Shown: piece after piece, positions 1 through 44,546 of the stretch | Layout: each line of letters starts with the position of its first letter | Numbering within the stretch: the first letter of the stretch is position 1 | NCBI GenBank assembly: GCA_903884115.1 | Contig: CAISDH010000055.1 | Span: 1 to 44,546 of the forward strand | From: an uncultured Microcaldota archaeon | Lineage (GTDB): Archaea; Micrarchaeota; Micrarchaeia; Micrarchaeales; Micrarchaeaceae | Direction of reading: 5' to 3' | Length of the DNA stretch: 44,546 bases | Translations under genes and position numbers: made by a program | The notes under the pieces: generated by a model | The model's database searches: none | What the model was told of the DNA's origin: nothing | The model's input: only the letters and a program-made list of their open reading frames with translations

Positions 1-443
1 CACTGAGATACAAGAAAATCGTTATGCTTACGGATGCTGATGTGGACGGAAGCCACATTCGAACTCTGCTCATGACTTTCTTCTATCGCTACATGCATGC
101 ACTAATAGACCGCGGCAATATCTACATAGCGCAACCTCCACTTTATAAGATCTCGAAAGGAAAGGAGGTGCATTATGTTTATTCCGACAACGAGCTGAAT
201 GCTGTGCTTAAGAAATATGATGGCAATGCTGCAGTCCAGCGCTACAAAGGTCTCGGAGAGATGAATCCTGAGCAGCTATGGGAGACGACGATGGACCCTG
301 CAAAAAGGGTTTTCAAGAAAGTCTCGATAAAGGACGCGCAGCTTGCTGATGCACTGTTTGTCACACTTATGGGCATAGATGTAGAGCGGAGAAGGCACTT
401 CCTGGAGGAGCATGCGAGTGAAGTGTCATTCCTCGATGTATAG
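1..443 (+). CDS. gyrB: DNA gyrase subunit B, C-terminal part (5' end outside window)
   Basis: The reading frame is already open at base 3, so this is the tail of a longer gene whose start lies left of the window. The visible 146 or so residues are the end of the TOPRIM domain and the GyrB tail. The metal-binding motif [13 protein letters not shown] is followed by the [10 protein letters not shown] strand and by [15 protein letters not shown], all diagnostic of GyrB/ParE. With GyrA it forms the A2B2 enzyme that introduces negative supercoils using ATP. gyrA follows after seven bases and the stop TAG contributes its last G to the gyrA Shine-Dalgarno core, so the two are surely one operon. Gyrase in archaea is regarded as an ancient bacterial acquisition. 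ParE is the alternative reading, but the neighbouring GyrA carries gyrase-specific boxes. Confidence 0.96.
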
Positions 444-450
444 TGTTTGA

Positions 451-2904
451 ATGGCCGGAGTAATAGATGTATCAATAGAGCAGGAGATGCAGACTAGCTA
501 CATAGATTACGCGATGAGCGTGATCATAGGCCGAGCACTGCCAGAAGTGCGCGACGGTCTCAAACCTGCCCAGCGTAGAATACTTTATGCAATGTACAAG
601 CTCAACAACGTGCATTCACAGCCTACAAAGAAGAGCGCCAGGATCGTCGGAGAAACAATTGGAAAGTATCATCCTCATGGCGACGTTGCAGTGTATGAGA
701 CGCTTGTAAGGATGGCGCAGGACTTCAGCATGAACTACACACTTGTAGAAGGACAAGGCAACATGGGCTCCATAGATGGAGATCCGCCTGCTGCACAGCG
801 TTACACTGAAGTAAGGCTTTCTACCGTAGCAGAAGAGCTGCTCTCCGACTTGGAGAAGCAGACCGTGAAGTTCGCACCAAACTTCGACAACACGGAAGAA
901 GAGCCTATCATACTTCCTGCAAAGATCCCTACACTTCTGCTTAACGGTGCATCTGGCATAGCAGTGGGTGTGGCAACCAGCATAATGCCGCACAATCTGG
1001 AAGAGCTTTGCGACGCAATTTCCGCATATGTAGACAATCCTAACATAACATCGGAAGAGCTGCTCAACTATGTTAAAGCTCCAGACTTCCCGACAGGCGG
1101 CACAGTGTTCCACAACACACAGCTGACAGAGTCGTATCTTACAGGCAGGGGCACAGTGACGATAAAGGGGACTACATTGATTGAAGATGCCAACAACAGG
1201 AAAGCAATAATCATAACAGAGATTCCTTACACCGTCAACAAATCCCTTCTTGTTGAAGGAATAGCAAAGCTCGTAGTTGACAAGAAGCTCGTTGGCGTTG
1301 CTGACATACGCGACGAGAGCGGTAAAGAGGGCATCCGCGTAGTCATAGATCTGAAGCAGGGCACGGATCCTGACCGCACGATCAACTTCCTGTATGCCCA
1401 CACACAATTGCAGATATCGCTGCCAATAATGAACATCGCTATACTCGGAAACAATCTCGTTACGCTCAACCTGAAGCAGTACATCAAGACGTTTGTGGAT
1501 CACAGGTTTGAGGTCATAAAGAACAGGAGCAAGTACGAGCTCGGCATTGCAGAGGACAAGCACCACATACTGGAAGGTCTTCTCATCGCGCTCAACAATA
1601 TCGACGGAGTGATAGACAGCATAAGGAAGAGCAAAAGCTCGAAGGAAGCGCAGTTGGAGCTAGTGAAGAAGTACAGCATCAGCGAAAAGCAGGCCGCCGC
1701 CATACTTGAAATGAAGCTCAGCAGGCTCACCAGCATGGAAGTTGACGAACTGAATTCTGATCTGCAGGCGCTTGCCAAGGCGATAGGCGGGCTGAAGGAT
1801 CTGCTTTCAGACGACCGCAATATCCTCAAGATCGTGAAAGACGACACGGCGGAAATCAAACGCAAATATGCCAGACCCAGGCGCACGCGCATAGACTACA
1901 ACGCCGCAATCGAGGAGTTCACTAGGGAGGATCTCATAGCAGACGAGGAAACCACAGTCATACTAACGAAGAACAACTACACAAAGAGGCTTCCCACAAG
2001 CGCATACAGGGCGCAGGAGCGCGGAGGCAAGGGCATCATAGCGATAGAGCTCAACGAAGGCGACTTCGTGAAGTCCGTGGTGCCGTGCATGCTCAAGGAT
2101 TATCTGTTGCTCATCTCGAACAAAGGCAGGGCGTACTGGCTCAAGGCGTACATGGTGCCTCAGGAAGGCAGATATGGCATGGGCAAGGCCATAGTGAATC
2201 TTGTTAAAATCAGCGAAGGCGAACGCATACACAGCATAATAAACACAAAATCCTTCTCAGGAATGTACCTCACGTTCATAACCACAAAAGGAAGGATAAA
2301 GCGCGTGGCGGCAGAGAGGTTCTCCAGGCCAAGGGCAAGCGGTATAATTGCATTGCCGCTTAATTCCGGCGATGAGCTTGCAGACGTATGCCTCTCCTCA
2401 GGCACTAATGAGCTCTTCATAGCCACTAAACGCGGGAAGTCCCTTAGGTTTAAGGAGTCTGACTTGAGGCCAATGGGCCGCATAGCCCACGGCGTAAGAG
2501 GCATGAGGATCGCGCCGGAGGATGCCGTGGTTAACATAATAGCCGCAAACAAAGGGGATCTCATAGCATCTGTCACAGAGCTGGGCTATGGAAAAGTTAC
2601 AGAATTAGACAAATACAGACTTCAGAAGCGCGGCGGCAAGGGGGTCATCAACATGCACCTCAAGGAGAAGATAGGGCATGTGATAAAGGCCCTGCGCGTG
2701 GAAAACAGCGATAACGTGCTGCTGGTGGGATCAAGCGGACTCTCAATACAGTTCGACGCATCAAGCATAAGGAAAACAGGAAGAAGCACAAGTGGAGTAA
2801 GGCTAATGCGCCTGGAGCGCGGAGTCCATATAGTCGATGCGCAGGTCATCTCAAGGTACAAGGCCGCAGACGGAGTGGCCGCAGACGGAGTCAAGCAAGG
2901 TTAG
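451..2904 (+). CDS. gyrA: DNA gyrase subunit A
   Basis: A full-length 817-residue GyrA, the DNA-cleaving and wrapping subunit. The breakage-reunion domain shows [11 protein letters not shown], the GKYHPHGD loop and QRYTEVRLS, whose Tyr118 is the expected catalytic tyrosine. A coiled-coil region follows, then a six-bladed C-terminal beta-pinwheel from about residue 490. A GyrA-box-like motif QERGGKG (522-528) lies at the canonical blade-1 position and a second one, QKRGGKG (725-731), lies near the end. The loop position equivalent to E. coli Ser83 is Val79 and that of Asp87 is Glu83. The ATG is preceded by GTGTT plus a three-base spacer (443-450), the initiation register seen across the window. 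It is co-transcribed with gyrB. Confidence 0.97.
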
Positions 2905-2909
2905 GCATC

Positions 2910-2919
2910 TATTTTTATT
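2910..2919 (+). promoter_or_regulatory. TATA-like element before trm56
   Basis: The short gap after gyrA contains an AT-rich stretch (TATTTTTATT) centred about 27 bases before the GTG at 2942. That spacing matches an archaeal TATA box serving a leaderless transcript. It suggests trm56 can be transcribed separately from gyrBA. Confidence 0.4.
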
Positions 2920-2941
2920 CTAATCTGAGAAAGCTAAGCAG

Positions 2942-3499
2942 GTGGATAACGAGTGCCTCGTGGTCGGTTATATGTTGCGAATACTCTCGATAGGCAAGGA
3001 GACTTACCAGAGCAACGCCGAGCTATGCCTGGCTGCAAGGGCGTTCGGCGCAGCAGGAGTTGTCCTCTCATCAAGAAAGGATCCTAAGCTTGTCAAGTAC
3101 ATGAAGCTCACCAACAGCAAATGGGGCGGCTGCTTTGAAGTTGAGTTCGAGAGCAATTACATGAAGGCTCTTGACAAGGAGAGCAGCTACAAGAAAGTCT
3201 ACCTTACCAGATACGGCGTGCCCCTTCCTGAAGTGATCAGCACGCTCAGGACCTACAGGAACCTGCTGCTCATAGTTACCGATAAGGAAGCGTTCAGTCC
3301 GGCATATATGCATGCAGACTTCAGCGTGAGCATAACGGCCCAGCCTCACAGCAGCGCGTCTGCAATTGCAGTATTCCTTCACGAATTCTATAGCGGCAGG
3401 GAGCTTGCCATGCACTTCGAGAATGCCCGTTACAAGGTCGTGCCTTCCGAACAGGGCGTGCACGTCGAAAAGGTGGACCGCGGCAAGCCTAAAAGATAA
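2942..3499 (+). CDS. trm56: tRNA (cytidine-56-2'-O)-methyltransferase, SPOUT family
   Basis: This resembles archaeal Trm56, which methylates the 2'-OH of C56 in the T-loop of tRNAs using S-adenosylmethionine. Family landmarks in order are LSIG near the N-terminus, the AARAFGAAGV helix (31-40), NSKWGG (58-63), LTRYG (88-92) and the knot motif QPHSSASAIAVF (134-145). The length of 185 residues is normal for the family. Two starts are possible: GTG at 2942, well placed for a leaderless mRNA, or ATG at 2972, which gives MLRILSIG and aligns better with homologues. It lies downstream of gyrA on the same strand and converges on the helicase gene. The family assignment rests on remembered family motifs. 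Confidence 0.9.
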   Translation: MDNECLVVGYMLRILSIGKETYQSNAELCLAARAFGAAGVVLSSRKDPKLVKYMKLTNSKWGGCFEVEFESNYMKALDKESSYKKVYLTRYGVPLPEVISTLRTYRNLLLIVTDKEAFSPAYMHADFSVSITAQPHSSASAIAVFLHEFYSGRELAMHFENARYKVVPSEQGVHVEKVDRGKPKR

Positions 3500-3528
3500 G
3501 CGGAAACCGGAATCGGCATATAAGGGCT

Positions 3529-6303
3529 TTATGCAGACCAATATTTCTTCGTCCTCACGTAGTTCTTCTGTGCCTCAAGCAAGTCCATAAGGAACAGGTT
3601 CTCCTCGCGCCTCAGCATCAGCAGCGTCCTTGACGCCGTTTCGGGGCCGACGCCATACACTGACAGGGCAATGGCGGCTCTGCCTCCATAAGAATCAAAC
3701 AGGCTGGCATACTTCATCATCTCCTTAAGCAGCTTCTGCTCGCGCACACCAAGCCTCTTGCCATTCATGCGCTTCTTTATCACATTGGAGTATTCCGGCT
3801 TTTCCAGTGACACCATCGGGCTGTCGCAGCTGGGGCACAGGATCCTGCGCGCGTCCCTTATATCCGACAAGTTCCGCGTGAACCTGAATCCGCAATAGGT
3901 GCACAGCAGCTCTATCTTCTTTGCAAGGACCTGGCCTGCAAAAGCTTCCACAAGTTCGCTGTTTGGCCTGAGCGGGGCCACAAGCTCCTTCGTGTAATAA
4001 GCAGCATCCAGCATGATGCGCGTAATCGGCGATGCGGATTCTAGCGCAACCGTATCGATGGCGATCTTTCCTGAGCTTATGCCCTTGGCGAAGTCACGCA
4101 GGGTGTCCATGTCGAAATAGTTTTTCATGAGCTCCCTCAGCGTCTCGGCATACACGGGGCTTTCATACAGCACTTTTATAAGTCGCCTTGCCATCGATGC
4201 AGATATCGATGCGCTTTTGTCTATTATTCCGAAGAGCTTGGCTATCACTATGAACCTGTATCTGAAGAGCTCTGTGTTTGCGATCACCCCCTCAAGCACC
4301 TTCTCGATGCTGTCAGGGTTCAGGCCTCTTATCATTCCAACTATCTCGCTGCCCCGTTCAGTCTCTATGAACACAGAGTAGGGCGATGCCCTGATGTTTA
4401 TGCTGCCGCCAAAGCGCGATCCTAACGTGTACGCAAGCAGCCGAGACAATGCCTCATTTGCCTGGGTTCCGAGATACGTATGAAGCACGGCATAGTTTTC
4501 CAGCAGTTCTATTGTCACCCTGTTCTGCATAGGCGAGAAACATACCTTCTGCTCTTTCAGAATGTGTTCTATCTCTGCGTTTGCACCAGCATCGCCGCAG
4601 TGGTTCTCGTCGTCGAACCTGCCCAGCAGCCGCATGACGCGCTGGGCCACTTCGTAGCTTACAGGTATGTCCTCACCACGCCAGTCTGGCACCGCCGCCT
4701 GTATCTCCGCGCTGGGCTCGACGCTCACAACATCGTTGTCGATGCTCACGACCTTCCACGGCAGCCCCTTTGTTATGAAAGTTGCACCCTCTTCGATATT
4801 GCTCGCAACGAAGCGCTCATCAAGCATCGCAACAAGCCGGTTGTCTGCTATGCTCCTGATCGCAATCCTCTTTACATCAGGTATCACGCTCAGGTGCTCG
4901 TAGTAGTACATGCGCGTCCTTGCACCGCTGGTCACGACCTTCCCGTCGAATCCTATGAGGCTCTGCTTGCTCATGAACGCGAGCAATTCTACAAGCTTCT
5001 CCATTTCAAAATCCTTGTACAGGAACGAGCGCTTTATCATTGCAAGGAGCGCATCTGCGCCCAGAGCCTGCTTGTCAAGCGCAATGCCGCATATCTGGTT
5101 AGCGAGCACATCCAACGCGTTCGAGTTTGGTTCGAAAGTCTCAATGCGCCCTGCCTTCGCGTTGCTGTACACTGCTATCGCTTCCAAAGCATCGAGCACG
5201 TTCGTCGCTATCACAGACCCTCTCGACACCTCCTTTTCCCTGTGCCCGCTCCTCCCTATGCGCTGCATGAGGCGGAGGGCCTGCCTCGGAGAGCCGTACT
5301 GTATCACGAGCCCTATGCTTCCTATGTCAATTCCGAGCTCAAGAGAGCTCGTTGCTATGATGCTCTTGAGCCTGCGTTCCTTGAACGAGTTCTCGATCGC
5401 TATCCTTTCGTCCCTGTCAAGGGAGCTGTGGTGTACGCCTATGCCTCCAAAATGTATCTCCTTGTCAAGGTAGATGAGCCTGCTTCCCAGGGCCTCGACC
5501 ACTTGCCTTGTGTTGGCGAACACCAGCGTGGAAGCAGAACCTGATATGTGTGCAGCTATCCTCTCCAGCCTTGCGAGCGCCGCCTTGTCAAGGCCAAATC
5601 TCTCCGAGAAGTCCTTGAGCTCCCTGCTGCATCTCTGGGGCAGCTCCACAGTGACTTCGATGCCCTTGCGCACATCGACATCAGCAAGCTTGCACTCGCG
5701 CCCTCCGCACAGGAAACGCATTGCGCAATCGGTGTCTCCGATCGTGGCGCTTATCCCAACGCGCTGGTATCCTGGCGCAAGCTCCTCAAGCCTTTCAAGC
5801 GCAAGCGAGAGCTGCGTGCCCCTCTTGCTGTATACGAGCTCATGCAGTTCATCGACAACAACGGCCTTTATGTTGCGCAGGGCGCTGCCCATGTGCTTCG
5901 TAGGCAGCATGCTCTGCAGCGTTTCTGGCGTGGTTATCAAAAGCATCGGTGCCTTCCTCGCCTGCCTTGCCCTTTCACTTGGCGTGGTGTCGCCATGCCT
6001 GACAGCAACGCTTATGTGCAGGGCAGCGCAAAGGCTCTCAAGCCTGCCGAGCATGTCCCTGTTCAGCGCCCTCAAAGGCGTTATGTACAGCACCTGAATG
6101 CCTTCCTTGCTGCTGCCTTGCGCCATCGAATCCAGAAGCGGCAGCACTGCCGCCTCTGTCTTGCCAGAACCGGTCGGGGCCACAATCAGGCAGTTGCTCT
6201 TCTTTGACACGATCGGAATCGCAACCTTCTGTATCTCTGTGTAGCTCTTGTATCTGCTTAAGAATGCTTCGTATATGTCCGGCAAGAAAACACCAGCACG
6301 CAC
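3529..6303 (-). CDS. lhr: Lhr-type superfamily 2 ATP-dependent helicase
   Basis: A 924-residue large helicase-related protein. RecA domain 1 has YTEIQ (Q-motif-like, 21-25), Walker A APTGSGKTE (42-50), TPLRALNRD (75-83), DELH (151-154) and SAT (185-187). RecA domain 2 has HHSSLDRDER (291-300), ATSSLELGIDIG (317-328) and QRIGRSGHR (347-355). A winged-helix and Lhr-core region follow. Near the C-terminus two CxxC pairs (CTYC and CPSC) could hold a zinc ion. Lhr proteins unwind DNA or RNA-DNA hybrids 3' to 5' and act in repair. The start is GTG, sharing one base with the TAG stop of the upstream gene (TAGTG on the minus strand), so translation is probably coupled. The aLhr1/aLhr2 subgroup cannot be settled by eye. 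Confidence 0.93.
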   Translation of the reverse strand: MRAGVFLPDIYEAFLSRYKSYTEIQKVAIPIVSKKSNCLIVAPTGSGKTEAAVLPLLDSMAQGSSKEGIQVLYITPLRALNRDMLGRLESLCAALHISVAVRHGDTTPSERARQARKAPMLLITTPETLQSMLPTKHMGSALRNIKAVVVDELHELVYSKRGTQLSLALERLEELAPGYQRVGISATIGDTDCAMRFLCGGRECKLADVDVRKGIEVTVELPQRCSRELKDFSERFGLDKAALARLERIAAHISGSASTLVFANTRQVVEALGSRLIYLDKEIHFGGIGVHHSSLDRDERIAIENSFKERRLKSIIATSSLELGIDIGSIGLVIQYGSPRQALRLMQRIGRSGHREKEVSRGSVIATNVLDALEAIAVYSNAKAGRIETFEPNSNALDVLANQICGIALDKQALGADALLAMIKRSFLYKDFEMEKLVELLAFMSKQSLIGFDGKVVTSGARTRMYYYEHLSVIPDVKRIAIRSIADNRLVAMLDERFVASNIEEGATFITKGLPWKVVSIDNDVVSVEPSAEIQAAVPDWRGEDIPVSYEVAQRVMRLLGRFDDENHCGDAGANAEIEHILKEQKVCFSPMQNRVTIELLENYAVLHTYLGTQANEALSRLLAYTLGSRFGGSINIRASPYSVFIETERGSEIVGMIRGLNPDSIEKVLEGVIANTELFRYRFIVIAKLFGIIDKSASISASMARRLIKVLYESPVYAETLRELMKNYFDMDTLRDFAKGISSGKIAIDTVALESASPITRIMLDAAYYTKELVAPLRPNSELVEAFAGQVLAKKIELLCTYCGFRFTRNLSDIRDARRILCPSCDSPMVSLEKPEYSNVIKKRMNGKRLGVREQKLLKEMMKYASLFDSYGGRAAIALSVYGVGPETASRTLLMLRREENLFLMDLLEAQKNYVRTKKYWSA

Positions 6304-8285
6304 TAAGCGCGCTTCACGACGCGGTCTCTGTAGTGGACCGAAATTCTGCTAACTGCAACTATTATTGCAATTCCGGCAAGTATTGCTATCACGAGCGAAG
6401 GCGTAATGAACGTCAGAGAAGCGCCCGTGCCTTCTGCCAGGTTTATGCTCTGGGTCATGCCGAAGTACTTTGCATAGCCTGTCACGTAGCCATACGGCAC
6501 ATCATGCAGCATCAGTACTCCGTTACTGCCTGTGTGCAGCAGCGTACTTGTGCCGTTCTTGAATGTTGCGTTGACACTTGCATTGACGGGCGTTCCAAAC
6601 ATGCTTCTTGCCGAAACAGCCACGTCATACACTGGGGCTTTGATGCTTATCGTTTCAGGGGATGCCACATCGAACGCGTAATCCACCGTTATCACGGTGT
6701 TCTTGTAGTATATGTACTCGACGTTGTACATCCTGCCCGAGAACATGTACGCACTGTTGTTGAACACCCTGTTGCTGCTGATGTTGTAGTATGTGACGTT
6801 ATCCATGGCGGTACCGTAAGCGTCCTCTGCACCCAACCCTACCAGGTACTGCTGCGCGAATTGCGCATGCAGTGTCATAGGTCTGCCCACAAGAATCTGC
6901 ATGCTCGCATTCGAATCTGCATTGCTCCATCTGAGGAACGCAAGCCTCGATTCGCTGCCTGTTTGGACATAACTCTTTTTCAGCGATACGTTTGCTGGGC
7001 TGTTCTGGTCATACCATCCCGTGCCCGTAGTGTTTACGTATTGGGCAGTCACGTTGACGAAATATTGCGTGCTCCAATATGCAGTGACGTTCTTAGGTGC
7101 ATTCATCAGCACCGTGGTTGAATTGGCGCTCGCCCCGTTATCCCACCCGGCGAATACGAGTCTGGTGCCGTTTGCTATGCCTACAATGTTCCTTATTACG
7201 TGCAGCGTGGCAGTGCTGTTTGCATTGTACCATCCTGCGCCTCTAGTTCCGTTGTAAGTGCCGTTAACATCAAGGTAGTATTGCTTCTGCCACAGAGCGG
7301 TCTCATCTATGTTGCTGTTCATTATCACCGTTGTCGTGCTTGCATTGCCTGTGTATGAACCAGATCCTGTGCCTCTCCAACCAACAAACAACTCCCTTAC
7401 AGAACTGCTCAAGTTTATCGCCTTGGGTGCACGGAGCGTAACAGGTATGTATGCGGAATAGTTTCCAGATCCTGTCAGGTTACCGTATTGAGATGTGATA
7501 TTGAGGGAATATCCGAACTGCCACAGGAGCATCCCGTCTTGCACAGGCAGGCCTGACCCGACCTCAAAATGGTTGATCTCGTGATCAATCTCCTGTACGC
7601 CGTATGGGTTCCGCAATGTCCTGTCGCTATCCGCCCCATAGCCTATTTCTGAATAAGCGCTCGGAAGCTGCATGAAACTATTGCCGTTATAGAATGCAAC
7701 ATCTTTGAACTGCACCACCTTCATTACAAACTTGTTGCTTGTCGTGTCCGCAACCTCGGCAAGCGCACTGGGAGCGTTTTGCCCTGAAGAGGAAGTTCCA
7801 AGATTCACGCTGCCTATCTGTGCATTGTTGAAATAGAAGTCCCACGTATTGCCGTTGGACTTGAACGCGTACTTGTTGAATGTACCATTAATGCCTGCCG
7901 TTCCATCGCCGCCTATGCCTCCGTAGAATGCGCTATCGTTGGAATTTGCAGGAAAATACTCCCAAAACCATGTGGGCACTCCTGCGGCTACGTACGTAGT
8001 GCCAGAGCAGCTCTTCAGATCGCAGTACGATGGATACTGCGCGCTCTGATTGACTATCTCATAGCCGATCTGGACAAACGCTCCATTTGCAAGATTTTCT
8101 CCAATCCAGAATCCAAGCGACCCGTTGGTGCTATTCTGGTATATGCTCTGGATTTCCGCGCTCGCGCCGTAATTTGATGTAGAGCCTGATGTTCCCGAAA
8201 TGCCGCTCTGAAACCAAACCTGTGCATAAGCGACATGGGCTATCATTAAAATAGCAAGCAGAATTGCTGCGCTATGCCTTCTCAT
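6303..8285 (-). CDS. Secreted, membrane-anchored surface glycoprotein with InlB-B-like repeats
   Basis: About 660 residues. It starts with a signal peptide (RRHSAAILLAILMIAHVAYAQ) and ends with one transmembrane helix (LVIAILAGIAIIVAVSRISV) plus a short basic tail, so nearly all of it lies outside the cell. Residues about 25-250 form a large domain rich in aromatic, Gly and Asn residues, perhaps a lectin-like beta-sandwich. Three to four repeats of about 70 residues follow, each with a G-x-G-W/Y turn, an F-x-x-W core and a closing tAyW/hAqF. This pattern resembles the bacterial-type InlB B-repeat (Flg_new) fold. Dozens of N-x-S/T sequons suggest heavy N-glycosylation. I chose ATG 8285; a GTG at 8294 is also in frame. 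It overlaps dtdA and lhr. The function is unknown; adhesion is a guess. Confidence 0.8.
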   Translation of the reverse strand: MRRHSAAILLAILMIAHVAYAQVWFQSGISGTSGSTSNYGASAEIQSIYQNSTNGSLGFWIGENLANGAFVQIGYEIVNQSAQYPSYCDLKSCSGTTYVAAGVPTWFWEYFPANSNDSAFYGGIGGDGTAGINGTFNKYAFKSNGNTWDFYFNNAQIGSVNLGTSSSGQNAPSALAEVADTTSNKFVMKVVQFKDVAFYNGNSFMQLPSAYSEIGYGADSDRTLRNPYGVQEIDHEINHFEVGSGLPVQDGMLLWQFGYSLNITSQYGNLTGSGNYSAYIPVTLRAPKAINLSSSVRELFVGWRGTGSGSYTGNASTTTVIMNSNIDETALWQKQYYLDVNGTYNGTRGAGWYNANSTATLHVIRNIVGIANGTRLVFAGWDNGASANSTTVLMNAPKNVTAYWSTQYFVNVTAQYVNTTGTGWYDQNSPANVSLKKSYVQTGSESRLAFLRWSNADSNASMQILVGRPMTLHAQFAQQYLVGLGAEDAYGTAMDNVTYYNISSNRVFNNSAYMFSGRMYNVEYIYYKNTVITVDYAFDVASPETISIKAPVYDVAVSARSMFGTPVNASVNATFKNGTSTLLHTGSNGVLMLHDVPYGYVTGYAKYFGMTQSINLAEGTGASLTFITPSLVIAILAGIAIIVAVSRISVHYRDRVVKRA

Positions 8286-9060
8286 AATCAACACCTATCC
8301 TTTCAAGTTCGTGCAGTATTGCTGTACGCTGTTCCGAGTTCAGGCTTCTCCACTCGATCACGGCAGTCTCCGCCCGTATATCCGAACGTTCAATCGCCTG
8401 CTGAAGCATGTCCTCATGAAGGTTGTACTTTGGCATCATGTGCGCAAATGCATACTTGCCATCGAGCGCAAGACGGGTGAATTTTTCAGGGTAGTGTGTG
8501 CCGCCTATGCCTATCGCCACCTTGCCGTACTCTGCCTCATCTGCGGTCAAGAAGTCTACAACCGCGCCGGCAAGCGTTTCAGCTAGCTCTTTGCTGTCTG
8601 TGGCCTGCTTGGTGCCTCCTACCTCCACAAAGAACGATGGCGCGTTCAGGAGGGGTCCGTGATGCGTCGCCTCGTACGTGGCCTGTAGTTGATCCTTCTT
8701 CTTGTGCACCGCATTAAGCATTGACAGCATGTTCGACGGAGATGCCATGCTAAGCTTCTTTGGTTTGCCCCCAAGACGCGCATCGTCGCCCCAGTTTCCT
8801 TCGGCGTGCACAGTGAAAGCTGCTATGCCGCGCTCGCTGCTGTGCATGCTCAGGAACATCGCAAAATCATCTCCTATGGCCTCGTCAATGAAATCCGCAT
8901 CTGTTATGTTTCCGTGCACCTCAATCATTCTGGCCTTGCCTGCCTTGAAGCTGTTCATGCCGCCAACGACACCAGCGTCCTCAAGCCCAAGCATATCCTT
9001 CAACGCCTTTGCTATGTTGGCCGATGTCATTTGGTCCGCAGAATATATCAAACACACCAT
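8272..9060 (-). CDS. dtdA: D-aminoacyl-tRNA deacylase, archaeal/plant type
   Basis: This enzyme (DTD2 class) hydrolyses D-amino acids wrongly attached to tRNA, protecting translation. The 262-residue protein has the expected order of conserved pieces: the MVCLIYSADQMTSANI start, SMHSSERG (71-78), FTVHAEGNWG (82-91), the THHGP motif (132-136), PSFFVEVGGT (141-150) and GGTHYPEKFT (186-195). These match the family closely. It is the first gene of a minus-strand run and overlaps the following surface-protein gene by 14 to 23 bases. It diverges from nuoA with only 44 bases between starts. Confidence 0.94.
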   Translation of the reverse strand: MVCLIYSADQMTSANIAKALKDMLGLEDAGVVGGMNSFKAGKARMIEVHGNITDADFIDEAIGDDFAMFLSMHSSERGIAAFTVHAEGNWGDDARLGGKPKKLSMASPSNMLSMLNAVHKKKDQLQATYEATHHGPLLNAPSFFVEVGGTKQATDSKELAETLAGAVVDFLTADEAEYGKVAIGIGGTHYPEKFTRLALDGKYAFAHMMPKYNLHEDMLQQAIERSDIRAETAVIEWRSLNSEQRTAILHELERIGVDYEKA

Positions 9061-9074
9061 GCAACTATCCTGCT

Positions 9075-9086
9075 AGAATATAATAC
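9075..9086. promoter_or_regulatory. Shared divergent TATA region, dtdA/nuoA
   Basis: The 44-base gap between the divergent starts of dtdA (9060) and nuoA (9105) contains one clear AT-rich core, GAATATAATA. It lies about 21-24 bases from both start codons and reads as a TATA-like box on either strand. Both genes would then be transcribed leaderless or nearly so from overlapping promoters. Confidence 0.5.
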
Positions 9087-9104
9087 TAATCTCCATAACT
9101 TTTA

Positions 9105-9476
9105 ATGGTGCACCCCGTGCTCTACAACTATTTAGCGCTAGCGTTTTTTGTCATATTTGGGCTATTCGTTCCGGCATCCTGCCTTTTTCTCTCGAAACTT
9201 CTGCGCAAAAGGGCGCCAGGAAATCCAGTCAAGAATGCGCCATTCGAAAGTGCGGAGGAAAGCCTGGGCAGCGCGCGCGGCATCGTACACGAATACCAGG
9301 CATATCTGGCGCTCTTCCTTCCATTTGAAATACTTCTTGCAGTGCTGTTCTTCTGGTCCTCTGCTTCTAGAATCATGCCCACCAATGCGAGCATGGAAAT
9401 CATGATTCTCGTCGCAGCCGCAGCGGCATTTGCGCTTTTTGGATACAAGCTCGCAAGTGGCATAAATGGCAAATGA
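9105..9476 (+). CDS. nuoA: NADH-quinone oxidoreductase (complex I) subunit A
   Basis: A 123-residue membrane protein with three hydrophobic segments (about residues 8-30, 60-80 and 95-113). The first loop carries APFESAEESLGSARG, the NuoA signature usually written as YESG-x3-xGsAr, followed by the YLALFLPFEILLAVLFFW helix. NuoA packs beside NuoH and NuoJ at the membrane base of complex I near the quinone site. The ATG overlaps no upstream gene and lies about 24 bases from a TATA-like core. The last 11 bases overlap nuoB. The electron input partner is not visible here. Confidence 0.93.
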   Translation: MVHPVLYNYLALAFFVIFGLFVPASCLFLSKLLRKRAPGNPVKNAPFESAEESLGSARGIVHEYQAYLALFLPFEILLAVLFFWSSASRIMPTNASMEIMILVAAAAAFALFGYKLASGINGK

Positions 9477-10080
9477 GATGAACACTTCAAGCCGGCACGC
9501 CGATGCGCAGCAGCATTTGGAAAGGCTAGAGGCCGATGCATCGAAGCTTACAGACGCGCATGCAAATATCATGTTTGCAAAGCTTAGCGACCTTGCAAAG
9601 TTCATGGCAAAGCCCATGGTAAAATGGAGCCGGACGCAGTCTCTCTGGCCGATGCAGTTTGACCTTGCCTGCTGCTCGATAGAGCTGATGGATTTAGGAT
9701 CGTCCAGGATAGATGCAGAGCGAAAGGGGTATTTTCTGTTCAGAAGAACCCCTAGACAGACCGATGTCATGATTGTGGCCGGCTGGGTTACCAAAGCCAT
9801 CGCGCCGAGGTTGAAGCGCCTGTATGCACAGATGGCGAAGCCCCGCTATGTCATAGCGTACGGCGAATGCGCGACGTGCGGAGGTCCCTGGTGGGAGAGT
9901 TACAACACCATACAGGGCATAGACCAGATCCTGCCAGTCGACGTATATGTCGCGGGATGCCCGCCAAGGCCTGAAAACCTGTTCATAGCACTCATGAAGC
10001 TTCAAGAGAAGATAAGTGGTAATGTTGTTGGAAATACAAAGCGAAGCGTTAGTGAAAACTTTAGACGAGCTGAAAAGTAA
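9466..10080 (+). CDS. nuoB: NADH-quinone oxidoreductase (complex I) subunit B, cluster N2 protein
   Basis: The 204-residue NuoB binds the last 4Fe-4S cluster (N2) that passes electrons to quinone. Visible ligands are the tandem cysteines in DLACCSIELM (C69, C70), a cysteine in GECATCGG (C135) and one in VAGCPPRPE (C165). RTPRQTDVMIVAGWVT is another family hallmark. The N-terminal 35 residues are extra and hydrophilic; a second ATG at 9478 is possible. The C-terminal tail after LQEKISG overlaps nuoC by about 60 bases, an unusually long overlap. It belongs to the nuoABCD operon. Confidence 0.95.
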   Translation: MANEMNTSSRHADAQQHLERLEADASKLTDAHANIMFAKLSDLAKFMAKPMVKWSRTQSLWPMQFDLACCSIELMDLGSSRIDAERKGYFLFRRTPRQTDVMIVAGWVTKAIAPRLKRLYAQMAKPRYVIAYGECATCGGPWWESYNTIQGIDQILPVDVYVAGCPPRPENLFIALMKLQEKISGNVVGNTKRSVSENFRRAEK

Positions 10081-10420
10081 GGGTTTCAACTACCTGAAGA
10101 AGATCACAGCGGTAGATCACGGAGACAATCTGGAAGTACTGTATATGCTATATGACACAGAGTCCAACATTGAAGAGTCAGTTATGGTGCGGATGCCTGC
10201 AGTCTATGCAGAGGTGCCTACAATAATGAAGCTCTACAAAGCCGCAGACTGGTACGAACGCGAGCTTTCTGAGATGTTTGGCATCCGCATAAGAGGAAGG
10301 GATGCAAAACGACTACTCCTTGAAGAGTGGGAGGGCACGGGCACACCCCTAAGAAAAAGCTTCAGGTGGGGCCGGCCGCCAGGCGTTCCGGGCGGTTACA
10401 TCGGGGTAAAGCAGCAGTGA
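10016..10420 (+). CDS. nuoC: NADH-quinone oxidoreductase (complex I) subunit C
   Basis: A short NuoC of 132-134 residues, the 30-kDa-subunit family, which forms part of the peripheral arm against NuoD. The core GFNYLKKITAVDHGD is followed by the family signature WYERELSEMFGIRIRGR and by LLEEWEGTGTPLRKSF near the end. The start is GTG 10016 or, more likely, ATG 10022; both lie well inside the 3' end of nuoB. The stop TGA overlaps a GTGAT string that could serve nuoD. Bacterial NuoC is usually longer, so this one is trimmed at the N-terminus. Confidence 0.92.
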   Translation: MVMLLEIQSEALVKTLDELKSKGFNYLKKITAVDHGDNLEVLYMLYDTESNIEESVMVRMPAVYAEVPTIMKLYKAADWYERELSEMFGIRIRGRDAKRLLLEEWEGTGTPLRKSFRWGRPPGVPGGYIGVKQQ

Positions 10421-10428
10421 TTGTTGTG

Positions 10429-11517
10429 ATGCGCATAAACATAGGTCCGATACATCCAAGCACTCATGGTGCGTTGAAGCTCGTCGCCTATGTCGATGGC
10501 GACACGATACAGAAGATCGAGACCCACATCGGATTCCTTCACCGCGGCGTAGAGAAGCTCATGGAGAACAGGATATACATGCAGAATGCCGCATACGCAG
10601 AGAAGCTGGACTACCTCGCGCCGTTGAGCTGGGACGACCTTTACGTTTCTGCAGTGGAGCAGGCCACTGGAACGCAGGTGAAAGAGAAAGCTCAATACCT
10701 GCGCGTAATACTGCTTGAATTCCAGAGGATGGCAAGCCATCTTCTCTGGCTTGGCATGTTCTGCAATGACATAGGGCAATCATTAACGATGTTTATGTGG
10801 GCTTCCAGGGAGCGGGCCAAGATAATCAAGCTGCTCGAGGATGTTTCAGGCAACAGGATGTTCTACATGAACCTCAGGCTTGGAGGATTTAGCAGGAATA
10901 TGCCGCGCGACTTCACTGAAAGGGCGTACGACCTCATAGGCTATCTAGAACAGAAACTAGCAGAATATCCAGAAGTGCTCGACTCAAACCCAATATTTAT
11001 GGAACGCACGAAAGGCGTAGGCGTCTTGAGCAGGAAGGACGCAATCGACTGTGGAGTCTCTGGTCCTGTGCTTCGAGGTTCAGGCGTAAGTGCAGACGTC
11101 AGGAAGTCCAAACCTTATTACGTCTATGACAAGTTCAAGTTCATAGCGCCTATACGCAACACAGGCGACGCCTACAGCAGATACAGGGTAAGGTTCGAGG
11201 AGATGCACCAGAGTCTGGGCATAATAAAGCAGGCTCTTGACACGATGCCGCAAGAAGGCGATGCCCTGGGCTCGAAGATAAAGCTCCGCAGTAATGATGC
11301 AAATCCTGCTCCTATCACAGTAAGCAGGGAGCTGCCACGCGGAGAAGGTATGATATACATGGTGCCCGGAAAGCAGGGACCGTACAGGATATCACTGAGG
11401 TCTCCAGTATTCACAAACCTCTATGCGCTTTCAAGGATGTGCGAGGGTGCAAAGTTCGCCGATCTCTTCTCCATACTGGGCAGCCTTGACATTGTTCTCG
11501 GAGAAGTGGACCGTTAG
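10429..11517 (+). CDS. nuoD: NADH-quinone oxidoreductase (complex I) subunit D
   Basis: The 362-residue NuoD (49-kDa subunit) lines the quinone pocket with NuoB. It opens with MRINIGPIHPSTHG, the beta-hairpin carrying the conserved histidines, then THIGFLHRGVEKLMEN, and ends with DIVLGEVDR, the classic NuoD C-terminus. The equivalent NiFe-hydrogenase cysteines are absent, so this is a complex I-type subunit. The frame is open further upstream (10327) inside nuoC, but homology places the start at ATG 10429. It is the last Nuo gene here; the next gene is on the other strand. Confidence 0.95.
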   Translation: MRINIGPIHPSTHGALKLVAYVDGDTIQKIETHIGFLHRGVEKLMENRIYMQNAAYAEKLDYLAPLSWDDLYVSAVEQATGTQVKEKAQYLRVILLEFQRMASHLLWLGMFCNDIGQSLTMFMWASRERAKIIKLLEDVSGNRMFYMNLRLGGFSRNMPRDFTERAYDLIGYLEQKLAEYPEVLDSNPIFMERTKGVGVLSRKDAIDCGVSGPVLRGSGVSADVRKSKPYYVYDKFKFIAPIRNTGDAYSRYRVRFEEMHQSLGIIKQALDTMPQEGDALGSKIKLRSNDANPAPITVSRELPRGEGMIYMVPGKQGPYRISLRSPVFTNLYALSRMCEGAKFADLFSILGSLDIVLGEVDR

Positions 11518-11536
11518 CAAGGCCATCTTCTGAACA

Positions 11537-13099
11537 TCAGCCCAATCTGTAGAGCTCTGCGGTGCCGTTCTTCGCATAAAGCACATACCCCCCATTACTG
11601 CGTATCTGATCAATGAAGTTTTGGTACTGGTTTGAGGTATTCGCATCTATGCTTGCATTTCTGTCGAAGTCCGCGAGTATGTATTGCGGTGTGAACCACG
11701 GCAAATAAATCGACAATGTGTTATTAAGTGGTCCAACAGGTATGATCTCAAAATACTTTCTCGCGTAAAGACGCGGCATTGTAAAGTATGGTGCCATTAG
11801 AGACGCGTTAGGAGATATCTTGCTTATGACGTAATTCAGCTCAGAATAATATTTTTCTTGCGTGGCGTTCACTTGAAACATAAAAGACTGGCCGAGATTT
11901 CCTGCGAATTCCGGCCTAACGAAAAGAGGAGACATGACTGTTAGAATCACGACAAAAACGATCATCGAGCTTGCAAAAACAGAGCTGAATAACGCACGCA
12001 TCTTTCGCTGCTCCGTCATTCTTTTCATTGATAGTATTGTTGCGACTATTATGCTTCCTAATGCAAAGCTGAAGTATTGATTTGCAGTCATTGCGAATGA
12101 CAAATTACCCATAACAAACACTTCCACTAGCCATGGGGATGTCAACACTATGCTTGTGAGCGGATCCAGCAAGGACGCGATGCCAAAACCCAGGAAAACT
12201 ATGACAAGGCCGGTTACAATGTAGTACAAACCCCCCATTCCATATGCCATGCCAGCAAACTGTTCTGATCCGTTAAGAACGCCAATCAAAGTGTTCATCA
12301 CATTCGAGTTAAAACTTATAACTCTGAGACTGGACGGCACTCCTGCGTATTCTGACGCATACGCGCTTGTCAAGTGCGCCGCAATTAGATTATAGGTAAT
12401 TAATGCCACTAGAGATATAATTGTTATGATCAACGCAAACCGTACGTTATCTCTTCTAACCGATTTGTCCCTGTTGTGCAGGAACTCATACAAGCCGAGT
12501 CCGAGGCCCAGCGTCACACCCAAGAAAGGTGCGACCTCCATGCTGCCCAACAGTAGCAGCAGGGAAATGACCATCCTCCCCCTCTTTTTCTTCATGTAGA
12601 AATAAAATGTCAAAATATAGAACAGGATAATCAATGACTCTGGATGAAAGTCGAATATCAGCATGCTGTGAATACCGGGATTCAAGAAATACGCGGTTGC
12701 CAGCAATAGCGCCAACTTGCCATCCTTCAGCAGATTTCTAGCTACAAAAAACAAGACGAAGCCGGTTATGGAGAGCACCAAGGCCTGTATGAACACCAGG
12801 GTCAGCGGAGACTGAAAAACTGCATATGCTGGTAACATCATCAACAGGTCTGGCGCTATGTGGTTGCCGAATACCAGGTACTGAAGACCTCCGACAATTC
12901 CCGGATAATGCAGATGATAATACATGTCGTATACAAATCCTCCGAGATCTTCATATTCGTGGAATGTATTGTATGAATTTATTGAAAACATGAACCAGTA
13001 TGCTGCGCTCGCAGCAGTGAAAACAATGGCAAGCGCGAGACAGACATCAAGTTTGTTTTTGGTGTTTTCTCCAGAAATTCTAGGCACAAAATATCCCAC
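11537..13099 (-). CDS. Polytopic membrane protein, DUF2079 family
   Basis: A 520-residue protein with about ten hydrophobic helices. It shows DUF2079 features: YLVFGNHIAPDLLMMLPAYAVFQSP (outer loop, about 74-98) and the DFHPES motif (150-155), in the arrangement seen in GT-C-like membrane glycosyltransferases. DUF2079 proteins are uncharacterised; a lipid-sugar-dependent glycosyltransferase is the best guess. The start is GTG 13099, supported by a TATA box centred 27 bases upstream, so the mRNA would be leaderless. It converges on nuoD with 19 bases between stops. A decayed glycosyltransferase lies just upstream. Confidence 0.82.
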   Translation of the reverse strand: MGYFVPRISGENTKNKLDVCLALAIVFTAASAAYWFMFSINSYNTFHEYEDLGGFVYDMYYHLHYPGIVGGLQYLVFGNHIAPDLLMMLPAYAVFQSPLTLVFIQALVLSITGFVLFFVARNLLKDGKLALLLATAYFLNPGIHSMLIFDFHPESLIILFYILTFYFYMKKKRGRMVISLLLLLGSMEVAPFLGVTLGLGLGLYEFLHNRDKSVRRDNVRFALIITIISLVALITYNLIAAHLTSAYASEYAGVPSSLRVISFNSNVMNTLIGVLNGSEQFAGMAYGMGGLYYIVTGLVIVFLGFGIASLLDPLTSIVLTSPWLVEVFVMGNLSFAMTANQYFSFALGSIIVATILSMKRMTEQRKMRALFSSVFASSMIVFVVILTVMSPLFVRPEFAGNLGQSFMFQVNATQEKYYSELNYVISKISPNASLMAPYFTMPRLYARKYFEIIPVGPLNNTLSIYLPWFTPQYILADFDRNASIDANTSNQYQNFIDQIRSNGGYVLYAKNGTAELYRLG

Positions 13100-13120
13100 A
13101 CTTTCTTATCATGCAGGGTT

Positions 13121-13130
13121 ATAAAATATA
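13121..13130 (-). promoter_or_regulatory. TATA box of the DUF2079 gene
   Basis: On the minus strand this reads TATATTTTAT. Its centre is 27 bases before the GTG start at 13099, which fixes both the promoter and the choice of a leaderless GTG start. Confidence 0.6.
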
Positions 13131-13181
13131 CTTTCCAGCATATGCATGTGCAGTTGATATTAGGTGCTTGCTTGAAATCGG

Positions 13182-13397
13182 ATTATTTGAATTACTGTAA
13201 TAATACCTGCTCTCAACTAGAGACATAACATAAAGAAGATTATAGACCGGCTTACTGAGATGTATTCTAGCGTCAACGTGATAGTCTCTGATGATGGATC
13301 CCGTGACGGTACAAAACGTATTGTGAATGTACTTGGGAACAGAAACAAGAATATCCTGCTGCTGGATAGGTCGCAGCACTGCATGTGTCCATAGCCT
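13182..13397 (+). pseudogene. Relic of a family 2 glycosyltransferase
   Basis: The 345 bases between the DUF2079 gene and the Cys-rich gene look empty, but one plus-strand frame reads as the start of a GT2 enzyme. From 13191 it gives ITVIIPALN, then a TAG at 13218-13220. It continues RHNIKKIIDRLTEMYSS, then VNVIVSDDGSRDGTKRIV and NILLLDRS before losing similarity and stopping near 13397. These match the first beta strand (VIIPxLNE), first helix and the DDGSxDGT nucleotide-sugar motif of DPM1/GT2 proteins in the right order and spacing. A single G-to-T change would turn the conserved Glu codon (GAG) into the TAG. The catalytic half is missing, and another in-frame stop (13188-13190) precedes it, so it cannot be functional. 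Confidence 0.75.
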
Positions 13398-13445
13398 GCG
13401 AAAGCTTATTATTTCAAAACGCAGTAAGTACATGTTGATGATCAG

Positions 13446-13691
13446 ATGGACCAAAAAAATGATAAGATGGAATGCAGGATGAAGATGTGGAAGATGCGGA
13501 AGGAAATGCTAGACTCAATGAGCGAGAAGGAACTCCGCGCATTTATTACAGGCTATATGATGGCCGAGTCAAAGATACTGAGAAAGCTTGGCTCCAAGTG
13601 CCACTGTGGAAGCGGTTGCGGTTCAGGATGCGGCTGCGGATCATCAGGATGCAACTGCAAGGACAGTTCCTGCGGGTGCAGCAGCAAATAA
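13446..13691 (+). CDS. Small Met/Cys-rich protein with metallothionein-like tail
   Basis: An 81-residue protein that I do not recognise. The first 50 residues are charged, probably helical and carry nine methionines. The tail (52-78) holds nine cysteines and one histidine in repeated C-x-C and C-x3-C steps separated by Gly and Ser, beginning CHCGSGCGSGCGCG. Such a tail could bind a soft or transition metal such as Cu, Zn or Cd, as metallothioneins do; this is inferred from composition only. There is no signal peptide. The ATG at 13446 is the only good start. It stands alone between the GT2 relic and prefoldin beta. Confidence 0.7.
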   Translation: MDQKNDKMECRMKMWKMRKEMLDSMSEKELRAFITGYMMAESKILRKLGSKCHCGSGCGSGCGCGSSGCNCKDSSCGCSSK

Positions 13692-13806
13692 TTCATTCGT
13701 GTCATAAAGGTGGGAATTAACTTCTCCCTCCTCATAACGTGACTTTGCAAGCTCAGCGTGCGCGCGGTTCAAACAGAATAAATAGTTATGCGTGAATACT
13801 ATTACT

Positions 13807-14148
13807 ATGGACAGGAACGAACTAGAAAAGATGACTAAGGAGTACCAGCTGCTTCAGGACCAGCTTCAGTCTCTTGCGATGCAGAAGGAGCAATTCTCGG
13901 CGCAGAAAGAGGACTACCGGCAGGCGCTTGCGGAGATAGAGAAGACAACAGGCAAGATCTACCTTGCAGTCGGCGGCGCGATGGTGGATGTTACAAAGGA
14001 GACTGCACTCAAGGACATAAAGGACAGGCATGAATCTGCCGAGATGAGGCTTGGCATAGCGAACAAGCAGTACGATGAACTGTCCAAGAAAGAGCAGGTT
14101 CTGAGAAGCGGTATAACCTCTGCGCTTAATGGGCTAAAGCAAGCATGA
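13807..14148 (+). CDS. pfdB: Prefoldin subunit beta
   Basis: A roughly 113-residue coiled-coil protein of the prefoldin beta type. Prefoldin is the jellyfish-shaped hexamer that hands unfolded proteins to the thermosome, which is also encoded in this window. Two long heptad-rich helices (about 3-45 and 75-110) flank the short beta hairpin GKIYLAVGGAMVDVTKETAL, with YLAVGG being the family core. ATG 13807 lies 25 bases after the centre of AATAAATAG (13778-13786), suggesting a leaderless start; an in-frame GTG at 13792 is the alternative. Its stop TGA sits inside the Shine-Dalgarno core of the next gene. Confidence 0.9.
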   Translation: MDRNELEKMTKEYQLLQDQLQSLAMQKEQFSAQKEDYRQALAEIEKTTGKIYLAVGGAMVDVTKETALKDIKDRHESAEMRLGIANKQYDELSKKEQVLRSGITSALNGLKQA

Positions 14149-14152
14149 TACA

Positions 14153-15136
14153 ATGCGTGCAATCGACTTCACCGGACTGGGGCGCATAGTTAGCTCCCAT
14201 AAAAACGCACGCACAATGATCACGTTCCACTCGATGGGTGACACCGATTCGGTCGCATCCGCGTTCTCGCTGGCATCTTATTTTCCTAATGCTACGATTG
14301 TCTCTCCAGACTTCATCACCTCCAACTCAAAGCACATATTGGAGAGGCTGGGCTTCGCTCCAGACGCGATAAAAGGGGCATTCGATGAAAGCGCGGAATT
14401 CATAGTGATGGTTGACGTCAACAATTTCGAGGATTGCGGTGCATTCAAGGGCAAACTGGCAGCCGCGACCCAAGAGATCCTGATTGTGGATCACCACGCC
14501 GCACAGAGCAACGGCAAGGACTCCCTCTTTTCGTTCAACGATGAAACATACAACTCGACATCGAGTACAATGTTCGATCTTCTCAAAGCACTAGGATCCA
14601 AGATTGATGGCAAGACTGCGGAGCTGCTCGCAGCAGGCATTGTGTCGGATTCTGCGGAGTTCAAGAACTCCACGCCGCACACGTTCGTGCAGATAGGCGA
14701 GCTGCTGAAGCTTGCAAACAAAGACTACCAGGCCCTGCTGCAGGACATGCGTCATACGATTGCGCCAGAGAACAGGATGGACGCAATAAAGAACCTGTTC
14801 GATTCTGAAGTCACGATAAGAAACGGCCTTGTCTTCATCATTGGCAAGGGCTTCCGCGCAAACATAGCCGCTGATGATGCGATCAGGATCGGAGCGGACG
14901 TTGCGCTGTTCTATTCAATAAGCAGCAATGAGATATCTTTTTCTGCAAGAATGAGGCCTCTTCTAGACAAAGAGCGGAACATACACCTGGGCAAGATGAT
15001 GGTCTCTCTCGCTCCGATCATAAAAGGCCATGGAGGGGGACATCCATGCGCTGCAGGCGCTTACGGTAGCGGCACCAGCGCGGCGCTGGCATTTATCAAC
15101 AGCTTCATGAATGCGATGCTGAATCCAAAGTCCTAA
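14153..15136 (+). CDS. DHH/DHHA1 family phosphoesterase (RecJ/NrnA-like)
   Basis: A 327-residue protein with both domains of the DHH superfamily. Motif I is HSMGDTDS (H26, D30, D32), motif II is VDVN (D88) and motif III is VDHHA (D113, H114, H115), all manganese-binding. The DHHA1 substrate-binding motif GHGGGHPCAAG lies near residue 295. Such enzymes cleave short RNA, single-stranded DNA or cyclic dinucleotides; which one cannot be read from sequence. The first motif has DTDS where DxDA is more usual. The ATG is three bases after TGAT, which includes the prefoldin stop codon, so the two genes are translationally coupled. Confidence 0.88.
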   Translation: MRAIDFTGLGRIVSSHKNARTMITFHSMGDTDSVASAFSLASYFPNATIVSPDFITSNSKHILERLGFAPDAIKGAFDESAEFIVMVDVNNFEDCGAFKGKLAAATQEILIVDHHAAQSNGKDSLFSFNDETYNSTSSTMFDLLKALGSKIDGKTAELLAAGIVSDSAEFKNSTPHTFVQIGELLKLANKDYQALLQDMRHTIAPENRMDAIKNLFDSEVTIRNGLVFIIGKGFRANIAADDAIRIGADVALFYSISSNEISFSARMRPLLDKERNIHLGKMMVSLAPIIKGHGGGHPCAAGAYGSGTSAALAFINSFMNAMLNPKS

Positions 15137-15149
15137 GTATTGTGATAAA

Positions 15150-15389
15150 ATGCCGCAAAAAGAGCAAAAAGCAGATAAGGCGGAGAATACTGCCCCCCAA
15201 GATATGAAAAAATCGGAGGTCTCTGGATCAGATAGATCAGAAATGCTTGATATGTTAAAAAGAATCGAAGAGAGATCTGCTAAAGACGACTCATCCATCG
15301 ATGATGAAGAACCTGATGAATCTGGACCAAGATCTGCTGATGCAGAGCTATGGGCATGTGACTGGACGATGCGGCGAATGAAAAGGTAG
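15150..15389 (+). CDS. Small acidic/lysine-rich hypothetical protein
   Basis: A 79-residue hydrophilic protein of unknown function. It is Lys, Glu and Ala rich at the start, strongly acidic in the middle (DDSSIDDEEPDESGP) and ends in a short aromatic-basic segment (WACDWTMRRMKR). It is probably largely disordered. The start is strongly supported by TGTGATAAAATG: the core GTGAT, three bases, then ATG. The same string starts two small genes at 30689 and 30893, and the first residues MPQKEQ resemble MPSKNQ of the 30689 gene. It follows the DHH gene after 13 bases and is likely co-transcribed with it. Confidence 0.65.
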   Translation: MPQKEQKADKAENTAPQDMKKSEVSGSDRSEMLDMLKRIEERSAKDDSSIDDEEPDESGPRSADAELWACDWTMRRMKR

Positions 15390-15470
15390 ATCTTCTTTTG
15401 TTTACGGTTAAAAAGTTCATATTCTTTATCTTGGGCAATAAGAGAACTTTCAGTGCGAAGGAGTCTTAAG

Positions 15471-15480
15471 GCTTTTAAAC
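15471..15480 (+). promoter_or_regulatory. TATA box of mre11
   Basis: GCTTTTAAAC is centred about 30 bases before ATG 15507, and the gap after the previous gene is T-rich, consistent with a termination zone followed by a new promoter. It supports starting mre11 at 15507 and not at the upstream in-frame GTG (15453). Confidence 0.5.
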
Positions 15481-15506
15481 TTCCAATCACATATATCGAT
15501 GAGTTC

Positions 15507-16712
15507 ATGAAGCTTGCCATCGTATCCGACCTGCACATAGGCTGTGACCGATTCGCGGAAGACGCCCTCGCACAGGCGAAAGAGGCTCTTGAGCTGGCGA
15601 GCGCGCAGGCCGACGCGATACTGCTCGCAGGGGACATCTTTGACAAGCGCTTTCCGAAGCCCGATGTCATAGCAGATGCGATAGACCTCTTCAGGCCTCT
15701 TGCAGACCGGCAATGGCCTGCAAAGGTGGAATCATTCACCTCAAAAAGCAACAAGGTCTACACGAAGCTGCCAGTCATCGCGATATCAGGCACGCACGAG
15801 CGTACCGCAGAAGGCAGGGACAACCCCCTTGGCCTTCTAGGGCTTGCGGGCTTCCTGATCGATACGAGCGAAGCAACCACGATCATCGAGAAGGACGGCG
15901 AGCGTGTTGCGATTTTCGGCTTGGGAGGCCTGTCAGAGGATCACGTCAGGGAAAAGATGGAAGAGCTGGATCCTAAGCCAGTGAGCGGAGCCTTCAACAT
16001 CTTCATGTTCCACCAGTCTGTGTACGAGATCCTGCCATTCAACGAAGGATTCATACGTTATGACGAGCTGCCCAAAGGCTTCGACCTTTACCTATGCGGC
16101 CACATACACAGCAGGATAGAGGCATCAGTTCACGGCAGGAAGCTGCTCATACCTGGCAGCACTGTGCTTACGCAGTTCAAGGAAGCAGAGCAGGAGAAGA
16201 AGGGCTTCATGATCTTCGACACATCAACATACACCTACAACTTCAAGTACATAAATTCGAGGCGTTTTGTAGTAAAAGAGCTGCATTTCGACGGTGCAAC
16301 CCCTACAGCAGTAACTGAATCATGCGAGGCAGCAATAGAACAGTCGCTTGCAGACGGTAAGGACAAGCCCATAATAAAGCTCAATCTGAAAGGCTCCATA
16401 GGTGCTGGGTTTTCTGGTGCTGACCTAGGCCTTCATGCAATTGCTGCGAAGTACTCCAACAAGGCAGTGCTGAACATCGACAGTTCCAAGCTGACAAGCC
16501 CCGAGATAGACGGGAGCACCGAAGCGATAAGGGATGGCAAGTTCGGGGGCATGAGCGTGAAAGAGCGCGGGATGAGCATACTCTACGAGAAGCTCAAGGA
16601 GCACAAGTTCGAAAGCGCAGACACCCAAAAGCTGTTCGAGATGCTGAGCGATACCTCAAACAAGGAAAAGGTCCTGAAAAGCGTGCTGGAGTTCCTCAGC
16701 GCGCAGCAGTAG
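15507..16712 (+). CDS. mre11: Mre11/SbcD-type DNA repair nuclease
   Basis: A 401-residue calcineurin-like phosphoesterase that with Rad50 would process double-strand breaks. Metal-site motifs are SDLHIG (D8, H10), GDIFD (D43), SGTHE (95-98), FMFHQS (H169) and CGHIHSR (GHIH 198-201). The third motif is GTHE where the family usually has GNHD/E, so a metal-ligand Asn appears to be Thr. A capping domain follows (about 270-340). The start at ATG 15507 gives MKLAIVSDLHIG, as in homologues. No Rad50, HerA or NurA gene lies beside it. The last 17 bases overlap the tail of rpl14e on the other strand. Confidence 0.88.
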   Translation: MKLAIVSDLHIGCDRFAEDALAQAKEALELASAQADAILLAGDIFDKRFPKPDVIADAIDLFRPLADRQWPAKVESFTSKSNKVYTKLPVIAISGTHERTAEGRDNPLGLLGLAGFLIDTSEATTIIEKDGERVAIFGLGGLSEDHVREKMEELDPKPVSGAFNIFMFHQSVYEILPFNEGFIRYDELPKGFDLYLCGHIHSRIEASVHGRKLLIPGSTVLTQFKEAEQEKKGFMIFDTSTYTYNFKYINSRRFVVKELHFDGATPTAVTESCEAAIEQSLADGKDKPIIKLNLKGSIGAGFSGADLGLHAIAAKYSNKAVLNIDSSKLTSPEIDGSTEAIRDGKFGGMSVKERGMSILYEKLKEHKFESADTQKLFEMLSDTSNKEKVLKSVLEFLSAQQ

Positions 16713-16950
16713 CCTGCCTCTTCTGCTCTATCCCGAGGGTCTTGTTCACGAGCTCCGTCTTGCTGGCGTCTATGACCTCGTCAAGAAACTCCAGATGAGA
16801 CACGTTGCACCTGCGCTCGTCCGGCCTCTTCGCCGTAATCACGTTGACGAAGTTGCCGTCTATCACTTTGGTTATCACTGCCCTGCTGCCGGCGTCGCGG
16901 CCGTATTTCTTTATGCACACCCTGCCGACCTGCAATATAGTATTTGTCAT
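16696..16950 (-). CDS. rpl14e: Ribosomal protein L14e
   Basis: An 84-residue ribosomal large-subunit protein with a KOW-like fold. LQVGRVCIKKYGRDAGSRAVITKVIDGNFVNVI and RRCNVSHLEFLDEVID (read as separate segments) are the signature parts of eL14. Its ATG overlaps the cmk stop by four bases (ATGA), so it is translated with cmk. It ends the conserved archaeal adk-DUF106-L34e-cmk-L14e block and overlaps mre11 tail to tail. Confidence 0.93.
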   Translation of the reverse strand: MTNTILQVGRVCIKKYGRDAGSRAVITKVIDGNFVNVITAKRPDERRCNVSHLEFLDEVIDASKTELVNKTLGIEQKRQATAAR

Positions 16951-17498
16951 TTGAATCTACCTTTGTCCATCTCAAGCGTAAGCAGTGCTATCATGTCTAC
17001 CTCTTCCTTTGTGGTGAATCTCTCGGTGTTCAGCTCAATGTCGAAGATGCCGTGGTCCATCACATCGATGCCGTAAAGCTTCTTGATGTTTCTTGCGGTG
17101 AGCCTGTCTTTCTTCCCGACCTCTTCCTTTGCACGTGCCATGCTGATCTTCCAGTCAACAGCGCGCCTCCGTACCCTCTCCTCAAAACTCGTGTTCAGCC
17201 ATATTCGCAGCGTGGCGTCTTTGACAAACCACGGCCCCAGCCACGTTGTCACAACGCAGTTGTTCTCTCTTGCGAGCCTGACTACTTCCTTGTCAAAAGC
17301 ATCAGCGTATTTCTTTGTAGACGTGGTCTCTGCCAGCCTGGTGTTGTCATCCTTTGCGTCTTTGGTCTCCGCCCTGAATTTCTTGAACGACGACATCGAT
17401 TTCTTTGTGATATGCATTATGTTAAGCTTCTTCGCAAGCTCGTTCCCTATCGTTGTCTTGCCACTTGCGCTGAAGCCGCTTATGCATATCCTGATCAT
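16947..17498 (-). CDS. cmk: Cytidylate kinase, archaeal type
   Basis: A 183-residue P-loop kinase that phosphorylates CMP and dCMP. The P-loop GFSASGKT spans 8-15. Archaeal Cmk features visible include KKLNIMHI after the P-loop, WLGPWFVK and the lid region RVRRRAVDW. The frame is open further upstream, but ATG 17498 gives MIRICISGFSASGKTT as in homologues. It is also preceded by GTGAG and a three-base spacer, where the G at 17506 is shared with the rpl34e stop TAG. Its position between L34e and L14e genes is the usual archaeal arrangement and supports Cmk over other small kinases. Confidence 0.9.
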   Translation of the reverse strand: MIRICISGFSASGKTTIGNELAKKLNIMHITKKSMSSFKKFRAETKDAKDDNTRLAETTSTKKYADAFDKEVVRLARENNCVVTTWLGPWFVKDATLRIWLNTSFEERVRRRAVDWKISMARAKEEVGKKDRLTARNIKKLYGIDVMDHGIFDIELNTERFTTKEEVDMIALLTLEMDKGRFK

Positions 17499-17505
17499 GG
17501 GCTCA

Positions 17506-17823
17506 CTAGTGGGACATGCGCTGCAGCACAAAAACACGCTGCCTTATCCCTATCTCATCAAGCTTTATCTCTCCCTGCTCCACCCTGTTGCCGAGCTCTA
17601 TGATCTTCGCAGTGCAGTTGGCGCACAGCGTGCCTCCGAACAGCCTGTTTGTGGTGCGCCTGCTCTTTCCGCCCTTCTTGCTGATTCCCTGAAGCTCAGA
17701 CCTGCACACAGCGCAGTGCGGCATCGAAGGCTTCGCCCTCCTGTAGTGTATAACGTTCCTGTGCTTCGAGGTCACTCTCTGCACTTCCCTGAAGCTTCTT
17801 GATCTGTGTCTTGGGGCTGGCAT
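17506..17823 (-). CDS. rpl34e: Ribosomal protein L34e
   Basis: A 105-residue basic protein starting MPAPRHRSRSFREVQRVTS, typical of archaeal eL34. Two CxxC pairs, CAVC (37-40) and CANC (67-70), form the expected zinc ribbon. The open frame extends 46 codons upstream into the insertase gene, but the homologous start is ATG 17823. It lies between the DUF106 gene and cmk on the same strand. Confidence 0.93.
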   Translation of the reverse strand: MPAPRHRSRSFREVQRVTSKHRNVIHYRRAKPSMPHCAVCRSELQGISKKGGKSRRTTNRLFGGTLCANCTAKIIELGNRVEQGEIKLDEIGIRQRVFVLQRMSH

Positions 17824-17833
17824 AACAACATCT

Positions 17834-18343
17834 CTAAACAATATTCTGTGTGGAATAACCTCCTGCGCTGGAACGCTCGCGCGCTTCTTTCTCCTCCTGT
17901 GCCTTCTTCTTGTCGTACGCAAGCACCGCGAATGACGAGGCAAAACCCAGCACGAATACAACTATGAAGAACAACTGCAGCACTGACGCCTTGCTTGCAG
18001 AAGCGAACACCTGAGGCATGGCCACGACCATCTGCGGCATAATCCAATAATAGAGCACAAGGAATATCGGAAGTATCGCGAACATGGGCTTGAACTGTGA
18101 CTTCATGCTCGTGGACATGAGCGGCATCAGCTCTGCCTGCTTCGCCTTCAGCTCCTCCTGCGTGGCGTTCCTCTTCACGAGCTCATTGAGCTCTTTTGAA
18201 ATGCTTTTCATCCTTTCCTGTATCTCCCTGACTTTCTTAGGGTTGGTAAGTGTTCTCTGCAGCGCTATCGAAGTGAACGTGTACGCAACGGCTATCCCGA
18301 ACACCAGGAGTTCTGCGTTAAATGGCAATACAGGTATTATCAT
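17834..18343 (-). CDS. DUF106/EMC3-family membrane insertase (Oxa1 superfamily)
   Basis: A 169-residue integral membrane protein with an N-terminal helix (about 9-27), a charged coiled-coil loop rich in Lys, Glu and Gln (about 35-75), and helices at about 85-105 and 118-142, then a basic tail. This is the architecture of archaeal DUF106, related to YidC/Oxa1, Get1 and EMC3, which helps insert membrane proteins. Start ATG 18343 is preceded by GTGAT and three bases; the TGA in that core is the adkA stop. It sits in the conserved adk-DUF106-L34e order usually found next to secY, supporting a link to protein export. Confidence 0.87.
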   Translation of the reverse strand: MIIPVLPFNAELLVFGIAVAYTFTSIALQRTLTNPKKVREIQERMKSISKELNELVKRNATQEELKAKQAELMPLMSTSMKSQFKPMFAILPIFLVLYYWIMPQMVVAMPQVFASASKASVLQLFFIVVFVLGFASSFAVLAYDKKKAQEEKEARERSSAGGYSTQNIV

Positions 18344-18347
18344 GATA

Positions 18348-18956
18348 TCACTTATGCATGTTTTCGTTCGGCGTGCCCTTGAAAGCATTGTCTATGTACC
18401 TTTTGAATCTCATTGCGCTCTCTTCCTGCATGTTCTCCTGGTTGAACAGCACGTAGAGCGGAGCATCGTACCGCTGCGCGATTGCAGACACCATTGAAAC
18501 GTTTATCATGCGCTGCATGTCTATCATCTCTATGCTGTCCACGTCCCTCTGCCTGGTCGTGTCCCTCTCGCGCCTGAGTATGATGCTTTCCGTAGGCGCG
18601 TCTATGCAGATCACGCCCTTCAGCGAATCCTTCAGCCCTGAAATGACGTCGCCTGGAAGCCCTGGCATGAATCTGCCATGCTTGCTTATGCTTGCATGGG
18701 TGTCTATGATTACGTCTCCCTTCATCTTCGCAATTTCATTAAACACTTCACGTATGAGCTCCTGCCTTTCCTCGTTGCTCCTGCCGCGCATCGTATCGTG
18801 GTTGTCCTTTTCTGTCAGGTAGCCTTTCTTCTTTCCGACTTCCAGCATCATGTCTCCTACGTTGACCAGCGTGTACTCCTTACACAGCTTTGCTATCTTG
18901 TCCACTACTGTGGACTTTCCTGCGCCAGGAACGCCTACTACTATTACAGCCTGCAT
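18348..18956 (-). CDS. adkA: Adenylate kinase, archaeal AdkA type
   Basis: A 202-residue kinase that interconverts ATP and AMP with ADP. It has the P-loop GVPGAGKST (8-16), NVGDMM, and the DTHASI segment (IIDTHASISKHG) typical of archaeal AdkA, which differs from the bacterial Adk with its LID domain. The size is normal. It follows the thermosome gene after 28 bases and is coupled to the DUF106 gene by the stop codon embedded in that gene's ribosome-binding core. Confidence 0.93.
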   Translation of the reverse strand: MQAVIVVGVPGAGKSTVVDKIAKLCKEYTLVNVGDMMLEVGKKKGYLTEKDNHDTMRGRSNEERQELIREVFNEIAKMKGDVIIDTHASISKHGRFMPGLPGDVISGLKDSLKGVICIDAPTESIILRRERDTTRQRDVDSIEMIDMQRMINVSMVSAIAQRYDAPLYVLFNQENMQEESAMRFKRYIDNAFKGTPNENMHK

Positions 18957-18984
18957 TCGATATCAACGAAACTCTATCTGCGGG

Positions 18985-20637
18985 TCAATCCTCTCCGCCC
19001 ATGCCCTCCATGCCGCCTCTTGGACCTCCCGCCGGCGACTTGGCTCTTGAGCTTATTATATCATCTATGCGCATGATTATCTCTGCCGCTTCGCTGGCGC
19101 TTGAGATGACTTGCTCCTTGACCTTGAGCGGCTCCAGTATGCCGAGCTTGTTCATGTCCGCTATGGTGTTCCTTAGCACGTCGACGCCGTACACGCTCCC
19201 GTCCTTGCTCTTGTGCTTGCTCCTGAGATTCACCAGAGTGTCTATCGAGTCCATGCCTGCGTTCTCAGCAAGCGTCTTCGGCACCGCTGCCTCCAGGGCG
19301 TCCGCGAACTTCTGTATCGCGAGCTGCTCCCTGCCTCCGACATCCGCAGCGTAGTTCCTCATGCCGTTCGCAAGGTCCATCTCTATGCTGCCTCCTCCGA
19401 CAACGTAGAATCCGCGCTCTGCGATGCTTGACACAGCTCCGATATCGTCAGTTATTGCGCGCTCGCCCTCGTCAACCACCTGTTGGGTGCCTCCGCGTAT
19501 GAATATCGTCACGCTCTTCGGGTTCTTGCATTTCTCTACGAACACCATCTGTTCGCCGCTGATCTTGCGCTCTTCGACAATGCCTGCGAATCCGAGATCG
19601 GTGTTTGACAGGTCCTCAAGGCTTGTGACTATCTTGGCATTGGTTGCCCTCGCGAGCTTCTCGATGTCGCTCTTCTTCACCCTTCTCACTGCCATTATGC
19701 CTGCCTTTGCCATGAAGTGCTGCGCCACGTCGTCTATTCCTTTCTGCGTGAACACGACATTTGCGCCGCTCTTTGTCACCTTGTCGACCATGTCCCTGAG
19801 CGTGTGCTCCTCCTGCTGCAGATACTCCTGCATCTGGCCTGGGGCTGTTATATTTATCCTCGCGTCTGTCTCTGTCTTCTCTATCTCCAGAGCAATGTCC
19901 AGCAGTGCGATCTTCGCGTTGCTTATTGATTTCGGCATTCCCGGATGGGACACCTCCTTGTCTATTATGACTCCGTTCACGAGCTTTGTATCGCTCGCCC
20001 CTCCGCCTGCCTTCTTCTCTATCTTTATGAAGTCATGGTCTACGGTGATCTTTCCGTCCTGCACCGTCATGACCTGCTTTACTGCGCTTATGACGAGCTT
20101 GGCTATGGCGTGCTTTGTCGTGTCATCTCCCACGTTCTTCGATCCCATGGTCACGAACGCTATCTTCTCCAGCGTCTGTTCGTCGTCAAATGTCACCTTC
20201 CTCGCCCTTTCGTTTAGGATCTCCCTTCCCTTCTCAGCAGCCATCTTGTAGCCGTTGATTATTGTGGTCGGGTGTATGCCTTGCTCCACGAGATCGCCCG
20301 CTCCCTTGAGCAGCTCTCCGGCAAGTATGACCACCGTGGTCGTGCCGTCGCCGACCTCCTTGTCCTGCGTCTTCGCTATGTCAACCATGATCTTTGCGAC
20401 CGGGTGCTCGACATTCATCTCATCGAGTATTGTTGCGCCATCGTTTGTTATGACGATGTCTCCAAGGTCACTCACTAGCATCTTGTCCATGCCCTTTGGA
20501 CCGAGCGTTGTCTTTACCGCGTTGGCAACTGCCACTGCGACTGCAATGTTCGTCCTTTGGGCATCCCTGCCCAACAGCCTAGTGGAGCCTTCAGGAAGAA
20601 GTAATACCTGCTGACCTCCAATTTGATTTTCTGCCAT
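18985..20637 (-). CDS. thsA: Thermosome subunit (group II chaperonin)
   Basis: A 550-residue ATP-dependent chaperonin forming the double-ring folding chamber. Signatures in order are [40 protein letters not shown], the catalytic GDGTTT (96-101), [10 protein letters not shown] in the apical domain and [10 protein letters not shown] near the C-terminus. The tail [14 protein letters not shown] is the usual Gly/Met-rich end. ATG 20637 is preceded by GTGATAAAA; an in-frame start three codons earlier is unlikely. It leads the run into adkA. Only one thermosome gene is seen here; others could exist elsewhere. Confidence 0.97.
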
Positions 20638-20956
20638 TTTTATCACTTAACAATCAGAATATGCCATAACAAGAGCGAGCATACACTCTCTTTAGTAAAC
20701 AACAGTATCTAATATATCATTAGGATATTTATACCTTACTAACGAGGCGTCAACCGTCGTTTTTTGTCCTTTTGTAGCAGTGCTGCGTCTGGCTGTTGGA
20801 CTGCTTTTCTTGAAGGCGTTTGGCAGCCCAATCCATGACGGGATGAACTCTACGCCGATATAAAAACAGAAACAGGAATAACGGAACAAGCGCATATTGT
20901 ATTAAATAGCTTTCTGCGCATAAGGTTATACTTTGATTTGAATTCAAGGTGTACAC
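20638..20956. promoter_or_regulatory. Divergent promoter region, thermosome and OB-fold gene
   Basis: No convincing gene is present in these 319 bases. On the minus strand TATAAATAT (20725-20732) and GATATATT (20711-20718) are TATA candidates for the thermosome, implying a leader of about 50-65 bases with the GTGAT core near its end. On the plus strand GATATAAAAA (20857-20866) and ATTGTATTAAATAG (20896-20909) are candidates for the OB-fold gene. Open frames over the middle (20692-20895) match nothing I know. Heat-shock control of the thermosome is possible but no specific operator was identified. Confidence 0.5.
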
Positions 20957-21304
20957 ATGAAAATAAGCGATCTAAAGGTAGGAGCGAGCAATGTGTCATT
21001 GCAAGCTAAGGTTGTTCAGAAGGGCGACCCAAGAGAAGTAGTAACAAAATACGGCAAGAGGCTCAGCGTAGCTGACATAACTCTGCAGGACGACACAGGT
21101 TCAATTGCAATGTCCTTGTGGGGCGACGATATCGACACAGTCGATGTTGGCGACATGGTAGAGATTGCAAACGGCTATGTCAACGAGTTCAGGGGCACTC
21201 CCCAGCTTTCTACCGGAAAGTTCGGAAAGATAACCGTAGTCGAGAAAGGCTCTGGTGCAGGAGCTTCCGACGAAGGTGCCGAATCCTCTGAAGAAGACGC
21301 CTGA
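20957..21304 (+). CDS. Single OB-fold nucleic-acid-binding protein, SSB/RPA-like
   Basis: A 115-residue protein with one OB fold (about 1-95) and an acidic flexible tail (EGAESSEEDA). The strand pattern SLQAKVVQKG, VADITLQDDTGSIAMSLWGDD and VGDMVEIANGYVNEFRGTPQLSTG matches archaeal RPA-like single-stranded DNA-binding proteins and the Sulfolobus-type SSB. The acidic tail resembles those used by SSBs to recruit partners. ATG 20957 is preceded by GGTGTA and a three-base spacer. It is divergent from the thermosome and followed by a T-rich stretch (about 21308-21330) that may end transcription. Binding to single-stranded DNA is inferred from the fold. Confidence 0.82.
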   Translation: MKISDLKVGASNVSLQAKVVQKGDPREVVTKYGKRLSVADITLQDDTGSIAMSLWGDDIDTVDVGDMVEIANGYVNEFRGTPQLSTGKFGKITVVEKGSGAGASDEGAESSEEDA

Positions 21305-21432
21305 ACAGTCTTTTCTTTTCCTTTTTTGTTCAATGCAGTGCAGTCGGTAGTGTGCGGCTGCAAGGAACAGACTCTCATACTGCTTGGATGTGCCCTTCTA
21401 GTCATTAACCATCTTGATTAACACCAGAAGCA

Positions 21433-21442
21433 TTTTTAATTA
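21433..21442 (+). promoter_or_regulatory. TATA box of the GT2 gene
   Basis: TTTTTAATTA is centred about 25 bases upstream of ATG 21462. It supports a leaderless start there in preference to an upstream in-frame start at 21414, which would precede the promoter. Confidence 0.5.
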
Positions 21443-21461
21443 TTCCAAGAGAATTGATGCG

Positions 21462-22175
21462 ATGAAAGTCAACAACCCAGAGATATCTGTAATCATACCT
21501 ACGCTTAACGAAGAGAAATACATACCGCTAGTGCTTGAAGGCCTAAAGAAGCAGACTTTCAAGTCCTTTGAAACGATCGTTGTTGATGGCGGAAGCGAGG
21601 ACAGGACAAGAGAAATAGCAAGAAAGTGCGCAACCGTCCTGATTGAAAGAAAGAATGGCGTGGGCTGTGCTAGGAATCTTGGCGCAGCGCACGCAAAGGG
21701 GCGCATACTCGTGTTCATAGATGCGGACACAAAGCCTTCAGCTAACCTGCTGGCTACATATGCGAAAGTGTTAAACGGAAATGATATTGTGGCATCGACA
21801 GGGCCTATAATGCCTTTGGAAAAGGCCGCAAGAAAGCTGAATCTGCCCTTCAAACTGGTTTCTGTGCTTATGTTGAGGTTCTCAATCCTGATTGGCAGGC
21901 CCTCCATCATAGGCTCTAACTTTGCGGTCAGGAAAAAGGTGTTCGACAAAGTCGGCGGGTTCGACGATAACCTGATAACCTATGAGGATTGGGATCTGTC
22001 AAACAGGCTAAAGAAAGTGGGAAAGATAAGATATTCCGAAGACGCACTTGCATACACAAGCGCAAGGCGGGTTCTTGCATGGGGTGTCACCCGCTATTTC
22101 TTCTATCATTTCGGGAACGTGTTCCTGTACCATATTTTCAAGAGGCCCAGAAGAAAGTATGAACAGGTAAGGTGA
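21462..22175 (+). CDS. Family 2 glycosyltransferase
   Basis: A 237-residue GT-A fold enzyme. ISVIIPTLNEEKYIP (8-22), IVVDGGSEDRT (39-49) and VFIDADT (84-90, with the D-x-D metal motif D87/D89) are the nucleotide-sugar-binding motifs; GGFDDNLITYEDWDLSNRL supplies the acceptor-side ED motif. The C-terminus is basic and has an amphipathic aromatic stretch (WGVTRYFFYHFGNVFLYHIF) that may rest on the membrane. It likely adds a sugar to a lipid or surface glycan. It is followed by a sulfatase-superfamily gene with its own promoter. The sugar donor cannot be predicted. Confidence 0.88.
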   Translation: MKVNNPEISVIIPTLNEEKYIPLVLEGLKKQTFKSFETIVVDGGSEDRTREIARKCATVLIERKNGVGCARNLGAAHAKGRILVFIDADTKPSANLLATYAKVLNGNDIVASTGPIMPLEKAARKLNLPFKLVSVLMLRFSILIGRPSIIGSNFAVRKKVFDKVGGFDDNLITYEDWDLSNRLKKVGKIRYSEDALAYTSARRVLAWGVTRYFFYHFGNVFLYHIFKRPRRKYEQVR

Positions 22176-22210
22176 AAGATTTACTTCGCTTTCGTATTAG
22201 CAGATCATTG

Positions 22211-22258
22211 TTCACCGTGGTGAAACGGTTCCCATGTGAACCTATATATAAGGTTTCA
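22211..22258 (+). promoter_or_regulatory. Nested inverted repeats and TATA box before the sulfatase gene
   Basis: A perfect palindrome TTCACCGTGGTGAA lies at 22211-22224. GGTTCCCATGTGAACC (5-base arms, 22227-22242) follows immediately, and the TATA box TATATATA (22243-22250) abuts it. A wider pair, TGAAAC (22221-22226) and GTTTCA (22253-22258), brackets the TATA box. The TATA centre is 26-27 bases before ATG 22273, so the gene is probably leaderless. The repeats cover the usual BRE position and would block TFB/TBP if bound by a dimeric repressor. Confidence 0.6.
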
Positions 22259-22272
22259 ACATAACCGATGCG

Positions 22273-23697
22273 ATGAAAAAAAAGAACGTCATAGTATTGC
22301 TGCTTGACACTGCAAGGGTTGGCGATGCGTATGACAGTCGCGTCATGCCCACTGTTTCATACTTGGCAAGAAGCGCGTCCGTGTATTCGAACGCCATAGC
22401 TCCGGGCACGTGGACTGCAACTTCGCACGCTGCGCTGTTCACCGATCGCAGAGTTTCTGCCATACCTCAAGTATCCCGGGATTTCTTCAGGTGCAGGCCT
22501 GGCATCGATCCCTGGCTCGTGAGATTGCAGTTCCTTCCAAGCAACGCAGAAACGCTCGCAGCCAAGACCTCAAAGCTGGGCTATTCTTCCATGCTGCTGT
22601 CCAACAACCCTTTCTTGACGAGCTTCACGAACATAGCGGCAGGATTCGACAAGGTACACGACGTCTGGATGGATTCTAACTTGAAGTACAACAAGTCACT
22701 TGTCGACAGGGTCTCGTTTGTGATAAACGGCGGCGCCACCGCAAGAGAGCGAATGTACAAGATAACCGGCGCCATGACCCGGTTGATGCCCAAGCCTGTG
22801 CTGGACTCGCTGTATCTGCGCCTGAGGAACAGGCTCACCAGGGGTGTGGCATCCGCTGACGGTACTTACCAGCTTGACAGGGGCGCATCAGACGCCCTGA
22901 ACACGCTGAAGCACTACCTCACCTATGATTATGCATACGATCCAAACTTCATATTCGCAAACTTCATCGAGCCGCATGAGAACTACCCTGCAAGCAAGTC
23001 AGTCCCGCAGGACAAATGGCTTTATCTCAGCGGCATAGAGGAAATGACAGAGGACGTCACAACTAAGCTCCACACTGCGTACCTGAAGAGGCTTCATTAC
23101 CTGGATGGCATAGTGAAAAAGACATTAGGTCTGCTAAACAGTCATGGCTTGCTGGACAACGCCGCAGTGGTTCTGGCGTCTGACCACGGCCAGCTTTTCG
23201 GGGAACACAATCTGCTCTACCATGCGCTGCCACCATATGCGGGCATCGCGAAGGTGCCGCTTGTTATCGCCAATTACGAGAATGGAAAGCTGGTAAAGGC
23301 GCACAAGAGATTCGAAGACACTGTGAGCCTTCTCTCACTCCACAGAGCCATTCTCGGCGTGGCTTCCGGAAATGAAGAGAACATGGATCGCAGCATTAAG
23401 AAAGAGGCATATGCCGTATCAGAGCATACTGGAATATGCGAGGGGTGGGACGAGCAGCTGCTGTCTATGCTGAAGAACAGGTCAAGCTACGCCATGCGGA
23501 TATACAAGGCCAAGTCCCTATGGAACAGGCATGCGACGTCCATATTCCACGGCAACCTGGAGCTGATGCACTTCTTCGACAACAGGAAGGACGAGCTCTA
23601 CGATCTCGAGGCCGATCCCGACGAGCGCAACAACATAATAGATGCCAACAGGTCGACTGCGAGCGAATTGCTCAGGCGCGCTAACCTATCAGCTTGA
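22273..23697 (+). CDS. Sulfatase / alkaline-phosphatase superfamily hydrolase or transferase
   Basis: A 474-residue cytosolic-looking enzyme with no signal peptide. VIVLLLDTARVGD (7-18) provides the first metal Asp (D12). APGTWTATSHAALF (43-56) corresponds to the nucleophile loop, with Thr48 in place of the Cys/Ser of true sulfatases. VVLASDHGQLFGEHN provides the second metal pair, and ELYDLEADPDERNNI is the sulfatase-like end. Close relatives act on phospho- or sulfo-esters in surface polymers; the lack of the CxPSR formylglycine motif argues against a classical sulfatase. It follows a GT2 gene, suggesting a role in cell-surface glycan or lipid decoration. Its end overlaps the DUF929 gene by 17 bases tail to tail. 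Confidence 0.83.
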   Translation: MKKKNVIVLLLDTARVGDAYDSRVMPTVSYLARSASVYSNAIAPGTWTATSHAALFTDRRVSAIPQVSRDFFRCRPGIDPWLVRLQFLPSNAETLAAKTSKLGYSSMLLSNNPFLTSFTNIAAGFDKVHDVWMDSNLKYNKSLVDRVSFVINGGATARERMYKITGAMTRLMPKPVLDSLYLRLRNRLTRGVASADGTYQLDRGASDALNTLKHYLTYDYAYDPNFIFANFIEPHENYPASKSVPQDKWLYLSGIEEMTEDVTTKLHTAYLKRLHYLDGIVKKTLGLLNSHGLLDNAAVVLASDHGQLFGEHNLLYHALPPYAGIAKVPLVIANYENGKLVKAHKRFEDTVSLLSLHRAILGVASGNEENMDRSIKKEAYAVSEHTGICEGWDEQLLSMLKNRSSYAMRIYKAKSLWNRHATSIFHGNLELMHFFDNRKDELYDLEADPDERNNIIDANRSTASELLRRANLSA

Positions 23698-24517
23698 TTC
23701 TCGCTATGTAACTCTGGTTGCACGCAGCAGCCTGCCTCAGGCTAGAGTTTGATGCGCATATGCGCGCGGTGAATACGTTCGCGCTGCCTATTATCTCCTG
23801 CGCAACAGTGGAGCTGCCGTTGTGCATTTCATCAGTGATTTCTGCCCAATTCTTTCCTACTATCGCCTCTGGAGACACCAGGGCGCCTACCTGTATGCTC
23901 TTGTTTGCGAAGTCTATGAACGGGATGCTGCCTCTTATTTCCGAAGGCAACGCCGTGTTGTTCAGGTTGTACTTGCCGAATGTCGCATTTTGGATTGCAG
24001 TGGGCGTCTGCAGAGGCTTTTCGTTTGTTGTCATGACTTCCGCTTCTGAAAAGTTCAGCAGATTGCTGGAATAGCTCGAATTGTAGAACGTGAACGTCGC
24101 AGAGTTTGCAAATACGTCGCTAGCGTTTGATGTCGTGTAGTGCAGGCTTGTGAAATTGCCAAATCGCATCAGTGCAATCACAAGGCCCCAGCGCGTTATC
24201 GCGCAATAAGGACATGCGTCAGCTCCGACATACATGACCACAGGCTTTCCGTCTAAAACAAGAGCCGAGCCGTTCACTACGAGCGGAAGCCCTGACGCAG
24301 CTGCACCTATGCCGATTCCGTCCGCCAGCGTTCCGTTGTTTGCTATGCTGTAGAGCTGCGACATCAGCGCAGGGCTCACTTCCTGGCCGTCAAGCGATGT
24401 TATCGCGCTAACGCTTCCGCGCATGAAAAGCAGATAATACAGGACTCCGACTGCCACCAAGGCAACAACCACAGCGCAGATTATTGTTATTTTTTTCACA
24501 ACATCGCCTACCAGCAT
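23681..24517 (-). CDS. DUF929 membrane-anchored thioredoxin-like protein
   Basis: A 278-residue protein with one N-terminal membrane helix (about 9-31) and the rest probably outside the cell. GKPVVMYVGADACPYCAITRW carries a CPYC redox motif (C102, C105) followed by ALMRFGNFTSL and TFTFYNSSYSS, the recognisable core of archaeal DUF929. Additional Cys residues near the end (ARICASN, AAACNQS) may form a structural disulfide. Several N-x-S/T sequons fit an extracellular location. A disulfide-exchange role for secreted proteins is inferred from the CPYC motif. The start is ATG 24517, about 35 bases from an AT-rich TATA candidate near 24546-24560. Confidence 0.87.
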   Translation of the reverse strand: MLVGDVVKKITIICAVVVALVAVGVLYYLLFMRGSVSAITSLDGQEVSPALMSQLYSIANNGTLADGIGIGAAASGLPLVVNGSALVLDGKPVVMYVGADACPYCAITRWGLVIALMRFGNFTSLHYTTSNASDVFANSATFTFYNSSYSSNLLNFSEAEVMTTNEKPLQTPTAIQNATFGKYNLNNTALPSEIRGSIPFIDFANKSIQVGALVSPEAIVGKNWAEITDEMHNGSSTVAQEIIGSANVFTARICASNSSLRQAAACNQSYIARIKLIG

Positions 24518-24643
24518 GCTTCAATTATTGCCTAGACATCGCATACGAAAATATAATATCATACTGCAACAGAAAGTTTATAGCACAAACGCTGCACATA
24601 ACACTTTATATACTTCAATGCGGAAGTTTGTTCGGGTGTGGCA

Positions 24644-25120
24644 ATGAGTGAAGACTGCGTGATATGCAAGATTGTCGCAGGCAAGCTTCCATGCTACAAG
24701 ATCTATGAGGACAAGGATCACATCGCATTCCTTGATATATTCCCCAACATAAAAGGGCAGACCGTTGTCGTGCCCAAGAAGCATCTCCGCAGCTACCTCT
24801 TCGACGTAAACATGCGCTACGTTGAGAATCTCATGCGTGCGTCAAAACGTGTTGCAAGGATTCTTGAAAAGAGTCTTCATGCATCAAGGATTAATCTCGT
24901 CTTTGAAGGTACGGGGATCAACCACCTTCATGCGAAGCTATATCCGGCAATATACCTCAGAGGCAAGCGCTTCAGGCAGATCGTCGCAGAAGAAAGGATG
25001 TATTTCGAAGCTTATCCAGGTTATGTGACTACTCTGATGGGCCCTAAAGCAAACAGCAACTATTTGAGAAAAATCCACAACGCTATCGTGCACACGCGGA
25101 ATAAGACCGAGCGCAGCTGA
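24644..25120 (+). CDS. HIT family nucleotide hydrolase/transferase
   Basis: A 158-residue protein of the histidine-triad superfamily. CVICKIVAGKLPCYKIYED and HIAFLDIFPNIKGQTVVVPKKH are typical HIT start segments. The triad region reads NHLHAKLYP with His94 and His96, but the third His of H-x-H-x-H is Lys98. The second His, the usual nucleophile, is kept. ATG 24644 follows GTGTG and a three-base spacer; an in-frame GTG at 24638 is the alternative. A TATA-like TTTATATAC lies at 24605-24613. It converges on aspS with four bases between stops. The substrate is unknown. Confidence 0.88.
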   Translation: MSEDCVICKIVAGKLPCYKIYEDKDHIAFLDIFPNIKGQTVVVPKKHLRSYLFDVNMRYVENLMRASKRVARILEKSLHASRINLVFEGTGINHLHAKLYPAIYLRGKRFRQIVAEERMYFEAYPGYVTTLMGPKANSNYLRKIHNAIVHTRNKTERS

Positions 25121-25124
25121 ACAT

Positions 25125-26420
25125 CTACGGCGATATCCGCTTTCTGTCCCTTGGGAACATCGAGCATTCGCGGATGTTTTCCGAACCGGTTATCCTCATT
25201 GCAAATCTCTCAAGCCCTATGCTCCAGCCTGCGTGAGGCGGTGCCCCGCACCTGAACGCATTTATGTACCATGACTCGAAGTGCTCGGGGTTGAGTCCCT
25301 TCTTTTCAAGGGATTTTATGAGGAGCTCAGGTATGTGTATGCGCTGTGCTCCGCTTGATATTTCAAGCCCCCTATAGATAAAGTCGAAGCTGTTTGTCAG
25401 TTCAGGGCTGTCTGCCTTTGGCATGGAATAGAACGCCCTTATGGCTGCCGGGAATTCCTTTATCACCACCGCCTCGCCAAACTCCTTGTGTATTGCGCTC
25501 TCGTGCTCCCTTGTTATGTCGTTGCCAAATTCCAGAGCATGGCCCTTTTTGTGCAGCCTGTCCACAACCTCTGCGTACGTTACCGTCTTTACCTCAGGTA
25601 CTTTGAGTTCCGGGGCCTTCAGCGTTTCAAGGTCTTTTCCGTTCTTTTCTTTGACCTCCTTTATTATCGATCTGACAGTCTCAGAAAGTATCTTTATCAC
25701 ATCTTCATGATCGGCGAATCCCATCTCGATGTCCATCTGCGTAGACTCGGTCAGATGATAGACTGTGTTTGACTTCTCAGCTCTCCATACTGGAGTGATC
25801 ATCACGACCCTATCAAGCCCGCCGATGACCGCTAGTTGCTTGTACAGCTGCGGAGACTGCGCAAGGTATGCCTCCTTCTCGAAATATGCAATTGGGAACA
25901 GCTCGCTACCGCCCTCGCTCGCTTCTGCAATCACTGACGGTGGCCTTATCATAACGAAGCCTTGCGCCCTAAGCGTATCAAGGAATGTGCCCATTATCGT
26001 TGACTCTATATTGAATATTGCAGTGGGTTTTGCACGTCTGAGGTCTATGTATCTGTAGTCAAGCCTCACATCCAGGTCTATTGGCACTTTTCCTGTGATT
26101 TCGAATGGTATGTTCGTTGATAGTGGATTGAGGTTCACTATCTCCTTTGGAACAATCTCGAAGCCCGCCTTTGCCTCCTTGTTCGCCTTCAACACTCCCA
26201 CAATCTTGACAACGCTCTCCTTAGGAAGTGACATCTGTTTCAGCAGGCTGTCTTTGGTGTCTCCAGCCTTGCCTATTATCTGCACCACTCCCGTCCTGTC
26301 CCTTAGGAGTAGGAATGTTATCTTGCCTGTCTCGCGCACCTCGTGGACCCATCCAGCAAGGACTACTTCCTTGCCATCCATACTCGCTGACAGCTGGTTA
26401 ACGTAATGGCTCCTTATCAA
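25125..26420 (-). CDS. aspS: Aspartyl-tRNA synthetase, archaeal type, possibly non-discriminating
   Basis: A 431-residue class II synthetase. The N-terminal OB domain (1-105) contains AGWVHEVRETG and FLLLRDRTG; motif 2 is in PVWRAEKSNTVYHLTESTQ; motif 3 is GWSIGLERFAMRITG near 405-419. In archaeal AspRS the anticodon-loop residues near positions 26 and 85 influence whether tRNA-Asn is also charged. Here position 26 is His, as I recall for relaxed enzymes, while position 84 is Lys. gatCAB on the opposite strand implies that Asp-tRNA-Asn is made, so relaxed specificity is likely. The start is TTG 26420: an in-frame stop precedes it, MIRSHYV aligns with homologues and GGTGTT sits at the standard spacing. 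Confidence 0.93.
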   Translation of the reverse strand: MIRSHYVNQLSASMDGKEVVLAGWVHEVRETGKITFLLLRDRTGVVQIIGKAGDTKDSLLKQMSLPKESVVKIVGVLKANKEAKAGFEIVPKEIVNLNPLSTNIPFEITGKVPIDLDVRLDYRYIDLRRAKPTAIFNIESTIMGTFLDTLRAQGFVMIRPPSVIAEASEGGSELFPIAYFEKEAYLAQSPQLYKQLAVIGGLDRVVMITPVWRAEKSNTVYHLTESTQMDIEMGFADHEDVIKILSETVRSIIKEVKEKNGKDLETLKAPELKVPEVKTVTYAEVVDRLHKKGHALEFGNDITREHESAIHKEFGEAVVIKEFPAAIRAFYSMPKADSPELTNSFDFIYRGLEISSGAQRIHIPELLIKSLEKKGLNPEHFESWYINAFRCGAPPHAGWSIGLERFAMRITGSENIRECSMFPRDRKRISP

Positions 26421-26423
26421 TTA

Positions 26424-26429
26424 AACACC
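26424..26429 (-). promoter_or_regulatory. Ribosome-binding core deciding the aspS TTG start
   Basis: On the minus strand GGTGTT is followed by three bases (TAA) and then TTG. The same GTGNN-N3-start spacing occurs at about a dozen other starts in this window, which makes the rare TTG start credible. Confidence 0.6.
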
Positions 26430-26497
26430 TTAGACTATGCCTTTGGTGCTGCAAACAATTAAAGCTTTTGTAGGAGATTCATAGCCGTAGTGCTCCC

Positions 26498-26791
26498 ATG
26501 CCTGATTACTGGAAGATAGACAAGGTCCTTCTGGACCGCATATGCCTGATATCTAAGCTGAAGCTCACAGACAAGGAGAAGGCGCTTTACATGAAGCAGC
26601 TGTCTCAGGTGCTTGACGTATTCAAGCAGCTGGATGAAGTAAAGGCAGACGCTACGCCGTCTTTCCAACCATGCAAGGTGGAGAACATCTGGCGTGATGA
26701 CGTAGTTATTGATACCAAGTGGGATTCTCTGTCAAATTCAAAGAAAACCAAAACGGAAAATGGATACTTCAAAGGTCCGAAGATTGTTTAA
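26498..26791 (+). CDS. gatC: Asp/Glu-tRNA amidotransferase subunit C
   Basis: A 97-residue GatC, the belt-like subunit that wraps GatA and GatB. The helix LLDRICLISKLKLTDKEKALYMKQLSQVLDVFKQLDEV (read in parts) matches the family, and the protein ends with TENGYFKGPKIV, close to the classic GYFKVPK tail. The stop codon TAA is directly followed by the gatA ATG. It leads the gatC-gatA-gatB operon and is divergent from aspS, with 77 bases between starts. Confidence 0.93.
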   Translation: MPDYWKIDKVLLDRICLISKLKLTDKEKALYMKQLSQVLDVFKQLDEVKADATPSFQPCKVENIWRDDVVIDTKWDSLSNSKKTKTENGYFKGPKIV

Positions 26792-28210
26792 ATGTCAACA
26801 GCAACATACTCTGTTAAGGAACACCTCGAGCGTGTCAGGTCTGGAGAACTGGCGCTAGCGCCATTTATCAAAGACACTCTGGAAAAGTCAGAATCAATAC
26901 AGAAGAAATACGGGCCATTTGTCACCATAAACAACTCTGTAAAGGCGCCTACCAGGAAAGGCGCGCTTTTTGGGCTGCCTATTTCTGTAAAGGACTGCAT
27001 ATGCACGAAAGGGCTGCAGACCACAGCAGGCTCCAAGATACTTGAAGGATACGTCCCTCCTTTCAATGCTACCTGCGTAGAGAAAATAGCGGCCGCAGGA
27101 GGAATGGTGCTGGGCAAGACGACACAGGACGAATTCGGTTTCGGAACTTTCAATGTCAATACCAAGTATTCCATACCGAAGAACCCCTCTGATACAGATA
27201 GAAGCTGCGGAGGCAGCAGCGGAGGTGCAGGTTGCCTGGCTGCAGCTGCAGATTTCCCCCATGTTGCACTGGCCGAATCAACAGGAGGCAGCATAACGGC
27301 ACCGGCGGCGTTTACTGGCACTGTAGGCATAACTCCTACATATGGCAGGATCTCAAGATACGGGCTCATTGACTACTCAAACAGCATGGACAAGATTGGC
27401 ATGATAGGAAGGTGCGTCTACGATACTGCTCTCGTGCTTTCTGTTGCGTCAGGGCATGACCCTCTTGATTCAACAAGCAGCAACCAACCAGTTCCTGATT
27501 TCACAGGATTTGTTGGGAAGAGCGTAGCAAAGCTCAAGATAGGCATGCCAAAAGAATATTTCTCGGAGGGTGTGGACAAGCGCATATCAAAATCGGTGCG
27601 CGACACTGCAGACAAGCTTGAAGAGTTGGGCGCATCTATAGAAGAGACCAGCCTTCCGCTGACCAAATATGCGCTGCCTTCTTACTATCTGATAGCTGTG
27701 AGCGAGGCCTCAACAAACCTGGCGAAGTACTGCGGCCTCAGGTATGGCATGCAGGAAGATACTGAAGGCAACTTCGATGAGTACTTCTCAAAGATACGGT
27801 CAGAATCATTCGGAGAAGAGGCAAAGCGCAGGATACTGATGGGTACCTACTCCAGAATGGCAGGATTCAGAGATGCATACTACCTCAAGGCGCTAAGGAT
27901 ACGCACAAAGATAATAGAGGAGTTCAGGACTGCATTCGGCAAGTACGACGCCTTGCTTTCGCCATCAATGCCCATACTGCCTCCTAAGTTCTCCGAGATA
28001 GCGAAGCTCACTCCGATACAGGTTTACGGTATGGATGTGCTTACGATAGCTCCAAACATGTCCGGCATGCCTACGCTGTCTGTACCCATAGGCAAGATAG
28101 ACAATCTGCCTGTTGGTGTACAGTTAATAGCCAACCAGTTCGATGAGGGCACTCTGATGGCGCTGGGCAGCGCAATAGAGGGTTTTAATGGCAGTCATGA
28201 TAGGACTTGA
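26792..28210 (+). CDS. gatA: Asp/Glu-tRNA amidotransferase subunit A
   Basis: A 472-residue amidase-signature enzyme that releases ammonia from glutamine for the GatB reaction. The Ser-cisSer-Lys triad is visible as K67 (PISVKD), S143 (GGSSGG) and S167 (TGGSI). The loop reads ESTGGSITAPA, whereas the family normally has DTGGSIRxPA, so the Asp and Arg that flank the nucleophile are Ser and Thr here. All other landmarks are normal. Its last 23 bases overlap gatB. Together with GatB and GatC it converts Asp-tRNA-Asn (or Glu-tRNA-Gln) to the amidated form. Confidence 0.95.
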   Translation: MSTATYSVKEHLERVRSGELALAPFIKDTLEKSESIQKKYGPFVTINNSVKAPTRKGALFGLPISVKDCICTKGLQTTAGSKILEGYVPPFNATCVEKIAAAGGMVLGKTTQDEFGFGTFNVNTKYSIPKNPSDTDRSCGGSSGGAGCLAAAADFPHVALAESTGGSITAPAAFTGTVGITPTYGRISRYGLIDYSNSMDKIGMIGRCVYDTALVLSVASGHDPLDSTSSNQPVPDFTGFVGKSVAKLKIGMPKEYFSEGVDKRISKSVRDTADKLEELGASIEETSLPLTKYALPSYYLIAVSEASTNLAKYCGLRYGMQEDTEGNFDEYFSKIRSESFGEEAKRRILMGTYSRMAGFRDAYYLKALRIRTKIIEEFRTAFGKYDALLSPSMPILPPKFSEIAKLTPIQVYGMDVLTIAPNMSGMPTLSVPIGKIDNLPVGVQLIANQFDEGTLMALGSAIEGFNGSHDRT

Positions 28211-29588
28211 AATACACGTGCAGCTCAATACGGAGAGCAAGCTCTTCTGCAGCGACAGCTCTGACCTGAGAGGAAAGCGCCAGAACACGAACACATGCCC
28301 CATATGCCTGGGCTTTCCAGGATCCAAGCCTGTTCTAAACAAAAAAGCCCTTGATCTAGGCATGCTGATATCTTTGGCGCTCAACTGCGAGATATCCAAA
28401 AAATGCTTCTTCTCAAGAAAGACCTACTTCTATCCTGACATGTCCAAGAACTTCCAGATAACGCAGTACGAGGAGCCGCTTTCGACTGGAGGCGTGCTCA
28501 CCATCAACGGTGCAAAGATCCGGATAAGGCGTGTCCACATAGAAGAGGACCCGGCGAAGCTTGTTCACGTGGGTGGGGACATAACCACCGCAAAATATGT
28601 GCTTATAGACTACAACAGATCGGGCATACCCCTGGCAGAAATCGTGACCGAGCCCGACTTCGAGAGCCCGAAGCAGGCACGCCTGTTCCTTGACAAGCTG
28701 CTTTCCATACTGGAGCATCTTGGCGCTTATGACTCTGGCAAAGAAGCCTCGATAAGAGTGGACGCTAACATATCTTTCGACGGCGGTGAGCGCGTCGAAG
28801 TGAAGAACATAACTGGATTCGAGAATGTGGAGAAGGCGCTGAACTTCGAGGTCATAAGGCAGAAGGGCCTTGCGCGCATGCAGGTGAAAGTGGAGCGTGA
28901 AACGCGCCACTTCGACGCCGAAAAGGGCAATACGGTGGGCTTGAGAAAGAAGGAATTCGAAGAAGACTATGGTTACATATTCGACCCCGACCTGCCCGTG
29001 ATTGCAGTGAGCGACGAATGGCTGGCTCAAGTCAAGCGCAACATGCCGGAGCTTCCAGACCAGCGCACACGAAGATTCATATCAGAATACAAGCTGCCCG
29101 AGTATGCAGCGGGCGTTATCGTTTACACTGACAAGTACCTGGCAGATTTCTTCGAGGACTGCTGCAAGCTCTACAACAAGCCAGATCGGGTTGCAAACTG
29201 GACAACAAACTATCTGCTGAAGAGCCTCAACTGGCGTTCTGAGAAGATACGCAACTCTAAGGTCAAGGCTGGTACTTTCGTTGAGCTGCTCAAGCTCATC
29301 GACGCGAAACAGATTACGGAGCGCTATGCGAAGGAGTTGATAAAAACGTACGTTGATACCGGAACAGATCCAAGGGAGCTCATCAAGCATGAAAAACTAC
29401 TTATATCTGAGAGTGCATTGAAGAAGGCAGTAGAAGAGGTTCTGAAAGAAAACAAAGCTGCAGTTGAAGATTTCAAGGCAGGAAAAGGAGGAGCATTGCA
29501 GTTTCTTATAGGTAAAGTTCTTGCGCTGACGAACAAGCAGGCAGATCCGAATCTTATAAGGAAGGCTTTGATGGCTTCTCTTAAGTAG
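28188..29588 (+). CDS. gatB: Asp/Glu-tRNA amidotransferase subunit B
   Basis: A 466-residue kinase-amidase subunit that phosphorylates the tRNA-bound Asp and transfers ammonia to it. It begins MIGLEIHVQLNTESKLFC, then NTCPICLGFPGSKPVLN, RKTYFYPDMSKNFQITQ, HIEEDPAKL and YNRSGIPLAEIVTEPD, all GatB hallmarks. The C-terminal YqeY-like tail domain is present (about 320-466). It is GatB and not the archaeal GatE, which carries an AspRS-like insertion. tRNA-Asn starts two bases after its stop codon, so gene and tRNA may be on one transcript. Confidence 0.95.
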   Translation: MAVMIGLEIHVQLNTESKLFCSDSSDLRGKRQNTNTCPICLGFPGSKPVLNKKALDLGMLISLALNCEISKKCFFSRKTYFYPDMSKNFQITQYEEPLSTGGVLTINGAKIRIRRVHIEEDPAKLVHVGGDITTAKYVLIDYNRSGIPLAEIVTEPDFESPKQARLFLDKLLSILEHLGAYDSGKEASIRVDANISFDGGERVEVKNITGFENVEKALNFEVIRQKGLARMQVKVERETRHFDAEKGNTVGLRKKEFEEDYGYIFDPDLPVIAVSDEWLAQVKRNMPELPDQRTRRFISEYKLPEYAAGVIVYTDKYLADFFEDCCKLYNKPDRVANWTTNYLLKSLNWRSEKIRNSKVKAGTFVELLKLIDAKQITERYAKELIKTYVDTGTDPRELIKHEKLLISESALKKAVEEVLKENKAAVEDFKAGKGGALQFLIGKVLALTNKQADPNLIRKALMASLK

Positions 29589-29590
29589 AT

Positions 29591-29663
29591 GCCTCGGTAG
29601 CTCAGCAGGTAGAGTGTCTGGCTGTTAACCAGAATGTCGCAGGTTCGAGTCCTGCCCGAGGCG
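29591..29663 (+). tRNA. tRNA-Asn (anticodon GTT)
   Basis: A complete 73-base cloverleaf. The acceptor stem GCCTCGG pairs with CCGAGGC and the discriminator is G. The D stem GCTC/GAGT, the anticodon stem TCTGG/CCAGA around loop CTGTTAA (anticodon GTT), the five-base variable loop and the T arm GCAGG-TTCGAGT-CCTGC are all regular. CCA is not encoded. A T run (29670-29675) downstream is a probable terminator. A TATA-like CTTATAAG inside the end of gatB could give a separate promoter. Confidence 0.97.
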
Positions 29664-29690
29664 CCTTATGTTTTTTCTGCAAACACAAGA

Positions 29691-29701
29691 TTATTTAATT
29701 A
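29691..29701 (+). promoter_or_regulatory. TATA box of tRNA-Asp
   Basis: TTATTTAATTA is centred about 27 bases before the first base of the tRNA-Asp gene, the standard archaeal distance, indicating transcription separate from tRNA-Asn. Confidence 0.6.
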
Positions 29702-29722
29702 CTTAATCCAATTTTACTTCAA

Positions 29723-29812
29723 GCCTCGGTAGTGTAGTGGTCCAGCATTCGACCCTGTCAACATGTACGTGGCAGGACGGTTGCGACTTGGGTTCGAATC
29801 CCAACCGAGGCG
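29723..29812 (+). tRNA. tRNA-Asp (anticodon GTC) with a 17-base intron
   Basis: Acceptor GCCTCGG/CCGAGGC, T arm TTGGG-TTCGAAT-CCCAA and discriminator G are intact. The anticodon loop is CTGTCA before and C after an insertion at the canonical 37/38 position. After removing 29761-29777 the anticodon stem CGACC/GGTTG (one G-T pair) closes a normal seven-base loop CTGTCAC. The mature length is 73 bases. CCA is not encoded. Its acceptor stem is identical to that of the neighbouring tRNA-Asn. Confidence 0.93.
29761..29777 (+). other. tRNA-Asp intron with bulge-helix-bulge fold
   Basis: Pairing c55-g75, t56-a74, g57-c73 and t58-g72 (last two digits of 297xx) gives the four-base-pair central helix. 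It is flanked by two three-base bulges, C-A|A (29759-29761) and G-A|C (29776-29778), cut after the second base in each. The anticodon stem forms the outer helix and CAT/GTG (29762-29764 with 29769-29771) a short inner helix with a GTAC loop. This matches the substrate of the archaeal splicing endonuclease. Confidence 0.85.
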
Positions 29813-29900
29813 TTTCATGCTAGACTTTCAGCTCTTATTATCTTTGCAGAAGCACAAACTCCCGCAAAAACAAACATATAAGTATCACTTAAATCAGACG

Positions 29901-30308
29901 GTGTTGTGTGATAGTGTGTCGAATAGGACAGAAGAGCTTCCAAAGCAGATTAGCACGCAATGGCTTACAACAAACGGCAATGATTACTGCATTATGAAAT
30001 TCAACGTAGTGCTGACCTTCTCACAAACAAAAGCCCTGGCCGAAAGCGGTGGGATGTGCATGCTGGCCGCTGGAGACGCAGCGACAATAGGATACTGTAG
30101 AGAGTCGCGTCGTGTGATTGCGGTGGCATCGAACGGAGGCCATGCATACATAGATACGCCGGATGAGCACACCATAGTTTATTATAAAGAAGACGATTGG
30201 ATGGCAGCATCCCAGCGCAGTCCTTCCGTTTCTGTGGCGATTTTTAAGTGCACCAACCATGATGCAAAGCAAGGAGACGCCAAATCACTTGTTAGAGAAG
30301 AAACTTAA
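29901..30308 (+). CDS. Hypothetical protein, orphan
   Basis: A protein of about 135 residues with no family I recognise. The frame is open back into tRNA-Asp, so the true start is later. ACATATAAGTA (29873-29883) is a TATA candidate placing a leaderless start at the GTG at 29901, while ATG 29994 (MKFNVVLTFSQ) is a shorter choice. The C-terminal 100 residues alternate hydrophobic strands and turns (MCMLAAGDAATIGYC, RVIAVASNGGHAYIDT, HTIVYYKEDDW), suggesting a small mostly-beta soluble domain. It is the first gene of an island of unknown genes after the tRNAs. Confidence 0.6.
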   Translation: MLCDSVSNRTEELPKQISTQWLTTNGNDYCIMKFNVVLTFSQTKALAESGGMCMLAAGDAATIGYCRESRRVIAVASNGGHAYIDTPDEHTIVYYKEDDWMAASQRSPSVSVAIFKCTNHDAKQGDAKSLVREET

Positions 30309-30332
30309 ATACAAAAATAGAATTCAGAAACT

Positions 30333-30345
30333 CATATAATTATAG
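30333..30345 (+). promoter_or_regulatory. TATA box before the first small orphan gene
   Basis: CATATAATTATAG is centred about 34 bases before ATG 30373, leaving a leader of about nine bases that would contain the GTGAT core. The same geometry recurs at the next small gene (30649-30657 and ATG 30689). Confidence 0.5.
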
Positions 30346-30372
30346 ACTAAATCATATCTTATGCGTGATGCA

Positions 30373-30537
30373 ATGAATAACATGAACAATAAACAGGGAG
30401 AGCACAGGGCCCCAGACGCAATGCCGGCATGCAGGCAAGAAACTAGCAAGACGCAGAACAGTACAGAATCAAAGGTGCTGCTTCGGCAGAGCAGAGTCGA
30501 CGACCAGTTTTTCCTGCAAGACCTAGATCACGAATAA
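30373..30537 (+). CDS. Small orphan protein (54 aa)
   Basis: A short hydrophilic protein beginning MNNMNNKQGEH and ending DQFFLQDLDHE, rich in Asn, Gln and charged residues, with a single Cys. No family is recognised and it is probably disordered. Support for a real gene is the TATA element upstream and GTGAT plus a three-base spacer before ATG 30373, the same register as other genes here. An in-frame ATG at 30361 would add four residues but lacks this signal. Confidence 0.5.
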   Translation: MNNMNNKQGEHRAPDAMPACRQETSKTQNSTESKVLLRQSRVDDQFFLQDLDHE

Positions 30538-30586
30538 ACGGCCATTAAATTCAACAGCAGCGCTTCCTACCATAAAGCATTGAACT

Positions 30587-30608
30587 CCTCTTTACAACCT
30601 CTTTACAA
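30587..30608 (+). repeat. Perfect 11-base tandem duplication
   Basis: CCTCTTTACAA occurs twice head to tail (30587-30597 and 30598-30608). It lies about 45-65 bases upstream of the TATA box of the 30689 gene. One helical turn of spacing would place both copies on the same DNA face, as for an activator or repressor pair. Confidence 0.6.
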
Positions 30609-30648
30609 AATGACAAACTTTCACAAACAAAATAACGTAAAGCGGAGC

Positions 30649-30657
30649 ATATAAATA
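30649..30657 (+). promoter_or_regulatory. TATA box of the second small orphan gene
   Basis: ATATAAATA centred 36 bases before ATG 30689 predicts transcription starting about nine bases before the ATG, just before or within the GTGAT core at 30681-30685. Confidence 0.55.
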
Positions 30658-30688
30658 TTTCCTAAATACCAGGCTATGCTGTGATAAA

Positions 30689-30868
30689 ATGCCATCAAAG
30701 AATCAGGAGAAGCGAACTGCAGAGAAGGAAAAGGCCACTGCTCCTGTGCACAAAACCGTCCTGAACCTGGATGTCATGAAAGAAATGGCCCAGAAGCAAC
30801 TGAAGCTTAGGCGCGATATAACCGGCACCCTGGACAGCAAACGCGGAGATGATATCGAACTGCCTTGA
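30689..30868 (+). CDS. Small orphan protein (59 aa)
   Basis: A highly charged protein beginning MPSKNQEKRTAEKEKA and continuing with a likely amphipathic helix (LDVMKEMAQKQLKLRRDIT). It is rich in Lys and Glu, with no Cys, signal or membrane segment. No family is recognised. It has a TATA box, GTGATAAAATG as initiation signal, and is followed after 24 bases by the next gene with the same signal, so the two are probably co-transcribed. Its first residues resemble those of the small protein at 15150. Confidence 0.55.
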   Translation: MPSKNQEKRTAEKEKATAPVHKTVLNLDVMKEMAQKQLKLRRDITGTLDSKRGDDIELP

Positions 30869-30892
30869 CTGTAATGTATAAAATGTGATAAA

Positions 30893-31408
30893 ATGACAAG
30901 CAATGCGTCAAGGGTAAGGGAATTTAGTTTAAACCAACTTGGAGTTTCTGCCCATATAGTGTATTTTGATTTCAAGGAGGTGAAGGAGGGCTTTGCTTTC
31001 CAGGAAGGTATGGGCTACATAAACAAGAGAGGGTACGTTGCACTGATTACGGAAGACAAACGTGAAGATATAATCACTTTTGGCAAGCTGCTGCCCCAGA
31101 TCTTTCCAGAAGGCCATCTAAAAATGGGTAATGCGCTTAAAGTAGGTACGCAGGACCTCATAATAACGAAGATATTCCCTGCCACCAGCGTGCATGATGA
31201 TATTGTAAGGCAGTTTGACAAGAAGATGCGCAAAGCGTGGCAGGAAGTTGACCAAAGCTACCAAGATAAGTACGAAGGTTGGCATGACTGGGCAGACGAG
31301 CAGATGGAAATAATAGGGAGTGTGCCCCTGCGTACGGACGAAAAACCAACAATGATGAACTTATTGGAACTGCCGAGAAAACAAAAGCCACCAGAAGATA
31401 ATAACTAA
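30893..31408 (+). CDS. Hypothetical protein, orphan (171 aa)
   Basis: A soluble protein I do not recognise. The N-terminal 85 residues look alpha/beta (SAHIVYFDFKEVKEGFAFQEG, RGYVALITEDKREDIITFG read as strands and helices). A charged helical segment rich in Trp and Asp/Glu follows (RQFDKKMRKAWQEVDQS and YEGWHDWADEQMEIIG), then a Pro/Lys-rich tail. No catalytic motif, signal peptide or membrane helix is visible. The start is firmly set by GTGATAAAATG. It follows the 59-residue gene closely, forming a likely two-gene unit. Confidence 0.7.
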   Translation: MTSNASRVREFSLNQLGVSAHIVYFDFKEVKEGFAFQEGMGYINKRGYVALITEDKREDIITFGKLLPQIFPEGHLKMGNALKVGTQDLIITKIFPATSVHDDIVRQFDKKMRKAWQEVDQSYQDKYEGWHDWADEQMEIIGSVPLRTDEKPTMMNLLELPRKQKPPEDNN

Positions 31409-31533
31409 TACTCATTATCTCTTGTTCAGGATCGGCACATACAGGACTGAAACCTTCACAAAGTCTGCCTGTTGAACTGGTCCGTTACATAGCTTTCTTA
31501 TAGGCTCTCAAGCAAAGAGCTAATGAGAGTTTC

Positions 31534-32484
31534 ATGGCCGAGGGACAGAAGGAGAAGGCGCTGCGCGCCATGCGTGACCTTGAGCTATTCCACAAGCTCG
31601 TCTTCCTGAGAATGTCGCAGAGCGAGCGGAACCTGGGCCAGAAGCGCATGCTACTGAGGCTTTCAAGGCTCGAATCCAGGCATTCCAAGCGATGGACCTC
31701 TCTGCTTGAGAAGAAGCAGGAGGCGAAAAGCACCGCTGGCATGCGTTTCACAGTGTCCCTTCTGGAAGTCCTAAGTCGGATTGCCGGAGTTGCGCTGATA
31801 GTCAAGATGATGGAGCGGATAGAGAATAGCAGGTATTCGCATCTTGACCTTGTGCTCGCGAAGTCTCACGTGAGCAAGAAGCATCTTGCTGCCATCGACG
31901 CCATCAAATATGAGGAGGTGCGCACAGAGGATGCGCTTGAAGACATGATCATCAAGCGCGGTGCAGTGCTCGGCAACATACGCGACGTGACATTCGGCAT
32001 GAGTGACGGCCTTGTGGAGGTGCTTGCGGCCGTGACAGGCCTTGGCGCGGCACTCCAGTCTGCCCCTCTTGTGTTTGTTGCAGGTCTAATAATCGCAGTT
32101 TCAGGCACTCTTTCAATGGCTTCCGGAGCCTACCTTTCCACGAACTACGAGTCTAATTTGAAGACGAAATCTCACAGATCAGAGGACAAATCAGAAGGCA
32201 AATCCGCAGGCAAGTCCGCATATTATGTCGGACTGTTCTTCTTCCTTGGCGCGCTATTCCCAATATCGCCATTCGCATTCGGCATAGGCGGCTATCCTGG
32301 CATACTGCTTTCCATGGCAATAACCCTTACCGTGCTCTCCATAGTCGCGGTTGTAATGGCAGTAGTCAGCGACACTGAGATATTCCCTAGCATGACAAAG
32401 ACACTCCTGATATCATTGTGTGCCGTTGCCGTGACAGTGCTACTTGGCACATACACCAGAAGCGTCCTGCGCATAAACATATAA
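31534..32484 (+). CDS. VIT1/CCC1-type iron/manganese transporter with a possible ferritin-like N-terminal domain
   Basis: A 316-residue protein in two parts. Residues 1-140 are helical and charged, with E/H pairs such as LESRH and ELFHK and an EEVRTEDALEDM helix, resembling the rubrerythrin-like front domain of MbfA-type proteins. Residues about 145-316 hold five membrane helices with VLGNIRDVTFGMSDGLVEVLAAVTGL, the VIT1/CCC1 signature, and SMASGAYLSTNYE. This family moves Fe(II) or Mn(II) across membranes, and the front domain may oxidise or sense iron. The topology suggests export from the cytosol. No promoter element is obvious. Confidence 0.82.
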   Translation: MAEGQKEKALRAMRDLELFHKLVFLRMSQSERNLGQKRMLLRLSRLESRHSKRWTSLLEKKQEAKSTAGMRFTVSLLEVLSRIAGVALIVKMMERIENSRYSHLDLVLAKSHVSKKHLAAIDAIKYEEVRTEDALEDMIIKRGAVLGNIRDVTFGMSDGLVEVLAAVTGLGAALQSAPLVFVAGLIIAVSGTLSMASGAYLSTNYESNLKTKSHRSEDKSEGKSAGKSAYYVGLFFFLGALFPISPFAFGIGGYPGILLSMAITLTVLSIVAVVMAVVSDTEIFPSMTKTLLISLCAVAVTVLLGTYTRSVLRINI

Positions 32485-32544
32485 ATAAGTTCTTCGGCAA
32501 TTATCGATAAGTATAGTCCTATTTGTTGATTTTGGGGTGTGCAT

Positions 32545-32814
32545 ATGAAAGACGATAAGAAACTGGAAGAGGCCATAGCGCAGATAACCAAGCAGATGGA
32601 GATGCTCATAAACGACACGAGCGTTCCGAGGAACGTGAGGAGCGCAATAGGCGAGGCCAGGGAGAAGCTGAACAGCACCGATGAAGGCATCGTGAGGATA
32701 TCAGGCGCAATATACTGCGTGGACGCTATAAGCACCGACATAAACCTGCCTCCTCAGGCAAGGACCGCGGTGTGGAACATACTGAGCATGCTCGAATCGA
32801 TAAAGGCTGATTAG
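32545..32814 (+). CDS. UPF0147 family protein
   Basis: An 89-residue all-helical archaeal protein of unknown function. NDTSVPRNVRSAIGEAREKL and LPPQARTAVWNILSMLESI are the family's conserved halves. ATG 32545 is preceded by GGGTGTG and a three-base spacer; the in-frame GTG at 32539 is less likely. Its stop overlaps the start region of the DP1 gene (TAGTGTG), so it is probably co-transcribed with the replicative polymerase. Confidence 0.88.
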   Translation: MKDDKKLEEAIAQITKQMEMLINDTSVPRNVRSAIGEAREKLNSTDEGIVRISGAIYCVDAISTDINLPPQARTAVWNILSMLESIKAD

Positions 32815-32815
32815 T

Positions 32816-34315
32816 GTGCCAAGCGCAGCGCTCAAGGAGCTCGTGGCGAAGCTCTCTAAGTCAGGCATACTGCTGAGCGCTGGTACGGACTCTTTCGAGA
32901 TAGAGGAATCAGGGATAGAGAACATAGCGTCAAAGCTAATCGAGCGCCACAAGGGCGACACCACGCAGAGCATAGTCGGCAAGGAGGAGCTTGCCAACGT
33001 GGTAAAGGAGCTCGAATTGGAGAAGAGCCCGATGATCGTGGAGGCGATCCACGAATCGAATTTCAAACCTGTGGCTGCCGACATCGACGCACAGTACAGC
33101 ATTGATGCGTCACCTGAGGAAGCGTCAGACGGCACTGTTGACAGCTTTGTGACATACTTCAGGAGCAGGCTCAAGAAGATAACCGCGATACTCAATAACA
33201 GAAGCAGCTTGCCGAGGCTTGCACCAAACCTTGAAACTCTCGGAACATACACCGCTGGAAGGGATGTCACGATTCTTGGCATGGTCTCGAACAAAATAGC
33301 AACGAAGAACGGCAATCTGCTAGTGATCCTTGAGGACGAGACTTCCACTGCCAAGCTGATCTTCATGCACAGCTCTGCGTCGCCTGCAGCTGAGCTGTTC
33401 GAGCAGGCGAATGCGATAGTGACGGACGAGGTCATAGCAGTTACGGGCAAGATATCCGGGCCGTTCGTGATTGTGAAAACGATCGTATGGCCTGACGTCC
33501 CGATAAAGGCGAAGAAGCAGGTGAAGGATGACGTGGCGATAGCCTTCATATCAGACATGCACATAGGCAGCAAGCTCTTCATGCAGGACAGGTTCGTGCG
33601 CTTCCTGAACTGGCTCAATGGCGGAGTAGAGGCGAAAAAGGAGCTCGCAGGCAAGGTCAAGTATATTGTCATAGGTGGCGATGTTGTCGACGGAATAGGC
33701 ATCTACCCGAAGCAGGCGCAGGACCTCTCAGTGCTTGACATCTACACGCAGTACAGGATGTTCCTCAACTTCGTTGAAGCCATACCTGATTACATCCACG
33801 TGTTCGTGCTTCCGGGCAACCATGACGCTGTGCAGCTTGCAGAGCCCCAGCCCAGCATATCCAAGGACATGCTTGACAACTTCTCCAAGGACAACGTTCA
33901 TTTCGTGTCAAACCCCTGCTATCTTACGCTCCACGGCATAGAGGTGCTTGCATATCATGGTGCGTCGCTGGATTCGATAATACGCGCAGTGCCTGGCTGC
34001 ACGTATGCATATCCTGAAAGGGCGATGACAGAGATCTTGCGCCGCAGGCACCTGTCCCCGATATACGGCTTCAACGCAATAGTGCCAAGCCGGAACGACA
34101 GCCTTGTGATAGACAAGGTGCCTGACATACTCAACATGGGCCATTTGCATAGGAACGGCCTGAGCAACTACCATGGAGTTAACATACTGAATAGCGGGAC
34201 ATGGCAGGACCGTACTGACTACCAGGTGCTTCTTGGACACATGCCAACACCTTGCATCGCAAGCATATACGAGGCGTCACGCGGAGATTTCACAACGGTA
34301 AACTTCAACAGTTGA
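32816..34315 (+). CDS. polB: DNA polymerase D small subunit DP1 (3'-5' exonuclease)
   Basis: A 499-residue DP1. After an N-terminal helical domain and an OB fold (about 140-225), the calcineurin-like nuclease domain shows SDMHIGS (near 246), GGDVVDGIG, PGNHDAVQ (near 334), YHGASLD, MGHLHRNG and NSGTWQDRTDYQ. These metal-site motifs are all intact, so proofreading activity is expected. The start is GTG 32816, immediately after the UPF0147 stop. Its own stop TGA lies inside the initiation core of the DP2 gene, which should keep the two subunits coupled. Confidence 0.96.
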   Translation: MPSAALKELVAKLSKSGILLSAGTDSFEIEESGIENIASKLIERHKGDTTQSIVGKEELANVVKELELEKSPMIVEAIHESNFKPVAADIDAQYSIDASPEEASDGTVDSFVTYFRSRLKKITAILNNRSSLPRLAPNLETLGTYTAGRDVTILGMVSNKIATKNGNLLVILEDETSTAKLIFMHSSASPAAELFEQANAIVTDEVIAVTGKISGPFVIVKTIVWPDVPIKAKKQVKDDVAIAFISDMHIGSKLFMQDRFVRFLNWLNGGVEAKKELAGKVKYIVIGGDVVDGIGIYPKQAQDLSVLDIYTQYRMFLNFVEAIPDYIHVFVLPGNHDAVQLAEPQPSISKDMLDNFSKDNVHFVSNPCYLTLHGIEVLAYHGASLDSIIRAVPGCTYAYPERAMTEILRRRHLSPIYGFNAIVPSRNDSLVIDKVPDILNMGHLHRNGLSNYHGVNILNSGTWQDRTDYQVLLGHMPTPCIASIYEASRGDFTTVNFNS

Positions 34316-34322
34316 TAACTTG
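34312..34322 (+). promoter_or_regulatory. Stop-embedded ribosome-binding core and TTG start of DP2
   Basis: TTGAT (34312-34316) contains the DP1 stop TGA (34313-34315). Three bases (AAC) separate it from TTG 34320. The TGAT part is complementary to the archaeal 16S 3' end and the spacing is the one used elsewhere in the window. Confidence 0.55.
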
Positions 34323-37300
34323 TACGTGAATGACTATCTAGAGGTGCTGCAAAAAAGTTTCGGCGGCGCATTCACCGTAGCGCAGCAGGCACGCTCCAAA
34401 GGCTACGATCCCGAGAACTTCGTTGAGATAACTCCGGCACCAGACCTTGCTTCAAGAGTTGAAGGAATAATCGGCGTCGAGGGCCTTGCCCAGATAATAC
34501 GGGCAAAGACTGGCACTTTAAGCAGGGAAGCTCTTGCGTTTGAGGTCGCAAAGGAGATATGCACGAACGAGAAGTTCTCGTCATTAAAGGTGCAGGATCG
34601 GCTGACGCTTGCAGTCCGCTCAGGCCTTGCCGTGCTCACCGAGGGCATCGTTGTGGCGCCGACAGAAGGCATACAGGGCGTGGAGCTGCACAAGACAGTG
34701 GAGGGAGCATACTATGCATCTGTGGTGTACTCCGGGCCAATCCGCAGCGCAGGGGGCACGAGCGTAGCGCTGTCAGTGGCGCTCGCAGATGTAGCAAGGA
34801 GGCTACTCGACATCGGGGATTACAAGGCACCTCTGACAGAAGTCGACCGCTACGTTGAAGAAATTCCTATTTATCACAGCCGTATTCACCTGCAGTACCT
34901 TCCCAGCGATTCAGACTTAAGAGCGCTAGTGGAAAACTGCCCCGTGTGCATAGACGGTCTGCCGACAGAGGACATGGAAGTGAGCGTGCACAGGAACATG
35001 GCCCGTCTTGACGCGGACGGCAAGCCGCAGCCCGTAACCAACCGGCTTCGGGGAGGGGTGGCGCTCGTGATGAGCAGCATAGCGCAGAAGGCAAAGAGCG
35101 TGCTCAAGCACACCAAGGCGAACGGCCTGGACTGGGGATGGCTCAACAACCTGATAAAGATAAACAAAGGAACGACGTCACAGTCAGTAGCCGATGACAA
35201 GGCGGAGTTCCTGCAGGAGCTCGTCGCGGGCAGGCCGATACTGGCCTATCCTGGTGCTGCTGGCGGCTTCAGGCTGCGCTACGGGAGGTCGCGTTTCACT
35301 GGCATCGCCTCAAAGGGCTTCAGCCCCGCAAGCATGATAATCCTGGATGACTTCATAGCATGCGGAACCCAGCTCCGCATAGAGAGACCGGGCAAGGGCT
35401 GCGTGGCGACGCCTGTCGACAGCATAGAGGGCCCTTTTGTCAAGCTTGCAAGCGGCGAGGCGCTTCGCATAGACAATGCACAGCAGGCGCAGGAGCTGAA
35501 AAGCCAAGTGAAAAAGATCATATCTGTCGGTGACCTGCTCGTCACTTATGGCGACTTCAAGAAGAGCAACACGCCTCTGATGCCCACAAGCTACGTTGAG
35601 GAGTTCTGGGAAGAGCAGCTGAGAAGCGCTGGCTGCTCCGAAGCCATAGCAGGCACGCCATCTTTCAAGCAGGCGATGGAGCTGTCCGAGAAGCACGGCG
35701 TGCCCATTCATCCACAGTACACTTACGATTACTCTGAAGTATCTACGGGCGCACTCCTGGATGTGGTAAGGGCGCTGGGTGCCGCAGAGATTGAGAAGTC
35801 AGGCAGCAGCATATTCGACGTGTCACTTGTCACTCTGAACAAGGGCGATGCAACAAGCACGGTCACAGCAACGCTTGAAAGGATGTGCTTGCCCCACAAA
35901 GAGTCAGAATCCAAGATAGAGATACAGAAAGACCACGCGCAGTGCATTCTTGCATCGCTGGGTTTCGTCAAGGGCAGGGCGCTCGTTACCGGCGCAGATA
36001 TCGGCGCGCATGCCGAAAAGGCCCCGCTTGAAATCGTGAATGCAGTTGCGCCCTTCAAAGTGATGAAGCGCTCGACAAGGATAGGTGCAAGGATAGGCAG
36101 GCCCGAAAAGGCAAAGGAGAGGCGCATGCAGCCCGCTCCGCATGCGCTGTTCCCGATGGGAAGTACTGGAGGCAACGACAGAAGCCTGTTCAAGCTTTAC
36201 GGGACAGAGAAACGCAAGATGGGTAACCGCGGCGTGGAACTTGATGTTGCGAACTACAGATGCGCACTGGGCAACGAGAGCATATGCGTTCCGTACTGCA
36301 AGAAGCACGGTGCAAGAGGGGTTCTGGAGCGCACCTGCATGAACTGCGGCAGGAAGGCAACCGGAAGCACATGCGCCGCATGCAGCGGCAAGACCATAGC
36401 AAGCAAGCTCAGGTCCGTGGATGTTGCTGCAATGATAGACAGCGCGATGGTGACCCTTGACATGCATGCACTGCCAAAGGGCTTGAAAGGCGTCAAAGGC
36501 CTCATCAACAAGGACAGGATACCTGAGATAATAGAGAAGGGCATACTGCGAGCCACGAACGGCGTGTTCGCCTACAAGGACGGCACCGCCAGGGTTGACG
36601 CAACGGACGTGCCGATCACGCACTTTTATCCTAAAGAATTCGGAATCACAGTCGAGCAGTTGAAACAGATGGGCTACGCCTCCGACTATCGGGGAAACGA
36701 TCTTGTGGCTGAAACGCAGCTTGTAGAATTAATGCACCAGGATGTAATTCTTAACAGGCAAGGCGCAGAGTACCTCATAAAGGTGGCGAAGTTCATCGAC
36801 GACCTTCTGGTAAAGGTGTACAAGCTGGAGCCGTTCTACAACACAAGCGCCGTGGACGACCTCCTGGGCCAGCTCGTGATAACGCTATCGCCGCACACAT
36901 CAGCAGGCATGCTCTGCAGGGTCATAGGCTTCACAGACGCAAGGGTGGGCTTCGCGCATCCTTATGTCATATCTGCAAGAAGGAGGAACTGCGATGGTGA
37001 CGAGGACACAACAATGCTGCTCATGGACGCGCTGCTAAACTTCTCGAAGAGGTACCTTCCAACAACAATAGGGGGTACGATGGACGCTCCGCTCGTACTT
37101 GTCCTGCGTGTGGATCCGAAGGAGGTAGACGACGAAGTGCACGACATGGAAGTGGTTGAGAGCTATGGGGTTGACTTCTACAACAAAACCCTTGAATCGG
37201 CATCTCCTGCAGATGTCCATATGGAGCTTGTAGGAAGCAGGCTGGGCAGCGGCAAGGAATACAGCAACCTGCTTTTCACCCACGAGAGCAGCGTGTATGC

Positions 37301-37781
37301 GATAGCGCAATCCCCGAAGAGGAGCATCTACACCAAGCTGGAGACGATGCGCGAGAAAGTGGAGCTGCAGTTCGCGCTGACCGACCGCCTATGCTCCATC
37401 AACAGGCCGGATGCGGCAAAGAGGCTTATACTGAGCCATTTCATACCCGACCTTATAGGCAACATGCACCTATTCTCAAAGCAGGGATTCCGCTGCATAT
37501 CATGCAACGCCAAGTACAGGAGGGTGCCATTGGCAGGGAAGTGCACCAGGTGCAATACGGGCAAGCTTGTCCTGACAGTGTCAAGAGGAGGGATCGAGAA
37601 GTACCTTGTCATGGCGATAGATCTCGCGAACAGGTACGACCTAGAGCCGTACATCAAGCAGAGGCTCATGCTGATACGCGAGGAGATATTGAAAGTTTTC
37701 GGTGGCGGATTTGGGCCTGATGGGCCAGTCACAGCATCTGGACACCCTACCCGGCAGTTCAACCTCGCCAAGTTCATGTAA
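34320..37781 (+). CDS. polC: DNA polymerase D large subunit DP2
   Basis: A 1153-residue catalytic subunit of the archaeal replicative polymerase. The double-psi beta-barrel active site shows RRRNCDGDEDTTMLLMDALLNFS near 887-909, with Asp892 and Asp894 as likely metal ligands. Zinc modules are visible as VPYCKKHG, TCMNCGRKATGSTCAAC (near 655-695) and CISCNAKYRR with CTRCNTG (near 1058-1085). GPIRSAGGTSVALSVALADVARRLL is the conserved N-terminal region. There is no intein, although many DP2 genes carry one. The extreme C-terminus RQFNLAKFM resembles a PCNA-interacting peptide. The start is TTG 34320; GTG 34326 is an alternative. Confidence 0.96.
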   Translation: MYVNDYLEVLQKSFGGAFTVAQQARSKGYDPENFVEITPAPDLASRVEGIIGVEGLAQIIRAKTGTLSREALAFEVAKEICTNEKFSSLKVQDRLTLAVRSGLAVLTEGIVVAPTEGIQGVELHKTVEGAYYASVVYSGPIRSAGGTSVALSVALADVARRLLDIGDYKAPLTEVDRYVEEIPIYHSRIHLQYLPSDSDLRALVENCPVCIDGLPTEDMEVSVHRNMARLDADGKPQPVTNRLRGGVALVMSSIAQKAKSVLKHTKANGLDWGWLNNLIKINKGTTSQSVADDKAEFLQELVAGRPILAYPGAAGGFRLRYGRSRFTGIASKGFSPASMIILDDFIACGTQLRIERPGKGCVATPVDSIEGPFVKLASGEALRIDNAQQAQELKSQVKKIISVGDLLVTYGDFKKSNTPLMPTSYVEEFWEEQLRSAGCSEAIAGTPSFKQAMELSEKHGVPIHPQYTYDYSEVSTGALLDVVRALGAAEIEKSGSSIFDVSLVTLNKGDATSTVTATLERMCLPHKESESKIEIQKDHAQCILASLGFVKGRALVTGADIGAHAEKAPLEIVNAVAPFKVMKRSTRIGARIGRPEKAKERRMQPAPHALFPMGSTGGNDRSLFKLYGTEKRKMGNRGVELDVANYRCALGNESICVPYCKKHGARGVLERTCMNCGRKATGSTCAACSGKTIASKLRSVDVAAMIDSAMVTLDMHALPKGLKGVKGLINKDRIPEIIEKGILRATNGVFAYKDGTARVDATDVPITHFYPKEFGITVEQLKQMGYASDYRGNDLVAETQLVELMHQDVILNRQGAEYLIKVAKFIDDLLVKVYKLEPFYNTSAVDDLLGQLVITLSPHTSAGMLCRVIGFTDARVGFAHPYVISARRRNCDGDEDTTMLLMDALLNFSKRYLPTTIGGTMDAPLVLVLRVDPKEVDDEVHDMEVVESYGVDFYNKTLESASPADVHMELVGSRLGSGKEYSNLLFTHESSVYAIAQSPKRSIYTKLETMREKVELQFALTDRLCSINRPDAAKRLILSHFIPDLIGNMHLFSKQGFRCISCNAKYRRVPLAGKCTRCNTGKLVLTVSRGGIEKYLVMAIDLANRYDLEPYIKQRLMLIREEILKVFGGGFGPDGPVTASGHPTRQFNLAKFM

Positions 37782-37835
37782 TCAAGAAACCTGACATTGT
37801 ATGTGCCGAAAACATGCAAAAATCAAAATTCGAAA

Positions 37836-37844
37836 GTTATATAG
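37836..37844 (+). promoter_or_regulatory. TATA box of the large surface protein gene
   Basis: GTTATATAG predicts a transcription start near 37866. That is downstream of the first in-frame start (TTG 37854) and upstream of TTG 37884, so the later start is favoured. Confidence 0.5.
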
Positions 37845-37883
37845 CCCTGTAGATTGAGGTATGCTCTCGAAAAGGCGACAAGA

Positions 37884-40778
37884 TTGGTTAAATCGACGTT
37901 CCTGGTCTCATGCGCAGCGCTGTTGCTATTCGCAGGTCTTGCAAATGCGGGCTCTAACGCGCTTACAGTGACAGTATCTCCATTATACCCTCAGATATAT
38001 CATTCAAACTCAGTGACATTCAACGCGATTGTCGTAGGCGGGACTCCTCCGTACGCCTATCAGTGGTATTCTAACGCAGCGTGCTCTATGGGCGGCTTCA
38101 TGGGAGGCAAGGTGACTAACAGTCTCACAATCTCACTGAACAACGGCTACGGCGCATATAATTTCTGCGTGTCTGTCAAGGACTCCGCTAATGCAGTAGT
38201 GACTGCGATTGACACTGCCTATGCGATCTCATTTGCTACTCCCGTTCTTCAGGCATCAATAACATCCTCCGCGAACGTCGTAGACGTCTCACAATCGGTG
38301 ACGCTCACTGCGAATGTGATCGGAGGCGTGCCTCCTTATGCCTATCAGTGGTATGCTGGCCGGACACCGAACGCTGGTTGCGTTGACTTTGATGGAGGTG
38401 CGATCAGCAACGTGCTGACAACGCAGCTTAACAACGGCTATGGCTCATTCGAATGGTGCGTGCAGGTCACGGACTCTGCGAACACCATGACGGAAGCAAA
38501 CTATACCATCTCTGTCGTCTCGCCTGCAAGCACCACAACAACAAGCGTAACGACCGTATCCCCGACCACCTCTGTGAATGCGACAACAACAGTGTCCATA
38601 GGCGGCCCATCGACTTCGGTCAGCCCTACTCCCTTGACCGGAGCCATAGGTGCCTGCCCATTCAACATCTCTCTTTCCGCACCTTATCAGTTCTATCTAT
38701 CTCCTCCATCCATAGCCTTCCATTACACCGCAGCGACGACCGGATCATGCGCTCCGACTGCGCCTTTCAGCGGAAAGATCAGCCTATTCTACAACAGGTC
38801 ATTAAGCGCCACTGAAACCCTGCCTGTGCCGGTGCCGCAATTGCAGCTAGGGAAAACAAACGGCACGATAAGCATAAACAGCACAAACCTGGCGCCTGGA
38901 GTATATGGGGTGCAATTCTACTTCTACTCATCCAACTATCAGAACAGCGGAACTGCGAGCTTCTATATAATCAAACCCGCAGAGCTGCTGATAACCAACT
39001 TCACTGTGCAGCCAGCCAGCGTAACGCTGGGCTCCAGCCCGTCATTAATCCAGGACTTGTCAAACATTGGCGGCCTGGGTTCGACCAATACGACTCTCAA
39101 TATAGGGATATCCGGGCCCAACGGATTCTATAATGTCATACACCAAAAACTGGGCACCATAGGCAAAGGCAACGCACAGACCGTCATAACGCAGCTTGCG
39201 GGTGATGGCGTTGTTTCAGGCATGTATTCTGTGAATGATAATGTGTCTTTCTCAAGCAACCTTACCGCGAGCAACGTGACATACCGCTCCGGTACGTTGT
39301 TCTCCAATACCCAAAAAGGGGTTTATACTGTGCTCTACAATGCCAGCAGCGCATACAACTTTTCAGGAGGGCTGCCAGTCCCGCCGTCTAAAATAGGGCC
39401 CATATCCATTCTGAGCCTCCCTGTTTACACTCGCGTGCTAATTGGCAACACAACAACAGGCTACTTGGGCGTGGCTAATGCAAAGAACTCAACAGTCAGC
39501 ATGATTATTACAACACCTAACGTGTCTTATGGCAAGCTTACCACCTCAATAAAATCTTTCTTCGTCAATGAGGGTACATCGGAATATGTGCAATTCGTGT
39601 TTGTCCCGTACATGAATGCAACTCCTGGGATCTATACAGACCCCATTCGCATAAGTGCGGATTATCTGGGCGCCATCACAAACGGCACGGTATATCTGGT
39701 ATTCGACATTGAGAAGAAGAGCTCTGCTGTTGTGAATTTCGACATGCAAGAGGAGATGATGAATTATGGCAAGAACCTTGGAGTTTCCATTGACGTGTAC
39801 AACCCGACCAGCAGGGCCCTCAACAATACTGTGATGTATGTAAAGTTTCCATCATTCGCTGCGCCAACAAACGACATATTGCTGACTGGGGTGCAGGCAA
39901 ACGAAACCGCTTCCGGAGGCGAGACGTCGTTGGAATGGCTGATGTCATTCATACAGCCAGGCCGTTCGGTCCAGCTTGGCTATTCCGTGTCAAACGTGAC
40001 TGACCTTCCTCTGCTGCTTGGACCATTCACCAATCTGGCATCGACTTCGGGATCGACCGCCCCAACTTTTACTCTCATAAACATGGCGCCAGAGAAATTG
40101 GTGCTCGGCGAGAATGTAACCCTGACGGTAAGCGGCCTCTATCAGGGCGCGTACCAGTCCGGCGTGACTCTGCGTCTCTCATCGACTTCTGCGAACGTGG
40201 TAGATCCGGTGCAGATAATACCAAATGTCATGCAGTCGCAGATCATCAGCGTCCCATTCACAATAGTGCCTGCCACTATAGGGAACTCAACACTCGATTT
40301 TTCCGTAAAGGGGCAGGGCATAAACAAGACCTATTCCATACCGCTAATCATCACGCAAAAATACACTGCCCTGACGCGCTTTGTCGATATGATAGAAAGT
40401 AACGTTCAATTGCTCGTTGCCACTGCGCTCGTTGTGGCTCTGTTGTTAGCGCTCCTGCAGGTCGCAACCGAGGCGCTTCCCAAGTCCATATTGATCGAGC
40501 AGTGCACCGAGTCTACGTCCAACGCGGCGATGCGCAAGTACAACTACGACCATGTATTTGAGCTATTGTCCAAACCGGCGGATGAGAAAGAGAACAAAAT
40601 GCGGCTAAAGTGCGTCCCGGTCAAATGGGGCATTTTCACGCCCCTAAACAAGAGGGACGTGAGGATCATCAACGATTCGGGTCACCTGACCATATACACG
40701 CGCGGAGCTGTGGCAAACAAGCTGAAAGCATGCCTGAAACTCAACAAATTGCAGTTTGTGGCTCTGATGACAAAGTAG
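37884..40778 (+). CDS. Large surface protein with Ig-like repeats, one membrane helix and a cytoplasmic C-terminal domain
   Basis: About 964 residues, function unknown. A signal peptide (STFLVSCAALLLFAGLANAG) is followed by two Ig/PKD-like repeats of about 90 residues sharing GGxPPYAYQWY, LNNGYGxxxxCVxVxDSANxxxxA. A Ser/Thr-rich linker (PASTTTTSVTTVSPTTS onward) may be O-glycosylated. Several further beta domains with many N-x-S/T sequons follow, then a membrane helix (LLVATALVVALLLALLQV, about 840-860). Unlike most surface proteins it does not end there: about 95 charged residues with two Cys follow, including KWGIFTPLNKRDVRIINDSGHLTIY as two segments, presumably in the cytosol. The frame also opens at TTG 37854; I favour 37884 from the promoter position. 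Confidence 0.8.
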   Translation: MVKSTFLVSCAALLLFAGLANAGSNALTVTVSPLYPQIYHSNSVTFNAIVVGGTPPYAYQWYSNAACSMGGFMGGKVTNSLTISLNNGYGAYNFCVSVKDSANAVVTAIDTAYAISFATPVLQASITSSANVVDVSQSVTLTANVIGGVPPYAYQWYAGRTPNAGCVDFDGGAISNVLTTQLNNGYGSFEWCVQVTDSANTMTEANYTISVVSPASTTTTSVTTVSPTTSVNATTTVSIGGPSTSVSPTPLTGAIGACPFNISLSAPYQFYLSPPSIAFHYTAATTGSCAPTAPFSGKISLFYNRSLSATETLPVPVPQLQLGKTNGTISINSTNLAPGVYGVQFYFYSSNYQNSGTASFYIIKPAELLITNFTVQPASVTLGSSPSLIQDLSNIGGLGSTNTTLNIGISGPNGFYNVIHQKLGTIGKGNAQTVITQLAGDGVVSGMYSVNDNVSFSSNLTASNVTYRSGTLFSNTQKGVYTVLYNASSAYNFSGGLPVPPSKIGPISILSLPVYTRVLIGNTTTGYLGVANAKNSTVSMIITTPNVSYGKLTTSIKSFFVNEGTSEYVQFVFVPYMNATPGIYTDPIRISADYLGAITNGTVYLVFDIEKKSSAVVNFDMQEEMMNYGKNLGVSIDVYNPTSRALNNTVMYVKFPSFAAPTNDILLTGVQANETASGGETSLEWLMSFIQPGRSVQLGYSVSNVTDLPLLLGPFTNLASTSGSTAPTFTLINMAPEKLVLGENVTLTVSGLYQGAYQSGVTLRLSSTSANVVDPVQIIPNVMQSQIISVPFTIVPATIGNSTLDFSVKGQGINKTYSIPLIITQKYTALTRFVDMIESNVQLLVATALVVALLLALLQVATEALPKSILIEQCTESTSNAAMRKYNYDHVFELLSKPADEKENKMRLKCVPVKWGIFTPLNKRDVRIINDSGHLTIYTRGAVANKLKACLKLNKLQFVALMTK

Positions 40779-40960
40779 CCTGCCTGACAAACTGCGCAAT
40801 TACTGTTGCGGTGAGCGGTCCAATTCACTGTTACTGTTAAACTTGTTGGTTTTTGTCCCCAAATTAAGGCAATAAAAAGACTTTTATAGGTGTTCTGCCT
40901 TTTAAATTAAGCATAACATTGGATGGGGGTCTGATATTGTGCGCACTGTTACGAGGGGAT
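40779..40960 (+). promoter_or_regulatory. Intergenic region with promoter of the right-end surface gene
   Basis: No gene is seen here. A T-rich run (about 40848-40856) may terminate the upstream gene. CCTTTTAAATTAAGC (40898-40912) is the best TATA candidate, with a second, CTTTTATAG, at 40880-40888. Either would give a leader of about 25-50 bases before ATG 40961. GAGGGG directly before ATATG could act as a ribosome-binding site. Confidence 0.45.
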
Positions 40961-43900
40961 ATGATAAACAGTAGTCTATTCAGAGCATTAGCTTTGATTT
41001 CTCTGCTTGTAGGCATGCTTTTATTTGCGACAAATATCACATTTGCAGCAAGTTGCGGAACTCTTCCATCAAGCGTGTCTTCGCTTGTAGTATCGTGCTA
41101 TCCTGTAAACATAGTCAACACACAGACATCCCCTACCTCTTCTGGCCTGCAGCTAGAGTTATCAAACTATCCTACAAACGCGCTAGCAGGCAACACCTTT
41201 GTGTACAACTCTGTTTCCGGTGCGCAGATGCCGGCATGGGTCGAGTCCAGCAGCATAGTGTGGGTGAACCTTGGCGCAAACACAATATCCGCCAGTTCCT
41301 CGGCAAACGGCATTTATTATGTGGCAGTCGGCAGCTCAGGCACGAACTTCTTCACTTCTGGCAACAACATAGGCGAAGCGCCGCAACTGTCTGGCAGCAA
41401 CACTGCAACAGGATACGGCACCTATGATAATGGCGCAAGCGTGTTCACACAGTATGGTGGAAAGAGCTGGGCATCTTTCACATCTGAGAACGGCATATGG
41501 TTGACGTCAAACGGCTTCTTACAGCAAATGTCAACAACAGCAGGAGCTACAACAAATGGCGGCGCATCTGAAGTCATAACTGGCACTTCTTACTCTGTGA
41601 CCGGCAACTACATTCTAGAGCAGGCATTTAACTATTCTAACAACGCAATCGCAAGAGTAGGTATAATTGCAGACGGAACTGTTGGTACTGCGAATGACGT
41701 CTATTCTTATAGGTTCATCGGCCAACAGAACAGCAACGGTGCCGGATTCTTGAGCTTCTTGAATGACCAAGTGACATGGGTCGTAAACAACAACTACCAA
41801 GGTGCCATGAGCACGCCCTACACTATGTCTGTGACCGATGCTGCAGGCACATGGAGCGGAAATCTCCTCTCTGGTTACAATATTGGCGGAAGTGTATTAA
41901 CGAGCCTTGCACCGACAGCGTACTCAACAGCAAATGGTAAAGGTGCTACGACAGGCTATGTTGGTATAAGTGCATCATGGTACAATGGCGCCAACACAGT
42001 GGCCAACCCGATAAATGTCCAGTGGTTCAGGATGCGAACGTATCCACCCAGTGGCGTAATGCCGACCGTGAGCTATCGGGCTGCTATATCTCCTCCGTCT
42101 TCTCCATCAACAACAGGTGCGACAATAAATAGCGGACAGGCCAACACGATAACCGCTAGCTGGGTAGGGGGCGTGCCGAACTTCGTTGTCACGCTGTTCT
42201 CAGGTGTATCATCAACATGTTCGTCTGACACCACTGTCGCGAACACGGCATCAGGCATCTCAGGGCAATCAACGACATTCGTTGTCTCTCCATCCAGCAG
42301 CACATACTATTGCATAGGTGTCATGGGTTCGGACTCAGGAGTAGCAAACCAGATCATTGCAAATCAAATAGTGGTAAATGCCGCGCCTTCACTTTCATCC
42401 ACCGTAGGCTACAACTCATTTGTGACCAGCGGTACCACTACACCTACCTCACTAAGCACAAGCGGTCCCTACACCTCAAATTTCTTCGTAATATCCGGCA
42501 ATGCTAAAACAGGGAGCTCTACTCCCACAAACACTGTTTCAAATACCATAGTTGACATCAGCTCCACTATCATTCATAACACCGGACCCAATAGATATTT
42601 GAACACCTCCGTGATAGGGCACGGCGCAGCGGTAGGAACGATAACATACAGCACATGCTCCAACGGCTGCGGCACTGTACTGGCCGCTGTCGCAGCGAAC
42701 GTTATATACACTGCCAATACTGTGAACGGTGACTTTTATCAAATAAGCGGAGCCACTGCTTCATCAACAACCTACACCTTGACCTTTCCTGTGGCCACCA
42801 GCAACAGTTTTGTTATAATATTGTATTCTATTGGCGGCCACACCTTCAATGTAGCACCAGCAACTAGTGCAACCGGCTGTTCTTTAGTGCAGAACACCGC
42901 AAGCGGCACCGTAGCAGCAGCAGCGATAACTGTCTGCAATAGCATTGCAGCGGGAACCTACACTGCAAACCTGATAACTCCTACAGCTACAACTCTCGGG
43001 AGCTATGCAATTGGCGCATATGTCTTCAGCCCATACACCGTCACGCTTGATGACACTCCTGCAGCTGCAGGAACAATAACACCTAACGGGATAACTCCCC
43101 AGTCAAATGGAAACACAATAACAATAATCGGAACAAACACAGTGACTGCAAATCCCGCCACTACTTATTCATTCAACAACTGGATTGTCAGCGATGCAAA
43201 TATTCTAGTTGCGAACACGCTCGCACCAACCACGGCAATTACCGTGGAGGGTTCTGGCACGCTTACAGCAAATTACCTGTACAGTGTTAACACTCTCAAA
43301 GCAACTCCAAATCCTTACACGCTTACCAACACAACAATAGACGTTACGCAGATATCGCTTGCAAACACTGTCATTTCTAATGGCCATCTTGGTACAACTT
43401 CCTACACAGGCAACTGGTTCTGGATCCCGCCTGCTTCATCCAACATAGCGCTTGGAAATACGATAGTGGCTGCACTGCCCACTACAAACAATGCACTAAC
43501 CCTGACAATAAACGCAGTCTCGTCAAACAGCTTGAAGATGTCTTTCAACGGAATAGTCTACTATGCGAATGCCATAGGCATAAACACCATATACGGAACC
43601 TGGACTTTCAACGCCTTCGCTAGCGATGCGAACCACGACATCAGTCCAAGCCCTGCTCTTACAAATACCCTAACAGTCAACCCTAAAATATCAATAACAA
43701 GTGTCTGGTCATCGAACAACATAGCAGACCAACTACAGTACGAAACAATAACCGGTTCATGGACAGGAGGGACCTCAGGATTCACCGCCAACTTCTACAT
43801 CACGAACACGATCAACGGCAACGTTATCGCCAATTCCTTGACAGCAGCGACATCACCTGCGACATTCACCTTCCAGGTGCCGCAAACGAACAATGCACTC

Positions 43901-44546
43901 GATACGCCTCAGATTACGTTCACAGTTACTGACAGTGTAAGCGGTTCCGCATCAACGACCAATACAATAGGATTCAATTCCGTACTTGTCGCAGCTGCCC
44001 CTACTGCGTCCAACACTGTAATAGACAGCGGCCAATACTCGACATTCACAGCACACCCCTCAGGAGGAACAACCGCATACTCATATCTCTGGTATTCCGG
44101 TACGTCCGCCACCTGCTCATCTGATACGCCGCTCACAGGAAACACCGCAGCGACCTTTACAACACAACCTTCATCCTCATCAACATATTATTGTTACCGG
44201 CTGACGGACAGTGCATCAACGAACAATGTTGTATATTCCTCAGGTCTGCAGATAACAGTCAACGCACTCCCAACAATATCGATCTCGCCGTCAACCCAGA
44301 CTGTTGACGCGGGCATGTCCGTGACATTCACCAACACTACCTCAGGAGGCACCAAACCGTACGCATTCTCTTACACTTACAGCCCGACAACAGGCGTCTC
44401 AAGGGCAGGGAACGCGATAACGTTCGCGAATTCAGGCACCTACAACATATTCGAGACCGTGACCGACAACCTCGGATCTGTCGCCAACTCGGTCAACTCA
44501 GTAATAACAGTCAACTCGCTCCCGACGATCTCAATTTCGCCGACAA
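40961..44546 (+). CDS. Giant secreted surface protein, DUF2341-like head plus Ig/PKD-like repeats (3' end outside window)
   Basis: The frame beginning at ATG 40961 stays open for 1195 codons to the window edge, so the protein is larger still. A signal peptide (FRALALISLLVGMLLFATNITFAAS) leads into a head of about 320 residues. This contains MPAWVESSSIVWVNLG, NNIGEAPQLSG, ATGYGTYDNGASVF and VQWFRMRTYPPSGVMP, the pattern of DUF2341 and its partner concanavalin-like domain in archaeal and bacterial surface proteins. Several Thr/Ser/Asn-rich beta modules follow, some with paired Cys (TCSSDT ... TYYC). The final part begins PKD-like repeats of 84 residues starting ITVNxLPTISISP. Charged residues are scarce and sequons abundant. 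A role in adhesion or envelope structure is likely but unproven. Confidence 0.85.
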   Translation, partial: MINSSLFRALALISLLVGMLLFATNITFAASCGTLPSSVSSLVVSCYPVNIVNTQTSPTSSGLQLELSNYPTNALAGNTFVYNSVSGAQMPAWVESSSIVWVNLGANTISASSSANGIYYVAVGSSGTNFFTSGNNIGEAPQLSGSNTATGYGTYDNGASVFTQYGGKSWASFTSENGIWLTSNGFLQQMSTTAGATTNGGASEVITGTSYSVTGNYILEQAFNYSNNAIARVGIIADGTVGTANDVYSYRFIGQQNSNGAGFLSFLNDQVTWVVNNNYQGAMSTPYTMSVTDAAGTWSGNLLSGYNIGGSVLTSLAPTAYSTANGKGATTGYVGISASWYNGANTVANPINVQWFRMRTYPPSGVMPTVSYRAAISPPSSPSTTGATINSGQANTITASWVGGVPNFVVTLFSGVSSTCSSDTTVANTASGISGQSTTFVVSPSSSTYYCIGVMGSDSGVANQIIANQIVVNAAPSLSSTVGYNSFVTSGTTTPTSLSTSGPYTSNFFVISGNAKTGSSTPTNTVSNTIVDISSTIIHNTGPNRYLNTSVIGHGAAVGTITYSTCSNGCGTVLAAVAANVIYTANTVNGDFYQISGATASSTTYTLTFPVATSNSFVIILYSIGGHTFNVAPATSATGCSLVQNTASGTVAAAAITVCNSIAAGTYTANLITPTATTLGSYAIGAYVFSPYTVTLDDTPAAAGTITPNGITPQSNGNTITIIGTNTVTANPATTYSFNNWIVSDANILVANTLAPTTAITVEGSGTLTANYLYSVNTLKATPNPYTLTNTTIDVTQISLANTVISNGHLGTTSYTGNWFWIPPASSNIALGNTIVAALPTTNNALTLTINAVSSNSLKMSFNGIVYYANAIGINTIYGTWTFNAFASDANHDISPSPALTNTLTVNPKISITSVWSSNNIADQLQYETITGSWTGGTSGFTANFYITNTINGNVIANSLTAATSPATFTFQVPQTNNALDTPQITFTVTDSVSGSASTTNTIGFNSVLVAAAPTASNTVIDSGQYSTFTAHPSGGTTAYSYLWYSGTSATCSSDTPLTGNTAATFTTQPSSSSTYYCYRLTDSASTNNVVYSSGLQITVNALPTISISPSTQTVDAGMSVTFTNTTSGGTKPYAFSYTYSPTTGVSRAGNAITFANSGTYNIFETVTDNLGSVANSVNSVITVNSLPTISISPT
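44252..44546 (+). repeat. Start of 252-base (84-residue) tandem PKD-like repeats
   Basis: The segment from 44252 (ATAACAGTCAACGCACTCCC) recurs at 44504 as ATAACAGTCAACTCGCTCCC, both encoding ITVNxLPTISISP. The period is 252 bases. The window ends inside the second copy, so the copy number is unknown. Confidence 0.75.

Follow-up and report, generated by a model that had tools for sequence, protein, structure and literature searches.

Introduction

Among known systems, the one nearest to a single regulatory sequence that marks unrelated, fast-evolving genes is found in SIRV2 and related viruses, whose conserved early-gene sequence led to new anti-defence genes by promoter alone (PMC11065993). 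In Pyrococcus furiosus, the activator site of TFB-RF1 lies just upstream of the BRE/TATA and serves to recruit TFB (PMC5937170). The diversity-generating retroelements (DGRs) of DPANN archaea have target, TR and RT adjoining, with adenine-specific changes in VR and a C-type-lectin-like target that lacks a membrane segment (PMC8144416, PMC6349945), and DGR targets that have no membrane segment have been described in archaea (PMC8144416).

The 34-bp element described here resembles the SIRV2 sequence, which lies around the TATA/BRE, in that a single conserved sequence tags many unrelated, small, fast-evolving genes. Unlike SIRV2, where the genomes are those of Sulfolobales viruses, here the element is dispersed on a cellular DPANN chromosome; it is a different sequence, 34 bp long and upstream of the TATA box, and its genes include TFE and a DGR target. 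With the TFB-RF1 site it shares a conserved distance just 5' of the BRE/TATA, but that site is a 13-nt palindrome serving two operons, whereas the present element is non-palindromic and stands at about 40 promoters. The DGR encountered here agrees with those of other DPANN archaea in the features listed above, though in the fold of its target by a weak structural resemblance only, and differs from them in that its target is one of about 40 genes defined by a common promoter. In full-text literature searches we came across no report of an element of this kind from Micrarchaeota. Much of a DPANN genome consists of orphan genes, and to our knowledge nobody can say which of them matter.

Results

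The window, that is, the whole stretch of 44,546 nt (44.5 kb, with about 45 genes, most of them conserved), corresponds to contig C55 of a 57-contig, 1.02-Mb archaeal genome that is incomplete (92%); its GatB shares 69% identity with the GatB of a Candidatus Micrarchaeaceae archaeon, and the genomes searched include none of the same genus. The gene order is gatB, tRNA-Asn (29591-29665, by tRNA search), tRNA-Asp(GTC) (29723..29812, + strand, with a 17-nt anticodon-loop intron, by aragorn -i), four short ORFs without family, VIT1 (from 31534, PF01988) and UPF0147, and the G+C content of the island is 44% as compared to 50% for the window. The tRNA-Asp gene escapes a tRNA search that is run without the intron option. 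The preliminary description had pointed to the tRNA 3' end as an insertion site while noting that no integrase or repeated tRNA end was visible. The latter holds, as the window contains no second tRNA-Asp 3' end and the island ORFs contain no integrase by Pfam, NCBIfam or PHROGs; with both att duplication and integrase not found, the idea of a tRNA-integrated island finds no support. Comparison with relatives likewise lends insertion no support: the gatB-tRNA-Asn arrangement is kept in at least ten named relatives, with tRNA-Asp directly adjoining in one, and the tRNA pair reads as the mere end point of a conserved gatB-tRNA block.

All four ORFs lie on the + strand: gene 1 (29916..30308, 130 aa, GTG start, GTGAT at 29908-29912), gene 2 (30373..30537, 54 aa, or 58 aa from 30361, GTGAT at 30365-30369), gene 3 (30689..30868, 59 aa, polar and Lys/Glu-rich, GTGAT at 30681..30685) and gene 4 (30893..31408, 171 aa, with its own GTGAT at 30885-30889). 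The GTGAT motif noted earlier as a start signal represents a Shine-Dalgarno (SD) site, which lies 3 nt ahead of all four starts, and the arrangement seen at gene 3, in which the ATG follows 3 nt on, recurs at many element copies; clear TATA boxes, which had also been noted earlier, precede genes 1 and 3 only. In a codon-usage model trained on housekeeping genes of the window the annotated frame was the best of six for 4/4 island ORFs (z 2.4-4.4, as compared to 10.3 for VIT1). The ORFs thus read as coding, in line with the earlier impression of expressed orphans, with weaker support than housekeeping genes receive. As an upstream extension of ORF 1 by 33 codons (to 29817) scores as non-coding (z -0.9), the island boundary placed at 29813 was about 100 nt too early.

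That the four proteins between tRNA-Asp and VIT1 fall into no family was borne out: none has a match in Pfam or NCBIfam or a convincing one in PHROGs. Homologues of the 171-aa protein are absent from 59 related genomes, the 84,980-species GTDB set and IMG/VR, and a PDB sequence search gave no match; homologues of the 130-aa protein are absent from the 163 other genomes of the order. The AF2 model of the 171-aa protein alone has a pLDDT of 49, which renders a fold search meaningless.

When island DNA was compared with its own genome, the only matches besides itself were stretches of about 65-95 bp, all to the promoter of gene 3. Their common part is a non-palindromic 34-bp element with the consensus TTTACAAAATCACAAACTTCCGCAAACAAACTGC, located about 14 nt 5' of the TATA box and holding three phased CAAA blocks (phased A-tracts). 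The copy of gene 3, TTTACAAAATGACAAACTTTCACAAACAAAATAA (30602..30635, + strand), is followed by the TATA box ATATAAATAT (30649..30658, + strand), which was located by sequence and by the invariant positions of alignment A1, and the region 30602-30665 scores 61.5 bits with profile R1, which was built from aligned copies out of the own genome. Gene 1 carries a partial copy (29854..29891, + strand; R1 positions 27-64, 18.9 bits, E 8e-5 in the window) that encloses its TATA box (29876-29885, + strand), and the gene is best seen as a regulon member with a degenerate promoter. Gene 2 has no significant element, R1 reaching just 2.8 bits at 30301-30344; it is the weakest of the four and its regulon membership is uncertain. 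Gene 3 is a regulon member and, with a gap of 24 nt between them, is probably co-transcribed with gene 4 as an operon of the regulon. Among the roles suggested earlier for these two genes, a small regulated module comes closest, as the pair is operon-like; its promoter, however, is not local but one of many copies across the genome.

Across the 1.02-Mb genome R1 matches 49 sites, 39 of them at E<1e-3 and 30 at E<1e-5, whereas a profile of the reversed sequence gave no match, indicating that the 34-bp sequence is specific beyond mere A-richness. As the copies were collected by similarity, the information content of the element is somewhat inflated. Mean pairwise identity among 32 copies stays at background (0.26) up to the edge of the element and is about 0.8 inside; this sharp fall indicates that the copies are not relics of larger duplications. 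The spacing between element and TATA box is 14 nt in 24/36 copies and 16 nt in six of the 36, and a start codon follows the motif after 15-37 nt in 36 of the 46 copies with an ORF; SD and start typically come 20-30 nt further on. A strict combination of SD and start was found at 15/30 strong sites as compared to 1.4% of random positions (p ~1e-20). We use regulon here operationally, for promoters that, like these, carry the same sequence beyond chance in a fixed orientation and at a fixed distance to TATA box and start, with conservation ahead of orthologous genes, here TFE; a regulon in the full sense would also have a common binding factor and joint expression.

Only 3/27 ORFs behind strong sites pass the Pfam cut-off, versus 7/10 size-matched genes, all taken from the window (Fisher p 0.001); the three are a TPR protein, a protein with a duplicated MarR-like wHTH (C34:6547) and a NUDIX protein. 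A membrane-like stretch occurs in 2/46 regulon ORFs, and the proteins are accordingly predicted to be soluble. By BLAST they are mutually unrelated, with the exception of the TPR proteins and of two pairs, C31:24832/C36:20038 and C57:33654/C6:41328; the members of the former are large proteins with a common, helical-looking region of ~259 aa at 32% identity. Weaker sites front TFE, two TPR proteins, a second NUDIX protein, an epimerase, a methyltransferase and a secreted-looking Ig-like protein, so that the set is not purely orphan. Several sites lie within same-strand orphan arrays on contigs C37, C44 and part of C57; a viral hallmark was sought among the proteins of the C37 and C44 arrays and none was found.

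One R1 site (C57:33654-33711) precedes the target gene (C57:32981-33613) of a diversity-generating retroelement (C57:31493-33711). The VR (C57:33195-33296) is matched by a TR (C57:32642-32743), a 102-bp repeat downstream of the target gene that is followed by an RT (C57:31493-32614) recognised by RVT_1 (E 1e-18 at C57:31734-32177) and the motifs IGNLTSQ, which fits the DGR-type pattern IGxxxSQ, and YVDD; as the reading frame of this RT is broken into two, its intactness and activity are uncertain. TR and VR differ at 16 positions, 15 of which are at template A (p 1.5e-9), and in relatives the corresponding counts are 14/14, 17/17 and 17/22, with 14/34 in a more diverged fourth pair. The AF2 model of the target protein (pLDDT 83) finds nearly only C-type lectins among its top PDB matches, the best at an E of only 0.02, which weakly suggests a C-type-lectin-like fold. 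Its family is present in 45/164 genomes of the order, with at most 11 matches each. In genome G003, where 17/17 TR-VR differences fall at template A, another DGR target likewise has a copy of the element upstream (16.3 bits with R2, a second profile used for relatives). Homologues in family f2 are mostly without the element, and the link between element and protein family is therefore not universal. Several of them (f2 members L247-L252) have other long, mutually similar upstream sequences in common, e.g. CTTTCGCAAgaCCAAAGACAAACtATTTATATcTGGAAAAAG, which suggests that the sister family has, in parallel, a common promoter of its own.

R2 matches 40 of the 163 other genomes of the order, mostly at full length and more weakly than the own copies, whereas the reversed control gave partial matches in 3/164 genomes of the order; outside the order but within the phylum, R2 matched 2/137 genomes with chance-level scores. 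The copies of relatives show a similar geometry, and none of ten proteins downstream of them passes the Pfam cut-off. TFE and the family of the DGR target are the only families common to the own set and those of relatives, the orphans fronted by the element in relatives being otherwise non-homologous to the own set. In a TFE-anchored scan the element was found ahead of TFE in the own genome (E 6e-8), G007 (7e-11) and G027 (1e-4), the own and G007 sites having belonged to the training set; it also precedes TFE in G049. Weaker, rightly placed versions occur in another six or so of 30 genomes, and about 21/30 TFE genes of relatives have no recognisable element. Together, the order-level copies and the TFE sites indicate that the element is old and fronts different orphans in different genera. 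Micrarchaeota TFE (L067:872-1684 and relatives) has a long Lys/Ala-rich N-terminal tail ahead of the winged helix.

Discussion

Based on these data we consider it likely that the element is a dedicated, activator-type promoter of a genome-wide regulon of about 40 promoters, which serve mostly fast-evolving orphan genes with a probable role in biotic interaction. A sequence-specific DNA-binding protein would occupy the element, adjacent to the TBP/TFB site, and, as an activator, would recruit or position the basal machinery. Through such a joint activator unrelated orphan genes would be expressed together, each promoter normally giving rise to an mRNA in which an orphan ORF follows a short leader and a GTGAT ribosome-binding site. 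PF00382 (TFB) was found in a single ORF of the own genome, which makes an alternative-TFB regulon unlikely.

It is plausible, though somewhat unlikely, that the element instead represents the strongest general promoter class of the lineage, UP-like and perhaps curved, without dedicated regulation, the orphans simply requiring high constitutive expression. The phased A-tracts would fit such a class, as would the use of the element by TFE, a general factor. However, among the ~45 genes of the window only the two orphan-island promoters stand above chance for R1, and the reversed model, empty in the own genome, shows the element to be specific, both of which speak against a general promoter class.

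A fixed position near the TATA box would also fit a repressor or silencer site that keeps genes which are fast-evolving, costly or foreign silent as long as they are not needed. In SIRV2, a wHTH repressor is believed to bind the shared early-gene sequence (PMC11065993), and the duplicated MarR-like wHTH protein (C34:6547) is itself in the regulon. Yet the position of the element is 5' of the TATA box, not across the start site, and we regard repression as an unlikely explanation.

Alternatively, the copies could owe their likeness to ancestry and not to binding, either as a recently spread mobile promoter cassette or as parts of an integrated virus or plasmid. One pair is indeed similar through the start codon (95 bp), and C37 and C44 are same-strand orphan arrays; nevertheless the sharp boundary with random flanks, the fixed spacing and the conservation at the level of the order, also upstream of TFE, make this very unlikely. 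Viral contigs searched with exact patterns contained the element in none, and the array proteins were without viral hallmark; on these two counts an early-gene promoter of a virus or provirus was rejected.

Finally, the preliminary description had likened genes 3 and 4 to a toxin-antitoxin module, and although the pair is tight and its first protein small, this reading is without positive evidence and highly improbable, as the pair matches no family (Pfam, NCBIfam, PHROGs), gene 4 has no homologues in the genome sets searched on which linkage could be judged, and the promoter recurs ahead of no fewer than 38 further genes, most of them unrelated, whereas toxin-antitoxin operons are usually autoregulated through their own operator.

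Returning to the activator-type regulon, the gene set is most simply explained as rapidly evolving and meant for dealing with other organisms, be it a host cell, rivals or viruses, a role suggested by the orphan character of the genes, the arrays, the helical-repeat proteins and the one DGR. More speculatively, Micrarchaeota may run a promoter-defined programme of lineage-specific interaction proteins, comprising effector-like orphans and a self-diversifying, lectin-like binder, in which one element, shared with TFE, would have been acquired repeatedly by new orphans; we put this forward with reserve. The element serves as a tag that exposes a hidden set of genes, about 40 in the own genome and different ones in relatives, and yields a shortlist of genes that are candidates for co-regulation and through which these tiny, probably host-dependent archaea may conduct their dealings with other cells.
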